A stretch of DNA of 64,000 nt from Bacillus sp. P14.5 (GTDB lineage Bacteria; Bacillota; Bacilli; Bacillales; Bacillaceae_B): NCBI RefSeq assembly GCF_003316765.1, contig NZ_NIJF01000083.1:1-64000 (forward strand), written 5' to 3'. The first letter of the stretch is position 1. Each line of letters starts with the position of its first letter. The notes under the pieces are model-generated. The model was not told the origin of the DNA. It saw only the letters and a program-made list of their open reading frames with translations, and ran no database searches. Positions 1 to 64,000 of this stretch are shown here, in pieces. The translations under genes and the position numbers were made by a program.

Positions 1-335
1 ATGTACCCACCTCACTCTTCTGGATACATGAGTTATCAAAAAGCACTCGCTCATGTATCCACCTCACTCTTCTGGATACATGAGTTACACCAAAAGCGCT
101 CTCTTATGTATCCACTCCACCCTGCTGGATACATGAGTTACCCCAAAAGCGGTCGCTCATGTATCCACTTCACTCTTCTGGATACATGAGTTACACCAAA
201 AGCGCTCTCTTATGTATCCACTCAACCCTGCTGGATACATGAGTTATCAAAAAAGCACTCGCTCATGTATCCACTCCACCCTGCTGGATACATGAGTTAT
301 ACAAAAAGCGCTCGCTCATGTACCCATTTAAGTTA
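1..335. repeat. Tandem array 1 of palindromic units, period 52-53 bp
   Basis: Seven left half-sites (ATGTATCCA or ATGTACCCA) lie at 1, 53, 106, 159, 212, 265 and 318. The matching right half-sites (TGGATACATGAG) lie at 21, 73, 126, 179, 232 and 285. Each unit is a hairpin-forming inverted repeat (CTCATGTATCCA / TGGATACATGAG) around a loop of about 11 nt (CCTCACTCTTC or CTCCACCCTGC). Units are joined by a similar linker containing AAAAGC. The period is 52-53 bp throughout. The array begins at the window edge, so its left end is not seen. An open frame crosses it, but this looks like a consequence of the repeat rather than a gene. Confidence 0.92.
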
Positions 336-425
336 TTTAAGGAGTACGCCTTTTGCATCGATCTCATTAATTAGCTAATTGGTTAAAGACCTAACTTTAT
401 GGTAAATGCTAATCTCAACGGGAAT

Positions 426-464
426 TGTCACGCCGAATAAATCGACATAATTCGGGTTGTGACA
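426..464. promoter_or_regulatory. Imperfect inverted repeat upstream of the glycosyltransferase-selD operon
   Basis: TGTCACGCCGAAT on the left is mirrored by ATTCGGGTTGTGACA on the right, with two extra bases in the right arm and about 11 nt between. A second small palindrome, GTGACAGTCAC, follows directly. The position is 20-60 bp upstream of the candidate -35 element. It could be an operator or an RNA hairpin; nothing in the sequence names the regulator. Confidence 0.45.
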
Positions 465-483
465 GTCACGCGATGCATTATAT

Positions 484-512
484 GTGACAAAATGCTTAAT
501 GGAAGATATTCT
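484..512 (+). promoter_or_regulatory. Candidate sigma-A promoter for the glycosyltransferase-selD operon
   Basis: GTGACA (484-489), a 17-nt spacer and TATTCT (507-512) give a -35/-10 pair with ideal spacing, matching five and four of six consensus bases. The -10 lies inside the small inverted repeat GATATT-CTATT-AATATC (505-521), which could be an operator. The first gene starts 66 nt downstream. Transcription has not been shown. Confidence 0.45.
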
Positions 513-577
513 ATTAATATCTGATAGGAATAGTCCCCTTTATTCCCCTTACCAACACATTAAAGGAGGTGGTTAGT

Positions 578-1609
578 ATGAAGGTTGTTTTGGCCTCCCC
601 TAGTTTTCATCAGCAGCGGGGAAATACTGTGACGGTTCAACGGATTGCCGACGGACTCGGGCTCGCGGGTGTAGAAACCGAAATCATTTCTATCGAAGAT
701 CATCCGGAGATTTCGACATTCCCTGAAAGCGATTTGATTCACGGTTTTCATGCTTATAAATTTTTTACTTATAAAAAGAAGATGAAAGGAAGTCATCCCC
801 CTTTTGTCATCACAATGACCGGGACCGATATCAACCACGATCTATATGATAGACAAAGACGTGATACTGTCATCCAGTGCTTAATGGAAGCAGCCGTCAT
901 AACCGTATTTGATAAAGAAGCAAAAGAAACTCTTATTAGAGAGACTGAAGTCAAAGCATCGAAGGTCCATGTGATCCATCAGGGAACAAGCTCTTTAAAA
1001 GCCTCCCAAACCGAGATACAAAAAGAAGAGAATGTCTTTCTTTTTGTCCTTCCAGCCGGGATTCGAAAAGTGAAAAATATACCATTTGCCATCTATGCAT
1101 TAAATAAGCTGCGTTCAAGGTATCCTCAAATCAGGCTCTTGCTCGTTGGGCCTGTTATTGTGCAGGATGAAGGAGAACTAGTAGAGAAGCTCGCAAAAGA
1201 AAATAATGAATGGATTTCCTATATCGGGCAGCTGCCACATCGGGAAATGGGGGCCGTTTATGAACATGCGGATGTTGTACTGAACACTTCTCATTCTGAA
1301 GGGCAGCCAGCAGCCATTCTCGAAGCAATGGAAAGAGGACTTCCAGTCATAGCTTCTGATAACACAGGGAACCGCAATATCGTCACACATGGAATGACGG
1401 GCTTTGTATACACTAATGAAATCGAATTCCTTGATTATGCGGAAATTTTGCTCAATAATAACGAAATGAGGCATGAATTTGGCAGTTCAGCCAAATCTTA
1501 CATACTCCGCTATCATTCCAGGGAGTATGAGACCCAAACCCTGCTCTCCATTTACGAGGGGGTCCTCATGGAACAAAAATCTCACAAAATTGAAATGAAT
1601 AAGGAGTGA
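578..1609 (+). CDS. SenB-like family 1 glycosyltransferase (candidate selenosugar synthase)
   Basis: GT-B fold glycosyltransferase of 343 residues. The ATG at 578 has AAAGGAGG 8 nt upstream, so it is preferred over the GTG at 569. The N-terminal half carries RGNTVTVQRIADGL and VITMTGTDINHDL. The C-terminal half carries LPAGIRKVKN, IGQLPHREM and the GT1 nucleotide-sugar segment SEGQPAAILEAMERGLPVIAS. From memory of the family, the GN-VT, LTGTDLY-DL and LR-VKDPF positions match SenB, which joins selenophosphate to a UDP-sugar in selenoneine biosynthesis. The stop overlaps the ribosome-binding site of selD, so the enzyme and the source of selenophosphate are translationally coupled. That context is why a selenosugar role is proposed. 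A generic glycosyltransferase with another acceptor cannot be excluded. Confidence 0.72.
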   Translation: MKVVLASPSFHQQRGNTVTVQRIADGLGLAGVETEIISIEDHPEISTFPESDLIHGFHAYKFFTYKKKMKGSHPPFVITMTGTDINHDLYDRQRRDTVIQCLMEAAVITVFDKEAKETLIRETEVKASKVHVIHQGTSSLKASQTEIQKEENVFLFVLPAGIRKVKNIPFAIYALNKLRSRYPQIRLLLVGPVIVQDEGELVEKLAKENNEWISYIGQLPHREMGAVYEHADVVLNTSHSEGQPAAILEAMERGLPVIASDNTGNRNIVTHGMTGFVYTNEIEFLDYAEILLNNNEMRHEFGSSAKSYILRYHSREYETQTLLSIYEGVLMEQKSHKIEMNKE

Positions 1610-1616
1610 TCCGATT

Positions 1617-2666
1617 ATGACAAATAAAGACATCTTCAAGTTGACATCATTGTCTACTAAAGGCGGCTGAGGATGCAAAATTGGTCCTGAAGACCTGGCG
1701 CAGGTTCTGCGTCATTTGCCTCGATCTGTTGAAGATCCCAATTTACTTGTCGGCCTTGATACATCCGATGATGCCGGCGTATATAAGATCAATGAAGAAA
1801 CAGCACTGGTTCAAACCCTGGATTACTTTACACCAATTGTGGACGACCCTTATATGTTCGGCCAGATTGCTGCTGCTAATGCCCTAAGCGATGTTTATGC
1901 AATGGGCGGCAAGCCGATCACCGTTATGAATATTGTCGGCTTCCCTATTTCCACTTTAGATAAAAGCATCCTGGCTGATATTCTTTCAGGTGCTTCTGAT
2001 AAAGTAGTTGAATCTGGAGCTGTCCTGGTTGGAGGCCACTCCATTGATGACCAGGAGCCAAAGTTTGGTTTATCCGTTACCGGGGTTGTACATCCTGACC
2101 GCATACGCTCCAATGCCGCGGCTCAGCCCGGAGACAAACTGATTCTGACGAAACCTATTGGTGTTGGGATACTGACGACAGCCATTAAGAACGACAAGCT
2201 TCCTTCTGAAAACATCCAGGAAGTCATGGAGACTATGGCTGCCTTGAATAAAGACGCTGCAGAAGCAATGGAAGCTTTTCCTGTCAATGCATGTACAGAT
2301 GTAACAGGCTTCGGTCTTCTCGGACATGCAATGGAAATCGCTGAAGGAAGCAAGAATGGCATCACGATTGAAAAAGATGCAGTGCCGGTCCTTGCGATGA
2401 CCAAAGAACTAGCGCAGCAAAACATTATTCCAGGCGGCAGCCGTAAAAATCACAAATGGCTTGCAGACAGAGTTGATTATGATGCATCCATTTCTGAAAT
2501 TGATCAGTTGATTCTTTGTGACGCCATCACCTCCGGCGGCCTGCTGATCTCGGTTCCAGAGGAACATGCAGAGGCGCTGAATTCGGCCTTAAAAGAGAAG
2601 AATCTAAATTCAGCAATCATTGGAACTGTTACAAGTGAAAATCCAGGCAGGATTAATGTGAAATAA
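1617..2666 (+). CDS. selD: Selenide, water dikinase (selenophosphate synthase) containing selenocysteine
   Basis: SelD makes selenophosphate from selenide and ATP; it feeds tRNA-Sec charging and any selenosugar pathway. Reading from ATG 1617 (AAGGAG 8-9 nt upstream, overlapping the previous stop) gives MTNKDIFKLTSLSTKGG, then in-frame TGA at 1668-1670 (codon 18), then GCKIGPEDLAQVL. TGA replaces the catalytic Cys of the SelD motif, giving the well-known GG-U-GCK form. Other landmarks are GLDTSDDAGVY, DYFTPIVDDPY, ALSDVYAMGG, VGGHSIDDQEPKFG and TDVTGFGLLGH, all family-typical. A stop-codon-naive prediction would start at TTG 1716 and lose the glycine-rich N-terminal loop. Full length is 349 residues, normal for SelD. 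It implies that selA, selB and selC exist elsewhere in the genome; none is in this window. Confidence 0.93.
1668..1706 (+). promoter_or_regulatory. Candidate bacterial SECIS element in selD
   Basis: Downstream of the UGA (1668-1670) is a stem ACCTG (1693-1697) / CAGGT (1701-1705) with a G-U pair below it and the loop GCG (1698-1700). The loop lies about 27 nt after the UGA and begins with G. Both features fit the known bacterial SECIS consensus of an apical loop 16-37 nt away with a G in the first two positions. An alternative overlapping hairpin is GGTC-CTGAA-GACC (1683-1695). Confidence 0.6.
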
Positions 2667-2697
2667 TAAAAAGGGCTCCTATCGAGTCCTTTTTTAC
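2667..2697 (+). terminator. Rho-independent terminator after selD
   Basis: AAAAAGGGCTC and GAGTCCTTTTTT form a stem with a G-U pair around CTAT, followed by a T run. It closes the glycosyltransferase-selD operon and separates it from the ABC transporter genes. Confidence 0.85.
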
Positions 2698-2737
2698 AGA
2701 ATACTTATAGAAGACTTCCTAACTGTTTTTTTAAAAA

Positions 2738-2909
2738 GGCTCTTTTCGTAAACTTTGTTGCTATTTTTAAAAATTTTCGTAAGCTAATGCTATTAACCAC
2801 CGGAATTACAGTGATAAGCAAGAAAGAAAAGAGCTTCTCACCCTGTTAAGAGAGAAAAACTTTAGTATCCAGGGATATCCGAAAGCAACAATATATGCGA
2901 AAACAAGCT
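2738..2909. mobile_element. MITE copy A (non-coding, terminal inverted repeats)
   Basis: The left end GGCTCTTTTCGTAAACTTTG (2738) is mirrored by GCAACAATATATGCGAAAAC near the right end (about 2885-2904). Flanks TTTTTAAAAA and TTTTAAA look like an A/T-rich target duplication. The internal segment GATAAGCAAGAAAGAAAAGAGC matches, in reverse, the inside of copies at 45434 and 63296. It has no coding capacity. It occupies most of the gap between selD and the binding-protein gene, so the transporter promoter must lie in or just after it. Confidence 0.8.
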
Positions 2910-2948
2910 TTTAAAGGAGGAAGTAACTACTTTTAAAGAGGTGCAGCG

Positions 2949-3872
2949 ATGAAAAGAAGCCTATTTCTTACACTATTGATTTTCCTTTCCTTGATAATTT
3001 CCGCTTGCGGCAATGCAAATGAAAACCACAGCGGGAATAACGAAAATGCAGACTATACTGATGAAGCAACTGAGAGCGAAGCCTTTACCATAGGGGTTAT
3101 TCCTGCTCAAACGGAAGGCTCCATGGAAGGGGCAATGGATAAACTGCAAACTTTCCTTACCGATGAAATGGGCAGAGAGGTCGATGTGGAAGTCTACCCT
3201 GATTATAATGGAGTTGTAGAAGCGATGAATTATGACAAAATTGATATGGCCTATTTTGGTCCGTTATCTTATGTCATCGCACATGAAAAAAGTGGTGCAA
3301 AAGCCATCATTACACAGTTAATTGACGGTGAACCATTCTACCACTCTTACATCATCACGCATAAGGATAATCCTTGGAACTCGTTGGAAGAGTTACTTGA
3401 AGACAGTTCTGAAGTGAACTTTGCCTTTGGTGACCCTAACTCTACTTCAGGCTCTTTGATTCCTTCTATTGAACTGAAAGACCGAGGGGTATACCAGTCT
3501 GAAGATGAATATGATTTTGAATCTGTTCGTTTCACTGGTTCACATGATGCAACTGCATTAGGTGTGCTGAATAAACAAGTTGATGCAGGAGCCATCGACA
3601 GCGCGATCTATAATCAGCTTGTTGATTCCGGCAAAGTGGATGGTGAGCAAATTAAAACTATTTGGGAATCTGAGCCCCTTTTCCAATATCCGTGGGCAGT
3701 CCACCAGGATACCGATGAAGAAACGATTGAAGCGTTGCGCACAGCCTTTTTGGGTATAGAAGACCAGGAAGTGCTGGATGCCTTTGGAGCTACAGGTTTT
3801 ACTGAAGCGAGCAATGAAGACTATGACAGTATCCGGCAGGCAGCCCTTAAAGAGGGACTTATTGAAGAATAG
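2949..3872 (+). CDS. PhnD-like ABC transporter substrate-binding lipoprotein
   Basis: Periplasmic-binding protein of the phosphate/phosphite/phosphonate (PhnD, PF12974-type) family, 307 residues. Residues 1-20 form a lipoprotein signal ending in SLIISAC, then an Asn/Glu-rich linker, then the binding domain from about residue 46 (AFTIGVIPAQTEGSME). IDMAYFGPLSY and the serine-rich ligand loop FGDPNSTSGSLIPS are diagnostic for PhnD-type proteins. GAGGTG stands 5 nt before the ATG. It is first in a gene set with the permease (3884) and ATPase (4652). The family binds phosphonates, phosphite and related oxyanions. Proximity to selD raises the possibility of a selenium compound, which is inference only. 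Confidence 0.9.
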   Translation: MKRSLFLTLLIFLSLIISACGNANENHSGNNENADYTDEATESEAFTIGVIPAQTEGSMEGAMDKLQTFLTDEMGREVDVEVYPDYNGVVEAMNYDKIDMAYFGPLSYVIAHEKSGAKAIITQLIDGEPFYHSYIITHKDNPWNSLEELLEDSSEVNFAFGDPNSTSGSLIPSIELKDRGVYQSEDEYDFESVRFTGSHDATALGVLNKQVDAGAIDSAIYNQLVDSGKVDGEQIKTIWESEPLFQYPWAVHQDTDEETIEALRTAFLGIEDQEVLDAFGATGFTEASNEDYDSIRQAALKEGLIEE

Positions 3873-3883
3873 AGTGATTAGGC

Positions 3884-4639
3884 GTGTGGTTTAAAAAGAG
3901 AAGCATCTTCACTTTTCTTATATTGATGTTCTTTGTTTACGTCAGTATGAGACTGACAGAGTTCGATTTATCGAAGTTTAAAGATTTCCGCAATATGATT
4001 GACTTTTTATCTCAATGGTTCCCCATGGACTTTTCCCTTTTGCCCAATATGATTGAAGATGGACTGGAAACATTGGCAATGGCGTTTTTAGGAAGCTTTT
4101 TCGGTCTCCTGGTCGCCTTGCCTTTAAGTTTTATTTCAGCCAAGAATACGTCTCCGTCCTCCCTTCTTTATCATTCAGCCAGAGTGGGTTTGAGTTTTGT
4201 CCGTTCGGTACCTGAGATCGTTTTTGGTTTGATACTTCTTACTGCATTAGGCTTGGGACCCTTTCCTGCGGTGATTGCCATCATGATTCATAATATTGGA
4301 GTTCTTGGAAAACTTATATCTGAATTAATCGAAGCATCTGATTCAGGTCCGCAAGATGCAATGAAGGCTGTGGGAGCAAGAAAATGGTTTGCTTATTTCT
4401 TCAGTATTCTGCCCCAAATCTGGCCGAATGTGCTTTCACATTACTTTTACAGGTTCGAAGTGGCCATCAGGACTTCACTAGTTCTGGGATTCATCGGTGG
4501 CGGCGGTATCGGTCAGAGATTATTTAACGATTTTAAAACCTTTCAATATTCATCCGTTTCACTGGACGTACTGATCATTATGATCATGGTCATTGCGGTT
4601 GACTTTTTAGGCAGTTATGTGCGAAATAAAGTCATTTAG
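3884..4639 (+). CDS. PhnE-like ABC transporter permease
   Basis: Inner-membrane subunit of 251 residues with about six hydrophobic segments: residues 8-24, about 62-90, a central pair, and a C-terminal segment DVLIIMIMVIAVDFLG. The EAA loop that contacts the ATPase is seen in DAMKAVGARKWFAYFFSILP. RSVPEIVFGLILLTALGLGP is typical of the PhnE/MetI-like family. The start is GTG 3884, 11 nt after the stop of the binding protein, with a weak ribosome site, which suggests translational coupling. Its stop TAG overlaps the ribosome site of the ATPase gene. Confidence 0.9.
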   Translation: MWFKKRSIFTFLILMFFVYVSMRLTEFDLSKFKDFRNMIDFLSQWFPMDFSLLPNMIEDGLETLAMAFLGSFFGLLVALPLSFISAKNTSPSSLLYHSARVGLSFVRSVPEIVFGLILLTALGLGPFPAVIAIMIHNIGVLGKLISELIEASDSGPQDAMKAVGARKWFAYFFSILPQIWPNVLSHYFYRFEVAIRTSLVLGFIGGGGIGQRLFNDFKTFQYSSVSLDVLIIMIMVIAVDFLGSYVRNKVI

Positions 4640-4651
4640 GAGGCAGAAGAC

Positions 4652-5407
4652 ATGTTAACGATTAAAGATATAAGTGTTCATTACAGAGGATCAAATCAGC
4701 CAGCGCTGTCTTCTGTCAATCTTTCCTTTCAGCAAGGAGAGTTTATTTGTATATTAGGAAAAAGTGGTGCAGGAAAATCCACTCTGATTCGAACGATTAA
4801 CGGCCTGCAGCCTGTTTCAGAAGGAAATGTGTTCTGGAATAGCCGGCCTCTTACTGCCAATAATGAAGAGGAAGCCAGGAAGGTCAGAAGAGAAATGGGC
4901 ATGATTTTTCAGCATTTCAATCTGGTCCCCCGCCTTTCTGTCATGCAAAATGTGCTGACCGGTATGTTCGGTTACCGCCCCACTTTTAAAAACCTGGTTG
5001 GATGGTTTACAGCCGAAGAAATCCAGAGAGCCAACGCGGTCATCTCTGAAGTCGGTCTTTCTGAGTTCACTGAGCGACGGGTGGAACATTTAAGCGGCGG
5101 CCAAAAACAGCGGGTCGGAATCGCACGTGCACTTGTTCAGAATCCGAAGGTTCTTCTCGGTGATGAACCGGTCGCCAGTCTTGACCCCGGAACATCCAAT
5201 CATATCTTCTCCTTGATTAAACAGATGCATGATCAGCATAATTTGCTGACCATCATCAATGTTCATGATGTATCTCTTGCCAAAAAATATGCAGACCGAA
5301 TCATCGCATTGAAAGACGGCTTGGTGATTTTTGATGGCAAGGCATCTCAATTCACGGAGAAGGAATACATGGAGACCTACGGAGCGGAGAATTACCAGCA
5401 TGTTTAA
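4652..5407 (+). CDS. PhnC-like ABC transporter ATPase
   Basis: Cytoplasmic energy-coupling subunit, 251 residues. Walker A GKSGAGKSTLIR (about residues 37-48), Q-loop MIFQHFNLV, signature LSGGQKQRVGIARAL, Walker B VLLGDEPVASLD and the H-switch IINVHD are all intact. PhnC-type features include NVLTGMFGYRPTFKNLVGWF. AGGAGG stands 8 nt before the ATG. With the two preceding genes it makes a complete importer (binding protein, permease, nucleotide-binding domain). The next gene starts 19 nt later with a strong ribosome site, so a four-gene operon is likely. Confidence 0.93.
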   Translation: MLTIKDISVHYRGSNQPALSSVNLSFQQGEFICILGKSGAGKSTLIRTINGLQPVSEGNVFWNSRPLTANNEEEARKVRREMGMIFQHFNLVPRLSVMQNVLTGMFGYRPTFKNLVGWFTAEEIQRANAVISEVGLSEFTERRVEHLSGGQKQRVGIARALVQNPKVLLGDEPVASLDPGTSNHIFSLIKQMHDQHNLLTIINVHDVSLAKKYADRIIALKDGLVIFDGKASQFTEKEYMETYGAENYQHV

Positions 5408-5425
5408 CGGGAAGGAGCCTGCCTT

Positions 5426-6058
5426 ATGCATAGAAGTCCTTGAGTAGTTGATTCCACGAGGGTCGTGTACGACTCTATTGATGAAAATATCATAACAATG
5501 CTTCCACCTAATGAGAAAAAGACGGTGATGCTGACCTTTGATGATGGTCCAGGAAGAGCGCTACCCAGGATTCTGGAAATTCTTCATCAAGAGGAAGTCA
5601 AAGCTGCCTTTTTCTGGCAGTCCCGCCTCCTCCACCATCAACGGCCTTGGAAGGAAGTTATAAAGGCTGGTCATATCATTGGCAGTCATTCCTGTAAGCA
5701 TAGAAATCTCTCAAGGCTTTCTTTCCAAGAACAACACTCCGATCTTTCCAGGTGCAAGGAAACCATTCAAAAAATCATCGGGCAGCCTATAAACTACTTT
5801 CGCCCCCCTTTTGGACAATATAATGGCGATACCTTGAGAGCAGCCAGGGAGTTGGGGATGCAAGTCGTAATGTGGAGAATTGCTTCACTAGACTGGGAAC
5901 TGAAAGCTGATCCCCCAAAAATCGTCGACTATGTGATTGACAATTTGGAAGACCGTGCAATCCTTCTTTTGCATGAATTACCGCAGACGGTAGAAATACT
6001 GCCTTTATTAATCTCGCAGATCAAACAAGCAGGCTACCAATTCGGCCTCCTTGATTAG
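5426..6058 (+). CDS. NodB-type (CE4) polysaccharide deacetylase, possible second selenoprotein
   Basis: Metal-dependent deacetylase of N-acetyl sugars. CE4 motifs are present: TFDDGP (motif 1), HSCKH (motif 2, H-x-x-x-H), RPPFGQYN (motif 3), DWELKADPP (motif 4) and LLHE (motif 5). No signal peptide is visible, so a cytoplasmic substrate is likely, unlike peptidoglycan deacetylases. The start is the puzzle. GGGAAGGAG (5409-5417) serves ATG 5426, whose frame runs MHRSP-TGA(5441)-VVDSTRVVYDSID and is continuous with the catalytic domain. The conservative start, GTG 5465, has only GAGGG 2 nt before it. Since the organism decodes UGA in selD, codon 6 may be selenocysteine; a point mutation or paired indels could also explain the TGA. 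The domain call is secure, the start is not. Confidence 0.62.
5441..5467 (+). promoter_or_regulatory. SECIS-like hairpin behind the in-frame TGA of the deacetylase gene
   Basis: A perfect five-base stem CACGA (5455-5459) / TCGTG (5463-5467) encloses GGG (5460-5462). The loop starts 16 nt after the TGA at 5441-5443 and begins with G, at the short limit of the bacterial SECIS spacing rule. The stem is short and could be chance. Confidence 0.35.
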
Positions 6059-6598
6059 AGAAAATGATTAGATACGCCCTATCAATATCAAAGATGTACT
6101 AGTATGGAGGCTTGTTTTCCAGCCGGAGCGTACAATGGAGGGAAATATCGAACAAACAACGCAGTTTAAACAGGGATACTCGGTTTGTAGTGATTTTCAT
6201 ATGTATTGCCCCTAAGATGTAAGGGCGGTTAATTTCAAAAATCAATGACTCGCCCTCCTCCTTGACTAACCATTCGATTGGGAAGATATGTTGGACAGTA
6301 ACGAAATCATTACAATGCTTTTTCTATAAGCTTTAACGGGAATGAATGTTTTCCACTTCCCCATTAGACAGTTTCAGAGTTTCTATAATAAATATTTTTT
6401 CTCTTCAGTTATCACTAGATGCTGTCACACAGACTAGCATTCGGTTTAGCAAAAATGTTTCATATATGCCGCTTTACTCTGGCACATTAGTAATTTACAT
6501 AGTCAGCCCTTTCAGATTATAATAATTAACTGCAATGCTTCTTCCTATAAAATGATTGATTTTTCACCCCTATATACTATTTGATGGGAGGCTAAAGA
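6059..6598. other. 540-bp gap with no recognised gene
   Basis: I see no open frame with a ribosome site, no clear terminator for the upstream operon and no riboswitch. Two short related segments (CAATGCTTTTTCTATAA near 6315 and CAATGCTTCTTCCTATAA near 6533) may be a small duplication. The promoter of the STAS gene must lie near its 3' end. Confidence 0.5.
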
Positions 6599-7615
6599 AT
6601 GACAGTCTTTGATAAGAATATAAATGGTTCAGAATTTCATTGGGATATGGAAAAAGGAGAATTTCAATTTGAGAATGATGAAGTCGTATTATTCTGGGTT
6701 AATACAGCCTTCAAAACCCTCCTTGATTCTATTGAAGAAATAGCTGGAGAAAAAGAAGCTAAGCTTGTGCTGGAAACTGCAGGATACCGGACCGGCATTA
6801 CTGTAAGCAAGTTTTACAGCGAGACCATAGGAAAAGCGGAAGAAATCTTAAAAAAGCTCCCAAATACCTACTTGACGGCGGGTTGGGGCAAAACAGATAT
6901 CGTTTCGGTTTCCTTTGAAGAAAAGACAGCTGTGATACGAGTACAAAATGGCTGGGAGTATAAGGTGAATACAGCTCAGGAAAAAGATCATGAAGGGACC
7001 TTCCTTCCTGGTCATTGGGCTGGTGTATTTTCAAGTTTATTCGGGGAAACGGTCTGGTACGAGGTTACCAAGAGCCAGATTGCAGGCGACGAGTGTAGTG
7101 AATATAGGTTCTATCCTTCATCAGTGACTCCTTCGCTGAATGTGAATACCTTGATTACAGAACAGAAAAAGGCAGCACAAGCGGAATTGGATACTATCAC
7201 GAGAGAAAGGACGGAATTTTTGTCGGAAACAATTAAAGAAATTTCTTCTCCCATCATTCCCGTGATGGAGTCGATCTTGGTTGTTCCTTTGGTAGGACCT
7301 TATAATGAGCTAAGAGCTGAAGAACTGCTGGACAGGACATTGTTGAATCTTCCTCGTTATAAAGCTACACATCTGATTGTCGATTTAACGAGCCTTAAAG
7401 GGGTGGATGATTACACTCTTACTTTTATTGATAAATTTGTACAGGCAACCTCCATTTTAGGAACAAAGTGCATACTGGTTGGAATTTCCGCGGAACTCAG
7501 CATGCAAATCACAAACCGGGGCCACAAGATCAACAGGGTTCCTTGCTTTTCCATCCTTCAGCAAGGCGTTATGCATGCACTAGATGAACTTGGTTTTGAA
7601 CTTTCAAAGAAATAA
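6599..7615 (+). CDS. STAS-domain protein with N-terminal V4R/XylR_N-like sensor
   Basis: Protein of 338 residues. Residues about 30-165 resemble the 4-vinyl-reductase/XylR_N-type sensory fold (AGYRTGITVSKFYSE and GTFLPGHWAGVFSSLFG). A helical linker of about 190-215 follows. A C-terminal STAS domain (about 220-330) begins SSPIIPVMESILVVPLVG, as in RsbR proteins of the stressosome. The RsbR-type phosphorylation region reads LIVDLTSLKGVDDYTLTF. By analogy it would modulate the sigma-B stress pathway or a related partner-switch. GGGAGG stands 7 nt before the ATG. It is a single gene with its own terminator. The ligand of the N-terminal domain is unknown. Confidence 0.78.
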   Translation: MTVFDKNINGSEFHWDMEKGEFQFENDEVVLFWVNTAFKTLLDSIEEIAGEKEAKLVLETAGYRTGITVSKFYSETIGKAEEILKKLPNTYLTAGWGKTDIVSVSFEEKTAVIRVQNGWEYKVNTAQEKDHEGTFLPGHWAGVFSSLFGETVWYEVTKSQIAGDECSEYRFYPSSVTPSLNVNTLITEQKKAAQAELDTITRERTEFLSETIKEISSPIIPVMESILVVPLVGPYNELRAEELLDRTLLNLPRYKATHLIVDLTSLKGVDDYTLTFIDKFVQATSILGTKCILVGISAELSMQITNRGHKINRVPCFSILQQGVMHALDELGFELSKK

Positions 7616-7625
7616 TCCCCAAACA

Positions 7626-7661
7626 AAAAGAGCATTAAATCAACATAATTTAGTGCTCTTT
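7626..7661 (+). terminator. Terminator between convergent genes
   Basis: AAAGAGCATTAAAT and ATTTAGTGCTCTTT form a 14-bp stem with one G-U pair. A run on the left and T run on the right suggest it works in both directions, for the STAS gene and the convergent DUF3231 gene. Confidence 0.8.
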
Positions 7662-7773
7662 CCTTGTTTAAAGAATATCAGGTTCCTTGCATCTATTCTT
7701 TCTACCTAAGATTTCAAAGAACCAGCACGCTTTCTATTACACTACAGTATAAGGGTCCAGCTGCCCTGTTCCT

Positions 7774-8850
7774 TTATCCCTTCCTTTTCGCCAGTTCAGC
7801 CCGGTTATGGGCGAGTGGCGGCTGTTCGAGCCAACCATTCTCAATCAACAGTTGTGCGCCTTCATTCGCATATAATCCTATTTCCGCCAACAGGCGTGTA
7901 TAATCCAACGCGATATCCCTTCGCTGTGTGACAGCTAAACCTGCACCATAGAAACCGATGGAGGCAGAAACAAGCAGCACGATATGATTCAGCATCAACT
8001 TTTCTGAATAAGGAGACGTAATAGAATCGGTTACTTCAGAGGCAAGTGTCGGTGGTGTAGACAGGTCCGATTTCTGCAAGATGTCCCTGAAGACAGAATA
8101 ATGCTTTTCGCAAATGTCTTTTCCCAGCAAAAAGAATTTTTGAACCGGCTTGGATTTGCATACTTGTCCAAAGGCTATCTCCAATGTAATTTTCACTACA
8201 GTTTTCTGCACGTTGTAACTGATTCCGCTGATCTCAGATGCCGTGAGAGGACGTTTCTTCGCAAACCATCCTGCCATATAACGCTGCTGGTCGATCATAT
8301 CCACCCCATTAGGAATATCTATATTGGGCGGTCTTGTGTATATTCCCTTTTTCAGCATAAGATCAAGAATTCTCTTGTAGAGCTTCATCGTAGCGTAATT
8401 GCACTCAGTAAAGTAATCAATCTGATCTTCCCTTGCAGAAGTACCTACTGCACCCGAATACCCTGTCATGCCATGAAGTGTCATAACATGCATATAAACA
8501 AGCAAGAATTTGTCTGTGAACAATGCAGGGGCATTCATATTGACATCATCATCTAATGTAAAACCTTTAGGAACCGGGTAATCTTCTTTGTTAAAAAATT
8601 CAGTGATGCTCACCAAATGGGTTTTCGCCATTGAAATGGCTTGGTCAATAACTTCTTTAATTTCTTCATCATTTACCTTGCTGACTGCATGTGACAATAT
8701 ACAAATCGAAAGAGAATCATTTATGTACTGCGTCCACAGGTTAGCTATCTCGGCAGAGGAAAGTGATACGTTGTGGCTAGCGTTTTCCAAGTCAAAAACC
8801 TCCAATCCACTAATTCTATTTATATAATTTACCTCCTTTCTCTTTATCAT
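7774..8850 (-). CDS. DUF3231 family protein
   Basis: 358 residues made of two similar helical halves (about 15-175 and 190-345), as in DUF3231 proteins of spore formers. The halves each start with a segment like LTASEISGISYNVQ / LSSAEIANLWTQYI and each contain an H-containing helix and a glycine-rich GYSGAVGTSARED / GFYGAGLAVTQRRD turn. This two-repeat layout resembles ferritin-like four-helix bundles. Biochemical function is not known. The ATG at 8850 has GAGGGG 8 nt upstream; a second AGGAGG lies inside the coding region but no good start follows it. Confidence 0.82.
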   Translation of the reverse strand: MIKRKEVNYINRISGLEVFDLENASHNVSLSSAEIANLWTQYINDSLSICILSHAVSKVNDEEIKEVIDQAISMAKTHLVSITEFFNKEDYPVPKGFTLDDDVNMNAPALFTDKFLLVYMHVMTLHGMTGYSGAVGTSAREDQIDYFTECNYATMKLYKRILDLMLKKGIYTRPPNIDIPNGVDMIDQQRYMAGWFAKKRPLTASEISGISYNVQKTVVKITLEIAFGQVCKSKPVQKFFLLGKDICEKHYSVFRDILQKSDLSTPPTLASEVTDSITSPYSEKLMLNHIVLLVSASIGFYGAGLAVTQRRDIALDYTRLLAEIGLYANEGAQLLIENGWLEQPPLAHNRAELAKRKG

Positions 8851-9007
8851 TCACTTTTCCCCTCAATTTTTAACTGTTAGTTATAATATAGCCATGGAGG
8901 GAAAAGTAAAGATGGACACCATTTAAACGCAGGTTGTATTATGCGCTGCCAAATTAAAACATACCAGCATAGCTATTAAAGAACGATAAAATTAAGGAGG
9001 CTGTTTC

Positions 9008-9655
9008 ATGAAAAAATGGGCTTTTGTCTCGGATTTCGACGGTACTATCTCCGAACAGGATTTTTATGATCTTGTGATAGAAAAATATTTCGAAGAAGGA
9101 AGAGCGTTATACACTCAATGGAAGAACGGCGAAATGAAGGATATTGAATTTCTAGGAGAAGTCTTTAAAAATATCAATGAGAAAGAAGAAAATCTCATAA
9201 AAGAAATACAGAATATACCGATCGATGAATTTGCGATGGGTTTTATTAAAAAAGTTCAGCAGCATGGCGGTGACTTCTTTATTCTTAGCGCTGGCACCGA
9301 CTATTACATCCAGCACTTACTCGCCCACTATGGAATCGAAAATGTGAAAATTTATTCCAACGAAGGCTATTTTGAGAATGAAGGCGTTCACCTAAACCTG
9401 GATGAATCCCACCCTCACTATCATGAACGGTATGGAATTGATAAGTCCATCGTGATTCAGGATTTACAAAAAGAGTATGAAACGGTTCATTTCATCGGGG
9501 ACAGTGAGCCGGATACACATCCTGCCATGCATGCGGATCTTGTGTTTGCCAAAAAAGCCTTGCAGGATATGCTGCGTGAAAAGGCTATACCTTTTGTTGC
9601 AGTGAAAACTTTTCAGGAAGTAGATTCATATTTGGACAAAGAGGGCTACTTTTAA
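9008..9655 (+). CDS. MtnX-like HAD phosphatase
   Basis: HAD-superfamily phosphatase of 215 residues. Motif I DFDGTIS (about residues 9-15), motif II LSAGTDYYI (about 96-104) and motif III HFIGDSEPDTHPA are intact; the small cap lies between I and II. It resembles MtnX (phosphatase of the methionine salvage pathway) and phosphoserine phosphatase-type enzymes. The Cys-rich insert of Bacillus MtnX is absent and no other mtn genes are adjacent, so the substrate is uncertain. AGGAGG stands 7 nt before ATG. A strong hairpin follows the stop. Confidence 0.78.
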   Translation: MKKWAFVSDFDGTISEQDFYDLVIEKYFEEGRALYTQWKNGEMKDIEFLGEVFKNINEKEENLIKEIQNIPIDEFAMGFIKKVQQHGGDFFILSAGTDYYIQHLLAHYGIENVKIYSNEGYFENEGVHLNLDESHPHYHERYGIDKSIVIQDLQKEYETVHFIGDSEPDTHPAMHADLVFAKKALQDMLREKAIPFVAVKTFQEVDSYLDKEGYF

Positions 9656-9660
9656 AAACA

Positions 9661-9685
9661 AAGGACCGGGGATATCCCGGTCCTT
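9661..9685 (+). terminator. Hairpin after the HAD phosphatase gene
   Basis: AAGGACCGGG and CCCGGTCCTT form a perfect 10-bp stem with a GATAT loop directly after the stop codon. The T tract is short, so termination efficiency is uncertain. Confidence 0.65.
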
Positions 9686-9770
9686 ATAACATATTTGTGC
9701 TCTTACATGAAGAAGATAAATGTGATTGAAGACTTCCAATTAATATGCCGAAAGAATTCCTGTTAATTTC

Positions 9771-9796
9771 AAAAAAACCCTCACTGAAAGCGAGGG
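9771..9796 (-). terminator. Terminator of the SRPBCC gene
   Basis: On the minus strand CCCTC and GAGGG form a stem around about 9 nt, followed by seven T (A run at 9771-9777 on the plus strand). Confidence 0.75.
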
Positions 9797-9841
9797 AGAT
9801 TTTAATGAATTCAATTGGCAGCCCTTAAGCATGTTCCTTTC

Positions 9842-10294
9842 TTATCTCGACGAGTAAATCCCTTCAACTTTGTAAGCGACGGCTTCCGTAAGCTCAGTCG
9901 TCATCTCCGGCAAAATTGAATTCAGTAATGGGTTTACCATCTTGGCAAGCGGACCCTCTGCATTAATCTCCAGGTATCCAGTCATATTTGATGAATTAAC
10001 GCCGATCGCTTCTGCCTGAAAGTAACCATGTCCATGGAACCTCTCATTCATACCGGTTAAATTAAATGTCACCATGGAAGGCTCTTTCCAGTCGATTATA
10101 TCCACTTTTAAGTGAATCTTCTTCTTTAGAAAACCTACTTCTGTCTTGAATTTCCAAGTTGATTCCCTCTCATTAAAAATCTCATGTTCCATATAACCTG
10201 GAACCAAGGGCGCCCATATATCCATTACACTGACAAATTTCCAAAGCTCCTCCACCGAAGCTTCCACTTGCATTTTATGAAGGCCAGACGGCAT
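9842..10294 (-). CDS. SRPBCC (CoxG-like) ligand-binding protein
   Basis: 150 residues with the START/Bet v1-type layout: N-terminal strand MPSGLHKMQVEASVEELWKF, the helix-entry segment VMDIWAPLVPGYMEHEI, central beta strands (KFKTEVGFLKKKIHLKV) and a C-terminal helix (LLNSILPEMTTELTEAVAYKVE). The PG-YM element matches the CoxG/SRPBCC subfamily, in which a hydrophobic pocket binds a small molecule or quinone-like ligand. GGGAGGAG stands 5 nt before ATG. It is monocistronic; there is no cox/CO dehydrogenase gene near, so the ligand is unknown. Confidence 0.8.
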   Translation of the reverse strand: MPSGLHKMQVEASVEELWKFVSVMDIWAPLVPGYMEHEIFNERESTWKFKTEVGFLKKKIHLKVDIIDWKEPSMVTFNLTGMNERFHGHGYFQAEAIGVNSSNMTGYLEINAEGPLAKMVNPLLNSILPEMTTELTEAVAYKVEGIYSSR

Positions 10295-10525
10295 ACGATC
10301 TCCTCCCAGATGTCTTCTTGCGCTACTGTATATTCATATTATTTAAAGCAAAGGTTATTACAGGAATACTGGCCGTTCCCGAGAATAATGCTTATTACAT
10401 TACATGCTTAAAGCGTCCAAAATTCCCCCTGCCTGATTTGATTCAGCACGTTATAGGAAATGCATACGTTTTAATGGAAGAGAATTTGATACAGCTCTGA
10501 GAAGATGAACAATGAAAAGTAAACA

Positions 10526-10554
10526 GAAAAAAAGAGAGCTGATCAGCTCTCTTT
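10526..10554 (-). terminator. Terminator of ppiB
   Basis: A perfect palindrome AGAGAGCTGATCAGCTCTCT is followed on the minus strand by seven T. It closes ppiB. Confidence 0.88.
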
Positions 10555-10568
10555 CACCTAATTAATTC

Positions 10569-11003
10569 TTAGTCTTCAATAACAACCTTTTGCATTACAT
10601 CGCCATTTTTCAGGGATCTTGCTGTTTCAAGACCGGAAGTCACTTTACCGAATACAGTATGAACACCGTTCAAATGAGGTTGAGGCTCATGAACAATAAA
10701 GAACTGGCTTCCGCCTGTGTCTTTTCCTGCATGTGCCATAGAAAGAGATCCAGCTTCATGCTTATGAGGGTTTCCTTCTGTTTCGCAAGGGATCGTGTAG
10801 CCGGGACCGCCTGTACCTGTTCCTTGAGGACACCCTCCTTGGCTTACAAAGCCAGGGATGACACGGTGGAATGAAAGACCATCGTAGAAACCTTCTTTCG
10901 CAAGCTTAGAGAAATTCTCAACTGTACCTGGTGCTTCATTCGGAAATAGGTCAAATTCAACCTTTTCACCATTCTCAAATTGTATGTATCCTTTTTTAGC
11001 CAT
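10569..11003 (-). CDS. ppiB: Cyclophilin-type peptidyl-prolyl cis-trans isomerase
   Basis: Cytoplasmic prolyl isomerase, 144 residues from ATG 11003 (AGGAGTG 8 nt upstream; the longer frame from 11024 has no site). The active-site cyclophilin signature is complete: [41 protein letters not shown] and [11 protein letters not shown]. It is close to Bacillus subtilis PpiB along its whole length. It catalyses cis-trans isomerisation of Xaa-Pro bonds and helps protein folding. It has its own ribosome site and terminator and no evident operon partner. Confidence 0.96.
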
Positions 11004-11142
11004 CGTTATAACACTCCTATTCATTAGAAATCAATTATTATAATACCATGATTTTCATCAGAAGAAAAAGATTGTGAAGGATTTCAGGGAAATCGGCGGC
11101 AAGCAGCACCGATTTATCCTGTCTTTCCTACTATCCACCGAC

Positions 11143-12174
11143 TTAGTTTTCCTTCTCTTTCGGCCACATCTGAGCATCGGCTTCTACCAATCCAAGCAGT
11201 CTCTCTCTTCTTTTCACGAGATTCGATTCAGCAATATTGAATTCTTGATTGGGTTTCACCGGCAGCCCCTCGTCGCGAAGGAACTCTAATTTCATAGGCG
11301 GCGGCGTTTGAATCGCGGGCTTGAAAAATACTTTATGAAGGGTTTCCATATAGTCGTTGACACTGGACCTGGCTTGTTTCATCCATACCTTATTTGGCTT
11401 GTATTCATCTTCTACACCGTATTCATAAACCGTTAAGGCCTCATCCAAAATAGCCAGCGCCACCGCGGAAGATTCACTGTTTTTCTCTGAATGGTAATAA
11501 TGCAAAATGGGATACGCTTTATGCTGCTGTGTCAGAATGCTTAATTGCGAAGACAGGTCCTTCAGCAGGAAGTCGATGCTGTGAAAGTTCTGCCCGTTCC
11601 AGCTTTGTTTCACGAGGGAAACCCAATTTGTTCCTTGTCCAGTTACATTCTTGGCAAAAGAGCGTTTCTGGACGACTCCGCTGAGTACCGATACGACATA
11701 GGAAACAGACAAAGTTATGAACAGCATCCCGCTCCCTGTAGCAACAGTTGTAACTAACTGCCAGGTTCCTTTTTGTGGAACATAGTCTCCTATCCCCAGA
11801 GTGAATAGGGTAAAGCCTACATAGTAAACTCTTTCCATCCATGACGTTACCGGAGTCATATCTGGTGTAAGAAGAATCGATCCAGCATCGGCTGAAAACA
11901 CCAGCGTCCAGCCAACCCATAGCAGCAGAATCCAGCTTATCAATGTAAGCGACAAAACCACAGGGCCGGCCAGCCTCAAAAGATTAAAGTGTTTAGTGCT
12001 CACTTTTCTTAAGATGAACCAGCACATTTTTCCCATTCGCCTTGATAAAGGTCCTCCTCCTCCATCGACCCAGATGGTTGTCCATAATAAATCGACAGCC
12101 ACAAGGAAAAGAACCGATATCCCCAAAAAAAGATATAGTTCATTCAATCCTGATCTTCCTTTCCTTTGATGCAC
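11143..12174 (-). CDS. Two-TM potassium-channel-like membrane protein
   Basis: 343 residues. Hydrophobic segments are at about 12-33, 66-90 and 140-165, with a pore helix and filter-like TLFTLGIGDYVPQ at about 117-129. That replaces the canonical TVGYGD by TLGIGD, which may alter selectivity. The C-terminal half (about 175-343) is a soluble helical region (SWNGQNFHSIDFLLKDLSSQ, ILDEALTVYEYGVED) not recognised as RCK/TrkA. It belongs to the Ion_trans_2-like group by the filter and TM pattern. The ATG at 12174 follows GGAAAGGAAGAT closely. Whether it conducts K+ is inference. Confidence 0.72.
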   Translation of the reverse strand: MHQRKGRSGLNELYLFLGISVLFLVAVDLLWTTIWVDGGGGPLSRRMGKMCWFILRKVSTKHFNLLRLAGPVVLSLTLISWILLLWVGWTLVFSADAGSILLTPDMTPVTSWMERVYYVGFTLFTLGIGDYVPQKGTWQLVTTVATGSGMLFITLSVSYVVSVLSGVVQKRSFAKNVTGQGTNWVSLVKQSWNGQNFHSIDFLLKDLSSQLSILTQQHKAYPILHYYHSEKNSESSAVALAILDEALTVYEYGVEDEYKPNKVWMKQARSSVNDYMETLHKVFFKPAIQTPPPMKLEFLRDEGLPVKPNQEFNIAESNLVKRRERLLGLVEADAQMWPKEKEN

Positions 12175-12289
12175 GTTGTTCCTGATAATTGTTTAAAATA
12201 CCCGCTGTCCTGTGTTAACAAACATTATTTGGAAAGGTAAGTATTTCCCCTTCATGTGTTAACTTATTTATGATAGGGTATAATACAGT

Positions 12290-12416
12290 AAGGCTCCTCC
12301 CGAATTCTTATCGCTTGTTGCGGGACACTTAACCACTGTACGGATCGGGAGGGGCCTTACTGCCATCATACATACGACAGGAAAAGCTTGCGGTCACTTG
12401 TCCGCAAGCTTTTTTG
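12290..12416 (+). ncRNA. Unidentified structured small RNA with promoter and intrinsic terminator
   Basis: A consensus -10 TATAAT (12279-12284) precedes a 17-bp stem: CAGTAAGGCTCCTCCCG (12286-12302) pairs with CGGGAGGGGCCTTACTG (12346-12362), with one G-U pair. It encloses a 43-nt loop that itself has short pairings. After a 20-nt single strand comes a perfect 12-bp terminator, AAAAGCTTGCGG / CCGCAAGCTTTTTT (12383-12414). The expected transcript is about 125 nt. No open frame with a ribosome site is inside. It does not match 6S RNA, SRP RNA, tmRNA, T-box or any riboswitch core that I know. The -35 region (TGTGTT or TTAACT) is weak. Confidence 0.68.
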
Positions 12417-12592
12417 GTATACATTCAAAAGACATCATTCATCTTGTTCAGCAGATAACAGATTTTCACAGCAATTTAGACGACACTTTCCAGTTGCATG
12501 CTGCTTGTTCTTCTAAAATTTAGATACTCGACGAATACACGATATCTTCTATCAAAAATTTGAAGTGACGCAAAAAGCTTCCTCCTACATAT

Positions 12593-12835
12593 TTACCCCT
12601 TTTGTCTGATAAGAAGCACCATCATCATTCCAAACAGGCCTATCACACCCACCAGTGCACCTGTCAATGCAAAGGGCAGGCTATCCCACCCGCCAAAAAA
12701 AGCTGCAGACAGCAGGGCAAACAGTCCCCCTGCCAATGCAGCCACATAAAATGCGGCAAATCTCTTGGATTTTTTCACATTCCGGGTCAACGCCAAAGTA
12801 ACAATCAACAATAAAACACTTCCAATAACCAGCAT
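12593..12835 (-). CDS. Small three-helix membrane protein of unknown function
   Basis: 80 residues: hydrophobic segments at about 1-15, 27-47 and 55-76 with a basic loop (NVKKSKR). The ATG has AAAGGAGGG 5 nt upstream. It starts downstream of nothing obvious on the minus strand and ends about 180 bp from the small RNA. No family recognised. Confidence 0.7.
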   Translation of the reverse strand: MLVIGSVLLLIVTLALTRNVKKSKRFAAFYVAALAGGLFALLSAAFFGGWDSLPFALTGALVGVIGLFGMMMVLLIRQKG

Positions 12836-12939
12836 GTTAACCCTCCTTTAAATAATGTTTAGTTGAAGGACTGCCTTTAGTTCAAAAGATAATATGTAAA
12901 AAAACTAAGAAAAAGGAATGGAGAAATATCTCCACTCCA

Positions 12940-13290
12940 TTATTGTATCCAAGTTACAGCATCTGTGTGATGATCTTTATCAAAGTGTTTCACTTCTAAA
13001 TTCGGCATCATATCTTCAATCTTTGCACCCATCTCAAGCAGTTTCTTGTCGCTGACTACTGCTACTTTATTGAATTCATGCATATGATCTTTTCCGAATA
13101 GAAAATCCTCTTTCAGCGCTTTCATGGAGAAATCCATATCATTCACGACTAATAGAAGATTCATATCCTCATTAGGTGTTTTTTTCTCGTGAAAAGCTTT
13201 TTCAAATTCCTTCATATCATCTTTCGTGTAATCTCCTGTTACTTCAACTTCCATAAGATCATTTCTTCCACTAGGGATAATGGTAATCAT
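12940..13290 (-). CDS. SpoIIAA-like STAS family protein
   Basis: About 117 residues. The beta-strand start MITIIPSGRNDLMEVEVTGDYT, the DMNLLLVVNDMDF strand, FLFGKDHMHEFNKVAVVSDKK and the final VTWIQ follow the SpoIIAA-like (PF11964) family found in many bacteria; cellular role unknown, though lipid or nucleotide binding is suspected for the fold. Two ATGs lie 6 nt apart; the second (13290) is 7 nt from GGAGG while the first is only 1 nt away, so the second is chosen. Confidence 0.8.
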   Translation of the reverse strand: MITIIPSGRNDLMEVEVTGDYTKDDMKEFEKAFHEKKTPNEDMNLLLVVNDMDFSMKALKEDFLFGKDHMHEFNKVAVVSDKKLLEMGAKIEDMMPNLEVKHFDKDHHTDAVTWIQ

Positions 13291-13381
13291 ATTCATTCCT
13301 CCTTAATCGGTGTCTTCTTCCGTTTATACCCTACATTTCTAAGGAGTTAAACTTCACCAACACATCAAAAAAGGGGGAGGA

Positions 13382-13768
13382 CTAGTCTGCCTTCACTCCT
13401 GCTTCTACATAACTTCTAATCAACAGCCATTTTCCATCAATTTTCTTAAATGTATCAAAAAATAAATTCGCCGTCTCCAATGGCTTGCCATCAATGATCA
13501 TTGAAGCCGATATTATCGCCATCGCCTCATCATCCCGCAATGAAGTGGTCCATAAAGTTTTCAGAAGCCATTTAGAGCCGCTTTCCTTCGCATAAGAAAA
13601 TCCCTGCTCCCACCCTTGAAGCGATTCCTCATAACCAAAATCCATGATTTCCCCATTGGATGTAACTTCCCTTGCCTTGTAATCCCTTGACATTGCTGCT
13701 GCAAGCCTTTCCAGATCTGAAGAGCTCCATATCTCCATAAAATCCTCAATAAATGATTCAAACTTCAT
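13382..13768 (-). CDS. SnoaL/NTF2-like protein
   Basis: 128 residues with the NTF2-like pattern: N-terminal helix FESFIEDFMEIWSSSDLERLA, REVTSNGEIMDF, a helix SLQGWEQGFSYAKESG, and paired strands ending FDTFKKIDGKWLLIRSYVE, which is typical for DUF4440/SnoaL-type folds. These proteins are small cone-shaped enzymes or binding proteins with varied substrates. The start at 13768 is 7 nt from GGAG, better than the ATG 6 nt earlier. Function unknown. Confidence 0.7.
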   Translation of the reverse strand: MKFESFIEDFMEIWSSSDLERLAAAMSRDYKAREVTSNGEIMDFGYEESLQGWEQGFSYAKESGSKWLLKTLWTTSLRDDEAMAIISASMIIDGKPLETANLFFDTFKKIDGKWLLIRSYVEAGVKAD

Positions 13769-13975
13769 TTTCATTCTCCTTTCTATTAAACTATGAAACG
13801 AGATTCCTCAAAAGTCAGTCAGGTAAATATTAACATATTTGAGTGGTCGATAAACACCCTTAGCTCAGCACCTGCCTGATATCAACTGTTGCAGGATTAT
13901 TCCTAGAAACGGCAAGTTTCCTCCTTAGCTTTTCAGGTCCTTATTGAAATATCTCCTGAATTTCTATAAAAGCAA

Positions 13976-14545
13976 CTAGTTTTTAATACGAGTCTCCATC
14001 TTCCTCTGACAATCGATAAACTGCTTCCCATTAAAGTTCATCTTGTAAATATCCGGCATCTCCAGCCTCTTCCAGAATTCAAAATCGTATACTTGATCAA
14101 AATAATTCATGATCAATACCATGAGATTCCCATGTGTGCCTATGACTACATTCTTTTCCTTATATTCCTCAAGAACTTTTAGAAGAGATTGAACCCCTCT
14201 GTCTTGTGCAGCCAGATTGGATTCGCCCCCTTCCCAGGAGAAGGTCCAGTCCTCCCATGCCTTGCTCATGACTGTTTGAAAATCTGCTGCTGGCGCTTCA
14301 GTTAACGTACGCTCTTTAAAATCCTCAATATGTTGGATTTTCTTTCCGTAATAGTCAGCAGCACCCTCAATCGTTTGAACTGCCCTCAGATAAGGACTCG
14401 ATAGAAAAACATCAATATTCTCTCCTGCCAGTACTTCCGTAATTTGATCTCTGTCTGCGAACCCCTTATCCGACAAGGGCCTCTCCAGTTCATCCGGTGT
14501 ATATACCGAATGTGCATGCCGAACAAAGTAAATAGTAGTAGCCAT
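13976..14545 (-). CDS. Histidine phosphatase (phosphoglycerate mutase-like) family protein
   Basis: 189 residues. The phosphohistidine motif is YFVRHAHSV (RHA instead of the usual RHG), with the second-half basic residues in FLSSPYLRAVQTIE and the catalytic-proton-donor region FKERTLTEAP, plus VVIGTHGNLM. These define the branch of the superfamily with small-molecule phosphatase activity. AAGGAG stands 7 nt before ATG. Substrate unknown. A second family member lies at 59299. Confidence 0.87.
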   Translation of the reverse strand: MATTIYFVRHAHSVYTPDELERPLSDKGFADRDQITEVLAGENIDVFLSSPYLRAVQTIEGAADYYGKKIQHIEDFKERTLTEAPAADFQTVMSKAWEDWTFSWEGGESNLAAQDRGVQSLLKVLEEYKEKNVVIGTHGNLMVLIMNYFDQVYDFEFWKRLEMPDIYKMNFNGKQFIDCQRKMETRIKN

Positions 14546-14672
14546 GAATAGCTCCTTTCATACAAATGTATTCCATTTATAGTACGAAACACCCGCTGCA
14601 TAGATTCAGCTTTAAACTATAAGTGAGGAGGGCTGTGATTTATACAGCTTAAATTACATATTTTAAAAATTG

Positions 14673-14963
14673 GTGCTGTTTAAGGTGCATTTATACAGCA
14701 CCTTCTTATTCAAATCAGAATGTGATGCTGTTTAAATTGCTTTTAAACAACACGATAACTTACAAATCTAAATGTGATGCAGTATAAAGTGCATTTATAC
14801 TGCACGATCTGTAACAAATCAATATTTGATGCTGTTTAAAGTCCATTTATACTGCACGAAGACCTACAAAACAAAATATAATGCCGTTTAAATTGCTTTT
14901 ATACAGCACGATAACTTACAAATCAATATTTGATCCTGTTTAAACTGCGTTTATACAGCACAT
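14673..14963. repeat. Tandem array 2: six palindromic units at exactly 52-bp period
   Basis: Units begin at 14673, 14725, 14777, 14829, 14881 and 14933, every 52 bp without exception. The core is an inverted repeat of the form GTGCTGTTTAAA-N-TGCATTTATACAGCAC with mismatches that are often compensated (e.g. GCAGTATAAA with TTTATACTGC in unit 3). Linkers are A-rich and similar (ACTTACAAATC-AATATTT). It fills the space between the phosphatase and NUDIX genes. It has no coding potential. Confidence 0.93.
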
Positions 14964-14973
14964 AAAGTCTCGG

Positions 14974-15432
14974 CTAAAATGTATGCCCATCCAAATACTT
15001 CAACAAGCAATAGTCCACCTTATCGATATGTTCCTCTAACCGCGAAAAATCCCACAGGAGGATTTTAGTAGTTTCTTCATTGTTTCTGAACGGCAGGAGT
15101 CTTTCCATAGCACCAAGGAAAACAGGATTATATTTTACAGAACCGTCCTCTTTTCTGACTTTCATCAAACCTAGAAATTCTAATTCATCCGGTTTTTGCC
15201 CCGTTTCTTCGAACAACTCCCTGAATGCGCAGTCTGAAATAGTTTCTTCCTTTTCCCTTTTCCCCGCAGGAAGTTCCCATTGGTTTCTCCACTTATTAAA
15301 GCAGAGAAGATAATCGCCATTCACTTTGATGACTGCAAACGATCCTGCCAAAGGTTGAAAGCGATCTATCCTGTCTTCATTTATATGCATGAATTCCAGG
15401 AACTCCTGTCCGTTATCCTTCTCATTGATCAA
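14974..15432 (-). CDS. NUDIX hydrolase
   Basis: 152 residues. The Nudix box reads GKREKEETISDCAFRELFEETGQ in spaced form G-x5-E-x7-REL-x-EETG, with all metal-binding Glu residues present. Preceding strand NQWELPAG is typical. The first 25 residues are an extra N-terminal extension. The gene overlaps the 3' end of the MFS gene at 15422 by 11 bp, which points to co-transcription. Substrate (a nucleoside diphosphate linked to X) cannot be read from sequence. Confidence 0.88.
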   Translation of the reverse strand: MINEKDNGQEFLEFMHINEDRIDRFQPLAGSFAVIKVNGDYLLCFNKWRNQWELPAGKREKEETISDCAFRELFEETGQKPDELEFLGLMKVRKEDGSVKYNPVFLGAMERLLPFRNNEETTKILLWDFSRLEEHIDKVDYCLLKYLDGHTF

Positions 15433-16675
15433 TGGATTTCTCTCCTTTTTCTATATAAAAACTGGATTTAGAAGGGGTGCTGATCAACCCTATCAAAACA
15501 ACAGAGACGAGGAGCATGAGAATCGATGCAGTAATAATACTATAACGAAGCGGAAACACATCTCCTGTAAAACCAATCAGCATAATGAAGACAATTTGAA
15601 GGATACTTTGAAGCATGCCGAATAGACTTGTAAACCTTCCCATCAAGTCAAAAGGGACATTGTTTTGGTAAAAGGTCATGAAGCCTGTCCCCCAAAAAGG
15701 ATTGAAAAACCCTAGAATTAAAAATCCGGCTGCCACTGACCAGAAAGAGAAGGAAAACGCGTAAAATAGATAACCTGCTGACACTAGTAAAAATCCAGAA
15801 CTCATCAAGACTTTGACCGAAAGCTTTGCCGATAGTGCGGAAACGACAGAAGCGCCCACTATTGAACCAATGCCTGTTATGCTGATTAAGAAACCGTATT
15901 CTGCCTCAGTAAGAAGCAGAATCTCCCTGGTAAAAACCACTTCCTGTGCATCCATGCCAAGAGCAATCACCATGAAAAATTGAGATAAAAAGTAAATGGC
16001 AGCAATGTAACCATGCTTGCGGGAAAACAGGTACACGACCCTCCAGTCCTCTCTTAACACGCCCAGTGTAATTTTCGTTCTTTCCAACTCAGCTTCCACA
16101 TCTGGAAGTGCATTAAGCATCACTGCTGAGATTAAAAAAGATACTGAGTTAATCCAGATCGATGCCTCAACAGATGCAAAAAGAATGAGCACTCCCGAAA
16201 TAGCTGGTCCCACCAAGAAGGCACTCGAGGTAATCAAGCTTCTGAATGAATTGAACCGTTTTCTGTCGGCTTCCGGTACGAGAGCTGTTATGTATGCAAT
16301 AGATGCAGGCTCAAAAAATGCTTTTGACAGAGATAAGAAGAATAGAACTACGTAAATTAAATAAACAGATTCACAAAATGGAATTAGAGCAACTAACAAG
16401 GCACGTGCAATATCAGTGCCGATCATTAGTTTTCGTTTATTCATTCTGTCAACGATGCTTCCAGACCAGAATTTTGTAAGAAGAGAAGCCGCCGGTCCGA
16501 TGATCCACAGACCTGCTACAGCAGCTGCAGAGCCTGTTAGCTGCAAAACCAGAATATTGATCGCCACGAGATAGATGAAGTCGCCAAAGGTCGAAATGCC
16601 GAGTCCAAATAACAACAAATTATTTTTGTTAAGCAAAGTAATAAGAAATCCCCCATGCAAATGCGTCTTTCTCAC
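15422..16675 (-). CDS. MFS transporter (MFS_3-type multidrug efflux)
   Basis: About 417 residues and 12 hydrophobic segments. The loop 2-3 motif is SGSIVDRMNKRKLMIGTD, typical of MFS exporters (D-R-x-x-R-K/R). The central loop of about 30 residues (PDVEAELERTKITLG) is cytoplasmic. The GTG at 16675 is the longest start; a TTG 39 nt later, 11 nt after GGGGGA, would begin LLNKNNLLLFGLG as family members do and is a real alternative. It lies upstream of and overlaps the NUDIX gene. Cargo unknown. Confidence 0.85.
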   Translation of the reverse strand: MRKTHLHGGFLITLLNKNNLLLFGLGISTFGDFIYLVAINILVLQLTGSAAAVAGLWIIGPAASLLTKFWSGSIVDRMNKRKLMIGTDIARALLVALIPFCESVYLIYVVLFFLSLSKAFFEPASIAYITALVPEADRKRFNSFRSLITSSAFLVGPAISGVLILFASVEASIWINSVSFLISAVMLNALPDVEAELERTKITLGVLREDWRVVYLFSRKHGYIAAIYFLSQFFMVIALGMDAQEVVFTREILLLTEAEYGFLISITGIGSIVGASVVSALSAKLSVKVLMSSGFLLVSAGYLFYAFSFSFWSVAAGFLILGFFNPFWGTGFMTFYQNNVPFDLMGRFTSLFGMLQSILQIVFIMLIGFTGDVFPLRYSIITASILMLLVSVVLIGLISTPSKSSFYIEKGEKSIDQ

Positions 16676-16862
16676 TAATTCTTCTATGAATTCGTGGATT
16701 CCTGTCTGGATAGGAAACCTTCACCAATTTGCCATAATCAATTAATGAAATTTGAGCGTATGTGGGATTCCATCTGTTCATGGTTCTCCTGTCGCATTTT
16801 GTCATATAGCCTATGTATGTACTAAGGTAAATGGCGAGCAGGCAGCCTTTAATCTCCCAGCC

Positions 16863-17320
16863 TCAAAGCATTATCGTCAAAAATTCCCTGTCTTCCATAA
16901 CCAGGTCGTAAGGCGATTTTATGATGGACCATTGAACATTTCTCTTCTTAGAAATTTCCAGGTCTTCTTTACCGGTCAGGGAAGTGAAGTATTCTAAAAT
17001 ACCACTGGCTTGAAGAGCTCCCTCCATATATCCATAGAGTATTTTTAAGCACTTCTCCTCTGCCTGTGTCCCTTTCAAGTGGTATTTAAACGGAATTTGA
17101 TTGGCATATGCAGCTACTCCATATTCGAAGGAAAAGTGCGGGCTATAGGAAATTTTCTTTTTTGATCAGCATCATAATTGTTTTCAAATAAAAGGTGCAC
17201 TGCATCAAGCTCAGTCTTGAAGATCATTGGCTTTTCCTGTGAGACCGGATTAGCACCGATCGATCCTTGAGGCAACTTAATTGGTGAGGCAATGTATATG
17301 TATTGAGTCAAAGAACTCAC
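16863..17320 (-). pseudogene. Frameshifted small gene of unknown function
   Basis: Two minus-strand frames join at about 17160: the first reads MSSLTQYIYIASPIKLPQ to NNYDADQK, the second continues YSPHFSFEYGVAAYANQIP to REFLTIML. Adding one A to the A6 run at 17159-17164 restores a continuous product of about 152 residues. The intact product has no domain I recognise. The clean junction suggests a recent mutation or a homopolymer error rather than old decay. Confidence 0.6.
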
Positions 17321-17415
17321 TTCCTTTTGATCTTGCTAGTACTGTCTGACATTGGAAAGAATTAACAGCCTTTATTAGGCCGTCGAATTTCTAAATGATC
17401 TTTAATATCGGCAAT

Positions 17416-17823
17416 TTAGAATTTATCCAGGAACAATGATTGAATCTTTTGAGCAGCCTTTAATGGCCTTATGTCCATAGAATGAAATTCCTTAATTGCC
17501 ACCCATACAGGCTCATAGCTTCCTCTTAATGGGTCCTGAAATTCCGCTGCCATGCCGCTGCCTGCTACTCCACTTTGGATTTCTGCCAGAAAATAAAACT
17601 GCTTTCCGTAATAATCGATGACGGTAAGACAACCCTTCAGCTCAACGGTCACACCGAGTTCTTCTTTTGCCTCACGTATGGCCGCCTCTTCCGGAGTCTC
17701 GCCAGTTTCAACGCCTCCACCTGGAAAAACGTAGTATTCTTCATCATTTTTCACCCGTTTTATTAGTAAAGCCATTCCATCTTCAATGATGACTACGGCC
17801 CCTCTATTTCTTACAACAATCAT
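17416..17823 (-). CDS. NUDIX hydrolase
   Basis: 135 residues. The Nudix box is complete (GVETGETPEEAAIREAKEEL then GV). VRNRGAVVIIEDGMALLIKR and YYVFPGGG frame the active site. It is a compact single-domain form. It ends with a helix LKAAQKIQSLFLDKF. It follows three genes on the same strand (18500-17845), probably in one transcript. Substrate unknown. Confidence 0.9.
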   Translation of the reverse strand: MIVVRNRGAVVIIEDGMALLIKRVKNDEEYYVFPGGGVETGETPEEAAIREAKEELGVTVELKGCLTVIDYYGKQFYFLAEIQSGVAGSGMAAEFQDPLRGSYEPVWVAIKEFHSMDIRPLKAAQKIQSLFLDKF

Positions 17824-17844
17824 CCTATCACCCCCTTGCCTCCT

Positions 17845-18027
17845 TTACTCCTTATCCTTCAGGAGCAGGTCCATTTTTTCTTCAATTCTGTCCAAACGTT
17901 TATTCCGCCCTTTTAGCCAAACCACTATTAATATCAGGATCGCAGCAGGTACGCCCAGCAATAAAATAAACATGAGTACCTGAAAAGCGATATCTCCCCC
18001 ATTAAAGTCGGCTTGTAATAAGTACAT
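17845..18027 (-). CDS. Small DUF4083-like membrane protein
   Basis: About 60 residues: short N-terminus, one TM segment (about 13-37, AFQVLMFILLLGVPAAILILIV), then a basic stretch KGRNKR and an amphipathic coil RLDRIEEKMDLLLKDKE, as in DUF4083 and PLDc_N-like small Bacillus membrane proteins. The ATG at 18027 is 7 nt from GAGGAG; the stop of the upstream acetyltransferase overlaps the earlier ATG. Function unknown. Confidence 0.72.
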   Translation of the reverse strand: MYLLQADFNGGDIAFQVLMFILLLGVPAAILILIVVWLKGRNKRLDRIEEKMDLLLKDKE

Positions 18028-18029
18028 TT

Positions 18030-18500
18030 TCATTCTCCTCTTCCGTGATTAGTCATTTTGACAAATTCATATGTGCTTCCGTTTGTCTCCTGCATGAACG
18101 TTTTAACTTGTATAAATCCCGCCTTTTGATAAACCCTGATTGCCCTTTTGTTGAATTGAGCTACTGAAAGGGAAAATTCAGCCGTTCCATAATGATCCCT
18201 GGCGAACTCTAATCCGTTTTGGAAGAACTCCAGCCCCAATCCCTTTCCGGTAATCTCCGGCTTCATCCCCAATCCAATATCGACATTGCTGCCGCTTTGA
18301 ACGAAACAAAAAAAGCCTATTATTTCTTCTTCTCTTCTCACAACGAAATAACCTTTACGATCAGAATGGAGAAACTCCTCCAGATCCTCTTTATCCTCTG
18401 TCATATCATAAAAAGAGTAGTCGCCATCATACTTCCAATTGAATGCGATTTCCTCTGCCATTTCCTGATTCATGCGTGAAAAGCTGTACATTTGTATCAC
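18030..18500 (-). CDS. GNAT family N-acetyltransferase
   Basis: 156 residues. Motif A region IGLGMKPEITGKGLGLEFF (acetyl-CoA pyrophosphate loop) and motif B YQKAGFIQVKTF are clear; RREEEIIGFFCFVQ is the preceding strand pair. The two adjacent genes downstream overlap or abut, so an operon with the small membrane protein and NUDIX gene is likely. It has the usual single-domain length. Acceptor unknown. Confidence 0.9.
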   Translation of the reverse strand: MIQMYSFSRMNQEMAEEIAFNWKYDGDYSFYDMTEDKEDLEEFLHSDRKGYFVVRREEEIIGFFCFVQSGSNVDIGLGMKPEITGKGLGLEFFQNGLEFARDHYGTAEFSLSVAQFNKRAIRVYQKAGFIQVKTFMQETNGSTYEFVKMTNHGRGE

Positions 18501-18641
18501 CTCTTTAAGCGAACTATTCTGAAAATATGTCCCTGTATAATCTTACCATCCTTATCATGATAATTGAAGATGCATTCTTTAAAGGCTTTACATAATCCTT
18601 GCTCACTCTAGTCAAACTATTACATGGAGGTGTTGGTTGTA

Positions 18642-19196
18642 ATGAGAAGAAAAAAAGTCAGCCGAACAGCGTCAATTCTGTTCTTAACATTTACTACATT
18701 GACAGGAGCCATCCTGCTGCCGTTTGCAATAGTCAAACGGTCATTCAAAGACTGGTTGATTGTTTTTCTTGTAGGAGTAATTGGTAATTCGACGATAGAT
18801 CGATACCTTGTCACGCAAGGTTATTTAAGATACCACATCAGACCTTTAAGAGAAAAAGTCAAAATTCACTTGCCATTTGACTATATCCATTATCCATTGA
18901 TGCTCCTCTATTACAACCAGTGGACCTTGAACAGCAATGCTGCCGGCATCATTTTTAAAATTTTTCCTATTATCATACCTCAAGTCATTATGGAAACGAT
19001 TGCTGAAAGAAAAACTGACTTAATCACCTGGAGGAAAGGCTGGACCTGGTATCACTCCTTTTTAAGCCTTTTTATTAAGCTTTTGATTTGCCGAGGAATC
19101 ATTTCTTTGGTGAGGATCATTAATAAAGACGCTATTTCTGTGAAGAATACACCTTTTGACAAAAATAAAAAACACCTCTCTTCTGAGAAGCGTTAA
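18642..19196 (+). CDS. CBO0543 family membrane protein
   Basis: 184 residues from ATG 18642, which has GGAGGTG 9 nt upstream (the earlier ATG 18624 overlaps the ribosome site). Four to five TM segments with family residues: FKDWLIVFLVGVIGNSTID, the YIHYPLMLLYYNQWT segment, PQVIMETIAERKTDLI and KGWTWYHSF. CBO0543 proteins are common in spore formers; role unknown. It converges with and overlaps the YrhK-like gene by 4 bp. Confidence 0.83.
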   Translation: MRRKKVSRTASILFLTFTTLTGAILLPFAIVKRSFKDWLIVFLVGVIGNSTIDRYLVTQGYLRYHIRPLREKVKIHLPFDYIHYPLMLLYYNQWTLNSNAAGIIFKIFPIIIPQVIMETIAERKTDLITWRKGWTWYHSFLSLFIKLLICRGIISLVRIINKDAISVKNTPFDKNKKHLSSEKR

Positions 19197-19501
19197 TAAT
19201 TATTACCTTGAAAGTCCTCTTTGGAGAACCGTTTAAGATGGATATCTCTTGCAATATGAATAAACGCACGGGAAATCATGAAGAAGCTGCCCGCCAGAAA
19301 GAAGCTGGTCGCCAATACCCTTTCAGCATCCGTCATGAAAAGTATACTTCCTATCATATAAAGGATTCCAAGCAGGAAGTCATTCATATAACCAATGATT
19401 CTATATCTGTTCCTGATCATAATTTTTTTCTTTCTGCTTAAATGTATCTGGAGACCGCTATCTTCCAGCTCTTCTGCTCTTTCCTTTAACTTTTCAAACA
19501 T
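19193..19501 (-). CDS. YrhK-domain membrane protein
   Basis: 102 residues: charged N-terminus with LKERAEELEDSG, then RYRIIGYMNDFLLGILYMIGSILFM and a second TM (TSFFLAGSFFMISRAFIHIARDIHL). The N-D-x-x-x-G plus G-S-x-x-F pattern in two helices is the YrhK domain. Such proteins are small integral membrane proteins of unknown role. Good start with AAGAGGTGACAT upstream. Confidence 0.8.
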   Translation of the reverse strand: MFEKLKERAEELEDSGLQIHLSRKKKIMIRNRYRIIGYMNDFLLGILYMIGSILFMTDAERVLATSFFLAGSFFMISRAFIHIARDIHLKRFSKEDFQGNNY

Positions 19502-19582
19502 GCTATGTCACCTCTTGTTGTCAGAATTTCATCTTTAATTTTTCTATTAGAGTTTTTAATACCCAATTAATTTACATTTAAA

Positions 19583-19749
19583 ATGGATTATGTAAAAAAA
19601 TTGTATTTCGTTCAGACGACCTACCTTCTAGAAAACTCTTTCTTGCTCCGCTTATTTTTAAAAAAGCACAGGAAACAGCTAAAGGAGAAATTCCGCTTAT
19701 TGTAGATTATTCATATCCTTCACAGGAAAACCACCTGTATGAATGGTAA
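19583..19749 (+). pseudogene. Possible decayed coding remnant
   Basis: A plus-strand frame reads SRKLFLAPLIFKKAQETAKG then EIPLIVDYSYPSQENHLYEW and a stop at 19747. It has protein-like composition but no start codon in frame; an ATG at 19583 lies in another frame. A second stretch near 20026-20076 ends QVLQLKAALHELDKHK. The 600-bp gap 19502-20098 may hold the remains of one gene. I do not recognise the family. Confidence 0.3.
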
Positions 19750-20098
19750 GAGGTGTTAGGGAAACCTGCTTATCCCCTCATGAAAGAAGATTTTTAATAC
19801 CAGCTTTGAGTTCTCACCCCACCCGGAAAAGCCCGAGGTTTTCAAGAAAATAAAAAAGAAACCAGCCAATCTCCATGGCAAGTTTCCATTCTAAAGACCT
19901 ATAATGATGCCCATTTTCGACCCATATATTCAGCAAAAGCACGTCAAAGCGAAGGTAAGGATTCCCTCTGCCCGTTTTGTTGTTGTTATGTCCGTGACTT
20001 ATTACTAACAGCATTCATTACTGAACCAGGTCTTGCAGCTCAAAGCAGCACTGCATGAGCTTGATAAACATAAATAAAGGCTGCAATAACAATCAGAG

Positions 20099-21091
20099 TT
20101 ATAAACCTTTTCCCTTGGCAGCTGTCAATACCTTACTCTTCTGCTGTATTTCCAGCTTTCTCGTAAATATACTATGAATCAGCATACCTATTACGATAAT
20201 AAAGAGCCCGGCCATTGCAATTCTGTTGGGGAAGGGAGCGGAAAGAAGCAGGATTTCACCGATGATAACAAATAGTACCTGAGTAGATTGAGTGGCTTCG
20301 ACGGCGGCCAGTTTTGCCTGATCGCCTTTCGCTTTATCTGTAGCGATAAAAAACAGTGTGGTGGCAATCACGCCTGAGCAAATGGCGATTATGAAGGATT
20401 GCAGTATTTGATTTGTACCAGGCAATCCTGATTCCGTCAATCCAAATGCTGCTATGACCAACCAAAACGGGATGGTGGCCACCGTCATTCCGAGTACCCT
20501 TTGGAAAGTGTCCAGCTTCCCTCCGCACAGCTCCATCATCTTTCGGTTTCCCAGTGGATAGGCAAAAGCAGCAATCAGTACCGGCAAAATACCGACAATC
20601 ATCATATCCCGTGAAACCCCTCCTGATGCCTGCTGCCATTGAATCAAAATGACACCCGCAAGAATCAGAATGGAAATAAGCAATGCCTTCACAGGGATTT
20701 TCTGCCTGACCATTCTCTTTTCTGTGTTATCATTCTCCTTCATGAAAAAAAGAGGTCCCAGCAAGACACCAGCCACAACCGTCAATTGCCAAGTTCCTGC
20801 TACAAGCCAGCCAGGTCCATAAGCAGCGGCAAAGGTTATGGGAGCATAAAACAAGACAAAACCAACAAAGCTCCATCCCAGCCATTGAAGTGGATGTTTC
20901 CTCATCTCATTAAGAAGCGGCATAAGGTTCTTCCTGGCTAGGACGATGATTATGAGAAACGGCACCATAAAGAAAAATCTTAAGGAAGAACTCCAAAGCC
21001 AGCTGCCGCCAGCCAGCTCCATTGATCTGTTCAAAATGAATGTAACAGCAAAAAACATCGAGGCTAAAACCCCCAGAAAAAGCTCCCTCAT
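20099..21091 (-). CDS. EmrE-type multidrug resistance efflux transporter family protein
   Basis: About 330 residues and nine to ten TM segments in the DMT-like fold of the PF13536 'EmrE' family. Landmarks are MRELFLGVLASMFFAVTFILN at the start, LFYAPITFAAAYGPGWLVAG, PVLIAAFAYPLGNRKMM and AAVEATQSTQVLFVIIGEI. The start at 21091 is preceded by GGCGGTG at 6 nt; the longer frame from 21142 begins with an Asn/Tyr/Lys-rich stretch unlike the family. It is a single gene; substrate unknown. Confidence 0.85.
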   Translation of the reverse strand: MRELFLGVLASMFFAVTFILNRSMELAGGSWLWSSSLRFFFMVPFLIIIVLARKNLMPLLNEMRKHPLQWLGWSFVGFVLFYAPITFAAAYGPGWLVAGTWQLTVVAGVLLGPLFFMKENDNTEKRMVRQKIPVKALLISILILAGVILIQWQQASGGVSRDMMIVGILPVLIAAFAYPLGNRKMMELCGGKLDTFQRVLGMTVATIPFWLVIAAFGLTESGLPGTNQILQSFIIAICSGVIATTLFFIATDKAKGDQAKLAAVEATQSTQVLFVIIGEILLLSAPFPNRIAMAGLFIIVIGMLIHSIFTRKLEIQQKSKVLTAAKGKGL

Positions 21092-21313
21092 CTGAACACC
21101 GCCGTTCTTTTTATCGTTATTATAATATATGTTAATGGTCAATAAAATTTCTGCCTATCAAGGATTGGCTTTTCTTAAACCTTCCTCTCTTCACTTTCCT
21201 GCCATTGAGGACAGATGGCTTGATCACAAAAGTTCTATAAGAATTGCGAAATATGTAAGCCTCTTCCACTTGATTCCTGATCATTACTATACCTTCCTTT
21301 CGATTGATCTCCT

Positions 21314-21649
21314 TTAATCAATTACCTTCTCTGAATAGATATAGCTTTGAATCAAAGGCGGAAGCAAAAAGAGTATCGGCGAAAAGGCAATGATGACAGA
21401 CAACGGTTCCTTTACAGTTGGCAGGAAAATCAGGACTATTCCGAAAAGCAATTCTTGGACGGACCAGATCATCAGCATCAGGCCGCCGTACTTATTGATC
21501 TTATACCATGCTTCCTCCGACTGAAAAGAACTAGGAAACCTGACACCATAAAAGTAATTCATCTTCACCTTTTTCAAGTACAATGGGATACTCAAGCCAA
21601 TGCAGAGAATGGCCACTGTTATGAGTATGACACCCATTCCAATATTCAT
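21314..21649 (-). CDS. SdpI/YhfL family membrane protein
   Basis: About 111 residues with three TM segments. The family signature lies between TM1 and TM2: MNYFYGVRFPSSFQSEEAWYKINKYGG, i.e. Y-G-x-R-x-P ... W-x-x-x-N-x-x-G as in SdpI immunity-type proteins. SdpI protects Bacillus from the SdpC toxin, but most relatives have no known toxin, and no sdpABC is present here. ATG 21649 is taken; a GTG 9 nt earlier is possible. Confidence 0.82.
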   Translation of the reverse strand: MNIGMGVILITVAILCIGLSIPLYLKKVKMNYFYGVRFPSSFQSEEAWYKINKYGGLMLMIWSVQELLFGIVLIFLPTVKEPLSVIIAFSPILFLLPPLIQSYIYSEKVID

Positions 21650-21673
21650 TTTCCTCACCTCACTCCGATAAAA

Positions 21674-21967
21674 TCACGGGGCTATTCGTCCATCGGTGAT
21701 CGAATTAAAATTTGTAATCAGATACACAAGAAGCCCCGCTGAGATAATAAATAAGAGAATCTCGGATACGTCGACCTTTCTTTCATAAAAGAAAAACTTA
21801 CAGACCTGGAAAATCATCATCCCTGTCAGCATAACCCCGGCGTACAGCCATTCATCGATTTTGGTTGAGGTGAAGAAGATTAGACAGAAGAAAACAATCA
21901 GGCCACTTACTGTCAGAATCCTTTTGATCTTTGAATAATATTCTTGGTTAAAGAAAACTTTTTTCAT
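21674..21967 (-). CDS. Small three-TM membrane protein, unknown
   Basis: 97 residues with TM segments at about 15-34, 40-58 and 68-86, and a basic N-terminus (NQEYYSKIKR). AGGAGG-like site close to the ATG (ATAGGAGGCAGT). It ends 16 bp before the SdpI-like start region, so the two are probably co-transcribed. No family recognised. Confidence 0.68.
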   Translation of the reverse strand: MKKVFFNQEYYSKIKRILTVSGLIVFFCLIFFTSTKIDEWLYAGVMLTGMMIFQVCKFFFYERKVDVSEILLFIISAGLLVYLITNFNSITDGRIAP

Positions 21968-22132
21968 ACTGCCTCCTATTCATCAAGCCTTCTCAAATAA
22001 TCATGGGAGTGTTCCTCCATTATCATTGAGGTCTTGACTCAATCCGTTTTATTGGTATTAGTCTGCAGGAAGACTCTCTCCGCATCATTCGTCTTTCAAA
22101 AAGCAGGTGTTTTCTTCTCTGTCAGTATTTCT

Positions 22133-23035
22133 TTATTCTTCAGATAAAAATCGAGTGACCACTTCTGTGAATTCTTCCGGTGATTCATAATGTGGAGTAT
22201 GTCCGCAATTATGAAAAGTGTAAACCCTGCCGTTCTTTGTTTCATTGAACGCTGAAATCTGCACCGAACATGGGACAGGATCGCAATCTCCCTTTAACAA
22301 AAGCATTGTATGAGGCAGTTCTTTCAGTTCTGTAATAAGTGAACGAAAAATCTTCCCTTCCTTCCTCAAAAGCTCGTAATGAATCTCTGACCGGTCATAG
22401 AAAGTTTCCCACTCTTCGTCACTATAAATTGAATAATCCACTCCTGAACCTAATTCAAATTTGTAGATCCTCATCCGTTCATTCCCAAGCAAGTCGCTGT
22501 AGTCCATATACTTTTCTGTCAGTTCACGGTTACTGACAGATTTATCTGTATCTGCCAGCGCCCTGCACTCTTTCGCTTGCTTGTGTTTACTTGACTGCTC
22601 CAATAAAAGAGCTGTTTTTCTTAACAGGCTTCTTGAAGTCAATTCAAAATCAAAGGTTGGTCCCTCAAAAATTATTTTCTGAATGGATCCAGGATATTCA
22701 GATGCGTATAAAACACTGAGGAATCCGCCGAACGAGTGGCCAATCAACGACCACTTCCGAATATTAAGGTGCTCTCTCAAAGCCTCGCAGTCTTCAATAA
22801 TATCATCCAGCGAAAATCCCTCACCAGGTTGAACCTCTTCCGATCTGCAGACACCTCTTTGGTCAATCGCCACAACAAAAAAGGCTTCTGCCAGTTTTTC
22901 TGCCTGTTCATAAAAATCGTAACAGCTCTCACCCGGTCCCCCGTGCAAATAAAGTACTGCCCCCTTTTCTGGTGATCCGTACACTTCAACATAAAGTTCT
23001 TTTCTCCTTATCTTGATTCTATTGCCCTGCTTCAT
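22133..23035 (-). CDS. Alpha/beta hydrolase, proline-iminopeptidase-like
   Basis: 300 residues. The oxyanion motif LYLHGGPGE, the DQRGVCRSE segment and the nucleophile elbow GHSFGG are intact; the acid and base are in LLLKGDCDPVPC and HNCGHTPHYESP. HGGPG is the hallmark of the proline iminopeptidase/S33 group. The cap domain (about 130-225) is helical. The start follows the acetyltransferase stop directly, so three genes (24081, 23605, 23035) form an overlapping set. Peptide or ester substrate unknown. Confidence 0.86.
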   Translation of the reverse strand: MKQGNRIKIRRKELYVEVYGSPEKGAVLYLHGGPGESCYDFYEQAEKLAEAFFVVAIDQRGVCRSEEVQPGEGFSLDDIIEDCEALREHLNIRKWSLIGHSFGGFLSVLYASEYPGSIQKIIFEGPTFDFELTSRSLLRKTALLLEQSSKHKQAKECRALADTDKSVSNRELTEKYMDYSDLLGNERMRIYKFELGSGVDYSIYSDEEWETFYDRSEIHYELLRKEGKIFRSLITELKELPHTMLLLKGDCDPVPCSVQISAFNETKNGRVYTFHNCGHTPHYESPEEFTEVVTRFLSEE

Positions 23036-23605
23036 CTAACTCCCTCTCTCATTTCTTTTCCAATCCCTCTTCAATAAGGAATAAGTAAAATGGTCGTAAT
23101 ATTTTCCTCTATATAAGTGCTTTTCTCTGTATATACCTTCCCTTATAAAGCCGAGGGATTCCAACAGATGTATGGAACGCAGATTATCCAGCGCCACAAA
23201 TGCATTGATTCTGTTTAAGTCCATATTGGCAAACCCGTTGTTAATCGCAGCAATCAGCGCTTCTTTCATATAACCCTTTCCCCAGAAATCCTTCCAGAGA
23301 TTATAGCCGATTTCGACAATATTATTCTCCCTGTCCCATGAGTCAAAGCCGCACGTTCCAATAACTTCCTGGCTGCTTCGTTTCAAAATGCACCAGCGGT
23401 TATTTCCCTGCTCTTCCGGATTCGAGTTCCATTGAATAAATTCCTTCACTTGCTCTCTATTTGTATAAACCTCTTCATCATAGAGGTACTCACAAACGTC
23501 TTCATCACTGTAAAGCTTGAAAATAAACTCTGTGTCTTCCAGCCTGACATTTCGCAGGTATAGTCTGTCTGTATACAAATCCGGAAATTTTCGTCCAACC
23601 TTCAT
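23036..23605 (-). CDS. RimJ/RimL-type GNAT acetyltransferase
   Basis: 189 residues. The RimJ/L pattern TDRLYLRNVRLEDTEFIFKL opens the protein; motif A is IGYNLWKDFWGKGYMKEAL and motif B is NAFVALDNLRSIHLLESLGF. The start ATG overlaps the stop of the preceding gene (ATGA), and its stop abuts the hydrolase start. Acceptor unknown, with ribosomal-protein or antibiotic N-acetylation known for the group. Confidence 0.9.
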   Translation of the reverse strand: MKVGRKFPDLYTDRLYLRNVRLEDTEFIFKLYSDEDVCEYLYDEEVYTNREQVKEFIQWNSNPEEQGNNRWCILKRSSQEVIGTCGFDSWDRENNIVEIGYNLWKDFWGKGYMKEALIAAINNGFANMDLNRINAFVALDNLRSIHLLESLGFIREGIYREKHLYRGKYYDHFTYSLLKRDWKRNERGS

Positions 23606-24081
23606 AATTTATTCACCACTCTTCTGTTAATGAAATTTTTGTTTTTCAGGAGAATCAAGGCAGAAAAACAGAACAGCAGCAAGGAAGTATACCTCAAGGC
23701 CCCGAGAAAGACAGCGGTCCCTTGCTCTGCGGGCTGCACAAATAAAGAACTTATAAAGAGCAGGAGGTAGACTGCCAAAACCAGGCGCGATTTATTTTTA
23801 TGTATAAATGGAAAAACTGCCGTAAAAATGATCAGCAGGATAAATACAACCATGGATGATGGAAAAAACGGCCTGAATTTTATCGCATACAGAAAATAGT
23901 CCAGCTGTGAGATTGCCGACTTCTCCATGATCTCTCCTCCATTCATCATCTGAGAGAAGACAGCAGTATACTTCCACTGCTCAGGATTATCTGTTAAGGC
24001 GCTTCCTTCATATAGCGAAAACAATCCTGTCATCACTACAAAAAGGATTAATGTTGAAAGAATAATACTTTTATATTTCAC
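23602..24081 (-). CDS. DUF4306 (YjdJ-like) membrane protein
   Basis: 159 residues. N-terminal TM, then LYEGSALTDNPEQWKYTAVFS and SAISQLDYFLYAIKFRPFFP, then three TM segments. The W/LYEGS, WKYTxxFS and QLDxFxYAxKF pieces match my memory of DUF4306/YjdJ. A good site (CCAGGTGAA) precedes ATG. First gene of the overlapping set that continues with the GNAT and hydrolase. Function unknown. Confidence 0.7.
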   Translation of the reverse strand: MKYKSIILSTLILFVVMTGLFSLYEGSALTDNPEQWKYTAVFSQMMNGGEIMEKSAISQLDYFLYAIKFRPFFPSSMVVFILLIIFTAVFPFIHKNKSRLVLAVYLLLFISSLFVQPAEQGTAVFLGALRYTSLLLFCFSALILLKNKNFINRRVVNKL

Positions 24082-24259
24082 CTGGAACGACTCTCCTTTT
24101 TAATAGAGCAAAAATTTTACACCCGACATAGGAATATTCACTTTATTTTAACATGAAAGTTTTACATTTTTGGTTATAATAGGTAAACATGAAGGAAATT
24201 CATGAATAGTTGTAAACAGGTACACACTGTAAATCAACTTCTACGCTTCGCATTTATTC

Positions 24260-24291
24260 AAAAAAGACCCTCTCATTCGAGAAGGTCTTTC
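24260..24291 (-). terminator. Terminator of the methyltransferase gene
   Basis: AAAGACC-C-TCTC pairs with GAGA-A-GGTCTTT, with a T run on the minus strand, 16 bp after the methyltransferase stop. Confidence 0.82.
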
Positions 24292-24306
24292 TCCAATATG
24301 AAACTA

Positions 24307-25044
24307 TTATTCAGCAGAAGAGTCAATCTTCATTTTTCTGAAAAGAGCTGTCCGCAATCCGGTAACTCCGAACATCCCTGATCCTGATGACTTTTCTTTC
24401 ATCAGCCTGACCTCCAAAGGTTCGAAACGATCAAAGACAGTTTTCAGCTTTTCTTCTGAATAGCCGAGACCGCCCTTCAAGCTTTTGAACCGGTAAACAT
24501 CCCAATCCGATATCTCAGAACCGCCAAGTTCTCCGCCTTCCACGAAGGTCGTCAGCGCAAAATGACCACCCGGTTTTAAAGCTCTTTCAATCAATTCCAA
24601 GTAACTCGTCCTCCTGTGTGGAGGAATATGGTGAAAGCAGCCTGAATCATACACTAAATCATATGTTCCAGCTTCATATTCCAAGCAAAATATGTTTTGT
24701 TTAATAAAATTCACCTTTACTCCTTTTGAATAGGCCCGCTCTTTTGCCCACTGAAGCCCTTCTTGGGAAGAATCCACTGCATCCACAAGGAATCCATTTT
24801 CAGCAAGATAAATGGCGTTTCTTCCAGGACCGCAGCCAAGTTCCAAAGCCTTTCCAGCTTTTATGGTTCCTTTATCTAAGTAACTAACGAGATTTTCATC
24901 TGGTATATCTTTAAAAAAGGGAACCCGCTTAGTTCTGTCCTCATAAAAAGTATCCCAGTTAAATTTTTTCTCCTCGTGAAGCAATTCATCCAGCATCACC
25001 AAAACATCTTCATTGCTCTTGATCATTTCCTTCAATCCACTCAA
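24307..25044 (-). CDS. Class I SAM-dependent methyltransferase (TehB/thiopurine-type fold)
   Basis: 245 residues. Motif I is ALELGCGPGRNAIYLAENG, motif post-I DAVDSSQEGLQWA, motif II YDLVYDSGCFHHIPPHRR, motif III LKPGGHFALTTF. These resemble the TehB/thiopurine methyltransferase group, which can methylate small soft acceptors. The long start is TTG 25044 with a weak GGGG site; an in-frame ATG 18 nt later has no better site. Acceptor unknown; a chalcogen acceptor would be speculation despite the selenium genes 20 kb away. Confidence 0.85.
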   Translation of the reverse strand: MSGLKEMIKSNEDVLVMLDELLHEEKKFNWDTFYEDRTKRVPFFKDIPDENLVSYLDKGTIKAGKALELGCGPGRNAIYLAENGFLVDAVDSSQEGLQWAKERAYSKGVKVNFIKQNIFCLEYEAGTYDLVYDSGCFHHIPPHRRTSYLELIERALKPGGHFALTTFVEGGELGGSEISDWDVYRFKSLKGGLGYSEEKLKTVFDRFEPLEVRLMKEKSSGSGMFGVTGLRTALFRKMKIDSSAE

Positions 25045-25385
25045 CCCCGCTTTCTTTTCCTCTTCTCTATATTACTAAAAAAAGCCAGCGGGCTTGTTAC
25101 AGTAGTGTTAATACCAGGTTATTCAGGCAATTATCGAAGAGGTCTTACCCTTCTCTAAATGGCTTTTCAAGAAACGTAGAACCCTTATTTCATGGATGAT
25201 TTTACCTTTGAATAGTATGATATTCATTCAAGTAGAATGCCAACAGTAACGCTATATGCATCATATGGATTATGAGCAATGCAAACATAAACATTTCTAT
25301 TTTACATTTATTACAAAAACATGACAACATAACCAGGTATTCCATCACTTACAATGTCCGATTTAATTGTTCTCCTACTATACTA
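25045..25385. other. 341-bp gap, nothing recognised
   Basis: A/T-rich, no open frame with a ribosome site, no hairpin terminator and no copy of the repeat families described elsewhere in the window. Confidence 0.5.
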
Positions 25386-25823
25386 TTATTCCTTATATCC
25401 AATCGTTTCTTTTAGATAGTCAGCAGCCGGTTTCGGAATAGAGTAATACTTGACATTTTCCCAGCTTTCACCTGATCTATCAGCTATTACCGCTCCATCA
25501 TCTGCAAACCAAATTCTCGAATCTATTAAACTGGTATATTGCTTTGGGCTAAGCACTTTTATGAAAAAATCTGGTTTATCAAGATTTACTCCTGGTTCCT
25601 CGATTCTATCTTTTGCCATAAAAATCATCATAATATTATCCACTGCATTTTGGTTCTCTGTATTTTTAATGATTTTATTGAAATGGATTACATCCTCTCT
25701 TTTGCTGTCCTGATACCCCACTCTGATTTCCCTGGAAACTTCTTCTTCAGAAAAGAAAATTCCCGCCAAATAGCCTGCTGCAAAAACTATCAGCATAAAG
25801 AGTGCCGCCTGCCACTTTTTCAT
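25386..25823 (-). CDS. Membrane-anchored protein of unknown function
   Basis: 145 residues. Residues 6-25 form one uncleaved-looking TM or signal (WQAALFMLIVFAAGYLAGIFF). The rest is soluble and charged with IHFNKIIKNTENQNAVDNIM and VLSPKQYTSLIDSRIWFADDGAV, probably outside the membrane. AAGGAAGGTGAGTT precedes ATG. No family recognised, but the pattern fits small Bacillus surface proteins. Confidence 0.72.
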   Translation of the reverse strand: MKKWQAALFMLIVFAAGYLAGIFFSEEEVSREIRVGYQDSKREDVIHFNKIIKNTENQNAVDNIMMIFMAKDRIEEPGVNLDKPDFFIKVLSPKQYTSLIDSRIWFADDGAVIADRSGESWENVKYYSIPKPAADYLKETIGYKE

Positions 25824-26030
25824 AACTCACCTTCCTTTTCAGATTTTTCTTTTAGTAAAGCTGTGACCTGTTAAACAATCGAGTACTCTTATTTGAGTGG
25901 ACATCAGTTGAGATAGGACCTCCACTTGTGGTTCATGCTTAACCAGAAAGTGACCATCTGAGTACCACTCCTTCTATGAATACATATCTTACACTGGAAG
26001 AAACCACTCATGCAACCACATGCCAATCGC

Positions 26031-26831
26031 CTAAGAGTCCGAAGGCATAGTGGACTCTCTGTGATTTTTAATTTTCCAAGACACAATAGTCGTACTATCC
26101 CTGACATGGTTGACCTTTATAGATTGAAGGAGATTGCGGACTCCTTCCAGATGAGTGGAATTTTCAAAAACCGAAAAAATTTCTTGTGGCTGGTCAAATT
26201 GAGTACCCGGACATTCCGTTAATCCATCAGTTGTTAAGAGTATATGATTCATTCCGTACCTTAACTCTTTTATCCCAGTGCTGTAACATGGAACAGCTTT
26301 ATTAAACGTACTCTTCTCGCCAACCCACTCATAAAAGCTGCGGTGGTTTTGCTGATATTCTCCAAGCCTTGACAGATCAGGATGGTGAAGGTACAGCAAA
26401 CAATCTCCCACTGAAAACCAGAATAAATAATTTCCTTTTCTAACAACAAAGAGGCAAGCCGTCTCTCCCTGTATAGTTTTACAAGCTTCCTTGAAAGGCT
26501 CTCCCTTAAATGCCGCAAGGATTAATTCATGCAGTTTTTCAAAGCAATTCTCAATTTCCAAATCCATTAAACTGAAAATGGTTTCTTTATGTGAATAGAT
26601 TTCCTTTATCACCAGTTCGGCACTTTGCGCGGTATTGTGGGCATCAAGCAGAAGAGCGAATTCCCAATCCCTCTTCTTATCAACCCAGACCAGGCAGCCA
26701 TCCTCATTTTTTGTCTGGCCGGATGCTGAATTTCCGCCAAAGTGGCCGGCAATAACCCCTTCAATCTCCTTAAGATGGATTTCGTCTACAAAATGTTTTT
26801 CGCTGCCTGTCCATTTGTATTCTTTAATCAT
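26031..26831 (-). CDS. PP2C-like protein phosphatase
   Basis: 266 residues. PP2C-type metal and core motifs are recognisable but divergent: GHFGGNSASGQTKNEDGCLV (motif around the first Asp), ALLLDAHNTAQ in place of VxDGhGG, FWFSVGDCLLYLHH, HILLTTDGLTE and DSTTIVSWKI. The second motif has D-A-H rather than D-G-H, which may weaken activity. AAAAGGAG lies before the ATG. Likely dephosphorylates protein Ser/Thr or has a regulatory role. Single gene. Confidence 0.78.
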   Translation of the reverse strand: MIKEYKWTGSEKHFVDEIHLKEIEGVIAGHFGGNSASGQTKNEDGCLVWVDKKRDWEFALLLDAHNTAQSAELVIKEIYSHKETIFSLMDLEIENCFEKLHELILAAFKGEPFKEACKTIQGETACLFVVRKGNYLFWFSVGDCLLYLHHPDLSRLGEYQQNHRSFYEWVGEKSTFNKAVPCYSTGIKELRYGMNHILLTTDGLTECPGTQFDQPQEIFSVFENSTHLEGVRNLLQSIKVNHVRDSTTIVSWKIKNHRESTMPSDS

Positions 26832-26916
26832 TTTAGTTTCTCCTTTTTATGTAAATGGCTTATAAAAATCATTCATTTTTCTTCATACTTGAGCTTTCCA
26901 TTTAACAAAAGCTTTT

Positions 26917-27324
26917 TCACTCTGAAATCGGTCTTTTGTTATCAGGCTGTTTCAGCCAATAACGCACACCTTTCCCAGCCAGCGGTTCATCACTGTATCG
27001 GGGGATAATATGTAAATGGCTGTGGAAAATGAATTGATTTGACACCTCTCCCACATTCCAGCCCAGTGTATAGCCATCTGGAGAATATTTCTCATCGAGA
27101 AAACCTTTAGCTCTTTGCAGTAATTCATAGGTATCCTTCCACTCTTCCGGAGTCAAATCAAAAGCGTCAGCATGGTGCTTCTTTGGCACTATGACTCCGC
27201 TTCCTATGAGTACTCCTTGGTGCTGATTGTGCTGAAGAAAATAGCAAGTTTCATTTTCAAAGATAATATTTTGTTCTGGATCCCTGCCAGGATGGCAAAA
27301 TGGGCAATCAGTGTTCTCATTCAT
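26917..27324 (-). CDS. HIT family hydrolase
   Basis: 135 residues. The histidine triad HSHLHIIPR gives the active site; CPFCHPGRDPEQN at the start carries Cys residues that bind zinc in many HIT proteins; the PKKHHADAFDL segment is typical. HIT enzymes hydrolyse or transfer nucleoside monophosphates. The C-terminal tail YWLKQPDNKRP is short. TAGGAGGAAT precedes ATG. Confidence 0.92.
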   Translation of the reverse strand: MNENTDCPFCHPGRDPEQNIIFENETCYFLQHNQHQGVLIGSGVIVPKKHHADAFDLTPEEWKDTYELLQRAKGFLDEKYSPDGYTLGWNVGEVSNQFIFHSHLHIIPRYSDEPLAGKGVRYWLKQPDNKRPISE

Positions 27325-27444
27325 AATAATTCCTCCTACTGTATTTTCAAGGCATTTCTCACAAACTAGTACAAAACAAAAACAAATAAAAGGGAGTGTC
27401 CTGCTGGCAGAAACCGCAGAACACTACCCCTCGATTAATATTTT

Positions 27445-30400
27445 CTATCGAAACGTGACCCCTTTAAAAGGGTGAATCGCTCTAGTAAGCTCTTTATCTC
27501 CAAATAGCATAAAGGTCGGTTTAATTGTTACCGTTTCCCCGCTTGATGCCGACCAATCAACGGTTGATGCAGCAACGAATACTTCCTGGTTCATATAGAG
27601 TTCAGAAAGCTTCCTCGAGTCTGAATGAATAAGGGTGATGCTGTCTTCACGGTCATCTGATCCCACTGTCACATACTCTGATTCACCCAGCATGAATTCT
27701 TCGACACCGGCATAATACCTATCAAATACTCCGTCAGAAGGGACCATGGCATAACAGGAGGAGAGTTCATCTCCCGGTTTAAAGAAGGCTTCCATGTCAA
27801 GAAGCTCCCCTTTGAAAGTACGTCCTGCCTGTTGGTGGACTTCCGCATAGCAGGCAAGAACCCCGACTTGGGGCAGAGTCAAAGCATACTGTTTCAAAAT
27901 AATACCCTTCATATTTTCATGCTCATTGAACTCTGTCGTCAGGCATATTCCTGTCCATCTATGACCATTTTGGTCGGTTCTTGTAATCGATTCAGCCCTT
28001 GTTTTTCCTTCATCATTGAATAAGGACTCACATTCTGTAAGAAGTACCGCATTCCCCCTCCCCACGGGTTCCACCAGGCTTTCGGCCCCGCTTCCGGGAA
28101 TTGGTGGTGAAGGGTTTCTTTACCGTCTGCTAGTAAGGAATAAACGCCAGGGAAGTAGGCAGGTGAAGCCTTGAAGGAAAGCACGCCATTATCCACAGTC
28201 CAAACTCCGCTGACTTCTTCCACCTTCACTTCGCTTTTTCCTTTTACGAGATGAATCGCTTCCAAGTCCGCTCTTTGGCCAGGAGCATGAAAATGTCCTT
28301 TAATACGTTTCAATCCTGGAGTATTATGTTCTGTCTGAACACTTATTTTTGTTGCTTCATCTTCTTTTCGTAAGTATCTCTCAAAGAGTTCTCCCTCACT
28401 ATTCAGCTTCAAGCTGCCAGAGAGGTAAGGTGTCAGCATGGAACGGAATGAGTACTCTACCGTCTCGCCTTCTTCTGATATGAAATCTCCTCCAGCTGCT
28501 TCCAGTGCATAAAGAGGGACCTCTTTCAGCCTTGGTGCTTCCTCGCCAATTACGAATTCCCTCCAGCGTTCCCAAGTCGGTGCAGTATTAATCCCGATTG
28601 AAATAGGACCAAAACAAACCTTTTCCTGAGATTTGATTGAGTCCACTGCATACTCAATCCCGAATCGCCAGTCATCTTTTCTTCCCTTCGCTTCATTAGG
28701 CCAAGAGAGTCCCGTAGTATCCCCTTTATTTGCAGCAACAAAGATCCAGCTTTCAGATATTTCTTTGTCTTTTATATAATCCATAAATGGAATGAAGGCT
28801 TCAGATCCGATGATGACTCCGCTTTTTTGGGGAATTGCCATTTCTTTCAGTTCAGGGTAAATTGGCTGAAGAAGAAAGATACCGTCCAGTGATTCTGTTC
28901 CCTTATTGATGATCTCATGATCGATTTCAATCAGCCCGTCTCCAAACACCTTTAAATACGTATTCAATGTCACTTGAGGAAAGGCATCAGATTCCAGGGA
29001 TGTCTTCATCACCAGCCCTTCGACAAGCTCGATGAATTCTATATGACTTGCTTCTTTTTTGGAGAATTCCTCACTGAATGGCTTTCCAAGCTTAGGAGAG
29101 AAAATAATCATAGCTTCTCCGGCAGAATAGATCGAACCAGCTTTGACTATATGATTCCGCTTCTCCACTTCTACATAAAAAGGACCATTATATCCATACC
29201 AATGCTCTTCTGTTTCTCCTCCGAATTTGCTCCCGTATCCAGGGAAAGCAAGCAGCAAATTCGTTTCAAAGGTGATGGTTTCTTTATTTTCCCGCTCTAC
29301 CCTCACTTCTATTTCCTCGGACAGGAAACCATTTTTCAGAAGCTTAACAGGTATTGGGAAGGACGCTCTCCCTTTTCCCTTAATATCTGCAGCTACCTCT
29401 TTACGGCCCCAATCCAGCAGTTGGTTGTCCGGCAGCACAACTTGAAAAGTACAATCCTCTTCCAACTGGCTTTCGAAATCCAAATGGACGAAACCTTCTT
29501 GTCCCGCTCTCCAGTCTTTTTTTGTTGAGCGGAGATGGACCTTTCCTGCTTGTTTCGGAAACACACCCAAACTCAACGGGATGGGAGAATCATTAATTGT
29601 AAGGGCAGCGCTTACCACCGGATGTGTTTTCCAAGGGCTCGGTTCCCGTTCTGGAATCGAAACCTTTACCGGGAATGCTTCTGCCCAATCACTTTCCACG
29701 ATGCAAGTGTGATAAAAGGAATGCTCCACATTCTCATAATCTTCGCCCGTAAGAGTGACCTCTATTGGGCTGCCTGTTTTATTCACCACTTTGTAAGCTG
29801 CTGAATGCTCCTCTTTTTCAAGCAGTTTGAAGTCCTTCAAACTCATCTCAATGAGGAAGTCCTGAGTCTCGATAAGACGGATGCCGCGGCCTGTTCGTTC
29901 CACCTGTACCCGGACAAATTCCCCGCCTGCTTTCCAATTGTATTCAAAATACGTATAGTCGTTTTCCCTTATCCCATCCGGTTTCACTTCAATAACACGC
30001 TCGCTTGTCGAGTACCAATCATGCTTTTCAAAAAAAGGACGCAGGCAGCCGATGCTCATCACGAGAGGAATAAAGTTCATTAGATGAGTACTATCATCTC
30101 TTTCTTCCCAGAAGAAACCGCATTTTTTGTAAAGCGGTACTGCTTTGGTGTTTCCTGCCCATGTGAACAAGTCCAGCCTTGGCCAATCCAATTCAATTGT
30201 TTTCTCCAATGCTTTAAGAACCAGCTGCTTTCCGATTTTAAGACCTTGATATGAAGGATGAACATTGAGCAGCGGGATATATAGAGCTCCTGTATCTTCC
30301 CTGTACTGTGACAGACCGCAATACCCTACTACTTCTTCACCGACAAGTGCCAGGAACAGATGAAGATTCGTAGAGTTGGACTCTTTCTCGATGACATCTG

Positions 30401-30524
30401 ATTCGGTCGTCACCACCGAATCTCCTCCCCAGTTCTCCCTGCTTTCGTTCCACATCTTAGCAATACCTTTTGCCAGACCTTCATGATATTCCACAATTTT
30501 CACTTGTTCTGTTGTTGTTTTCAT
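27445..30524 (-). pseudogene. Very large GNAT-fusion protein, frameshifted near its 3' end
   Basis: Residues 1-150 are a GNAT domain (LNVHPSYQGLKIGKQLVLKA; CGFFWEERDD). The following about 860 residues are beta-rich with FVHLDFESQLEEDCTFQV, TTGLSWPNEAKGRKDDWRFG and KAWWNPWGGGMRY; I do not recognise this part, though it looks like several Ig-like or sugar-binding beta-sandwich domains. Near 28022 the frame breaks: VSPY in frame one continues as FNDEGKTRAESITRTDQNG in the -1 frame, ending at 27445. One lost base restores about 1,026 residues. The broken form ends after 861. AGGAGG stands 5 nt before ATG and a small leader frame precedes it. Confidence 0.72.
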
Positions 30525-30538
30525 AAGAACCTCCTGAG

Positions 30539-30604
30539 CTACGTTTTTATGGATCTAACCTCTCTTATATTACTTTTATGGACTACTTCGATGACTTTGA
30601 TCAT
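30539..30604 (-). CDS. Candidate leader peptide (21 aa) upstream of the GNAT-fusion gene
   Basis: AAAGGAGGAG is followed by three ATGs in one frame; the third (30604) has 8-nt spacing. The product is MIKVIEVVHKSNIREVRSIK plus T, ending in TAG at 30539, only 14 bp before the main ATG and directly before its AGGAGG. The tight arrangement suggests translational coupling or attenuation. It could also be a chance frame behind a strong A/G-rich stretch. Confidence 0.4.
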   Translation of the reverse strand: MIKVIEVVHKSNIREVRSIKT

Positions 30605-30738
30605 CATCATCTCCTCCTTTCTAATAATAGGTTGGAAAATCTTACTTCTCCTTCAACAGTTTAAAATGATATGCAGCTTATGTAAAGAATATTCTAATTT
30701 GACAGATAATTAATTTTGTGTAAAAGCTATTTTATATA

Positions 30739-31082
30739 GGCTTTTTTGAAAAGGTTATGGGTGTTGAAATAATCGATTTCCTCTCCAGCCAGACGACTCC
30801 GCGGGGCGGGCGGTGAGCCTCCTCGGCTTCATATAAAGCGGAAGCGGCCGTTCAGCACCGTACGGATTGTAGGGCTCCTGCATGAAATAAAGGAATCACA
30901 ACGAACAACGTGAGTTGATGATGACTTATCGCAAGGAAGGAGACCGAAATCCGCTAGGTGCTGGCCGCTGGAGCTGGATTCGCCTGCGGGGTCTCACCTG
31001 TCCCGCTAGTCCCGCAGGAGGTCGTCCGGCTTCCGCTCCAATCCTTTAGAGATGAGGTAAAAAGTAAAGCAACAGACATTTT
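30739..31082. repeat. GC-rich structured repeat R1 (about 340 bp)
   Basis: Begins GGCTTTTTTGAAAAGG and contains GATTTCCTCTCCAGCCAG, CGGGGCGGGCGGTGAGCCTC, GCCTGCGGGGTCTCACCTG, CCCGCTAGTCCCGCAGGAG and CTTCCGCTCCAATCC. It is much richer in GC than its flanks. GGTGAG/CTCACC and CTCCTGCGGG/CCCGCAGGAG give nested stems. Related copies lie at 49040 and 62390, with a fragment at 49556. The rest of the gap 30605-31494 shows no gene; a degraded MITE-like end (AAATAGCATCAAACTTTAC) is near 31191. Confidence 0.85.
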
Positions 31083-31494
31083 TCTAATTTCCATCGATAT
31101 TAAGGTGTTTCTATCTAAAAGGAAAGTGAAAATCTTTAAGTTATTGCTTGACATGAGTTTCCTTAAAAAGTAATGGTTTATATTTCATATTAAATAGCAT
31201 CAAACTTTACAAAAAACTCATTAAAAGAGCTTTTTTGTAATACAGAAATAATAGAACCTATGGCACTGTATACTTATAACCAAAGCCATATGCTAGTTAA
31301 CTGTCCCGTCAGCCTGCCAGCTTCAACTATAAAGAGTGCTTAGAAAAGGTAAAAGGAGGCGGGTATAGAAGCTTAACAGTAATAAATCTCCCTGCGTCCT
31401 ATTTACCTTTACCTCCTCATAAATATACTAAATGCAATCTAAATGACGACAGCAGGTGCGGTATCGCTGGAAAGCTGCCTTATGGAATTACTGG

Positions 31495-31968
31495 TCATTC
31501 CACCGTGTCACATAATTCAACCGACAGCCTTTCAGGGTCTGCCCAACTGGAATAAAGTTCAAGGTGCCATCTCCCTTTCAACCTCTTATAGCCACTCGCA
31601 TCGATCCACTTGTGCAAATACCCATACGACTGCATTATATCTTTGTTGGAGCCCTGATGATGATAAACAGCATACGATTGAGCAGGAACCGTCAAGGTCA
31701 CCATATCTTCCGGTACATCCTCAAATGCAGTCACTTCCACGCAAACCCAATAACCATCCTCAGCTTCCGTACTTTCTTCTACCTTAAAAGCCCCGATTTG
31801 CCGGTGGGGATTTGCGATGTGGCTGATTTCTGACATACGATTCTCCAAACGCAGCGATGCCTTTGGGATTTCCTTGATATATTGATCTCCTGGACAAAGG
31901 ACCCGTAATCCTGCTAACTTGATTTCTTCCATTTTTATCTTTCTTGTTATAACTGGCGCATTTTCCAA
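31495..31968 (-). CDS. GyrI-like / effector-binding domain protein
   Basis: 157 residues. The fold pattern of AraC effector-binding/GyrI-like proteins is seen: KLAGLRVLCPGDQYIKEIPKA, a middle strand GYWVCVEVTAFEDVPEDMVT, LTVPAQSYAVYHHQG (the family's typical A-x-Y-A-V-F-x-H-x-G), and WHLELYSSW. TTG start with GGGAGGG 7 nt upstream. It stands alone, with no DNA-binding domain, so it may bind a small molecule or a partner. Confidence 0.82.
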   Translation of the reverse strand: MENAPVITRKIKMEEIKLAGLRVLCPGDQYIKEIPKASLRLENRMSEISHIANPHRQIGAFKVEESTEAEDGYWVCVEVTAFEDVPEDMVTLTVPAQSYAVYHHQGSNKDIMQSYGYLHKWIDASGYKRLKGRWHLELYSSWADPERLSVELCDTVE

Positions 31969-32056
31969 CTTGAAGCCCTCCCTTATTGATTTACTTCAAA
32001 TTTTATTGAAAACCTGATTAACAGCTTTCCTCGGGAAATGCCATCCTTTTACTGCA

Positions 32057-32272
32057 TTAAAGCTTCCCTTCTTTAATCCAGGTAACAATCTGAATGGAAC
32101 CAAGAACAGAAACAAAGAGCAAGGATAACAACGCAATCACCCAGATTGAAAGGCGGTTGATTTCCTCGAGAGCTTCCGCAGTGAGTACAACAAATATCAA
32201 GACGCCAATCATCATAAGATAACAAAAAGCATTTAACGCGATATAGGCAGTCCTTAATGCTCTATCCTTCAT
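32057..32272 (-). CDS. Small two-TM membrane protein, unknown
   Basis: 71 residues from ATG 32272 (AAGGAG 6 nt upstream; the earlier ATG overlaps that site). TM segments at about 11-32 (LNAFCYLMMIGVLIFVVLTAE) and 42-64 (WVIALLSLLFVSVLGSIQIV). No family recognised. Confidence 0.68.
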   Translation of the reverse strand: MKDRALRTAYIALNAFCYLMMIGVLIFVVLTAEALEEINRLSIWVIALLSLLFVSVLGSIQIVTWIKEGKL

Positions 32273-32357
32273 AACCATCTCCTTAAGGTCCATTTCTCAA
32301 CTCTTTCTATGGACCTTTTTAAATCGCTTTTATTCTATTAATAGGGGGTGAATACTT

Positions 32358-32909
32358 TTAAGCATTTTTAAAATAGATCAGGTTATCCGTCCACTCCCCA
32401 AACTCATAAATGAACCCTTTTCTCACACACTCGAAATCCATTCCGACACTTTCGGCTAACCTGAAAGAGTTTTGGTTATCAAGATTGATGTGTGCCTCAA
32501 CCCGATGGTATTTCAGGTAGGAAAAAGCAATATTCAAAGCTGCTTTTACAGCTTCCTTCCCAAAACCCTTGCCCCAAAACTGATTATGTATTGTATAACC
32601 GATCCTGCCCCATTGAAAATCTTCCCGTGCCAGAGTTGAAAAATCAATCATACCCAGATGTTTCCCGTCCATCTTTCGAAACACTCCAAAGACATAGGCA
32701 GTGTCATTCTTTGCCAGAGATTGATGCTTTTCAACTAAACTTGCAAACCAATTTACCGTACATTCTTCCATATCCAGCTTTCCTTGTTCATGTCTATACT
32801 GTGAAGGCATTCTATCACTGAAGCCATTCAGCCACGCAGAATAGTCTTCCTGAATTAACGGTCTGACTATCAAACGGTCTGTTTCAATCATATATGTAAA
32901 TGAATCCAA
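32358..32909 (-). CDS. RimJ/RimL-type GNAT acetyltransferase
   Basis: 183 residues. Opens IETDRLIVRPLIQEDYSAWL; motif A IGYTIHNQFWGKGFGKEAV; motif B EAHINLDNQNSFRLAESVGM. TTG start with AGAGGTG. Single gene. Acceptor unknown; closest by pattern to ribosomal-protein-alanine acetyltransferase relatives. Confidence 0.88.
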   Translation of the reverse strand: MDSFTYMIETDRLIVRPLIQEDYSAWLNGFSDRMPSQYRHEQGKLDMEECTVNWFASLVEKHQSLAKNDTAYVFGVFRKMDGKHLGMIDFSTLAREDFQWGRIGYTIHNQFWGKGFGKEAVKAALNIAFSYLKYHRVEAHINLDNQNSFRLAESVGMDFECVRKGFIYEFGEWTDNLIYFKNA

Positions 32910-33234
32910 TCTCGCACCTCTTATCTTATTAATGCATGTCTCCCCTTGGACATAAGAGACACACCTTTATTGATAACTATTTTGCTGTACTTTTTAGACG
33001 AAGCAATCAGCCACAATGTTTCAGATTATTCAAATTTAATTCTATTATAGCATCTGCAAAAAATGAGACGAGCTAAAAGCTCAAAGAATAAATAGAGACT
33101 GGAATTATGTTGATTCCGGCCTTCATTCTTTATTTAGTTTCTACTTCCCGCAATATAAATTTTAATATTGAAAGAGATAGTTTCAATCTTGAAACCCGTT
33201 CTAATTCTGCTTTTTTTAAAGCTACCCTGCGACT

Positions 33235-34245
33235 CTATGATTCCACTCTTACAAAATCAGCCTTACTGACATCGTTTTTAACTCTTTGTCCAGAAGTCTC
33301 AGGCTTCTTCTTAAACTTCCGTCCATAGTAAGAATAACCCGCCGATGCCCTGATATATCCTTCCATCATAAGCGCAACAGCAAACATGACAAGCGCAAAG
33401 GAGAGGATGGGAGTCAACGGGACCCAGGGAGCTCCTTGCAGATACCGGAACGTGTCACCTATCAACCCGGACCATTCATTGGTGGATGATTGCGGCGGAT
33501 CATTGACTAGCTGATAATCTACTTCTGTTCCGCCCAAGAACAGTTTCAGCAAGCCTAAGTGAATGAAGATGATCAAGGTCTGCATAATCTGTTGTCCAAA
33601 AAGGATTACAATTTTCTCACGCAGTGCGGGAAGAATATGCTTGAAGATGATCCTGAATCTTCCCGCACCCAGCGTTTTGGCGCTTGAGATGAATTCCTCT
33701 TTGTTCACTCTAGCAATTTCATTCCCCAAAAGAACAGAAAGAACCGGCACAATCAGAAAGATCAGCACAAGTCCTTCAAGGATAAACCTTTCTGCCATAG
33801 AAGTAGAAAACCCTTGAGGAGGTTCCCACAGGATCGGATAAAGCAAGAAATAAGCCAGTATGGACATGGGAATAAAGTGAAAGGAGTCTACTATTCCAGT
33901 AAAAATCCCTTTGTATTTTTGAAGATAAATTCCAATCAGAAACGCAAATGGGAGTGCTATAAATACACGAAGAAACCCTATTGCAAGTGAAGCCAGAATT
34001 GTATACTTTGCCCCTATAATAATCTTCCCCAGCATATCCAGGCCAAGAGGGTCCGTGCCAAAAGGAAAGGACCATTTTGGAGATATGGGTGCTGATTCCA
34101 CCAGGACATTATCAACCGAAATATAGTAAAGTTTTCTGACCTCGTTTCCCCAGAGAAAGCTGTATATAAAGCTGGTTGTCAAAAATAGTACAATAATGAT
34201 AAATCCCGAGAGAAAAAGAGGATTCTTCCACACACTCCTCTCCAT
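33235..34245 (-). CDS. OppC-like ABC transporter permease
   Basis: 336 residues with six TM segments. Opp/Dpp features are the N-terminal KNPLFLSGFIIIVLFLTTSF, the FGTDPLGLDMLGKIIIGAKY block (OppC-type G-T-D-x-x-G-x-D) and the EAA loop SAKTLGAGRFRIIFKHILPA. It overlaps its partner permease by 1 bp (TAATG). No binding protein or ATPase gene is adjacent. It is last in a set led by an ECF sigma factor and its anti-sigma, so its expression is probably under that sigma. Substrate unknown. Confidence 0.85.
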   Translation of the reverse strand: MERSVWKNPLFLSGFIIIVLFLTTSFIYSFLWGNEVRKLYYISVDNVLVESAPISPKWSFPFGTDPLGLDMLGKIIIGAKYTILASLAIGFLRVFIALPFAFLIGIYLQKYKGIFTGIVDSFHFIPMSILAYFLLYPILWEPPQGFSTSMAERFILEGLVLIFLIVPVLSVLLGNEIARVNKEEFISSAKTLGAGRFRIIFKHILPALREKIVILFGQQIMQTLIIFIHLGLLKLFLGGTEVDYQLVNDPPQSSTNEWSGLIGDTFRYLQGAPWVPLTPILSFALVMFAVALMMEGYIRASAGYSYYGRKFKKKPETSGQRVKNDVSKADFVRVES

Positions 34246-35117
34246 TACAACTCCTCCCCTCTATTGGCTTTATTGGACAATACCAACTCCCCAAGATTGT
34301 AAAATAAATAAAGAGGAATGAATATGGAGAGCAGGGATAAAACAAAAAGGACCGGCTGCATGGTTGACATTAAAAATCTGGTGATCCCAGGTATGTTGAA
34401 AAGCAATTCAATAACGAACAGATTGGAGAGCATGAACCAAACCGTTTTCTTGGATTGAAAAAATACACTTACGATTGAATTTCGCAGTACGTGGGAAATA
34501 AGAATCATTAGCTTTCCAACACCAATGGACCTTGCAAGAAGAACATAGTCTTTCTGTATCTCCGTTTCAAAAGACAGAATGGATACCCTGAAAAGCTGGA
34601 TAGCCGGCAGAATCGCAAGGAGTAAAATGGGTAGAAAATAGGCCTTCTCTTCATAGGTTGAGGCTGTATTGAAAAGCAGGATTCCGGATTTTTTATAGTA
34701 GTACACAATGATCAATTGTGCCATCAAAATGATTAAAAGATCTGGCAAAGACTCCAGGAAATAGAGTGCCAGTTTAATTCTGCTGCGAACACGCTCGCTA
34801 AAAAGCATCGATACTATTGTACAAACCAGGGCAAGAACCAGTGCCAATAAGAAAGATGAGAACAGAACAGTCAATGAATACTGAATCGGATCAAAAAGAT
34901 ATGGAAATAGATCCCTTTCCTTCTGCCCGCCTATCACTGTGTAGGTCAGTGAGCCAGGGTTTAACAGATCATCTATTATTCCTTTGAGGACTTGCCAGTA
35001 TTGTGAGGAGTTCAAAGTTTTCTCATTAAGTCCTGATAGTAGGGCAGGCAGTCCGCCAGCAAGAACGATACCCACTAACGATACTGCAAATACAACCACT
35101 CTTTGAAATACTTTCAC
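34245..35117 (-). CDS. OppB-like ABC transporter permease
   Basis: 290 residues. TM1 at about 6-27, then an extracellular loop of about 45 residues (LNEKTLNSSQYWQVLKGIID) and five further TM segments. The EAA loop reads LARSIGVGKLMILISHVLRN. It pairs with the OppC-like gene. It sits 15 bp after the anti-sigma gene, in the same operon. Peptide or nickel transport is usual for the family but the missing binding protein and ATPases make the role open. Confidence 0.84.
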   Translation of the reverse strand: MKVFQRVVVFAVSLVGIVLAGGLPALLSGLNEKTLNSSQYWQVLKGIIDDLLNPGSLTYTVIGGQKERDLFPYLFDPIQYSLTVLFSSFLLALVLALVCTIVSMLFSERVRSRIKLALYFLESLPDLLIILMAQLIIVYYYKKSGILLFNTASTYEEKAYFLPILLLAILPAIQLFRVSILSFETEIQKDYVLLARSIGVGKLMILISHVLRNSIVSVFFQSKKTVWFMLSNLFVIELLFNIPGITRFLMSTMQPVLFVLSLLSIFIPLYLFYNLGELVLSNKANRGEEL

Positions 35118-35132
35118 ATTGGCTCCCCCCTC

Positions 35133-35804
35133 TTATGGCATGGCACTCTTTAAGCTGCCGAACATAATTCTCTCTGTGTTGATAATTTTTCGATCAATAT
35201 TTCCATATAATTTGAACCCGGTATAGAGTTCCTTATCTATAAAATAATGATATACTCCCGCAACCTGGCTGCTGTTATATAGATTTTCACCCTTTCGCCC
35301 GATCATTTTCTGAATGGATGGTTTTTGAGTGTGAGGAAACAATTCCAATAAGATCACATAATCCTTTCTTGTATCAGGAATGGCAAAGGACTTGGAAAAA
35401 GCTCCACCCTTACCAATAGAGATTTCCTCTTCCCTGATAATGGTCTGCAGGTCGGTTCCCACCAGGCTGGCTTCAAGAATCGTGCCGTCAGGGAGCGAGC
35501 TTTCTCCTTCCATAATAGCCTCCTGCCCTTTCCTCATAGTCGTTGCTTGAATAACAGACTGTCCATTATAAAGAGAGGCTTCATTGTATTTGTCTTCAGG
35601 AGAGGATTGAACAAGATAGCTTCCTATAACGGGAGTAAGAAATAATAGAGTACATAATAGAGCGAGATTGTATTTCAAAGATTGAAAATATTTTTGAGTC
35701 CAATTCTTCCTGTTCGCCTTCCTCCAGATCGTTTCAAATTCTACCGACGAGTTTTCCTTTTTATCTACCTCATCGAAAAGTTTTGAGAAATCCTGATCCT
35801 TCAA
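35133..35804 (-). CDS. Membrane-anchored anti-sigma-factor-like protein
   Basis: 223 residues. A cytoplasmic N-terminus of about 40 residues with VEFETIWRKANRKNW, one TM at about 44-64 (LALLCTLLFLTPVIGSYLV), and an extracytoplasmic domain of about 155 residues. The topology and overlap of 35 bp with the ECF sigma gene indicate an anti-sigma factor. The TTG start has GGAGGGG 6 nt upstream. The extracytoplasmic part has no domain I recognise and would sense the signal. Confidence 0.78.
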   Translation of the reverse strand: MKDQDFSKLFDEVDKKENSSVEFETIWRKANRKNWTQKYFQSLKYNLALLCTLLFLTPVIGSYLVQSSPEDKYNEASLYNGQSVIQATTMRKGQEAIMEGESSLPDGTILEASLVGTDLQTIIREEEISIGKGGAFSKSFAIPDTRKDYVILLELFPHTQKPSIQKMIGRKGENLYNSSQVAGVYHYFIDKELYTGFKLYGNIDRKIINTERIMFGSLKSAMP

Positions 35805-36336
35805 CCATTTCCCCTCCCCGTTGTGAAAACCTCTTGATATCCATCCGCCTTAATTGTTTCAGCGCTGTATTCAGCCTTGATTTTGCCGTTCCTTCAGGTA
35901 TTCCCAGGACATTGGCCGACTCCCTGAGGGTCAACTCCAAATAAAAGTGAAGAATGAGAATCTCCCGGCTTTTTACAGACAATCTTTTAACTGCTCCCCA
36001 CAGTTCCTTCGCTTCTTCATTGTGGAGGAAAGTGTCTTCAAGCGAATTGATCCGGTCATCTTCTAGGTTTTCAGTAAATATAGAAAACCTGTCTATCCAT
36101 TTTTGTTTTTTCATAATCGACCTTGTGACATTAATAGTTATAGTATAAATCCAGGGTTTAATAGGTTTGGTCTGGTCATATGTATGATACTTGGTTAAAA
36201 TCCTGATGAATGTTTCCTGCGTGATATCGTCCGCAAGACTTCTCGACTTGGTCAGAAGCAGTGCTGTTCTGAACACATAATCCCTGAACTCGTTAAATAA
36301 TGCGTGGGCTTCTGATTCATCCAGGTGCAAACTCAT
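35770..36336 (-). CDS. ECF RNA polymerase sigma factor
   Basis: 188 residues. Region 2 is FRDYVFRTALLLTKSRSLADD and DITQETFIRILTKYHTYD; region 4 is SREILILHFYLELTLRESAN and GIPEGTAKSRLNTALKQLRR. Extra C-terminal tail of about 20 residues. AGGAGGAAGAG before ATG. Followed by anti-sigma and two permeases; an autoregulated operon is expected. A CCGAACTATT element upstream might be a -35 but I cannot fix it. Confidence 0.92.
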   Translation of the reverse strand: MSLHLDESEAHALFNEFRDYVFRTALLLTKSRSLADDITQETFIRILTKYHTYDQTKPIKPWIYTITINVTRSIMKKQKWIDRFSIFTENLEDDRINSLEDTFLHNEEAKELWGAVKRLSVKSREILILHFYLELTLRESANVLGIPEGTAKSRLNTALKQLRRMDIKRFSQRGGEMVEGSGFLKTFR

Positions 36337-36550
36337 CTCTTCCTCCTTTCTTGATTCTCATATGTATTACTCTTGTTAAGCGCAAATAGTTCGGTCTTAA
36401 TTCTATTTTTTTAAAGGAAGTAAATTAATGTCCGAATTAAGCCTGCAGCTTTTCCCCTCTCAACGGTTCTTAAAATGAAGCTGACTAAGTATACAGCAAA
36501 AAAATCTTCCTCATGCAAGGTCTTTTTCAAAGCTTCCATCTCATCAACAG

Positions 36551-36955
36551 TTAAAAGGCAACAAAAAATGGATGTTGATCTGGAGACAACATCTTCTCAA
36601 TTCGTTCTTTGAAATTGCCCCACTTCACCATTTCCAAAGCTTCTTCAATCGAATAGAAGCCAACCTCGAGGCTCTCTTCACTTGTCTGCAGCCTGCCTCC
36701 CACAGCTCTGCCCAGCCAGCAGGTCGCACAGACATTCAATTCTAAGTTTTGATAGATTCCACAGAAATTTGTAATCTCCATTACGATGCCTGATTCTTCT
36801 TTTACTTCCCTGATAATACCGTCAGCAATGGTTTCCCCACGTTCAATGATACCACCAGGAAATTCCCAGCCGCGCTTGGGTCCCTTGATAAGAAGTATCT
36901 CTCCGTCATCATTAAGGACAACAGCGCCAGCCGATAGGGAATAGATAGGTTTCAT
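36551..36955 (-). CDS. NUDIX hydrolase
   Basis: 134 residues. Nudix box: GGIIERGETIADGIIREVKE followed by ESG. LLIKGPKRGWEFPGG precedes it. Contains VCATCWLGRAVGGRLQTSEE, typical of ADP-ribose or oxidised-nucleotide NUDIX groups in Bacillus. A separate start from the next NUDIX gene; there are about 85 bp between them. Substrate unknown. Confidence 0.9.
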   Translation of the reverse strand: MKPIYSLSAGAVVLNDDGEILLIKGPKRGWEFPGGIIERGETIADGIIREVKEESGIVMEITNFCGIYQNLELNVCATCWLGRAVGGRLQTSEESLEVGFYSIEEALEMVKWGNFKERIEKMLSPDQHPFFVAF

Positions 36956-37039
36956 GTGCTCTCACCCTTTCTTTTTTGATGCAGTCCTAAACAAGCTTTT
37001 GAACTCCTGAACAGATTTAACAACAACTAAACGAGTGCT

Positions 37040-37504
37040 TTACTTACACTTTTCAATATAAGCCTCGATATACCCTCTATATTCTTCGTTCAGTCCTTCA
37101 GGTAATTCCTGCAGCCCATAGTATTGCAGATTCAAAGATTCTTCCTTATCCATTATGATGCTCCCTTTCACATCGGTTGTGGAATAAACCGCCGTAACAG
37201 AATAGAGCTCATCTCCATTGGAAACTTTGAAATAGTATTGAGGACCTGAAAAGATATTTACCAAATCAAGGTTCCCTATAGTTAAGCCTGTTTCTTCTTG
37301 CACCTCTCTTCTTGCTGTATCCTCCAGACTTTCTTCCAGTTCCATCAAACCGCCTGGAAGCCCCCAACCCCCGTCCGTGCGATGCTGAAGCAGCACTTCA
37401 TCCTGCGAGTTAAAGATCAGCACCACAGCTCCGGGTAGGATCAATGGTCTTGTTCCCACTACTTCTCTTAAGCTTTTAACATAATCCATCATTATTCTCC
37501 TCAA
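37040..37504 (-). CDS. NUDIX hydrolase
   Basis: 154 residues. Nudix box: GGLMELEESLEDTARREVQE followed by ETG. N-terminal MDYVKSLREVVGTRPLILPG is a hallmark of Bacillus NUDIX proteins of the YjhB/MutT group that open with an R-x-x-x-G-x-x-P-L-I segment. HRTDGGWGLPGG is the substrate strand. ATG at 37504 or the in-frame ATG 15-18 nt later. Substrate unknown. Confidence 0.9.
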   Translation of the reverse strand: MRRIMMDYVKSLREVVGTRPLILPGAVVLIFNSQDEVLLQHRTDGGWGLPGGLMELEESLEDTARREVQEETGLTIGNLDLVNIFSGPQYYFKVSNGDELYSVTAVYSTTDVKGSIIMDKEESLNLQYYGLQELPEGLNEEYRGYIEAYIEKCK

Positions 37505-37667
37505 TTCATCTTATATTCTATCTACGTCTATAAATAACACATGTGGTTCACTAGTTGTAAAACACCTTTATTTTCTCATACAAGAGCCCGAGAACATTCA
37601 AGATAAACCGAACTTTAAAAAGGAACAGAAATCAGAGGCACTTAACAACAATCAATGCATTTAATAA

Positions 37668-37856
37668 TAAAGGGAAAAATTCCCCTTATTTTACTAAAAA
37701 GTACTGAAAACAGCTCAAATAGAGGGAAAAGTTCCCCTTATTTGAATTAAAACTCTAAATAATAGATGCTTTTTTTCATATAAGGGGAAAAACTCCCTCT
37801 ATTTCCTCCAGTATGAGCTGAAAATTGAAATTAGAGGGAAAATCTCCCCTTAATTT
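37668..37856. repeat. Tandem array 3 of palindromes, period about 52 bp
   Basis: Four units of the form TAGAGGGAAAAGTTCCCCTTA begin at 37668, 37720, 37781 and 37832 (steps 52, 61, 51). Unit 3 has the AAGGGG and CCCTCT arms exchanged, as if inverted. Linkers are A/T-rich and less conserved than in the other arrays. The rest of the gap 37505-38096 holds a terminator at 37978 and a short GC-rich segment near 37890-37935 resembling the ends of the R repeats. Confidence 0.85.
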
Positions 37857-37977
37857 ACGCTGGATACTTAATCAAGGAGCAGAAGGCTTCCACTTTAAAG
37901 CCACTCCATCGTGCTCCACCCTAGCGGAGTCGTCTACCTTTAACTGAAAACAATACTCTTTTATAGCCACTGAAGTG

Positions 37978-38019
37978 AAAAAGGCAGAATCACTCTCTGA
38001 AGTGAGCGATTCTGCCTTT
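37978..38019 (-). terminator. Terminator of the sigma-LCP operon
   Basis: AAAGGCAGAATC pairs with GATTCTGCCTTT around CACTC-TCTGAA-GTGAG, which itself pairs. A T run follows on the minus strand. Confidence 0.85.
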
Positions 38020-38096
38020 ATACTTGCTGTTGGACTTTTTCAGTACCCTTATAAAAGCCCCCGGGGTATTATTTGGAGTACAGCATAATCAAAAAG

Positions 38097-39103
38097 TTAG
38101 TCGAACCTCAGCAGTTCGCTTTTGAGCCAGCTTTCTGAACCCTCCTTAAATTGGAGGTAATATGTTTCATCTATCCATACAGACTTTACTTGCTCTTCTA
38201 TTGAAATGGTTCTCATTGCATTCAATTGAGTAGCTGCCAGCTCGCCAATGATGGTTTCGAAATCAGCATTAGTGTCTGCGTCACCAAGCAGGGTGTTAAT
38301 TCTATCAGGACGAACATGCGAGAGTAGATTTTTCATCACAGCTTCCGAAAGCTTCAAACGGTCATCCTCGCTCCACTCATTACTGTCTTCACTTACGGCA
38401 CCGGAAGTTGCCAGAAGTGCCACCGCTTCATCACCATCAAGGTAATTTGGGCCTTTTGGGAGTTTAATATTCTTATCCTGCGTCGATAATAAGGATTTTT
38501 TTCATCCAGGTTCAGATTGGTTTCACCTATAGTATTCATTAGCTTAACGAAGTCGTTTTCATCCACAGTCACATGGTAATCGATTGGCAGATCCAATGCT
38601 GTTGAAACAGATTTTTTCACCGACTCTCCTCCATCCCGATACGCATTAATATGTGTAAGCTTTTCCATATCCGGTTCACCATCACGTTTTGGAATTATAG
38701 GGACATATGTGTCGCGTGGGAGGGTTGCTAAGTTAATACTTCCATTCTGTTTGCTGTAGCTGATGAGCAGATGCAAATCTGTGCGTTCATCTTCATTTTT
38801 CAAAAGAAACAAAAGAGTTTCCGCATCGTTACTTTCCACAGCCGTCTCTTTATCAGCCTGGTCAGCATTCCGGCTGTTTTCATCGCCAATCAAGGAGTAA
38901 GCAAGAACGATCGAGAGCGTTAAGAGGACAGCCATAGCCATCAGAGGAGCTGCCCGGCGGGTTAAGTCAAGAAAGAATACACTGCTCTTCCTGTTTCGCT
39001 GAGCATCAATTTTGCGGAAAACTTCTTTCTTGTCTTCTTCAGTAAATTCGAGGCCATCATTATGAAATTCTCTAAATGATTTTTCCAAATCTTTATCCTT
39101 CAT
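38097..39103 (-). pseudogene. LytR-CpsA-Psr (LCP) protein with an N-terminal cytoplasmic segment, frameshifted
   Basis: LCP proteins attach cell-wall polymers to peptidoglycan. Residues 1-50 are cytoplasmic (FHNDGLEFTEEDKKEVFRK), TM at about 52-72, then an LCP domain: INLATLPRDTYVPI, KLTHINAYRDGG and DENDFVKLMNTIGE. Near 38498 the frame is lost after LNLDEK. Adding one A to the A7 run gives KKSLLSTQDKNIKLPKGPNY and DGDEAVALLATSG, the expected LCP continuation, to 38097. The restored protein has about 335 residues. It overlaps the upstream sigma gene by 11 bp. The N-terminal part resembles an anti-sigma tail, so it may also regulate the sigma. Confidence 0.78.
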
Positions 39104-39620
39104 AAACTTCAGCCTCCTCCAATTTAATCCTAAGCCTTTCCTTCGCTCTTCTTAACCGGGTTTTCACTGTGTTTACCCCAAGGTCTGTCACCTCTGCGAC
39201 TTCTTCTATATTCAGTGAATCATAATAGTAAAGATACAACACTTCCCTATATTTTTTGGGCAGGGAAAGCACGATATTTTTGATTTCCTGATTCTTTGCT
39301 TCCTTTAAGACTGTCGTTTCAGCAGAGGGAAGCAGCGACTTCGTATTTTCCTGTATGTAATCCATTACCTGAACTTTTTTATGATTCCAGCTCTTTAAAT
39401 GGTCTTTGCACTCATTGATTGTGATCCGATACAGCCATGTCTTCATTTTGGAGTCTCCCCTGAAAGAATCCAGTTTTTTATAACACTTCACAAAAGCATT
39501 CTGCGTAATGTCTTTGGCGATATCTGCATCTTTCACATAGGAATAAGCAAGCCTGACTAACTCATCTCCATATTCCGCCATGATCTGTTCCAGTAACGAA
39601 TCACGTTTGCTTTTCTCCAT
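39093..39620 (-). CDS. ECF RNA polymerase sigma factor
   Basis: 175 residues from ATG 39620 (GGGAG 7 nt upstream). Region 2: ELVRLAYSYVKDADIAKDIT and FVKCYKKLDSFRGDSKMKTW; region 4: LPKKYREVLYLYYYDSLNIE and GVNTVKTRLRRAKERLR. The pattern is that of sigma-W/V/M-like or YlaC-like ECFs. It is followed with overlap by the LCP gene, a cell-envelope target that fits an envelope-stress role. Confidence 0.92.
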   Translation of the reverse strand: MEKSKRDSLLEQIMAEYGDELVRLAYSYVKDADIAKDITQNAFVKCYKKLDSFRGDSKMKTWLYRITINECKDHLKSWNHKKVQVMDYIQENTKSLLPSAETTVLKEAKNQEIKNIVLSLPKKYREVLYLYYYDSLNIEEVAEVTDLGVNTVKTRLRRAKERLRIKLEEAEVYEG

Positions 39621-39656
39621 GCTGCAGCTCCCTTTTCCCCTCACCTGTCTATGAAT

Positions 39657-39890
39657 TTAATTATTTGACGATTTACTACGTACAAAAAGTTTCAATATGG
39701 GAGAATTTTTTATTTTTGGTCGTTTTTTTCTATTCTGACGTTTCACTTCCACACATAGATATCCGACACTTAAAAGTCCTATAATGCTGAAAAACGCTGT
39801 TATGCCGGAGTTTGATACGGAGAAATAATACCATCCGATCATCGTGCTTAAGGCAGCAACTTCCATGAACAGCCAATGTCCAGCGTTCAA
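39657..39890 (-). CDS. Small membrane protein upstream of the sigma gene
   Basis: Up to 77 residues with two hydrophobic segments (LFMEVAALSTMIGWYYF; ITAFFSIIGLLSVGYLCVEV) and a very basic tail KRQNRKKRPKIKNS. The start is unclear: TTG 39890 has no good site, and an ATG 24 nt later (39866) also has none. It lies 36 bp before the sigma gene. Family unknown. Confidence 0.5.
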   Translation of the reverse strand: MNAGHWLFMEVAALSTMIGWYYFSVSNSGITAFFSIIGLLSVGYLCVEVKRQNRKKRPKIKNSPILKLFVRSKSSNN

Positions 39891-39951
39891 TTCAAGAACC
39901 TGGTCGATGATCTATTCTCCAATTATTTCAAAACTTGTAATCAATTACAAT

Positions 39952-39992
39952 AAAAAAGTAAGAGCTGCTCCTTTTGTCAGCTCTTACTTTTT
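39952..39992 (-). terminator. Terminator of the RsbR-like gene
   Basis: AAAAAGTAAGAGCTG pairs with CAGCTCTTACTTTTT around CTCCTTTTGT; the minus-strand copy ends in a T run 8 bp after the stop. It may also act on the plus strand. Confidence 0.9.
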
Positions 39993-39999
39993 GTGCTGT

Positions 40000-40851
40000 T
40001 TAGAATTCTTTGCTTACAAGTAAATGTTCATTCAAAGTTTGCTGTAAGGTCCCTTTGGTTTCAACATCGGATTCAAATGACACCCCTGCGTTAATCATAT
40101 TTCTTACTAGATCTACTCGGAGACCTGTCAGTACTGATCTGCAGCCCATCATTTTAATGCCGTTCAAAATCTTTTGGAATTGAACAATCACATCCAATTC
40201 CATTTCGGCGATTCCAGAGAGATCAATGATTAGGGTTTGAATTCCCATGGAACTGATCCCCATCAGTACCTTTTCTTCAAGAGTGTTGACTCGGTGCTCA
40301 TCTATCATTCCAATCAAAGGAAGAACCGCTATGGCTGAATTAATCGGTATGATTGGAACCGATAAATTTTCCACAAGCCTGCGCTGAGACATTAATTGTT
40401 CATCTTTAAAATCAGAATAGCTGATGAAGAAATTATTCAGAAACTGATCGACTCTATCATTAATTTGTTTTTCCAATTCAAAAAATTTCTTGCGGGAAAA
40501 TTCATTTTTCTCATTTAATTTTTCGTATTGATAAAGAAAATGCCATATGGTTCTTCTTATGGCATGTACCCATTCCAACTTAAAAGACAGCGTAAGAGAA
40601 TGCTGCGCCCAGGCTACCCCTTCGATTTTGGCGAATTCTATTAATTCTTCTTCTCTGCTTTCGGCAATAAAAAGTGCTAAATTTTCTGCATTTTTCAGCA
40701 GGTCAATATTACCTTTTTCTAAAATATCCTGAATCTTGTTTCTGACATTGAGTGCTTCAGAAAGAAGCTTTTCCTTGAAGTTCTCTCTGTTGGCTGTAAT
40801 GAACTGGGAAATTTCTTCTTTATTTATGAATTCTGTACTCACAAAGAACAC
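40000..40851 (-). CDS. RsbR-family STAS protein
   Basis: 283 residues. Helical N-terminal domain (1-150; TIWHFLYQYEKLNEKNEFSR), a linker with QLMSQRRLVENLSVPIIPI and a C-terminal STAS domain (about 165-280; IQTLIIDLSGIAEMELDVIV, GCRSVLTGLRVDLVRNM). This is the RsbR layout of the stressosome. The position equal to the phosphorylated Thr after D-x-x-x-x-D appears not to be Thr here (MELDVIV), so phosphorylation may differ. No rsbS/rsbT neighbours. ATG start with AAGGAGCG upstream. Confidence 0.85.
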   Translation of the reverse strand: MFFVSTEFINKEEISQFITANRENFKEKLLSEALNVRNKIQDILEKGNIDLLKNAENLALFIAESREEELIEFAKIEGVAWAQHSLTLSFKLEWVHAIRRTIWHFLYQYEKLNEKNEFSRKKFFELEKQINDRVDQFLNNFFISYSDFKDEQLMSQRRLVENLSVPIIPINSAIAVLPLIGMIDEHRVNTLEEKVLMGISSMGIQTLIIDLSGIAEMELDVIVQFQKILNGIKMMGCRSVLTGLRVDLVRNMINAGVSFESDVETKGTLQQTLNEHLLVSKEF

Positions 40852-41002
40852 GCTCCTTTAGTTTTTCAAGATACAAATATTATTCTTTATAATGGATAAA
40901 AATCCTTCCATAAATTTCTTAAGAATGACCATTCTTTTAAGAATATCTACTTTATTGTGAGATTTTTAAATAGAATCAAGGAAGCTATTAGCAAATAAAG
41001 AT

Positions 41003-41550
41003 TTATCTCAAAAAATTCTCCAGCAATTTATTAAAAGTATCAGGCCGATCAATATTAGCCGTGTGGCCAGCGCCTGGAACCAATTCCACCAATGCAGCTT
41101 CGTTTGTTTCCTTTATGTAATAAGCTGCTTCAAGTTCGTGTTTTTCGTTAATTCCATTCAGTATCAAGATGGGGACTGAGAGACTCTGTATATCCTCTTT
41201 TGAAACAGAAGGGTAATGATAAGTCATTATTTTCATCAATATGCATAAAGTATCCATACTGTTTTTCCATCAAAGGTTTTAATTCTTCTGGGATAAAAGG
41301 TGAATACCCTGTCAGCACTGCCCCTTTTATATCCCGGGCCTTTTTCCTTAAGTTGCAAAGCAACGAAGTTTAAGGCTTCTTCAAAATAAGAACCTGATCT
41401 TTTCAATACATTTTGGCCGTGACCTGGCAAATCGAGCGGTACCAATTCGTTTTCCCCTCAAAATAAGAAATCTTATCTGCGAAGTGCGTTTTTACTGTCC
41501 CCTTAAATCCGTGAAGTAAATAAATTTATTCCAACTTCTTCCCCCCCTTT
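41003..41550 (-). pseudogene. Alpha/beta hydrolase broken by several frameshifts
   Basis: Fragments of one hydrolase lie in order on the minus strand: YLLHGFKGTVKTHFADKISY (about 41530-41470), VPLDLPGHGQNVLKRSGSYF (41445-), DIKGAVLTGYSPFIPEELKP (41330-), then SLSVPILILNGINEKHELEA and ELVPGAGHTANIDRPDTFNK to 41003. Oxyanion H-G-F-x-G, D-L-P-G-H-G-x-N, and the final G-H are recognisable. At least three frame changes are needed, and the nucleophile Gly-x-Ser-x-Gly region is missing or degraded (LTGYSPF aligns near it). This is a decayed gene, not a single sequencing slip. Confidence 0.8.
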
Positions 41551-41613
41551 AATCTTTGGCGGCGAAGTTTCACCCAGCTGCCGATAGATATCGCATGAAA
41601 TTAACATCTGACA

Positions 41614-42135
41614 TTATAAGTACTTTTCCATGCGGACATCTTTCCACATCCTGCCCTTCCAGTATGTGAAGTTTTCTATTTGGCCAATTTCCCGGTAGCC
41701 GAGCTTTTGATAAAGCTTTTTTGCTTGTATGTTGTATTCGAACACACCCAGCTCTATCCGTTTAAAATCCTTCTTTTTAATTTCACTCTCTAAAAACCTC
41801 ATGGCATGATATCCGATTCCTTTACCTCTTCCCTCAGCTTCCCCGATTGTTATACCAATCCAGGCAGTGCCGGCTTCCTTTTTATAAAGGTGAGAGGGAT
41901 CGATCATGAAATTCATGTCTCCAATCAGCTTCTCATCTAAATATATCAAGTAAGTAGAGTGATGCTCCAAACGCTTATGTAATTGATCAACTGTTACGAT
42001 TTCCATGCTCTCCAATGCAGACTTGCTTTGGCTGGGACGAATCAGCGGAACCAATGCAGGATCATTCTCCCAGCGGTTAATAGCCTCTGCTATTTCGATG
42101 GTTGGATCGGTTAACTTTTCAAAATGAATGTTCAT
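41614..42135 (-). CDS. GNAT family N-acetyltransferase
   Basis: 173 residues. Motif A WIGITIGEAEGRGKGIGYHA; motif B VFEYNIQAKKLYQKLGYREI. The start ATG overlaps the stop of the GrpB-family gene (ATGA), so the two are translationally coupled. The first 30 residues (IAEAINRWENDPALVPLIRP) are typical of a Bacillus GNAT subgroup. Acceptor unknown. Confidence 0.9.
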   Translation of the reverse strand: MNIHFEKLTDPTIEIAEAINRWENDPALVPLIRPSQSKSALESMEIVTVDQLHKRLEHHSTYLIYLDEKLIGDMNFMIDPSHLYKKEAGTAWIGITIGEAEGRGKGIGYHAMRFLESEIKKKDFKRIELGVFEYNIQAKKLYQKLGYREIGQIENFTYWKGRMWKDVRMEKYL

Positions 42136-42683
42136 TCTGTTTCTCTGTCTCCTTCTGGATTAGCCCTTTTCACTATTTCTTGTACAAAATGATATTTTCC
42201 TTTTGTATATTCAGCTTCATTATCAGGATATTGAACGGAAAGCTTTCTTTTCAAATCCTCATACTCTTTTGCAGTTGCAGGACGGCTGTTTAAGTAATCC
42301 CTAAATACAAGATGTTCGTTCCACCATTTTCCTTGATATTCGACAACGTGGAGAATATGTGTTTTTGTTAGAGTTTCTAAATCAGAAAACTTAGCAAAAA
42401 CCTCTTTTCCTTTTAGCCTGACTCCAGGCAGGTGATGATATCCCTCGGCTTTCATGGATGACCTGTTAAATTGGCCAAAGTCCTCCATTCTTTTTACGCC
42501 AACCAGGATATCCAGGATTGGTTTGGCTTTTATCCCTTCAATTGAAGTGCTGCCAAAATGCTGTATATCTTCTATTGACTCACCAATAGTATTTATTAAG
42601 GTTTGTTTTTCCTTCTGAAAAAGTATTTTCCATTCATTTGAATGTTCATGTAATATCACTTGTCCTTTTTTTACACCTAACAT
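42132..42683 (-). CDS. GrpB/UPF0157 family nucleotidyltransferase-like protein
   Basis: 183 residues. The family core HFGSTSIEGIKAKPILDIL holds the Pol-beta-type G-S ... D-x-D-like nucleotide-transfer signature; YHHLPGVRLKGKEVFAKFS and HVVEYQGKWWNEHLVFRDYL are typical. UPF0157 proteins belong to the nucleotidyltransferase fold; some are fused to dephospho-CoA kinase. Physiological role unknown. Coupled to the downstream GNAT gene. Confidence 0.9.
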   Translation of the reverse strand: MLGVKKGQVILHEHSNEWKILFQKEKQTLINTIGESIEDIQHFGSTSIEGIKAKPILDILVGVKRMEDFGQFNRSSMKAEGYHHLPGVRLKGKEVFAKFSDLETLTKTHILHVVEYQGKWWNEHLVFRDYLNSRPATAKEYEDLKRKLSVQYPDNEAEYTKGKYHFVQEIVKRANPEGDRETE

Positions 42684-42849
42684 AACTATCGGCTCCTTGT
42701 TTATAAGATTCCCCCAAAATTGAGGGGTGACTTAAGGGGAACGGATTGCTGGCCCAGGAGTACGCCTTCATTTTTCCAATTTAAAGCGTCAATAGAAATC
42801 CTTACTAAACACAAAGCTCTTTAGATACAGCAAATTTGAAAACCTTTAA

Positions 42850-43236
42850 TTATTCCGGTGCCACAATTTCCACCTTAATTCGATCAGGATCTTCAAAAAA
42901 GACGGCGTAGTAGTCTTTTCCTCCAGCAAATGGATGTCGGTCTGAATAAAGAATATTTATATCCTTTTCTCTTAATTTTTCGGATAGTTGGTCTACATGT
43001 TTTCTAGATAGTGCATGGAACGCCAAATGATTGAGACCGACTCTGCAGCGGTGATAGGCTACATCGAGGAAGCGTTCCTCCGCTTGAACAAACACAAGAT
43101 AGGTGTCGTTCATAATCCAACTGCGGCCGCTATCCCACTCTTGGTAGGTTTGATAACCAAGCTCTTTCAGTAACCAGTCCCAAAACTCAACCGTTTTATT
43201 TAAATTAGAAACATATATTTCGATGTGATGCAGCAT
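42850..43236 (-). CDS. VOC (glyoxalase) family protein
   Basis: 128 residues, from ATG 43236 (GGAG 7 nt upstream). One complete VOC module: HHIEIYVSNLNKTVEFWDWL, NHLAFHALSRKHVDQLSEKL and YYAVFFEDPDRIKVEIV. The metal-binding His/Glu positions (HHIE, NHLAF, VEIV) are kept. VOC proteins act as glyoxalases, dioxygenases or antibiotic-binding proteins; the substrate is unknown. It starts 12 bp after the 2H-phosphoesterase stop. Confidence 0.86.
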   Translation of the reverse strand: MLHHIEIYVSNLNKTVEFWDWLLKELGYQTYQEWDSGRSWIMNDTYLVFVQAEERFLDVAYHRCRVGLNHLAFHALSRKHVDQLSEKLREKDINILYSDRHPFAGGKDYYAVFFEDPDRIKVEIVAPE

Positions 43237-43250
43237 CAACTAGCTCCTTT

Positions 43251-43793
43251 CTATGGCTTCAATTTTACTGAGTAAATAACAGGGGCTGTATCTCCATGTA
43301 CTTTTATTAAGGAGATTTCAGTTATTGCACCAGATAAAACATCGATTCCTGCAGAACAAAACCTGAATGCCTCAGCCAGCTTTTCAAAAGGCAGCCTGTT
43401 GGCCAAGGTACAATGCGGAACCCACTTATCTGGTTCATATACTGAAGCTGAACTGCCATCAAACTCTCGGAAAGCGTCATGATGCTTTCGGTGCAGCATT
43501 GTCAATTCTTCAGTCATGACCGGAGAAAGGAAGAGTGTCCCTGATTTCATAAACGATCCAATGGAGTTGAAGGAAATATCGATAATACGCTGTGAATGAT
43601 AGAGTTCTTCCATTTTCTCCATAAATGCACTCTCGTTTATATTGGAGCAGCCCGCCAAGGTAACATGCGGAATTCGGTCTATCACTTGAAAGGCATAATC
43701 AGAAATAGATTGCTCTTTTAATCCTCTCCAAATTTTCCTAATCTCTTTCTCTGTTTTCTCGTCAAATAGTGCAACTACTCCGTACACTTTCAT
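43251..43793 (-). CDS. LigT-like 2'-5' RNA ligase/2H phosphoesterase
   Basis: 180 residues from ATG 43793 (GGGGAGG close upstream). Two H-x-T motifs, PHVTLAG (about residue 40) and PHCTLAN (about 126), define the 2H superfamily catalytic pair. YGVVALFDEKTEKEIRKIWR opens it. Enzymes of this kind act on 2'-5' or cyclic phosphodiesters of nucleotides or RNA. A close paralog is at 46741, so a duplication is likely. Confidence 0.87.
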   Translation of the reverse strand: MKVYGVVALFDEKTEKEIRKIWRGLKEQSISDYAFQVIDRIPHVTLAGCSNINESAFMEKMEELYHSQRIIDISFNSIGSFMKSGTLFLSPVMTEELTMLHRKHHDAFREFDGSSASVYEPDKWVPHCTLANRLPFEKLAEAFRFCSAGIDVLSGAITEISLIKVHGDTAPVIYSVKLKP

Positions 43794-43984
43794 CCTCCCC
43801 TTTCCCTGAATCAAAGCTGACATTAATTATCATATGGTTTGTGCCTGGAACCTGCTTTGTCCCTGATGCCAATTTCCTTCCTGCACCTGTCTTTAAATTA
43901 CAAAATCCTGCTTTTATTGCAAAAATTGAAACTTTCTGGAAATTAGAATCGTACATTTACTATAAGAGAAAAAGGAGTGGAATA

Positions 43985-44857
43985 ATGAAAAAAATTTCAA
44001 AAGTTTTAGCAGGAGCTGCTCTCGCTTTATCTTTAGGTGCCTGTTCAATGACCGCCTCGCCGGAAGATGATGTAAAAAATAAGAGTGACTTGACTCTGGA
44101 AGAAGTTTTCATGAATTCCCAGAAGGCCGACTCTGAATTATCCAGCGTACATATGGATATGGAGTTATCACAACTCACTCATGATGAAGCAAATGAAGAA
44201 GGATCAACGAATATGAGTACTACTTCTTCTACTGACCTTGTCATGGACCCGATAACCTTGTATCAGACTTCAACCGTAAATATGACAATGGATGAAATGG
44301 AAGGCAGTGAACTGCCACTGGCAGAAGTTGAGATGTACCTGACAGAGAAAGATGTTTATCTGAAAGACAACATACAGAATGAATGGACGACGGTTCCAAA
44401 TGAAATGGCAGACCTATTAAAAGACGCCGCGCTGCAGGAATCTGCTCTTCCTGAAAATCAATTAAAGCAGCTTGAGCCTTACCTTGATGACTTTACCTTT
44501 AAGCAGGATGATGAAACGTTTATCCTTGAGCTCTCTCTGGAAGGAGCAGAAGCGGATCAGCTTCTTAAAGAAGGAATGGCTCTGATGGAAGGCGAACTTC
44601 AATCTTCTCTCCAAGGAGCAATGGAGGAAATTTCCCTTTCGAAAATGGATTTAAAAATGTGGATTGATAAAGAAAGCTTCCATACAGTGAAGATGGATAT
44701 TACACAAAAAATAGAGATGGAACAGGACGGCGAAATGGTTAAAGTCGATCAAACAATGAAGAGTAACTTCTCCAAGTTCAATGAAATTGATTCAATCGAG
44801 GTGCCTGCAGAAGTCACAGAGTCAGCTGTGGAAATGGAGTCACCCTTTGGTCAATAG
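43985..44857 (+). CDS. DUF6612-like secreted lipoprotein
   Basis: 290 residues from ATG 43985 (AAGGAG 7 nt upstream). Lipobox LSLGAC gives Cys at about 20 (AALALSLGACSMTASPEDDV). The mature part is acidic, Met-rich and probably a LolA/LppX-like beta sheet (VEMYLTEKDVYLKDNIQNEW, SLSKMDLKMWIDKESFHTV, TMKSNFSKFNEIDSIEVPAE), as in DUF6612 proteins of Bacillus. Role unknown, perhaps lipid handling. Own promoter likely, with a terminator behind it. Confidence 0.82.
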   Translation: MKKISKVLAGAALALSLGACSMTASPEDDVKNKSDLTLEEVFMNSQKADSELSSVHMDMELSQLTHDEANEEGSTNMSTTSSTDLVMDPITLYQTSTVNMTMDEMEGSELPLAEVEMYLTEKDVYLKDNIQNEWTTVPNEMADLLKDAALQESALPENQLKQLEPYLDDFTFKQDDETFILELSLEGAEADQLLKEGMALMEGELQSSLQGAMEEISLSKMDLKMWIDKESFHTVKMDITQKIEMEQDGEMVKVDQTMKSNFSKFNEIDSIEVPAEVTESAVEMESPFGQ

Positions 44858-44893
44858 TTTTTCTTTAACTATATAACCACTTTCACCAGCTGG

Positions 44894-44928
44894 GGGGACG
44901 AAGTCAAAAATGATATCGTCCCCTTTTT
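44894..44928 (+). terminator. Terminator of the lipoprotein gene
   Basis: GGGGACGA (44894-44901) pairs with TCGTCCCC (44916-44923), followed by TTTTT. Confidence 0.87.
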
Positions 44929-44929
44929 G

Positions 44930-45657
44930 TTAGTCATCTTCTAAAATGGAATACAACAGTGAGTCTCTCCAGCCTTCTTTCATCTTCAGGTGCCCCCGCA
45001 TTCTTCCTTCCCTGCTCATTCCTATCCTCTCCAATACCTTTATGGAAGCCAAGTTTTCAGGACTGCAAGTTGCAAAAATTCTATGAAGCTTTAACTCCCT
45101 GAATCCATAATGAATCAGCAGTTTAGAAGCCTCAGTCGCAAATCCATTCCCCCACCAATCAGGATGGATGATATATCCTATTGAACCTGCTCCGTTATGT
45201 ATGTCTTTAATAGTCAGGTCCACAGCTCCAATTAGCTTGTCATCCCTTTTATGAATAATGACAAACATGAACCTTGTCCGTGGTTTTCTTCTTCCATCCT
45301 CCACTGCTTTTTTAACAAATTCAAGAGAATCTTCTTCTGTATTCGGCTCCCAGGCCTGGTATCTGCTTGAAATTCTATGAGAGGCATAGTTGTGGACTCC
45401 CCTCCAATCCGATTCCTGAAGCTCTTTTAAATTGGCTGTTTTCGCATAAATTGTTGCTTTCGGAAAAATCCCAAGAGCCGGATTTTTCCCCGGATATTAG
45501 GGTTTCTCTCTACATGTAGTGAGTAGCTCTTTTCTCTCTTGCTTACCAGGATATTTAAGGTGAATTTAGGCGTGATTTCTCCAAATTTGTATTAAAAAGC
45601 AACAAAGTTTACGAAAAGAGCCTTCAAATAAATTCTTTCGCCGTCAATACTCAGCAT
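44930..45657 (-). pseudogene. GNAT acetyltransferase gene interrupted by a MITE
   Basis: The C-terminal 145 residues are intact (ELQESDWRGVHNYASHRISS; motif A IIHPDWWGNGFATEA; motif B SPENLASIKVLERIG). Upstream the reading frame runs into the MITE copy at 45434-45622. On the other side of that MITE the gene resumes: ATG 45657 gives MLSIDGERIYLK, the expected RimJ/L-type start, in the right position before ELQESDWR. Removing the insert and one copy of the ATTTRAA duplication yields a plausible protein of about 180 residues. The ATG overlaps the stop of the DJ-1-like gene. The remaining start (GTG 45304) would lack the first beta strands. Confidence 0.88.
45434..45622. mobile_element. MITE copy B inserted in an acetyltransferase gene
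   Basis: Ends: GGCTGTTTTCGCATAAATTG (45434) and GCAACAAAGTTTACGAAAAG (45600-45619) followed by AGCC. The flanks AATTTAAA and TTCAAATAAATT are an imperfect A/T-rich target duplication. The inside (CTCTTGCTTACCAGGATATT) matches copies A and D. 189 bp, no open frame of note. Confidence 0.88.
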
Positions 45658-46189
45658 TTATACCAGCTCCCATCAAAGGCAAGCCCCAATGCTTTTCCAA
45701 AAGCGACACCATATTCGACAAACCCTCTGCCCCTGGCTGTTATGATTTTTCCATCTTGCACTAATATTTCATCAGAGTAATTTTCTTTTTCAAAAACTCC
45801 TGACCTATCACGAGCTTCTTCCACCAATCCGACCGTGTATCTTTTTCCATGGAGCAGACCTGCTTTGGCCAGAAGATAAGGTGAACTGGAGATGCCCGCA
45901 ACAACTGATGCTTTTTTCCTGCTGCTTTAAGAAAATCGAATAAAGCTGCTTCTTCATTAAGTGACATGACATCCATGCAGCCTGGCAGGAGCAAACTATC
46001 AATCTCACTGATATCCACTTCGTGAAACGCCTTATCAGGAAGGCATGTTAATCCTGACTCGCCTCTAAGGGGTGAGGTACTCTCCGCACACATAATGACC
46101 GGCTTGTCCCCCTGCATCAAAATAGACAGCGCAACACTCACCTCATATTCACTGAATTGAGGATACAGCACTACCGCCGTTTTCTTCAT
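45651..46189 (-). pseudogene. DJ-1/PfpI family gene with one-base frameshift
   Basis: KKTAVVLYPQFSEYEVSVAL, LTCLPDKAFHEVDISEIDSL and LLPGCMDVMSLNEEAALFDF are DJ-1/ThiJ-type. The frame changes near 45915 at an A6 run in GGAAAAAAGC. With one added A the frame gives GKKASVVAGISSSPYLLAKA, LVEEARDRSGVFEKENY and IITARGRGFVEYGVAFGKAL up to a stop at 45651. The usual nucleophile Cys in the elbow (A-x-C) appears as Ser or Ile (AGISSSP), so even the repaired protein may lack protease-type activity. GGAGGAGGAATCCT precedes the ATG. Overlaps the upstream GNAT by 41 bp. Confidence 0.85.
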
Positions 46190-46748
46190 AGGATTCCTCC
46201 TCCCTTAATTCCTTCCATTCTTTCTTAACTATTCCATAAATTACACGATCCAGGAACTCTCCATTTATATATTCATATTCCCTGATGGTTCCTTCTTCAA
46301 TTAATCCAAGACGTTCAGCCACCGATCTGCTTCTTGTATTCTTGAACGCCATATTGATTTCAACTTTATTTAATTCCCATTCATTGAATGCATGATCAAT
46401 AAACTTTTTACATGCCTTAGTGACGAGTCCGCAGCCTTGGAACGACTCGCCCAGCCAGTAGCCGATTTCCGTTTTACGGTTGTTAATATCCACATAAAGA
46501 AAACCAATCGATCCAGCCAACACGCCTTTATGCCAAATTCCAGCCCAAAATCCGTTTCCTGAAGAAAATCTGGTAAGAGACTTTTGAATAAATACTTCTG
46601 AATCTTCAACTGAAATTGTTTTCTTCGGAAAAGATAGCCACTCCCCGAGAGACTTCCGATTATCATCAATCAGTTCAAAGAGTTCAACAGCATCCCCCTG
46701 CTGTAAGAGCGCTAAATAAGAATGTTCATCTAATTTCACCTTAAACAA
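46149..46748 (-). CDS. RimJ/RimL-like GNAT acetyltransferase
   Basis: 199 residues. FKVKLDEHSYLALLQQGDAV and DDNRKSLGEWLSFPKKT are typical of ribosomal-protein-serine acetyltransferase relatives (YdaF-like). Motif A is IGYWLGESFQGCGLVTKACK; motif B is NMAFKNTRSRSVAERLGLIE. The last about 15 residues overlap the DJ-1-like start and are unusual for the family. Acceptor unknown. Confidence 0.9.
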   Translation of the reverse strand: MFKVKLDEHSYLALLQQGDAVELFELIDDNRKSLGEWLSFPKKTISVEDSEVFIQKSLTRFSSGNGFWAGIWHKGVLAGSIGFLYVDINNRKTEIGYWLGESFQGCGLVTKACKKFIDHAFNEWELNKVEINMAFKNTRSRSVAERLGLIEEGTIREYEYINGEFLDRVIYGIVKKEWKELREEESYEENGGSAVSSIQ

Positions 46749-47313
46749 GGTTGGGCCTCGCTTTCAAGGGAACCTTATGAATGATAGGAGCCTCCATTTG
46801 TTCCCCTTGTTCCTCTGCCAACTCAATCAATCCAATTGCTGTAATTTTACCCGTGAGGGATTCATTCCTTTTCAGGCAATATTGAAAGGCAGCCGCCAAT
46901 TCTTCCTCAGGAAGCTTGTTGGCAAGAGTACAGTGGGGAATCCATTTATCCGGCATATACAACGAATTGGCCGCATCGCTGTTCTCCTTGAAAAACTCAT
47001 AATGAGAAGCATGCAGATTCATTAATTCTTTCGTTACAGTTGGCGAGAAAAATAGGGTTCCATAGTTAAGGAATGATCCCAGTGTATTGAAACAGATTTC
47101 AATCTCTCTTTTATTGCTGTACAGGTCGGTCAATTTTCTTATGAATTTCTTCTTATCAATATCTTCATAGCTTGCTAAGGTCACGTGCGGTCTGCCATTC
47201 TTTATCTCTTCACCATAAAAAGAAATAGACTCTTCGCTTAACTCTCTCCAGATTTGTTTAATTTCCTTTTCAGTTTCTTCATCAAATAGTGCCACGATCC
47301 AGTACATATACAT
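46741..47313 (-). CDS. LigT-like 2'-5' RNA ligase/2H phosphoesterase (paralog)
   Basis: 190 residues. Two H-x-T motifs, PHVTLAS and PHCTLAN, as in the copy at 43251; YWIVALFDEETEKEIKQIWR matches it almost residue for residue, and NSLYMPDKWIPHCTLA matches ASVYEPDKWVPHCTLA. ATG 47313 (AAGGGG 4 nt upstream) lines up with the paralog start; ATG 47307 is equally possible. It overlaps the next GNAT by 8 bp. Same general activity expected, exact substrate unknown. Confidence 0.87.
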   Translation of the reverse strand: MYMYWIVALFDEETEKEIKQIWRELSEESISFYGEEIKNGRPHVTLASYEDIDKKKFIRKLTDLYSNKREIEICFNTLGSFLNYGTLFFSPTVTKELMNLHASHYEFFKENSDAANSLYMPDKWIPHCTLANKLPEEELAAAFQYCLKRNESLTGKITAIGLIELAEEQGEQMEAPIIHKVPLKARPNLV

Positions 47314-47392
47314 ATAACCCCTTTTGAGTCCTTTTTTCAGCTGTATTCCTTGGAGCTCCTCTTCGTCAAAGTCTGCAGTCACCGACCGCCTT

Positions 47393-47857
47393 CTAGCTCA
47401 GTTCTTTTTTGAACATGACCATGTCCAACGCCCTGATTCCATTTTCGATGATAGGGTCTGGATAATCCATAAAGAAATTCCTCTTGATCTCATGCATTCT
47501 GAATCCTGCTTTTTGATAAAAGGCGATGTTGTCCAGGCTTGAGTTTGCTGTTCCGACTATGACATTATTTTTCCCTTGATTTTTATAGAGAGCCAGACCT
47601 TCTTTGATGGCGGCCTTACCGATGCCTCTTCCTCTGTATTCGGGTCTCAATGCAAAATTCTTCAGCTCTACTGTATTCTCGTTGACAGGAGTGAATAAGA
47701 TAACACCCGCTACCTGATCTTCGAAATGGATGGAATACATATCTCCTTGGAAAATATATTCACGGACAGCTTCCTCACTTTCGTCGGCCATTAGAAGCAG
47801 CCCTAGATAATCAATTCTCTTACTTTCCTTTATGGGGTACAAATATCTTGTGTTCAT
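47393..47857 (-). CDS. GNAT family N-acetyltransferase
   Basis: 154 residues. Motif A LKNFALRPEYRGRGIGKAAI; motif B TANSSLDNIAFYQKAGFRMH. The first 38 bp overlap the 3' end of the upstream NUDIX gene, so they share a message. Tail ALDMVMFKKELS is typical for Bacillus GNATs. Acceptor unknown. Confidence 0.91.
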   Translation of the reverse strand: MNTRYLYPIKESKRIDYLGLLLMADESEEAVREYIFQGDMYSIHFEDQVAGVILFTPVNENTVELKNFALRPEYRGRGIGKAAIKEGLALYKNQGKNNVIVGTANSSLDNIAFYQKAGFRMHEIKRNFFMDYPDPIIENGIRALDMVMFKKELS

Positions 47858-48278
47858 TTAAATCTTCCTCTTTAAAAATATGTAATAAACTTACGGTTTC
47901 CGAAAAGGCATCAAAGATTCTCTTTCTATTCCATGGGTGCATTTGTTCAGGCAGATTTTCCAGAGAAAAAAAGGCGACTCTCTCAATCTCTTCATTTGGA
48001 ATGAAAGAACCCTCTTTCTTAATATTTGCTCTGAACAAAAGAACTAAATCGTCTTTTTCCGGAGCGGAATAAATTCCTACCAAGTTCTCTGCCTTTGCGG
48101 TGTAACCTGTCTCCTCCAGGATTTCTCTTTCTACCCCTTCAATGGGTGACTCATTTTGATCAAGGTGTCCCCCGGGAAGCGTCCAGTTTCCGGATCCATA
48201 ATTAAGTTTGACACAGAGTATTTCATTATTTTTATTTCTCACAACAGCAAATACCCCTACAGAAGGCAATTTTCCCAC
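47820..48278 (-). CDS. NUDIX hydrolase
   Basis: 152 residues. VFAVVRNKNNEILCVKLNYG and NWTLPGG precede the box GGHLDQNESPIEGVEREILE, then ETG. DLVLLFRANIKKEGSFIPNE follows. Overlaps the downstream GNAT. One of five NUDIX genes in the window. Substrate unknown. Confidence 0.9.
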   Translation of the reverse strand: MGKLPSVGVFAVVRNKNNEILCVKLNYGSGNWTLPGGHLDQNESPIEGVEREILEETGYTAKAENLVGIYSAPEKDDLVLLFRANIKKEGSFIPNEEIERVAFFSLENLPEQMHPWNRKRIFDAFSETVSLLHIFKEEDLNEHKIFVPHKGK

Positions 48279-48330
48279 TTCCTTTTAATCACTTATCTAT
48301 GCACTGCACCTAAGACATCCTGCTTAGAGT

Positions 48331-48696
48331 TCAAACCCATTCGTCATTGTCTGCTGTCAAGTCGCCGCCGGCCTCACCTGTATTGACCACACCCTTCGGT
48401 TCCACAAGCATGATGTGGCATTCGTTATCGGCAAATGGCTTATGCTCAACCCCTTTAGGGACAACGTACAATTCGCCTTTTCGCAGCGTCACCTCGCTGT
48501 CACGAAATTCAATCTTCATCTCCCCATCAATGACAAAGAAGACTTCGTCCGTTTCGTTGTGCTGGTGCCAGACAAAGTCTCCGTGTATCTTCACAAGCTT
48601 GAACTGGTAATCATTCATCTCCGCAAAAACCTTTGGGGACCAATGATCCGTAATCTTACTAAGTTTCTCTTTTAAGTTTAGTGGCTGATGAGTCAT
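48331..48696 (-). CDS. Cupin-domain protein
   Basis: 121 residues from ATG 48696 (AGGAGAG about 9 nt upstream). Cupin motif 1: DFVWHQHNETDEVFFVIDGE with metal-binding H-x-H and E; motif 2: PKGVEHKPFADNECHIMLVE. This is a complete single conserved beta-barrel with an intact metal site. Mannose-6-P isomerase-like small cupins vary in function. N-terminal LNLKEKLSKITDHWSPKVFA is common in Bacillus homologs. Confidence 0.9.
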   Translation of the reverse strand: MTHQPLNLKEKLSKITDHWSPKVFAEMNDYQFKLVKIHGDFVWHQHNETDEVFFVIDGEMKIEFRDSEVTLRKGELYVVPKGVEHKPFADNECHIMLVEPKGVVNTGEAGGDLTADNDEWV

Positions 48697-48747
48697 AGAT
48701 TCATTCTCTCCTATCATAGCTTACTCTGTCCAAAACCTTGCGAGCAT

Positions 48748-48909
48748 TTATATCCTGAACCAATAATAATAGCTTAACAAAAGAAAACTCGCTGCCATAA
48801 TGAGCGGAAAATGAAACCTCGATCCCTTTTCTGGTTTCTTAGTGCCTCGAAAATAAAAAAGGAATGCTCCGGCCATGAAGATTAGATAGGCTGCCCACTT
48901 AAGTACCAT
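48748..48909 (-). CDS. Small (53 aa) membrane protein
   Basis: Reading from ATG 48909: MVLKWAAYLIFMAGAFLFYF, then RGTKKPEKGSRFHFP, then LIMAASFLLLSYYYWFRI and stop. Two TM segments and a basic loop; GGAGG stands 12 nt before ATG and 9 nt before an adjoining TTG start. The composition and spacing are those of a real small gene. No family recognised. Confidence 0.6.
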   Translation of the reverse strand: MVLKWAAYLIFMAGAFLFYFRGTKKPEKGSRFHFPLIMAASFLLLSYYYWFRI

Positions 48910-49039
48910 CAATTTAAGATTCCTCCCTTGGCTTTCAACTTTTTTATCCTTCGATACAAATATTAGTTAGGATATATTTAAGAGTTTTTAGAATTTGGCT
49001 GGATATTTGCCTACAAAAAGGCTTCCACTGCGATCAATC

Positions 49040-49362
49040 ATCTTTCTTTTCGCAATAGTTGTGGCTATTGAGAAGTAATGGATTTCCGCTCCAGGCGGGC
49101 GGTGAGCCTCCTCGGCTTTGCCTGCGGGGTCTCACCTGTCACCAAAAGTGGAAGCACCTTGGTCAGGCCCGCCAGGCAAATGTTCTCAAGAGAAAAAAAG
49201 GTGCTCTTTCGTTTTATTCTCTTGAGGTTATTTGACCCGAGGGGCTAGGTGTTGGAACTAGACGCCTGCTAGTCCCGCAGGAGATCGTACGCCTTCCGCT
49301 ACAATCCTGCTAGGGAAAGAGAAAGAAGGTAAAACCGCATCACTAAAGCAAAGAAAGAAAAA
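49040..49362. repeat. GC-rich structured repeat R2
   Basis: GGATTTCCGCTCCAGGCGGG, CGGTGAGCCTCCTCGGC, CTGCGGGGTCTCACCTGTC and CTAGTCCCGCAGGAGATCG reproduce R1 and R3. An inner arm pair, CAAATGTTCTCAAGAGAAAA with CTCTTGAGGTTATTTG, forms a long hairpin that is shared with R3 and missing from R1. Sits in the gene-free stretch 48910-49999. Confidence 0.86.
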
Positions 49363-49372
49363 CCTCTAAATA

Positions 49373-49559
49373 GACGGTTTTAGGATTTATTGTTGCTTTC
49401 CTAAACCTCCCAAGAGCAGAATCCTCACCGAATACAAAGATCTTCTCTCTAAACCGGGAAACTGCTCTTTTCTTCTTGCTTATCAGAATATTTCATTTGA
49501 ATAATGCCGTTAACTTAGGAAGTTCATATTAAATAGCAACAAAGATTACGAAAAGAGCC
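49373..49559. mobile_element. MITE copy C (degenerate)
   Basis: Right end GCAACAAAGATTACGAAAAG then AGCC at 49536-49559; left end GACGGTTTTAGGATTTATTG is diverged. The inside CTCTTTTCTTCTTGCTTATC corresponds to the CTCTTTTCTCTCTTGCTTAC of copy B. About 187 bp. It lies between R2 and the R4 fragment. Confidence 0.72.
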
Positions 49560-49700
49560 TCTCGCAAAGATTGTGGCCGTATTAATTTTCTCCGTTCCAA
49601 GGTGACAACTCTGCGGGGTGGCCGGTATCCGCAGCTTCACAAATAGTGGAAGCGGCCGTCCAGCACCGTTCGGAAATTAGATCTTCTGCATAAGCCTTTT
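49556..49700. repeat. Fragment R4 of the GC-rich repeat family
   Basis: CTCGCAAAGATTGTGGCCGT matches the start of the R family; CTCTGCGGGGTGGCCGG and AGTGGAAGCGGCCGTCCAGC follow R1. It abuts MITE copy C and lacks the 3' half. From here to 50000 I see nothing else recognisable. Confidence 0.6.
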
Positions 49701-49999
49701 AAAATGGATTTTAAGTATGTCCTCTCCAGTTAAATCTCCAAACACTTCTTTAAAAAAGGACGTATCCTACGATTGTAGAAAACGCCATTGTGACATTACT
49801 TTTTAATTGTCTTTTTTTATCATTTGCTGAGGCAGTGTTGCTTTTATAGCGGCATACGGAAAATCCACCGTATACCTGTTATTTTTTCAAAAACGGGAAG
49901 AGCAGTTCTATTCTTTCTTGCCTACAATTTGCGGTGGATGATGGCTTTATCTTTGAAAATTCCTATTACTAACAAAAATTCATTACCACTTCTTGACAC

Positions 50000-50131
50000 T
50001 TATATCCTAATATTATCATAAGATTCAAAAATAATGTGAAATTCCTTGCCGGTTTTCCAGTATGAGGCGGTCATCTTAATGATTTCTGTAAACAGGTGAT
50101 CTCTTCTTGGGTGATTCCTGACGCTCTCCAT
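50000..50131 (-). CDS. Possible small protein (43 aa) after the DUF58 gene
   Basis: ATG 50131 has AAGG 6-7 nt upstream and follows the DUF58 stop by about 40 bp. Product starts MESVRNHPRRDHLFTEIIKM and ends SYDNIRI. It could be a small gene, or the remnant of the transglutaminase-type gene usual in this place. No family recognised. Confidence 0.28.
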   Translation of the reverse strand: MESVRNHPRRDHLFTEIIKMTASYWKTGKEFHIIFESYDNIRI

Positions 50132-50169
50132 ATCTGACCTTCTCGTCCAAAGGGATAGTGGCTGAACTA

Positions 50170-51276
50170 TCACGCTTTAATATGAAGCCAATGGTATAGT
50201 TTTGCTGATTCTGGAGGAGTCCCAATGACAAGTGCAAGAGATTTTTCATCTTTCTGTGCCATTCCATACTTATAGAATTGGGACGATGCAAGGAAAACAC
50301 CGTTTGAATCCAGCAAAGCCAGTGATTCAATGATTTTTTTCAGTTGAGAACGCTCCGTGCCATTCTTAATGCTCAATAAGCCCTTTTGCTCGGTAGAGTA
50401 ATTTACCCATAATTCCACCTTGCAGCCTTCTTTGATTAAATTGAGGCATACTGAAACGGTATACTCTATCAGATCTTCCATATCTTTTCTTAAATGAAAA
50501 TGCCCTTTTCCAACCAAATTCAGGAAGACGGAATACAAGTCACCGTGCACTTTTTGATACTTTTTCGCCAGCAGCTTATTCTCCTTTGCTGTTGCAAGCC
50601 AGTGAATATGCCGAAAGCTCTCATTTTCATAATCTTTCGTTCCGATTATACTCGTTTCATCTAAGAATAATGAGTGGTTCGTTTGCTTGTGTCCTTGAAG
50701 CAGGGATTTGAGATGTAAATCAGGGACCTTTAGGATTCTCGGGACTACTTTAAATCGCGGAAGCTCTGTACGAGAGTAATCCAACCGGTACGTTTGCAGA
50801 TTTAAAGGATCACTCAGCATAAGATTGAAGGCTGACCATTTATGATTTCCTCTCGCCTTTCCTTCCAGTTTTATTTCTATCGTTTTCTGTGATTTAGCCG
50901 GAAGGTCCACTGTAAGTGTATACATGCTGTTTTTCCGGCCGTCAACTTGATTTACAAAAACCATTTCATTGTAATTGTTGAATTCAATGTTCAGCTTTAG
51001 ATTATGAATGGGAAGTGCAGCATGATTCTCCAATTCTATAAAACAAGTTGTTTCTTCTTCAATGCTTGTGGAATTTACATATTTTTTAAAGTCCCAGGTG
51101 ATTTTTCTCTGAAAGAATCGCAAGTACATAGAAGATAGGAGAGCAAGGGAAAGAATCAATGAAAACAGGAAAGTCAGAATGCTGAGGCCAGTGAAACTCA
51201 CTGCGATCAGCAAGATTACTATCAGGACCAGCACGATTGGCTGCAGGAGAAAAGTCTTTTCCTTATGTATGGTCAT
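50170..51276 (-). CDS. DUF58 domain membrane protein
   Basis: 368 residues. Two N-terminal TM segments (about 11-50, PIVLVLIVILLIAVSFTGLS), a beta domain, then the DUF58 core: RLDYSRTELPRFKVVPRILK, GTKDYENESFRHIHWLATAK (family R-x-I-H-W-x-x-[ST]-A) and a vWA-like C-terminal part. DUF58 partners with MoxR ATPases in envelope-related complexes. The start overlaps the MoxR stop by 4 bp. The usual third partner (transglutaminase-like) is absent. Confidence 0.9.
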   Translation of the reverse strand: MTIHKEKTFLLQPIVLVLIVILLIAVSFTGLSILTFLFSLILSLALLSSMYLRFFQRKITWDFKKYVNSTSIEEETTCFIELENHAALPIHNLKLNIEFNNYNEMVFVNQVDGRKNSMYTLTVDLPAKSQKTIEIKLEGKARGNHKWSAFNLMLSDPLNLQTYRLDYSRTELPRFKVVPRILKVPDLHLKSLLQGHKQTNHSLFLDETSIIGTKDYENESFRHIHWLATAKENKLLAKKYQKVHGDLYSVFLNLVGKGHFHLRKDMEDLIEYTVSVCLNLIKEGCKVELWVNYSTEQKGLLSIKNGTERSQLKKIIESLALLDSNGVFLASSQFYKYGMAQKDEKSLALVIGTPPESAKLYHWLHIKA

Positions 51277-52196
51277 AGAGATTCAACAGGAACTGATGTA
51301 GTATCGAGAATTTCCTCAATGATTCTCTCTTTCGAAGTCTTGACTTCTCCTTCAACGTTCAGCGTCAAGCGGTGGGCCAATAATGGCATCGCCAGTGCTT
51401 TTACATCATCCGGGGTGCAGAATGTCCTTCCATAAAGAAATGCTCTCGATTGAACCGCTCTCATATACGCGAGAGATCCGCGGGGGCTCACTCCAACTTC
51501 TATATACCGATGACCCCTTGTAGCTTGAACAATATCCATCAGGTAATCTTCTATGTCCTCTGAAACCGTGATTTGTTTAATGTCCTTTTTCAGCTGAAGG
51601 ATATCGGAAGTCGTTATGACACTCTCGATCGTTTCCATGGGGTTATCAGTACGAAAACGCCTTAACATGGACTTCTCTTTCTCAGGCGAAGGATACCCTT
51701 GTTTGATGGGCAATAAAAAACGGTCAAGTTGTGCGTCTGGAAGCGGGAACGTGCCGATGGAGTCAAAAGGGTTCTGCGTGGCAATGACGATAAAAGGTTT
51801 CGGCAGCGGATAGGTTACTCCTCCGAGTGTCACATTCTTTTCTTCCATCAATTCCAGCAGGGCAGATTGTGTACGAGGGACAGCACGATTGATTTCATCT
51901 ATCAGGAGGACATTGTTGAACGCAGGTCCTTTCCTGATCTTGAAATCGCTGGTTTTCACATCGAAATATTCCTGCCCTACAATATCGGAAGGAAGTGTAT
52001 CAGGGGTGAATTGCAATCTGTTGAACGTTCCTTCAATACTTTTAGAGAAGCACTTTGCCATGGTCGTTTTTCCTGTGCCGGGAACATCTTCGAGGAGAAC
52101 GTGGCCGTCACTTAATAATGCGATGATCATCAATTCAATTTCCTTTTCTTTATCAATCATTACTTTTGAAACATTATCTTTGATCTTCTGCAGCAA
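51273..52196 (-). CDS. MoxR-family AAA+ ATPase
   Basis: About 307 residues from TTG 52196 (AGGAG 8 nt upstream); a longer frame from 52226 has no site. Walker A GHVLLEDVPGTGKTTMAKCF; Walker B NNVLLIDEINRAVPRTQSAL; sensor/arginine finger ATQNPFDSIGTFPLPDAQLD RFLL region; VGVSPRGSLAYMRAVQSRAF. MoxR ATPases act as chaperones that insert cofactors or remodel membrane complexes, together with DUF58 proteins. Two-gene operon. Confidence 0.94.
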   Translation of the reverse strand: MLQKIKDNVSKVMIDKEKEIELMIIALLSDGHVLLEDVPGTGKTTMAKCFSKSIEGTFNRLQFTPDTLPSDIVGQEYFDVKTSDFKIRKGPAFNNVLLIDEINRAVPRTQSALLELMEEKNVTLGGVTYPLPKPFIVIATQNPFDSIGTFPLPDAQLDRFLLPIKQGYPSPEKEKSMLRRFRTDNPMETIESVITTSDILQLKKDIKQITVSEDIEDYLMDIVQATRGHRYIEVGVSPRGSLAYMRAVQSRAFLYGRTFCTPDDVKALAMPLLAHRLTLNVEGEVKTSKERIIEEILDTTSVPVESL

Positions 52197-52352
52197 TTTA
52201 TTCACTCCTAATTTTCTACTTTTCAACTTTTCAAGTGGCAGATACTGTTTACTCTTTTAAACTAAAACTAACAAAAACCTGATGATGGACTGTATCATTT
52301 CCTCATTGTAGGGGGCTATCAAGATTTGTCTTTCCTAATCTTCCGGCAGGAC

Positions 52353-53075
52353 TTAATAGGTGCTGTAAAATCTTTTCAGTTCATATTCCTCTAAGAACCA
52401 AGCGTGTGTCGTATTCTCATCACATAATATTCCTTCCCAGCCCATAGATTGGAAAACTGGCTCTAAGCTTCTTTTGCTTGTAACAATCGATGAAGGTTCA
52501 TCGAAGTAACAAGTGAAAATATATTCTTCTTTCTCATCATATAAAGTGACCGGCTCTTCGCATAAATAAAGTCTATTTTCAGTAGTCATTTCATCAATTA
52601 TAAATGAGCCGCTTCCGTAAGTTATCTTCTCGAAATGCACGGTTTTTGACCCACTGCTGTGGATGAAGTCAATATAACTATTTATAAGCAATTCCGAGAG
52701 CTGATCCTCCTTAGGTGGAAACAGCGAAGTTCCAATTACTTCATTCAGCTTGTTATAGACAGCAGGGGTTGCTTTCTTATGATAAATCCCTCCAATCCAC
52801 ATATTCAATCCAATAGCCAATTCCTTTATAGACTCCATACCCGCCTCTTCTTTTACTGTTTCCCATGAGACCGGTGTTCCGATTGATAATGAGTCCTCTT
52901 TAGTAGGAAACACCATATGTGGTGAGTAACTCTTTTCTGGCTGCCAGTCAAAAGGCATTCTTACAAAAGGATGAAGTACTATTGCAGCAGAAACATATTC
53001 GGAAGGCAGGAAGCTTTTAATTGGTTTATCAACAACTGGCTCGGGTTCCATCGGAAAAAAGTAGTTTTTACTCAT
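52353..53075 (-). CDS. Protein of unknown function
   Basis: 240 residues, soluble. N-terminal Pro-rich FFPMEPEPVVDKPIKSFLPS, then IVLHPFVRMPFDWQPEKSYS, then mixed alpha/beta. Ends YELKRFYSTY. Overlaps the upstream GNAT gene by 8 bp, so the two are coupled. I do not recognise a domain; Trp and acidic residues suggest an enzyme or SMI1-like fold, but this is weak. Confidence 0.62.
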   Translation of the reverse strand: MSKNYFFPMEPEPVVDKPIKSFLPSEYVSAAIVLHPFVRMPFDWQPEKSYSPHMVFPTKEDSLSIGTPVSWETVKEEAGMESIKELAIGLNMWIGGIYHKKATPAVYNKLNEVIGTSLFPPKEDQLSELLINSYIDFIHSSGSKTVHFEKITYGSGSFIIDEMTTENRLYLCEEPVTLYDEKEEYIFTCYFDEPSSIVTSKRSLEPVFQSMGWEGILCDENTTHAWFLEEYELKRFYSTY

Positions 53076-53493
53076 TTTTCATCCTTCCTTTACATCCCTT
53101 ATTCTGATGCATTATGAATTGTGACCTGATCCTTTTAAAACCGGATTTCTCGTAAAAAGGAATATGTTCTTCCTCACAGAACAAGCTGACGATGTCAATA
53201 TGTCCAAGCTCATCCAACAGCCTGGAAACCATCCTTGTCCCTATCCCGCTTCTTCGCCATTCCTTATGCAGGATTACATCCTCAAGATACGCCCTGAATA
53301 CTCCATCCGTGACAGCCCGGGCAAACCCGATTAACGTGTTTCCGTTCCAGGCTCCCACTGATATTTGTTCTTTCAGCATCTTTTCAATATCTCGTTTATC
53401 TCTTTTATCCCACCAGCCGGCATGTTTGTATAGTAATGCTATATCACATGCTTTTATCTCTTTTTCTTCGCAACTATGAATCTTGATATTCAT
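53068..53493 (-). CDS. GNAT family N-acetyltransferase
   Basis: 141 residues from ATG 53493 (AAGGAG 7 nt upstream; the longer frame from 53577 lacks a site). Motif A LEDVILHKEWRRSGIGTRMV; motif B EEEHIPFYEKSGFKRIRSQF. WNGNTLIGFARAVTDGVFRA is the preceding strand pair. This is a compact GNAT of the YpeA/ElaA-like size. Coupled to the next gene. Confidence 0.9.
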   Translation of the reverse strand: MNIKIHSCEEKEIKACDIALLYKHAGWWDKRDKRDIEKMLKEQISVGAWNGNTLIGFARAVTDGVFRAYLEDVILHKEWRRSGIGTRMVSRLLDELGHIDIVSLFCEEEHIPFYEKSGFKRIRSQFIMHQNKGCKGRMKNE

Positions 53494-53509
53494 TTTTTCT
53501 CTCCTTCCA

Positions 53510-54633
53510 TTAACGAATCGGAACATAACCTGTTTTTTGTATAAGTTCCTGTCCCTGCCCAGAGGTGATCCAATCAATGAAAGGCTCTACTTGAGGATTA
53601 TTTGTCCCATTGGTAACAGCATAAAATTCTCTTGTGAGAGGATAATTCCCACTTTGTATGCCTTCAGTGTCAGGTTCAACATTATCAATTTTCAACAGTT
53701 TGATGCCTTTGCTGTCAACCATGTTTGTTGCAAAAAATCTGTAGGAAAACCCAATGGCATTGCGGTAATTCCGATAATCGGAAGCTTTCTCAATCACTCC
53801 CCCCATTCCGTCCACTTGCTGGTCGGCAGGAGGCTCCATGATGGGGATCTCACCCATCATATTTTGCAGACCTGTCTGGCTTCCGCTCCCTTCCGGTCGT
53901 TGAAAAGCAATGATCTCTTTGTCGCTGCCGCCGACTTCATTCCAGCTTGTAATCTTCCCTGAATAGATGCCCTGCAGTTCCTCGATGGTAAGACTATCGA
54001 CAGGATTGCTTTTATGGACGAAGAAGACGAAAGCCTCTTTCCCAATTGGAGTCATTTCTAAATTTTTCATATCTGATTTTTGATCTTGAGACGGCCCTGC
54101 AGCGAAAATGATGTCAACATCTCTCTTGGCAAGCCTGACATATGCTACATCTGTTTTGGAAGCCGCCACTGGACTTTGAGAAGTGTTGTCGTGCGGGTAG
54201 TCACCCTCTGTATAAACCGCTTGGACGAACGAAGCGATTACTGGATATAAAGCTGTGGCACCATCCATCCTTGGGACGTTACCTGAGACAGAAAAACTGC
54301 TGGCTTCTTCAAGTGAAGCAGCTTTTGAACCGCGTTTAAATGGTTCATAAACTGTCAGATCTACTTCAGCATCTTTAATTTCTATGTGATTAATATAAGC
54401 CTCATATCCTCCATACCCGGCTAAAGGAACAGTAAGAGTAAAGAGGGGAACCAATACCTTTCCTATTTTCGGAAGCTTTGAATTAACCCCCAGTAAGTAC
54501 AAATTGCCTGTTATCAGTATGGCAATCAGAATGATCCACCGTATACACATAGCCATTTTGGCTGGATACCAAAGTTGAGAAGCCCCCGATGAACAGACTT
54601 ACTATTCCGTGCTTGGATTATTCTATTCCACAT
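53510..54633 (-). pseudogene. PstS-like phosphate-binding protein with N-terminal TM region, frameshifted
   Basis: The intact part (residues after 54556) has the PstS fold: VPRMDGATALYPVIASFVQA, TDVAYVRLAKRDVDIIFAAG, LTIEELQGIYSGKITSWNEV and GSGSQTGLQNMM, ending with the TGYVPI tail. Upstream, ATG 54633 with AGGAGG 7 nt before it opens MWNRIIQAR, a second frame gives IVSLFIGGFSTLVSSQNGYV, then the third begins IILIAILITGNLYLLGV. Joined, these give a membrane region and binding domain of about 370 residues. At least one net indel at 54540-54610 breaks it. No pstCAB genes are near. Confidence 0.75.
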
Positions 54634-54650
54634 ATGTATTCCTCCTGCTG

Positions 54651-55670
54651 TTACTTCTCTAAGTATTCGTCTATCTTTTTCATAATGGAATAGGCTCCGC
54701 TGCTATGATTGCAGGGGATGGCAAACAGCATATCTGTCTCTGGATAATAGCCGGAGTGAAAACTCACACCTGGATCGTATCCCATGACATGATACTTGGT
54801 TACAGCCTTTTCATTGTTTATCCATACGCCATATCCGTAGTGGACTCCCTCTTTCACTTTTATTTGAGGACTTACAAGGACCCTGGTCAATTTTTCATCC
54901 AATATCCTGTTTTCAAATAGAGCTTCCCAAAAACTGATCATATCCTGGGATGTTACATAGGCACCGCCATCCGGGCCCCCTTTTATCGGCAGTGAATAAA
55001 AATTGGTTTTATATTGACCATCACTCTTTTCTACATACCCAAGAGCTGTATTTTGGGGCAGTTCATCCATAGAAAAATAACCAGAGGATAGCATTCCGGC
55101 CGTTTTAAATATGCTCTCCGTCACGTAGTCTGAAAATGTCATCCCAGTAAGCCTTTCAACAACCAGTCCAAGCAAGATATAACCTGCGTTATTGTAGTGG
55201 AAACTTTCTCCCGGCTCACCTTTCATCGGTTGATTTTGAAATAATGGAAGAAAGTCAGAGGGACCTCTCAGAAGATACATCGGTGTTTCCTTCCAAAGCT
55301 CTGCAAAATCCTCTATCACTTCTTCATCAAAATAATCGGGTATGCCGGAACTGTGTGTAAGCAGCTGATGAATCGTGACTGATTCATCCCACTTTGCAAA
55401 AGAGATATCCAAACAGTCTTTCAGTTTTGTTTCGAAACCAAGCAGGCCTTTTTCAACTAATTGACAAATCGCAGTTGCGGTGAAAATTTTACAGCCGGAT
55501 GCAATGCCGAAACGCGTGGTTATCACATTTGGCCTTTCTTCGCTTTTATCTGCAAACCCTCCTGCCTTCTCCAGTATGACTTCTTCTCCTTTCTTTATGA
55601 AAACGGTTCCCGAATAGTTTTCATTTTTGATGACTTCTTGTATAGTCTCGATTAAATGTTTATTTTGCAT
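54651..55670 (-). CDS. Beta-lactamase-family serine hydrolase
   Basis: 339 residues from ATG 55670 (AAGGTG about 9 nt upstream). Class C/PBP-type motifs: S-x-x-K in GIASGCKIFTATAI, Y-x-N in FHYNNAGYILLG, and the H-S-G-like HSGYYPETDM near the C-terminus. THSSGIPDYFDEEVIEDFAE is typical of the group. No signal peptide from this start, so cytoplasmic. May be a D-aminopeptidase, esterase or related; not a beta-lactamase by evidence. Confidence 0.88.
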   Translation of the reverse strand: MQNKHLIETIQEVIKNENYSGTVFIKKGEEVILEKAGGFADKSEERPNVITTRFGIASGCKIFTATAICQLVEKGLLGFETKLKDCLDISFAKWDESVTIHQLLTHSSGIPDYFDEEVIEDFAELWKETPMYLLRGPSDFLPLFQNQPMKGEPGESFHYNNAGYILLGLVVERLTGMTFSDYVTESIFKTAGMLSSGYFSMDELPQNTALGYVEKSDGQYKTNFYSLPIKGGPDGGAYVTSQDMISFWEALFENRILDEKLTRVLVSPQIKVKEGVHYGYGVWINNEKAVTKYHVMGYDPGVSFHSGYYPETDMLFAIPCNHSSGAYSIMKKIDEYLEK

Positions 55671-55701
55671 GATGTACAACACCTTATTCTTTATAGATTT
55701 G

Positions 55702-56133
55702 TTAGTAATATTTCTCCAACAGCTTATAATCCCTTGTCTTCTTGACTGCAATTTTGTTTGCTGCGGCAAAGCGTTCTAATTCTTCATAAATCTCAGAGGG
55801 CTCATAATACAACAGCGACATGTTATGCCCTTTCCGGTTAATAACAACCTTCTTCTGTGCCCACCCTGCTCTCTTAAAGGTGATTGATTTTATGGAATCA
55901 CTATTTATGAGTTTTTCATATAAGCGGAAGCGGGAAAAATAAATGCCATACCTTATTCTGCCTTCTTCAATATCCAGCTTATAGCGCACACGAAAGAACA
56001 AAACCAGGAGAAGCAAGAGCAGCAACCTGAAGCCATGCATGATCCAGCTTTCACTAAAAAACAATGATGCTATCAAGAAAATCATTATCAGCATCTTTGT
56101 TTTTTTGTCTATTTCAACTCTTATGTAAGTCAT
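55702..56133 (-). CDS. Small PH-like membrane protein, unknown
   Basis: 143 residues. Two close TM segments (about 14-48, with ESWIMHGFRLLLLLLLVLFF) followed by a beta-rich soluble half (YKLDIEEGRIRYGIYFSRFR, SIKSITFKRAGWAQKKVVIN), as in bacterial PH-domain membrane proteins. Good start with AAGAGGAGCTGATTTAAAATG-like spacing. Function unknown. Coupled in a run of four minus-strand genes. Confidence 0.66.
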   Translation of the reverse strand: MTYIRVEIDKKTKMLIMIFLIASLFFSESWIMHGFRLLLLLLLVLFFRVRYKLDIEEGRIRYGIYFSRFRLYEKLINSDSIKSITFKRAGWAQKKVVINRKGHNMSLLYYEPSEIYEELERFAAANKIAVKKTRDYKLLEKYY

Positions 56134-56181
56134 TTTAAATCAGCTCCTCTTAAAGGGCTGTCATGAACAGCCGCCCCCAAT

Positions 56182-56494
56182 TTAGAAGTCGTCCAAATAC
56201 ACCGGTTCATATTTTATGATAAAAGGAAATGTTATCTGGAAAAGGATTGATAAAAGAAACACCATGAAGAGTGTTGTCAAAAAGTCCATATCACTGAATG
56301 TCGTTAGGGTGGCTACAGCGATAATCAGAAGGAAATCCAAGATAACTACCTGACGCCTTCGCTTCGTATTGTTCGTTCCGCAATAAGCGCACTTAATTTT
56401 AATTTTACTGCCAGGGTTCGGATGAAATGTCCTTGAATACCTTCCACCTGGAGAGCTGCACCCCGGATTCCCGGCATTTTGGCAACCCCACCAT
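56182..56494 (-). pseudogene. Cxxc_20_cxxc-type zinc-ribbon membrane protein, frameshifted
   Basis: From ATG 56494 (GGGAGG 4 nt upstream) the frame reads MVGLPKCRESGVQLSRWKVF with one half of a zinc ribbon, then breaks near 56435. In the next frame TFHPNPGSKIKIKCAYCGTN completes the ribbon, followed by NTKRRRQ and two TM segments (LLIIAVATLTTFSD; LLSILFQITFPFII). CxxC-20-CxxC membrane proteins with this layout are known from Firmicutes. One Cys of the first pair reads Ser here. A single indel repairs the frame. Confidence 0.65.
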
Positions 56495-56518
56495 TCCACC
56501 TCCCTGTTCATTCGATAA

Positions 56519-56728
56519 TTAGTCCCCGGATTTCGATTTCCCCTCTAATTCTTTCTCAATCTCTTCATCAGAAATTGCGGAAGGTTCATTCAGTTTTTCC
56601 ATGAAAAACCGGCGAATCACCTGTCCTGTTTCGGAATTATCGATTCCTCTTCTCACTCCGGATTCGATGATGGCAAGCAGGATAAACAAAAATAGAATAA
56701 TAAGTAAAATTCCAAAAATGAACTCCAT
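56519..56728 (-). CDS. Small single-TM membrane protein
   Basis: 69 residues: N-terminal TM (about 2-24, FIFGILLIILFLFILLAII) and a charged tail with RRFFMEKLNEPSAISDEEI. GGAGGTTTAAATTAA stands before ATG. The tail could form a helix in the cytoplasm. It precedes the zinc-ribbon gene by 24 bp. Family unknown. Confidence 0.68.
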   Translation of the reverse strand: MEFIFGILLIILFLFILLAIIESGVRRGIDNSETGQVIRRFFMEKLNEPSAISDEEIEKELEGKSKSGD

Positions 56729-56982
56729 TTAATTTAAACCTCCGAATGCTCTTTTGAAAATTTTACCACATCAAGACTTATTTGTGATTAAAGATTCTGA
56801 AAATATAAAAAGAGAGCTCAATTGATAGACGATTTCAGCCTTAGAAAGTTTCAATCTAAAGATCACCGGTACCTCTTACAACCGTCCAAATGATGTATGA
56901 TAAGTTATGACAGAAAACATAGAAAGTATAAATTAAGATTATGGCAGAAAGGAATTAAAGGGAGATGAGAGGTTGTAAAGCA

Positions 56983-57657
56983 ATGCTATTTGATCTGGAT
57001 GATACATTATTGCATAGAGATGAAGCAGTAGATAATATATTTACCCTTATTTTAGAGAATTGCTATGAAGAGGTTGGACATTCAGCGAAGATTGCAATGC
57101 GGCAAAAATTCAAGGAGTATGACAAAAGCTGTTATGGTAATAACGACAAAACAAAAGTACTGAACTCTTTATATGCTAACTTCCCTCCAAAGCATAGGTT
57201 GGCAGACCAATCCATCCAAGATTTCTGGAATGAATACTTTCCTAAATGTTTTTCTATAAACCACCAGCATATTAATATTATTAATACTCTAAAGAATGAA
57301 GTGAAGGTTGCTATAATAACAAACGGCTCAACTCAAAGGCAGAAAGCCAAAATCAGAAACACAAGATTAAATAACTGTTTTGATATTGTTGTTATTTCTG
57401 AAGAAGCTGGATTCAGCAAGCCTGACAAACGTATATTTGAATCAGCTATAGAAAAACTTAATGTGAAACCGGGAGACGCATTATTCGTTGGTGATGACAT
57501 ATATAAGGATATTGGCGGCTCTCAAAATGCTGGTATAAAGGGCATATGGTTCAATCCCCATAGGAGCAAGAATGATACTGATATAAAACCATATGCAGAA
57601 ATCCAATCTCTTGAAGAATTGCTGCATTTAATTCAAATTCTCAATTTTAAACGATAA
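56983..57657 (+). CDS. HAD-IA family phosphatase
   Basis: About 224 residues from ATG 56983 (GAGAGG 10 nt upstream; the earlier ATG 56965 is right next to its own GGGAG). Motif I LFDLDDTLL; helical cap; motif II VAIITNGS; motif III Lys in FSKPDKRIF; motif IV LFVGDDIYKDIGGSQNAG. This matches YjjG/YsaA-like haloacid-dehalogenase phosphatases with broad nucleotide or sugar-phosphate substrates. Lower GC than its neighbours. Stop followed by a strong hairpin. Confidence 0.9.
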   Translation: MLFDLDDTLLHRDEAVDNIFTLILENCYEEVGHSAKIAMRQKFKEYDKSCYGNNDKTKVLNSLYANFPPKHRLADQSIQDFWNEYFPKCFSINHQHINIINTLKNEVKVAIITNGSTQRQKAKIRNTRLNNCFDIVVISEEAGFSKPDKRIFESAIEKLNVKPGDALFVGDDIYKDIGGSQNAGIKGIWFNPHRSKNDTDIKPYAEIQSLEELLHLIQILNFKR

Positions 57658-57707
57658 AGTATACAGCCTCTGCTAAGCCCAGTCCGAAATCCTTTAACAA
57701 ATTAAAA

Positions 57708-57734
57708 CAGTAAAAGGGACAGTCCCTTTTACTG
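57708..57734. terminator. Bidirectional terminator between convergent genes
   Basis: CAGTAAAAGGGAC and GTCCCTTTTACTG are perfect inverted repeats with a 1-nt centre (a GGGACAGTCCC hairpin in RNA). It sits between the HAD gene and the DUF1801 gene and carries T tracts inside both arms. Confidence 0.75.
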
Positions 57735-57788
57735 CTTTAGCGAAGCAACGTATCATTCCCTGTTATTCTGTGTTTTAGGCACCGGTAC

Positions 57789-58214
57789 TTAAGGTTGATC
57801 TGGATAAGTCTTCTGCAAAAACTCCACAGATTGGTTTATCAATTCTTTTAATACTTCCTCATTGATATCTGCCACTTTATTGATATACACACACGCTTTG
57901 CCTGAAGTATGCTTGCCGAATTTCTCAAGAAGCTCTTCCCTGTCAGGATCTCCGGTTGCAAAATAGAGACTGATTTTCGTTTTTCTCGGAGAAAATCCTA
58001 CAAGCGGAGCATCCCCTTCATGACCGGTCTTGTACTTATAGTGGTACGAGCCGAATCCAATAATGCTCGGTCCCCACATCTTAGCCTGATATCCTGTTGT
58101 CTCTGTAAAGATATCCAAAAGTTTATATGCATCTTCCCTCTTTTTCGGGCTGTCAACATTTTCGATAAACTCAATTACACTGCTGTCATTTTCTTTGGTT
58201 TTTAGTTCGTACAT
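57789..58214 (-). CDS. DUF1801 domain protein
   Basis: 141 residues. The segment MWGPSIIGFGSYHYKYKTGH, preceded by DAYKLLDIFTETTGYQ, and PRKTKISLYFATGDPDREEL, then SGKACVYINKVADINEEVLK, are the DUF1801 core. This fold is shared with YdhG-like proteins, proposed to bind metal or small ligands. Function unknown. AGGAGATACC precedes ATG. Confidence 0.88.
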   Translation of the reverse strand: MYELKTKENDSSVIEFIENVDSPKKREDAYKLLDIFTETTGYQAKMWGPSIIGFGSYHYKYKTGHEGDAPLVGFSPRKTKISLYFATGDPDREELLEKFGKHTSGKACVYINKVADINEEVLKELINQSVEFLQKTYPDQP

Positions 58215-58385
58215 GCAGGTATCTCCTTTCCAATAAATATGTATTTCTTCCCTATTCAGTATAACCTAAAGGCTGTCTTTCTCCTTTTCTCATGGGTGAT
58301 TTTTTCATTGGGGGTATTTGAAAAGGCTCTGTCAGTCTATTGATAAGTGCTGTAAAAAACAGTAGGAATCGTTCCTGCTTTTACC

Positions 58386-59321
58386 TTATTTCACCTCTTT
58401 AAGTTCAACTGTCCTATTTATCATATTGACTAATTCTTCAATAACAATAGCAGGTTTTTCAACATGCACTGAATGTCCGGTATCCGCCTCGATTTGTTTC
58501 GTATTCTGTGTCAGCTTAACCATCAGCTTTTGATTTTGATTCCACTCTTTTGAAGAATTCGCGGCACTAATAACTGTAACGGGCAAATCAGCCGGCAGCG
58601 GTTTTGCTTTTAAGATCTGTTGAGCCGATTTGCCTGTATCCCTGAATTCAAAGTAAAGAGATTGATAGGCTTCTGGAGTATGGCCAATATAATTCAACGT
58701 TTTTTCATGTTCCGGACCAAGATATTTCCTCCCGACCTTGTGCCTCATCAGTCTTGGAAGACCAGCCAATGAAGTCATATAACCAAATCTGGCAAGAAGG
58801 TTGAATTTCTTGATTCTTTTTTGATTAGAAGCATTTTCGATATATTGATTTTCATGAGCTGCGTCTACTAATATCAAACCCTTAGTATCATTGGGATAGG
58901 TACTTGCGAATAATCTCATAATCATTCCGCCATATGAATGACCAACCAGAATATACGGCGGCTTCACATCAAGAACACACAACAATTCCTTCAGTTCTTC
59001 TACTGAATCCCCGGCTGTCCTCGTCTGTCTTGTTGTCCGGCTCCATCCATAACTTCCCCGGTCGTAAGAGATGACTCTGGCAAATTTTGATATTTCCGGC
59101 TGAACAAAACACCAGTCAATTGAAGCGGAACTTAATCCAGCCTCCAAGATTACAGTGAGCGGACCAGTTCCTGAATCCATAACATGTATAGTAGAATCCT
59201 TGGTTTTGACCATTTTACCTGGCGGTGGAACTTTCCTGGATCTGTTCATAAACAAGTTCCATGCTGTAAGGGGAAAACCCGCTGCTGCCAACCCCCATCT
59301 AGTTACATTGTCTAAGTTCAT
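58386..59321 (-). CDS. Alpha/beta hydrolase
   Basis: 311 residues from ATG 59321 (AAGGA 8 nt upstream); it overlaps the phosphatase by 23 bp. Short N-terminal hydrophobic segment (WGLAAAGFPLTAWNLFM), then the fold: VILEAGLSSASIDW (oxyanion loop), ISYDRGSYGWS, nucleophile VGHSYGGMIMR, acid VTVISAANSS, base DTGHSVHVEKP. The E-A-G-L oxyanion loop and D-R-G-S-Y-G-W-S are typical of one Bacillus hydrolase group. Substrate unknown. Confidence 0.88.
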   Translation of the reverse strand: MNLDNVTRWGLAAAGFPLTAWNLFMNRSRKVPPPGKMVKTKDSTIHVMDSGTGPLTVILEAGLSSASIDWCFVQPEISKFARVISYDRGSYGWSRTTRQTRTAGDSVEELKELLCVLDVKPPYILVGHSYGGMIMRLFASTYPNDTKGLILVDAAHENQYIENASNQKRIKKFNLLARFGYMTSLAGLPRLMRHKVGRKYLGPEHEKTLNYIGHTPEAYQSLYFEFRDTGKSAQQILKAKPLPADLPVTVISAANSSKEWNQNQKLMVKLTQNTKQIEADTGHSVHVEKPAIVIEELVNMINRTVELKEVK

Positions 59322-59877
59322 TGTCTGATTCCTTTTCATTTGTTTTCGCTGATGGAAACGAGTATGTCTTGTAATCTCCATTGTCACTGGAGTATTCCAA
59401 TATGTTTCGATTCTCGGGAATGCCATGGAAATAGGCACCTATCCCGCCTGTCGTACAGCGGTGCCCGGATATCAATATATTGAGATCCTTCCCACTGACG
59501 GTATCCTCCAGTTCGGATAGAAACTCGAAAACTCTTGCAATGAAAGACTCTTCTTTTTCCACTCCCTTATATACCGTGCGGTCAGGAAGCATGCCTTTCA
59601 CTTTCACTTCTTCTTTTCTTAATCCGTCTGCTTCTCCTAAATCGAACACATTCAGTCTCTCATCTATGACAGGAGATACTCCAGCAGCTATCTCCGCAGT
59701 CTGCACCGCCCGCTCTTGAGGAGATGAGTATACATAATCAAATTTAATACTTCCTAAGACGGAGTTTAGTTCCTTGGCTTGGCCAAGCCCCTTTGAATTC
59801 AGAGATATACCGTCTCGTCCTTGAAGTCTTCCTTCCCTATTCCAGTCTGTTTCACCATGCCTGACAACATAAATCAT
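59299..59877 (-). CDS. Histidine phosphatase family protein
   Basis: 192 residues from ATG 59877 (AGGAGG 6 nt upstream). Phosphohistidine motif YVVRHGETDWNREGRLQGRD, second half DYVYSSPQERAVQTAEI, and proton donor region VFDLGEADGLRKEEV (F-x-x-G-x-x-x-G-x-x). The final ISGHRCTTGGIGAYFHGI has H-R in place of the usual H-G. Family members dephosphorylate small metabolites. Coupled with the hydrolase behind it. Confidence 0.88.
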   Translation of the reverse strand: MIYVVRHGETDWNREGRLQGRDGISLNSKGLGQAKELNSVLGSIKFDYVYSSPQERAVQTAEIAAGVSPVIDERLNVFDLGEADGLRKEEVKVKGMLPDRTVYKGVEKEESFIARVFEFLSELEDTVSGKDLNILISGHRCTTGGIGAYFHGIPENRNILEYSSDNGDYKTYSFPSAKTNEKESDNELRQCN

Positions 59878-60033
59878 GTAAAGCCTCCTAATAAAAATTC
59901 CTATTATCCCCAAAAACAACTTTAATCCTCTTTATATCAGCTGTGCCTGCAGCACTGTTCATGATTCTATAATTAAGCGCTTTCTATAAAACTTTGTTTC
60001 TAAATATGTGCCGCTAACTCCTGCCCATAAAGA

Positions 60034-60531
60034 CTAACGGCGGCTTATGATAAGGACCATCCTCTTCATGTCTGTAAGGTGCCCATACAAATTATCCTGA
60101 AATACAGAAACCGTTTGGAATCCTTTTGCATGATAAAAAGCAGTTCCTTTATAATTGTCTTTTTCCACGTTTATGTATACCTTTTTGATGCCTTTGATAG
60201 TCTCTGCTCCCTTGTTCAATAAAAGTGTGCCCGCTCCTTTTCCCTGATGTTCGGGCAATAGATAGATCGCTCCCAATTCCACTTCACCCTCCGCTTTTAG
60301 CGTTGAGAAATTTGCGAAGCCTGCAATGAGTCCATTAATTTCAGCTACATACAGGTGGGAAGCCATCAATCGCTTCTTCATCATTTCATTATTATAAGCA
60401 GAGGAAAGAAATCGCTGTTGAATCTCCTCTGGAATAATGTCTCTGTATGTATCTTTCCAGCTGGTTTCTGCAATATTCTGTACTGCGGGAATGTCTCCAG
60501 CTTTCATTTCCCTGATACTATATTCAGTCAT
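60034..60531 (-). CDS. GNAT family N-acetyltransferase
   Basis: 165 residues. SIREMKAGDIPAVQNIAETS, motif A ELGAIYLLPEHQGKGAGTLL, motif B VEKDNYKGTAFYHAKGFQTV. The family subset with Q-x-R-F-L-S-x-A (EEIQQRFLSSAYNNE) is common in Bacillus. It overlaps the upstream HAD gene by 8 bp. Confidence 0.9.
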   Translation of the reverse strand: MTEYSIREMKAGDIPAVQNIAETSWKDTYRDIIPEEIQQRFLSSAYNNEMMKKRLMASHLYVAEINGLIAGFANFSTLKAEGEVELGAIYLLPEHQGKGAGTLLLNKGAETIKGIKKVYINVEKDNYKGTAFYHAKGFQTVSVFQDNLYGHLTDMKRMVLIISRR

Positions 60532-61102
60532 TTGAAATCACCTTCTTATCCTCTTTAAAATCATTGACAATCCAATTTACCGCACCGACTAAATCTTCTG
60601 CTATGAAATCAGGCTGAACTCCTTCCCAGGTATGTCGGTGGGTTGTTAAAGAATTCATGCCCCACCCCGTTTTGACAAGGACTTTTCTAGCTCCGGCTGT
60701 ATTTGCAGCAATCATATCAGAGCTTCCTGTGTCCCCCACTATATAGCACTGTTCGAGCCGGAGATTATATTTCCGCTGGGCTTCCATTAGAAGTCCAATG
60801 CGGGGCTTTTGACAAGTGCACCCGTCGTCGGGCTTATGGGGACAGTAGAAAATATCATCAAGGAATGCAGAGTGACTCTTCAATTCTGATTTGATCCTTT
60901 CAAAACCATTGAGTAATTGTTCCTCTGAAAAATACCCTCTTCCCACTCGTGTCTTATTGGTGAAGAGAAACACTTTTAATCCTGACTGGTTAAGAGATTT
61001 TATTGATTGGGGTGAAAAATCATACAGGGTGAATTCATCAGGATGCATTCCGCCGCCCGTTCCCCCGATCGTGCCGTCACGGTCCAGAAATACAGCTCGC
61101 AA
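60524..61102 (-). CDS. HAD-IIIA (GmhB-like) phosphatase
   Basis: 192 residues. Motif I VFLDRDGTIGG; T-N-K in LKVFLFTNKTRVGRGYFS; the zinc clamp FYCPHKPDDGCTCQKP (C-x-H ... C-x-C) is complete; motif III YIVGDTGSSDM. GmhB enzymes dephosphorylate heptose bisphosphates, and relatives act on histidinol-P or polynucleotides. No heptose genes nearby, so the substrate is open. Overlaps the GNAT gene. Confidence 0.9.
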   Translation of the reverse strand: MRAVFLDRDGTIGGTGGGMHPDEFTLYDFSPQSIKSLNQSGLKVFLFTNKTRVGRGYFSEEQLLNGFERIKSELKSHSAFLDDIFYCPHKPDDGCTCQKPRIGLLMEAQRKYNLRLEQCYIVGDTGSSDMIAANTAGARKVLVKTGWGMNSLTTHRHTWEGVQPDFIAEDLVGAVNWIVNDFKEDKKVISND

Positions 61103-61210
61103 TTGCCCTCACTCCTTTTCCACTATAATTTTTCCTGTTCCTTTCCCTTTTCGGATAAACTCTATTACTCTCTTCTTAATCAGGCTCCCTTAATCTGTCG
61201 TTTTTCACCT

Positions 61211-61669
61211 TTACTCCATGGCAGCCAGCCAATTGTTCACGCATGCATTTGCCATTTCTCTTTTCTCGATATGAAGCATATGCCCCGCCCCATCTAGAAC
61301 ATTGAAAGAGGCTCTAGTGAACTTTTTGAATACCTCATACTGATCTTCCCATCCACAGATCCAATCTTGTTTGCCTATAAGAAATAATGCTGGTACATTT
61401 ATGGACTCAAGGCTGCTAAACGGAGCAGATTCCAGAAAGTAGTGGTCAGTACCTTTAAATTCTTTACTGATCGTGCTTTTACCATGGGCAGGCAGATCTA
61501 TATAGATTCGCTTAAACTTTTCATGTTTTGAAAAAACCGGCTCCAGCCAGGCCTCCATTGCCCTATAATCTGTCCCCATGGAATGAAGAATGAAGACAGG
61601 TCTGCCCTCGCCTATAATTTTGTAATGTATCTTGCCATAAGGAACTTCACATTCCATATCTTCCAGCAC
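61211..61669 (-). CDS. Alpha/beta hydrolase with large internal deletion
   Basis: 152 residues against about 250 for the family. N-terminal part normal: RPVFILHSMGTDYRAMEAWL and YIDLPAHGKST. C-terminal part normal: SINVPALFLIGKQDWICGWE and LDGAGHMLHIEKRE. Between KEFKGTDHYFLESAPF about 100 residues are missing, including the Gly-x-Ser-x-Gly nucleophile elbow and the cap. The deletion is in frame, so a protein can be made but should lack hydrolase activity. The start is GTG 61669 or ATG 61657. Confidence 0.8.
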   Translation of the reverse strand: MLEDMECEVPYGKIHYKIIGEGRPVFILHSMGTDYRAMEAWLEPVFSKHEKFKRIYIDLPAHGKSTISKEFKGTDHYFLESAPFSSLESINVPALFLIGKQDWICGWEDQYEVFKKFTRASFNVLDGAGHMLHIEKREMANACVNNWLAAME

Positions 61670-61777
61670 CTTCCTGTTTTCCTCCCTTAAATAATTTCGA
61701 CTCAGGTTTGATTTCTCCTCCTGCTGTAGTGAATCTGATAGAATGAATTTACCTATTATGTTACAGGAGGAATTTCA

Positions 61778-62230
61778 ATGGCAGAACATATATTTCATTT
61801 AAAAGCAAACTGGCCTGGCTTGAGGAATGACATAGGAGACATCGAAACAAAGAATATGAAAACGGCCATCTCGATTCCAAAAGAGATGGATGGGCCCGGG
61901 ATTGGGACAAACCCAGATGAGATGCTTCTTGGTGCAGCCGGAACCTGTTTTATTATTACACTGGCAGCAATGATGGAAAGAAGCCGCCTGGATAAAAGTG
62001 ATCTCACACTTGAATCTGAAGGAATCGTGGATGTCACCAAAGGAATCATAACTTACAAAAAAATCATCCATAAACCACTGATCACTTTGAAAAGTGATGC
62101 AGCAGAAAAAGATTTCGCTCTGGCCAGAAAACTAGCAGAGAAGGCCGAGGCATCCTGCATGATCACTCGGGCTATCAAGGGGAATGTAGAGGTTGAACTT
62201 CAAGCTGAGGTAGTGAGAGAAGGAGAATAA
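61778..62230 (+). CDS. OsmC family protein
   Basis: 150 residues. The two redox cysteines are in LLGAAGTCFIITLAAMMERS and KAEASCMITRAIKGN. NPDEMLLGAAGTC is the OsmC hallmark. OsmC/Ohr proteins reduce organic hydroperoxides with thiol cofactors. AGGAGG stands about 8 nt before ATG, with TATTATGTTACAGGAGG upstream suggesting a promoter immediately 5'. Has Cys, not a TGA codon, at the active site. Confidence 0.9.
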   Translation: MAEHIFHLKANWPGLRNDIGDIETKNMKTAISIPKEMDGPGIGTNPDEMLLGAAGTCFIITLAAMMERSRLDKSDLTLESEGIVDVTKGIITYKKIIHKPLITLKSDAAEKDFALARKLAEKAEASCMITRAIKGNVEVELQAEVVREGE

Positions 62231-62389
62231 AAAGGAATGGCGGGGTGATTTACACTAAGTTGTTCCCTTTTTTGATAAACACCCCTATTTACAAATGGCT
62301 CTTTTAAGAGCAAATCTTTGTATGCGAGAAGGATCCTATAATTGGAAAACTTCTGAAGCTAAAATAAGTGCTAAAACACTCTATTAAAA

Positions 62390-62727
62390 GGCTGTTTCTG
62401 TTACGCTTTAGAATACGATTCCACCTGCCCCCCTTTACGTAAGAGGATTGGAACGGAAGGAGGACGATCTCCTGCGGGACTAGCGGACGTCTAGTTCCAG
62501 CACCTATCCCCTCGGGGTCAAATAACCTCAAGAGAATAAAAGGAAAACCGCCTTTTTTTCTCTTGAGAACATTTGCCTGTCGGGGCTGAACAAGGTGCTT
62601 CCACTTTTGATGACAGGTGAGACCCCGCAGGCGCAGCCGAGGAGGCTCACCGCCCGCCCCGCGGAATCGTCCGCCTGGAGCGGAAATCCTTTAATTTTCA
62701 ACAGCCCCAATCTTTGCGAAAACAGCC
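62390..62727. repeat. GC-rich structured repeat R3 (338 bp, inverted relative to R1/R2)
   Basis: Ends GGCTGTTTCTGTTACGC and TTTGCGAAAACAGCC form a terminal inverted repeat similar to that of the MITE. The inside reproduces R2 in reverse: GATCTCCTGCGGGACTAG, CAAATAACCTCAAGAGAA with its partner TCTCTTGAGAACATTTG, GGTGAGACCCCGCAGGC, and CCGAGGAGGCTCACCGCCCG. Flanks TTAAAA and TTACAAA may be a target duplication. No other gene is visible in 62231-62850. Confidence 0.87.
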
Positions 62728-62850
62728 TTACAAATTAAAGATATTGAAAAGGCAAGTATCCACTCTTATCTACAAAAGGCTTGATTTCTTCGCTTTCAAC
62801 TGACAAACTTAAGAAACAGTATTTAATAAGACAGAAATGAAGGTGAAGTC

Positions 62851-63231
62851 ATGATTGAAGTACGTACATCCAAAGTAAGTGACGGAGATTTAAATAGAGG
62901 GGTTTTTGCTACCCGTGATATTAAAAAGGGAGAATTAATCCACGAAGCTCCGGTACTTCCCTACCCGAATAAGGAACATGAAATGATTGAGAAAACCCTT
63001 CTGGCTGATTATGCCTTTGAATACGGCATAAATCATACAGCTCTGCTGCTGGGCTACGGGATGCTGTTTAATCATTCCTACGAACCCAATGGCACATATG
63101 AAATCAATTTTGATAACCACACGTTCGACTTTTATGCATACCGGGACATTAAGGCCGGCGAAGAAATATTCATCAATTATAATGGTGATGAAGAAGACCA
63201 GGAACTTCTCTGGTTTGATAAGGAAGAGTAA
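62851..63231 (+). CDS. SET-domain protein (lysine methyltransferase-like)
   Basis: 126 residues. The compact SET core is present: RGVFATRDIKKGELIHEAPV, FNHSYEPNGTYE (the N-H-S-x-x-P-N SAM-binding motif), IKAGEEIFINYN (E-E-I-F-x-x-Y). Post-SET Cys cluster is absent, as in other bacterial SET proteins. SET domains usually methylate protein lysines. Acceptor unknown. GAAGGTGAAGTC before ATG. It has a terminator behind it. Confidence 0.9.
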   Translation: MIEVRTSKVSDGDLNRGVFATRDIKKGELIHEAPVLPYPNKEHEMIEKTLLADYAFEYGINHTALLLGYGMLFNHSYEPNGTYEINFDNHTFDFYAYRDIKAGEEIFINYNGDEEDQELLWFDKEE

Positions 63232-63258
63232 ACAGATTCGCAAGTAAAAACACAATTT

Positions 63259-63292
63259 GAAAGCTTCCTGAGATGGGGAGCTTTCTTTTTTA
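63259..63292 (+). terminator. Terminator of the SET gene
   Basis: GAAAGCTTCC pairs with GGGAGCTTTC (G-U at the centre), loop TGAGATG, then TTTTTT. Confidence 0.88.
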
Positions 63293-63295
63293 AAT

Positions 63296-63463
63296 AGCTG
63301 TTTATCCATAAACGCTGCTTTCGGATATGCCCGTATACTAAGGTTTTCTCTCTCATCGGAGTAATTAGCTCTTTTCTTTCTTGCTTACCAGGATAGTCAA
63401 GGTGAATTATGGCGTTACCTCACCAACTTTATATTAAACAGCAGCAAAGTTTACGAAAAGAGC
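63296..63463. mobile_element. MITE copy D
   Basis: Left end AGCTGTTTATCCATAAACGC, right end GCAGCAAAGTTTACGAAAAG then AGC. Inside AGCTCTTTTCTTTCTTGCTT and CCAGGATAGTCAAGGTGAAT match copy B. Flanking TTTTTTAAA and TTTTAAAA form the target duplication. About 168 bp, directly between the SET gene terminator and the VanZ gene, so it supplies the 5' flank of the latter. Confidence 0.84.
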
Positions 63464-63481
63464 TTTTAAAATGGAGGTACT

Positions 63482-64000
63482 ATGAGAACCAGCTTGATTC
63501 TTTCACAGGTATTATTCTTTGTTCTATTCCCTATTTGGCTGGAGTTGACGAACTATTTACACCCTATCGTGATAGCCGTCGTTTGGCTCTGCTACAGCTT
63601 CCTGGCTGTGTACATTATCTGTCTAGTTAAGGGAGTAATCATTCCTATCAGAAAAAACCTGCTTCATGTTTTAATAGGCTTATACAGTTTCAGTTTACTT
63701 ATTTTATTATTCATGAGGCCTAATAACCAGGAATACAATGATGTGAACTTCACTCCTTTTGAAACGATCTCTTATTACTTATCTGGAAAAGTGGAATTCC
63801 TTGTGGCATTTTATAACCTGGGAGCCAACATCGCCCTTTTTATCCCATTTGGATTGTATTATCGGTATGTCAGCAAATTTTCCGGAGTTGGAAAGCTTGT
63901 TATTCTGGCAGCCCTCTGTATAAGCATGATTGAAGGAGGGCAATTTCTGACACACCGCGGAAGTTTAGATATCGATGACTTCGTTCTTAATATTGCCGGG
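63482..64000 (+). CDS. VanZ-family membrane protein (runs off the window)
   Basis: At least 173 residues, no stop before the window edge. ATG 63482 with GGAGG 4 nt upstream. Four or more TM segments: LILSQVLFFVLFPIWLELT, VIAVVWLCYSFLAVYIICLV, HVLIGLYSFSLLILLF and FLVAFYNLGANIALFIPFGL. VanZ-specific residues are seen in VNFTPFETIS, NLGANIALFIPFG and the G-S-L-D-I-D-D-F-V-L-N-I-A-G that ends the window. VanZ-like proteins affect teicoplanin resistance in one plasmid case; most have no known role. Confidence 0.9.
   Translation, partial: MRTSLILSQVLFFVLFPIWLELTNYLHPIVIAVVWLCYSFLAVYIICLVKGVIIPIRKNLLHVLIGLYSFSLLILLFMRPNNQEYNDVNFTPFETISYYLSGKVEFLVAFYNLGANIALFIPFGLYYRYVSKFSGVGKLVILAALCISMIEGGQFLTHRGSLDIDDFVLNIAG

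Follow-up and report, generated by a model that had tools for sequence, protein, structure and literature searches.

Six genes in a row on the forward strand of the Bacillus sp. P14.5 genome make up an accessory selenium operon, a conclusion that we regard as well supported and hold with high confidence. Judged from sequence comparisons, its glycosyltransferase (GT), selenide, water dikinase (SelD), PtxB-type importer, and CE4 deacetylase are one conserved unit, within which two proteins are probably encoded through in-frame UGA codons. The best single reading of the operon product is a glucosamine-type selenosugar, to which we give somewhat less than an even chance.

Organization and distribution of the operon

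The window, a stretch of 64,000 nucleotides, is the start of a contig (C23) in a genome of 4.87 Mb (121 contigs, 99.8% complete, 6.41% contamination); the nearest named loci are those of Rossellomorea vietnamensis, with 80–82% identity for the GT. The operon opens with the GT4 glycosyltransferase gene (578–1609; 343 aa, assigned with NCBIfam and Pfam models), which runs from an ATG at 578 to a TGA stop at 1607–1609, and continues with selD (1617–2666, model TIGR00476; 349 residues with a predicted Sec at position 18), an ABC importer lipoprotein of the PtxB/PhnD type (2949–3872), a permease of the PhnE family (3884–4639), an ATPase of the PhnC family (4652–5407), and a CE4 polysaccharide-deacetylase-like enzyme, identified by Pfam and by its homologs (5426–6058, from an ATG at 5426 through a UGA at 5441). 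The overlap of the GT stop with the selD ribosome site, described in the first-pass annotation, is borne out: The AAGGAG at 1601–1606 coincides with the two final sense codons of the GT gene and precedes the selD ATG at 1617 by 10 nt. The operon beyond this gene pair, namely the importer (2949–5407) and the deacetylase, was absent from that annotation.

At the contig end, immediately before the operon, lies a tandem array of a 53-base unit (window 1–326; 6.2 copies, 86% match), and a STAS-domain protein (6599–7615) follows the operon, with a relative at that place only in L029–L032 of the 39 related loci described below. Neither a tRNA scan of the window nor a search of the whole window against Rfam at gathering score gave a match, and all 123 records of a plasmid search were below 60% identity. 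Elsewhere the genome encodes SelA (542 bits), SelB (366 bits), and tRNA-Sec (55.9 bits), each above its own cut-off, and the 36 kb around these three were read for long frames. A search for FdhA gave two matches, both below cut-off, with no UGA seen at either active site. One fetched stretch (L260) holds an FdhA-family frame of 667 aa after an in-frame TGA; its start is odd-looking and may reflect a frameshift.

Related loci were collected from GTDB genome contigs with a GT profile (A1) restricted by two exact peptide patterns, so that the resulting 39 loci represent close relatives only; four of them (L029–L032) are apparently identical with the congener genomes G034, G033, G017, and G016. 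In 36 of the 39, the gene immediately after the GT is SelD. All six genes were found in 32 loci; one of the others, L036, is cut off by the end of its contig. In L052 and L058 the GT and deacetylase adjoin and SelD is found elsewhere, beside SelA, and in L066 the GT accompanies the permease, ATPase, and deacetylase, with SelD and the ABC lipoprotein on a contig of different length. Both SelD and SelA score above cut-off in all 39 locus genomes.

Occurrence was assessed in an evenly drawn sample of 398 genomes of the class (Bacilli), with thresholds of E 1e-60 for SelD and E 1e-50 for the GT (profile A1). SelD was found in 121 genomes and the GT in 30, the latter across 16 families, and 29 of the 30 GT-encoding genomes also encode SelD, compared with 121 of 398 overall (Fisher p 2e-15, kinship not corrected); the sole exception is G117, a draft assembly of 1.9 Mb split into 280 contigs. 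The two genes lie within 10 kb of each other in 16 of the 29 genomes with both, in several gene orders, and 13 of the 14 GT-encoding genomes without such proximity still have SelD. The SelD matches of the 121 genomes comprise 83 with an in-frame TGA, 36 without, and 2 that are partial; all 29 SelDs in GT-encoding genomes are of the TGA type.

We fetched 100 stretches, which together with the window cover the SelD of 87 of these 121 genomes, plus GT stretches. They include GT–importer arrangements without a deacetylase (L155, L163, L164, L178, L200, and L211), GTs placed tail to tail with SelD (L156, L171, L179, L202, and L204), and GT–deacetylase pairs away from SelD (L151, L154, and L160); the GTs of L200, L201, L202, L204, and L211 fall short of the 1e-50 line and entered through their SelD. 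The total of 74 GTs (window, 39 loci, and 34 others) share their stretch with SelD in 57 cases, with the importer protein in 50, and with the deacetylase in 48. The deacetylase-less GT–importer module recurs in distant families (L163, L178, and L155), and the importer and GT may thus function without the deacetylase. Among ten selected proteins near SelD-distant GTs, a Pfam scan revealed none that could be tied to selenium. Most of the stretches with a Cys-type SelD (L185–L198) have a rhodanese-like neighbor, presumably the tRNA selenouridine synthase.

Within the genus, SelD occurs in 30 of 36 genomes and the GT in 5. In a quick tree of 134 SelD rows, the window SelD clusters with the operon SelDs (46 rows, SH-aLRT 95), whereas the SelDs of eight fetched congeners without the GT (out of 25) group elsewhere in the tree, with SelA beside SelD in all eight. 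This clustering marks the operon with its SelD as a separate form, probably an exchanged one, and a requirement for the GT in Sec making is ruled out by the 25 of 30 SelD-encoding congeneric genomes that lack it. Two rows titled Pseudomonas sp. ISL-84 (L046) and Paenibacillus sp. FSL R5-0490 (L039) fall among Cytobacillus rows in both trees, and these assemblies are probably mislabelled or contaminated.

In-frame UGA codons in selD and the deacetylase gene

A mechanical reading of selD begins only at 1716, because codon 18 is TGA (1668–1670). With this codon read as Sec, the protein scores 428.2 bits against TIGR00476 (cut-off 125), and the UGA is present in all 37 operon SelDs. The apical hairpin of a SECIS-like element follows at 1696–1714 (UGGCGCAG-GUU-CUGCGUCA); 27 or all of 28 distinct sequences retain each of its eight pairs, with both-sided changes at three pairs. 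The region of the single window sequence folds slightly better than shuffles (z -1.20), and Rfam gave no SECIS match near the UGA, just two snoRNA-family matches far below gathering. The conserved in-frame UGA and the SECIS-like hairpin together identify SelD as a predicted selenoprotein.

The deacetylase scores 116 bits against PF01522 (gathering cut-off 23.1) and contains TFDDG, HSxxH, RPPFG, DW, and LHE, which we take to be the CE4 catalytic motifs; no signal peptide was seen in the deacetylase sequences on reading them by eye. Its mechanical open reading frame starts only at a GTG at 5465, and the frame upstream reads ATG CAT AGA AGT CCT TGA, with the UGA at 5441–5443 as probable Sec6 (M-H-R-S-P-U-V-V-D). 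We compared this region in the 46 homologs scoring at least 200 bits (window included) out of 49 scoring at least 120 bits; the three dropped for scoring below 200 bits (L154, L160, and L218) do not have the UGA pattern. All 46 carry UGA, never UAA or UAG, directly preceded by Pro and followed by V, I, or A; an ATG lies 4–6 codons upstream in 45 of 46, and 44 have a nearby match to a loose SD pattern. Codons 7–9 after the UGA are invariant in the rows having the residue (GTC 44/44, GTG 46/46, TAC 45/45), compared with a median share of 0.49 for the commonest codon in 89 later conserved columns, only one of which reaches 0.95.

Over these three codons lies a candidate SECIS hairpin (5459–5476; AGGGUCG-UGUA-CGACUCU). 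Its pairs were set by hand from single-sequence folds, so that the count of 238 of 280 cells paired, against 84–114 in slid versions, leans towards structure; both-sided changes occur at two of seven pairs. RNAalifold gave no consensus structure for the UGA region, roughly 10 of 40 distinct rows adopt another fold, and in single-sequence folding the region shows only a mild advantage over mononucleotide shuffles (mean z -1.35, with 26 of 40 below -1). Taken together, the in-frame UGA in all 46 homologs, the frozen codons, and the small candidate hairpin support, with high though incomplete confidence, the reading of the deacetylase as a second probable selenoprotein of the operon, of the form M-x-x-x-P-Sec. 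No report of a selenoprotein deacetylase or of the operon was found in the literature searched, and the main text of the review PMC13188914 nowhere uses the words deacetylase, polysaccharide, chitin, or NodB; the prokaryotic selenoprotein families described in parts of that work share with the operon the in-frame UGA, the downstream hairpin, and the Sec machinery.

Identity of the glycosyltransferase and the importer

The first-pass annotation had interpreted the gene pair as a SenB-like selenosugar synthase beside selD. The link to selD stands in 36 of 39 loci; an identification as SenB does not, given that the SenB model TIGR04348 comes second among the NCBIfam models with 90.2 bits, far under its cut-off of 300, which rules the GT out as a member of that family. 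NF038229 ("GPMC system family 4 glycosyltransferase") scores higher and is the best model, yet reaches only 265.5 of its 400 bits; each of the two models matches all 53 aligned GT members. The annotation was right in finding no SenA-type partner: The FGE-sulfatase domain PF03781, which we take to be the domain of SenA, has 0 matches in the genome, ruling out such a partner there. The SenB-like positions it listed are likewise present in the window GT (N16/T19, T81-G-T83-D84, R163..K166, E241, and E249). Across the alignment of 74 GTs, the equivalents of SenB N20, T23, and T85 are kept in 71, 66, and 74 sequences, respectively, and those of R155, K158, E231, and E239 in all 74 each (SenB positions as given in parts of PMC10891094). 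The EGGAHV donor motif of SenB is missing from the window GT, which reads EGQPAA there.

SenB and SenC of selenoneine synthesis likewise place a GT-B fold enzyme beside a selenophosphate synthetase, and SenB has GN-x-x-T, TGTD, R-x-x-K, and two Glu positions in common with the window GT. Unlike SenB/SenC, the operon includes an importer and a deacetylase, its SelD is of the UGA type, and both EGGAHV and a SenA-type domain are absent; its hosts are Bacilli, whereas SenB is found mainly in beta-proteobacteria. The predicted GT-B fold of the window GT is nearest to BshA. The genome's own BshA is a separate protein on contig C54 (552.6 bits with TIGR03999), so the GT is ruled out as that enzyme; the GT itself obtains 72 bits, under the cut-off of 273.7, and reads TGTD like SenB where the C54 protein reads HGTD. 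Profile A1 retrieves BshA and no SenB entry at E 1e-8, single-sequence phmmer ranks SenB first, and profile A3 gives BshA 88 and SenB 84 bits, with alignments from residues 44 and 3, respectively; a profile of the N-terminal domain (A4) had no match in the PDB at E 0.1. Whether the GT is closer kin to SenB or to BshA is undecided by sequence alone.

The nearest solved proteins to the importer lipoprotein are the PtxB phosphite-binding proteins (E 3e-42). In alignments with PtxB, on which the matching of residues rests, the phosphite-type pocket (Tyr, Tyr, STS, and His) and the cap Tyr are kept in 50 of 50 rows (pocket residues of PtxB as given in parts of PMC5700983). The importer differs from this best solved relative in its linkage to selD and in the cap Asp (Asp22 of PtxB), which is A, V, or S in all 50 rows and Asp in none. 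The NCBIfam "putative selenate" model gives the lipoprotein 170 of 250 bits and the PhnD model 220 of 261. Selenite and phosphite are alike in shape, which makes selenite a likely ligand of the predicted importer. Parts of PMC13188914 state that a specific selenium importer of high affinity has yet to be identified in any prokaryote.

Proposed pathway, alternatives, and significance

In the pathway that we propose, the importer would take in selenite or a similar small pyramidal oxyanion, which would be reduced and then converted by SelD to selenophosphate. The GT would transfer GlcNAc from UDP-GlcNAc onto selenophosphate as the putative acceptor, as SenB can, giving 1-seleno-GlcNAc, and the selenoprotein deacetylase would strip the acetyl group to leave seleno-glucosamine, a possible selenium store, carrier, or redox molecule. 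The UGA codons of SelD and the deacetylase would restrict the pathway to conditions with selenium present. In the making of bacillithiol and mycothiol, the deacetylase step comes after BshA or MshA; these routes have the closest predicted fold and share with the operon a GlcNAc-type transfer followed by a deacetylase, although their deacetylases belong to a different fold family and BshA is separate from the operon in the window genome. Acceptance of UDP-GlcNAc by SenB is described in parts of PMC10891094. Against a selenosugar stand the occurrence of the GT only alongside UGA-type SelD, its restriction to Sec-type genomes, its presence in 5 of 36 congeneric genomes though SelD is in 30, the BshA-like predicted fold, and the absence of any orphan-SelD case.

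One alternative is a BshA-like scaffold route, in which the GT places GlcNAc onto a small organic acceptor and the deacetylase frees the amine, with selenium entering later or only gating expression via the UGA codons. We consider this unlikely, though deserving of attention, given the low BshA score of the GT, the separate BshA on C54 with its HGTD in place of the TGTD shared with SenB, and the linkage to SelD and the importer, which it leaves unexplained. Still less probable is a selenium-gated modification of a cell-surface or spore glycan, with SelD and the importer in the operon only since the deacetylase needs Sec. The CE4 relatives are indeed spore and peptidoglycan deacetylases, and a Sec deacetylase requires SelD regardless, with SelA in all 39 locus genomes; however, no signal peptide was seen by eye, and 15 of the 74 GT rows include SelD but lack the deacetylase, whether or not the importer is present. 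Twelve such deacetylase-less rows remain when L036, which ends with its contig, and L049 and L050, which have a weak deacetylase-like match on the other strand, are set aside.

It is very improbable that the deacetylase UGA serves as a normal stop, ending a short leader peptide, with translation restarting at the GTG at 5465. The invariance of this GTG in all 46 homologs and the failure of automatic consensus folding would fit a restart, but the GTC before and the TAC after it are just as frozen, the stop is UGA alone with Pro before it in 46 of 46 and V, I, or A after it, and the hand-set hairpin pairs far more cells than its slid versions (238 of 280 vs 84–114). A reading of the GT as a genuine SenB, and of the operon as a producer of selenoneine or close kin, is scarcely credible: TIGR04348 is the second-best model of the window protein and matches all 53 aligned members, but the window protein scores 90.2 bits where the cut-off is 300, and the genome has no FGE-sulfatase domain.

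The seleno-glucosamine reading, which we continue to prefer, predicts a small selenium compound that could be found by Se-specific mass spectrometry. The deacetylase would be truncated by ordinary gene calling, which takes the UGA at codon 6 for a stop. The Se-glycosyltransferases characterized in parts of PMC10891094 are limited to SenB and two of its orthologs, and an earlier hint is found in parts of PMC5322559, which list a glycosyltransferase among the STRING neighbors of YedE in one genome. The operon offers a candidate Se-glycosyltransferase together with a candidate selenium importer in culturable Bacilli, and suggests an undescribed route placing selenium on an amino sugar. More tentatively, the dedicated importer, SelD, Se-glycosyltransferase, and Sec-containing CE4 deacetylase, the last as a new selenoprotein family, may constitute a further selenium-use trait, beyond Sec, selenouridine, the Se-cofactor, and selenoneine/ovoselenol, in which seleno-glucosamine would be made under UGA gating.
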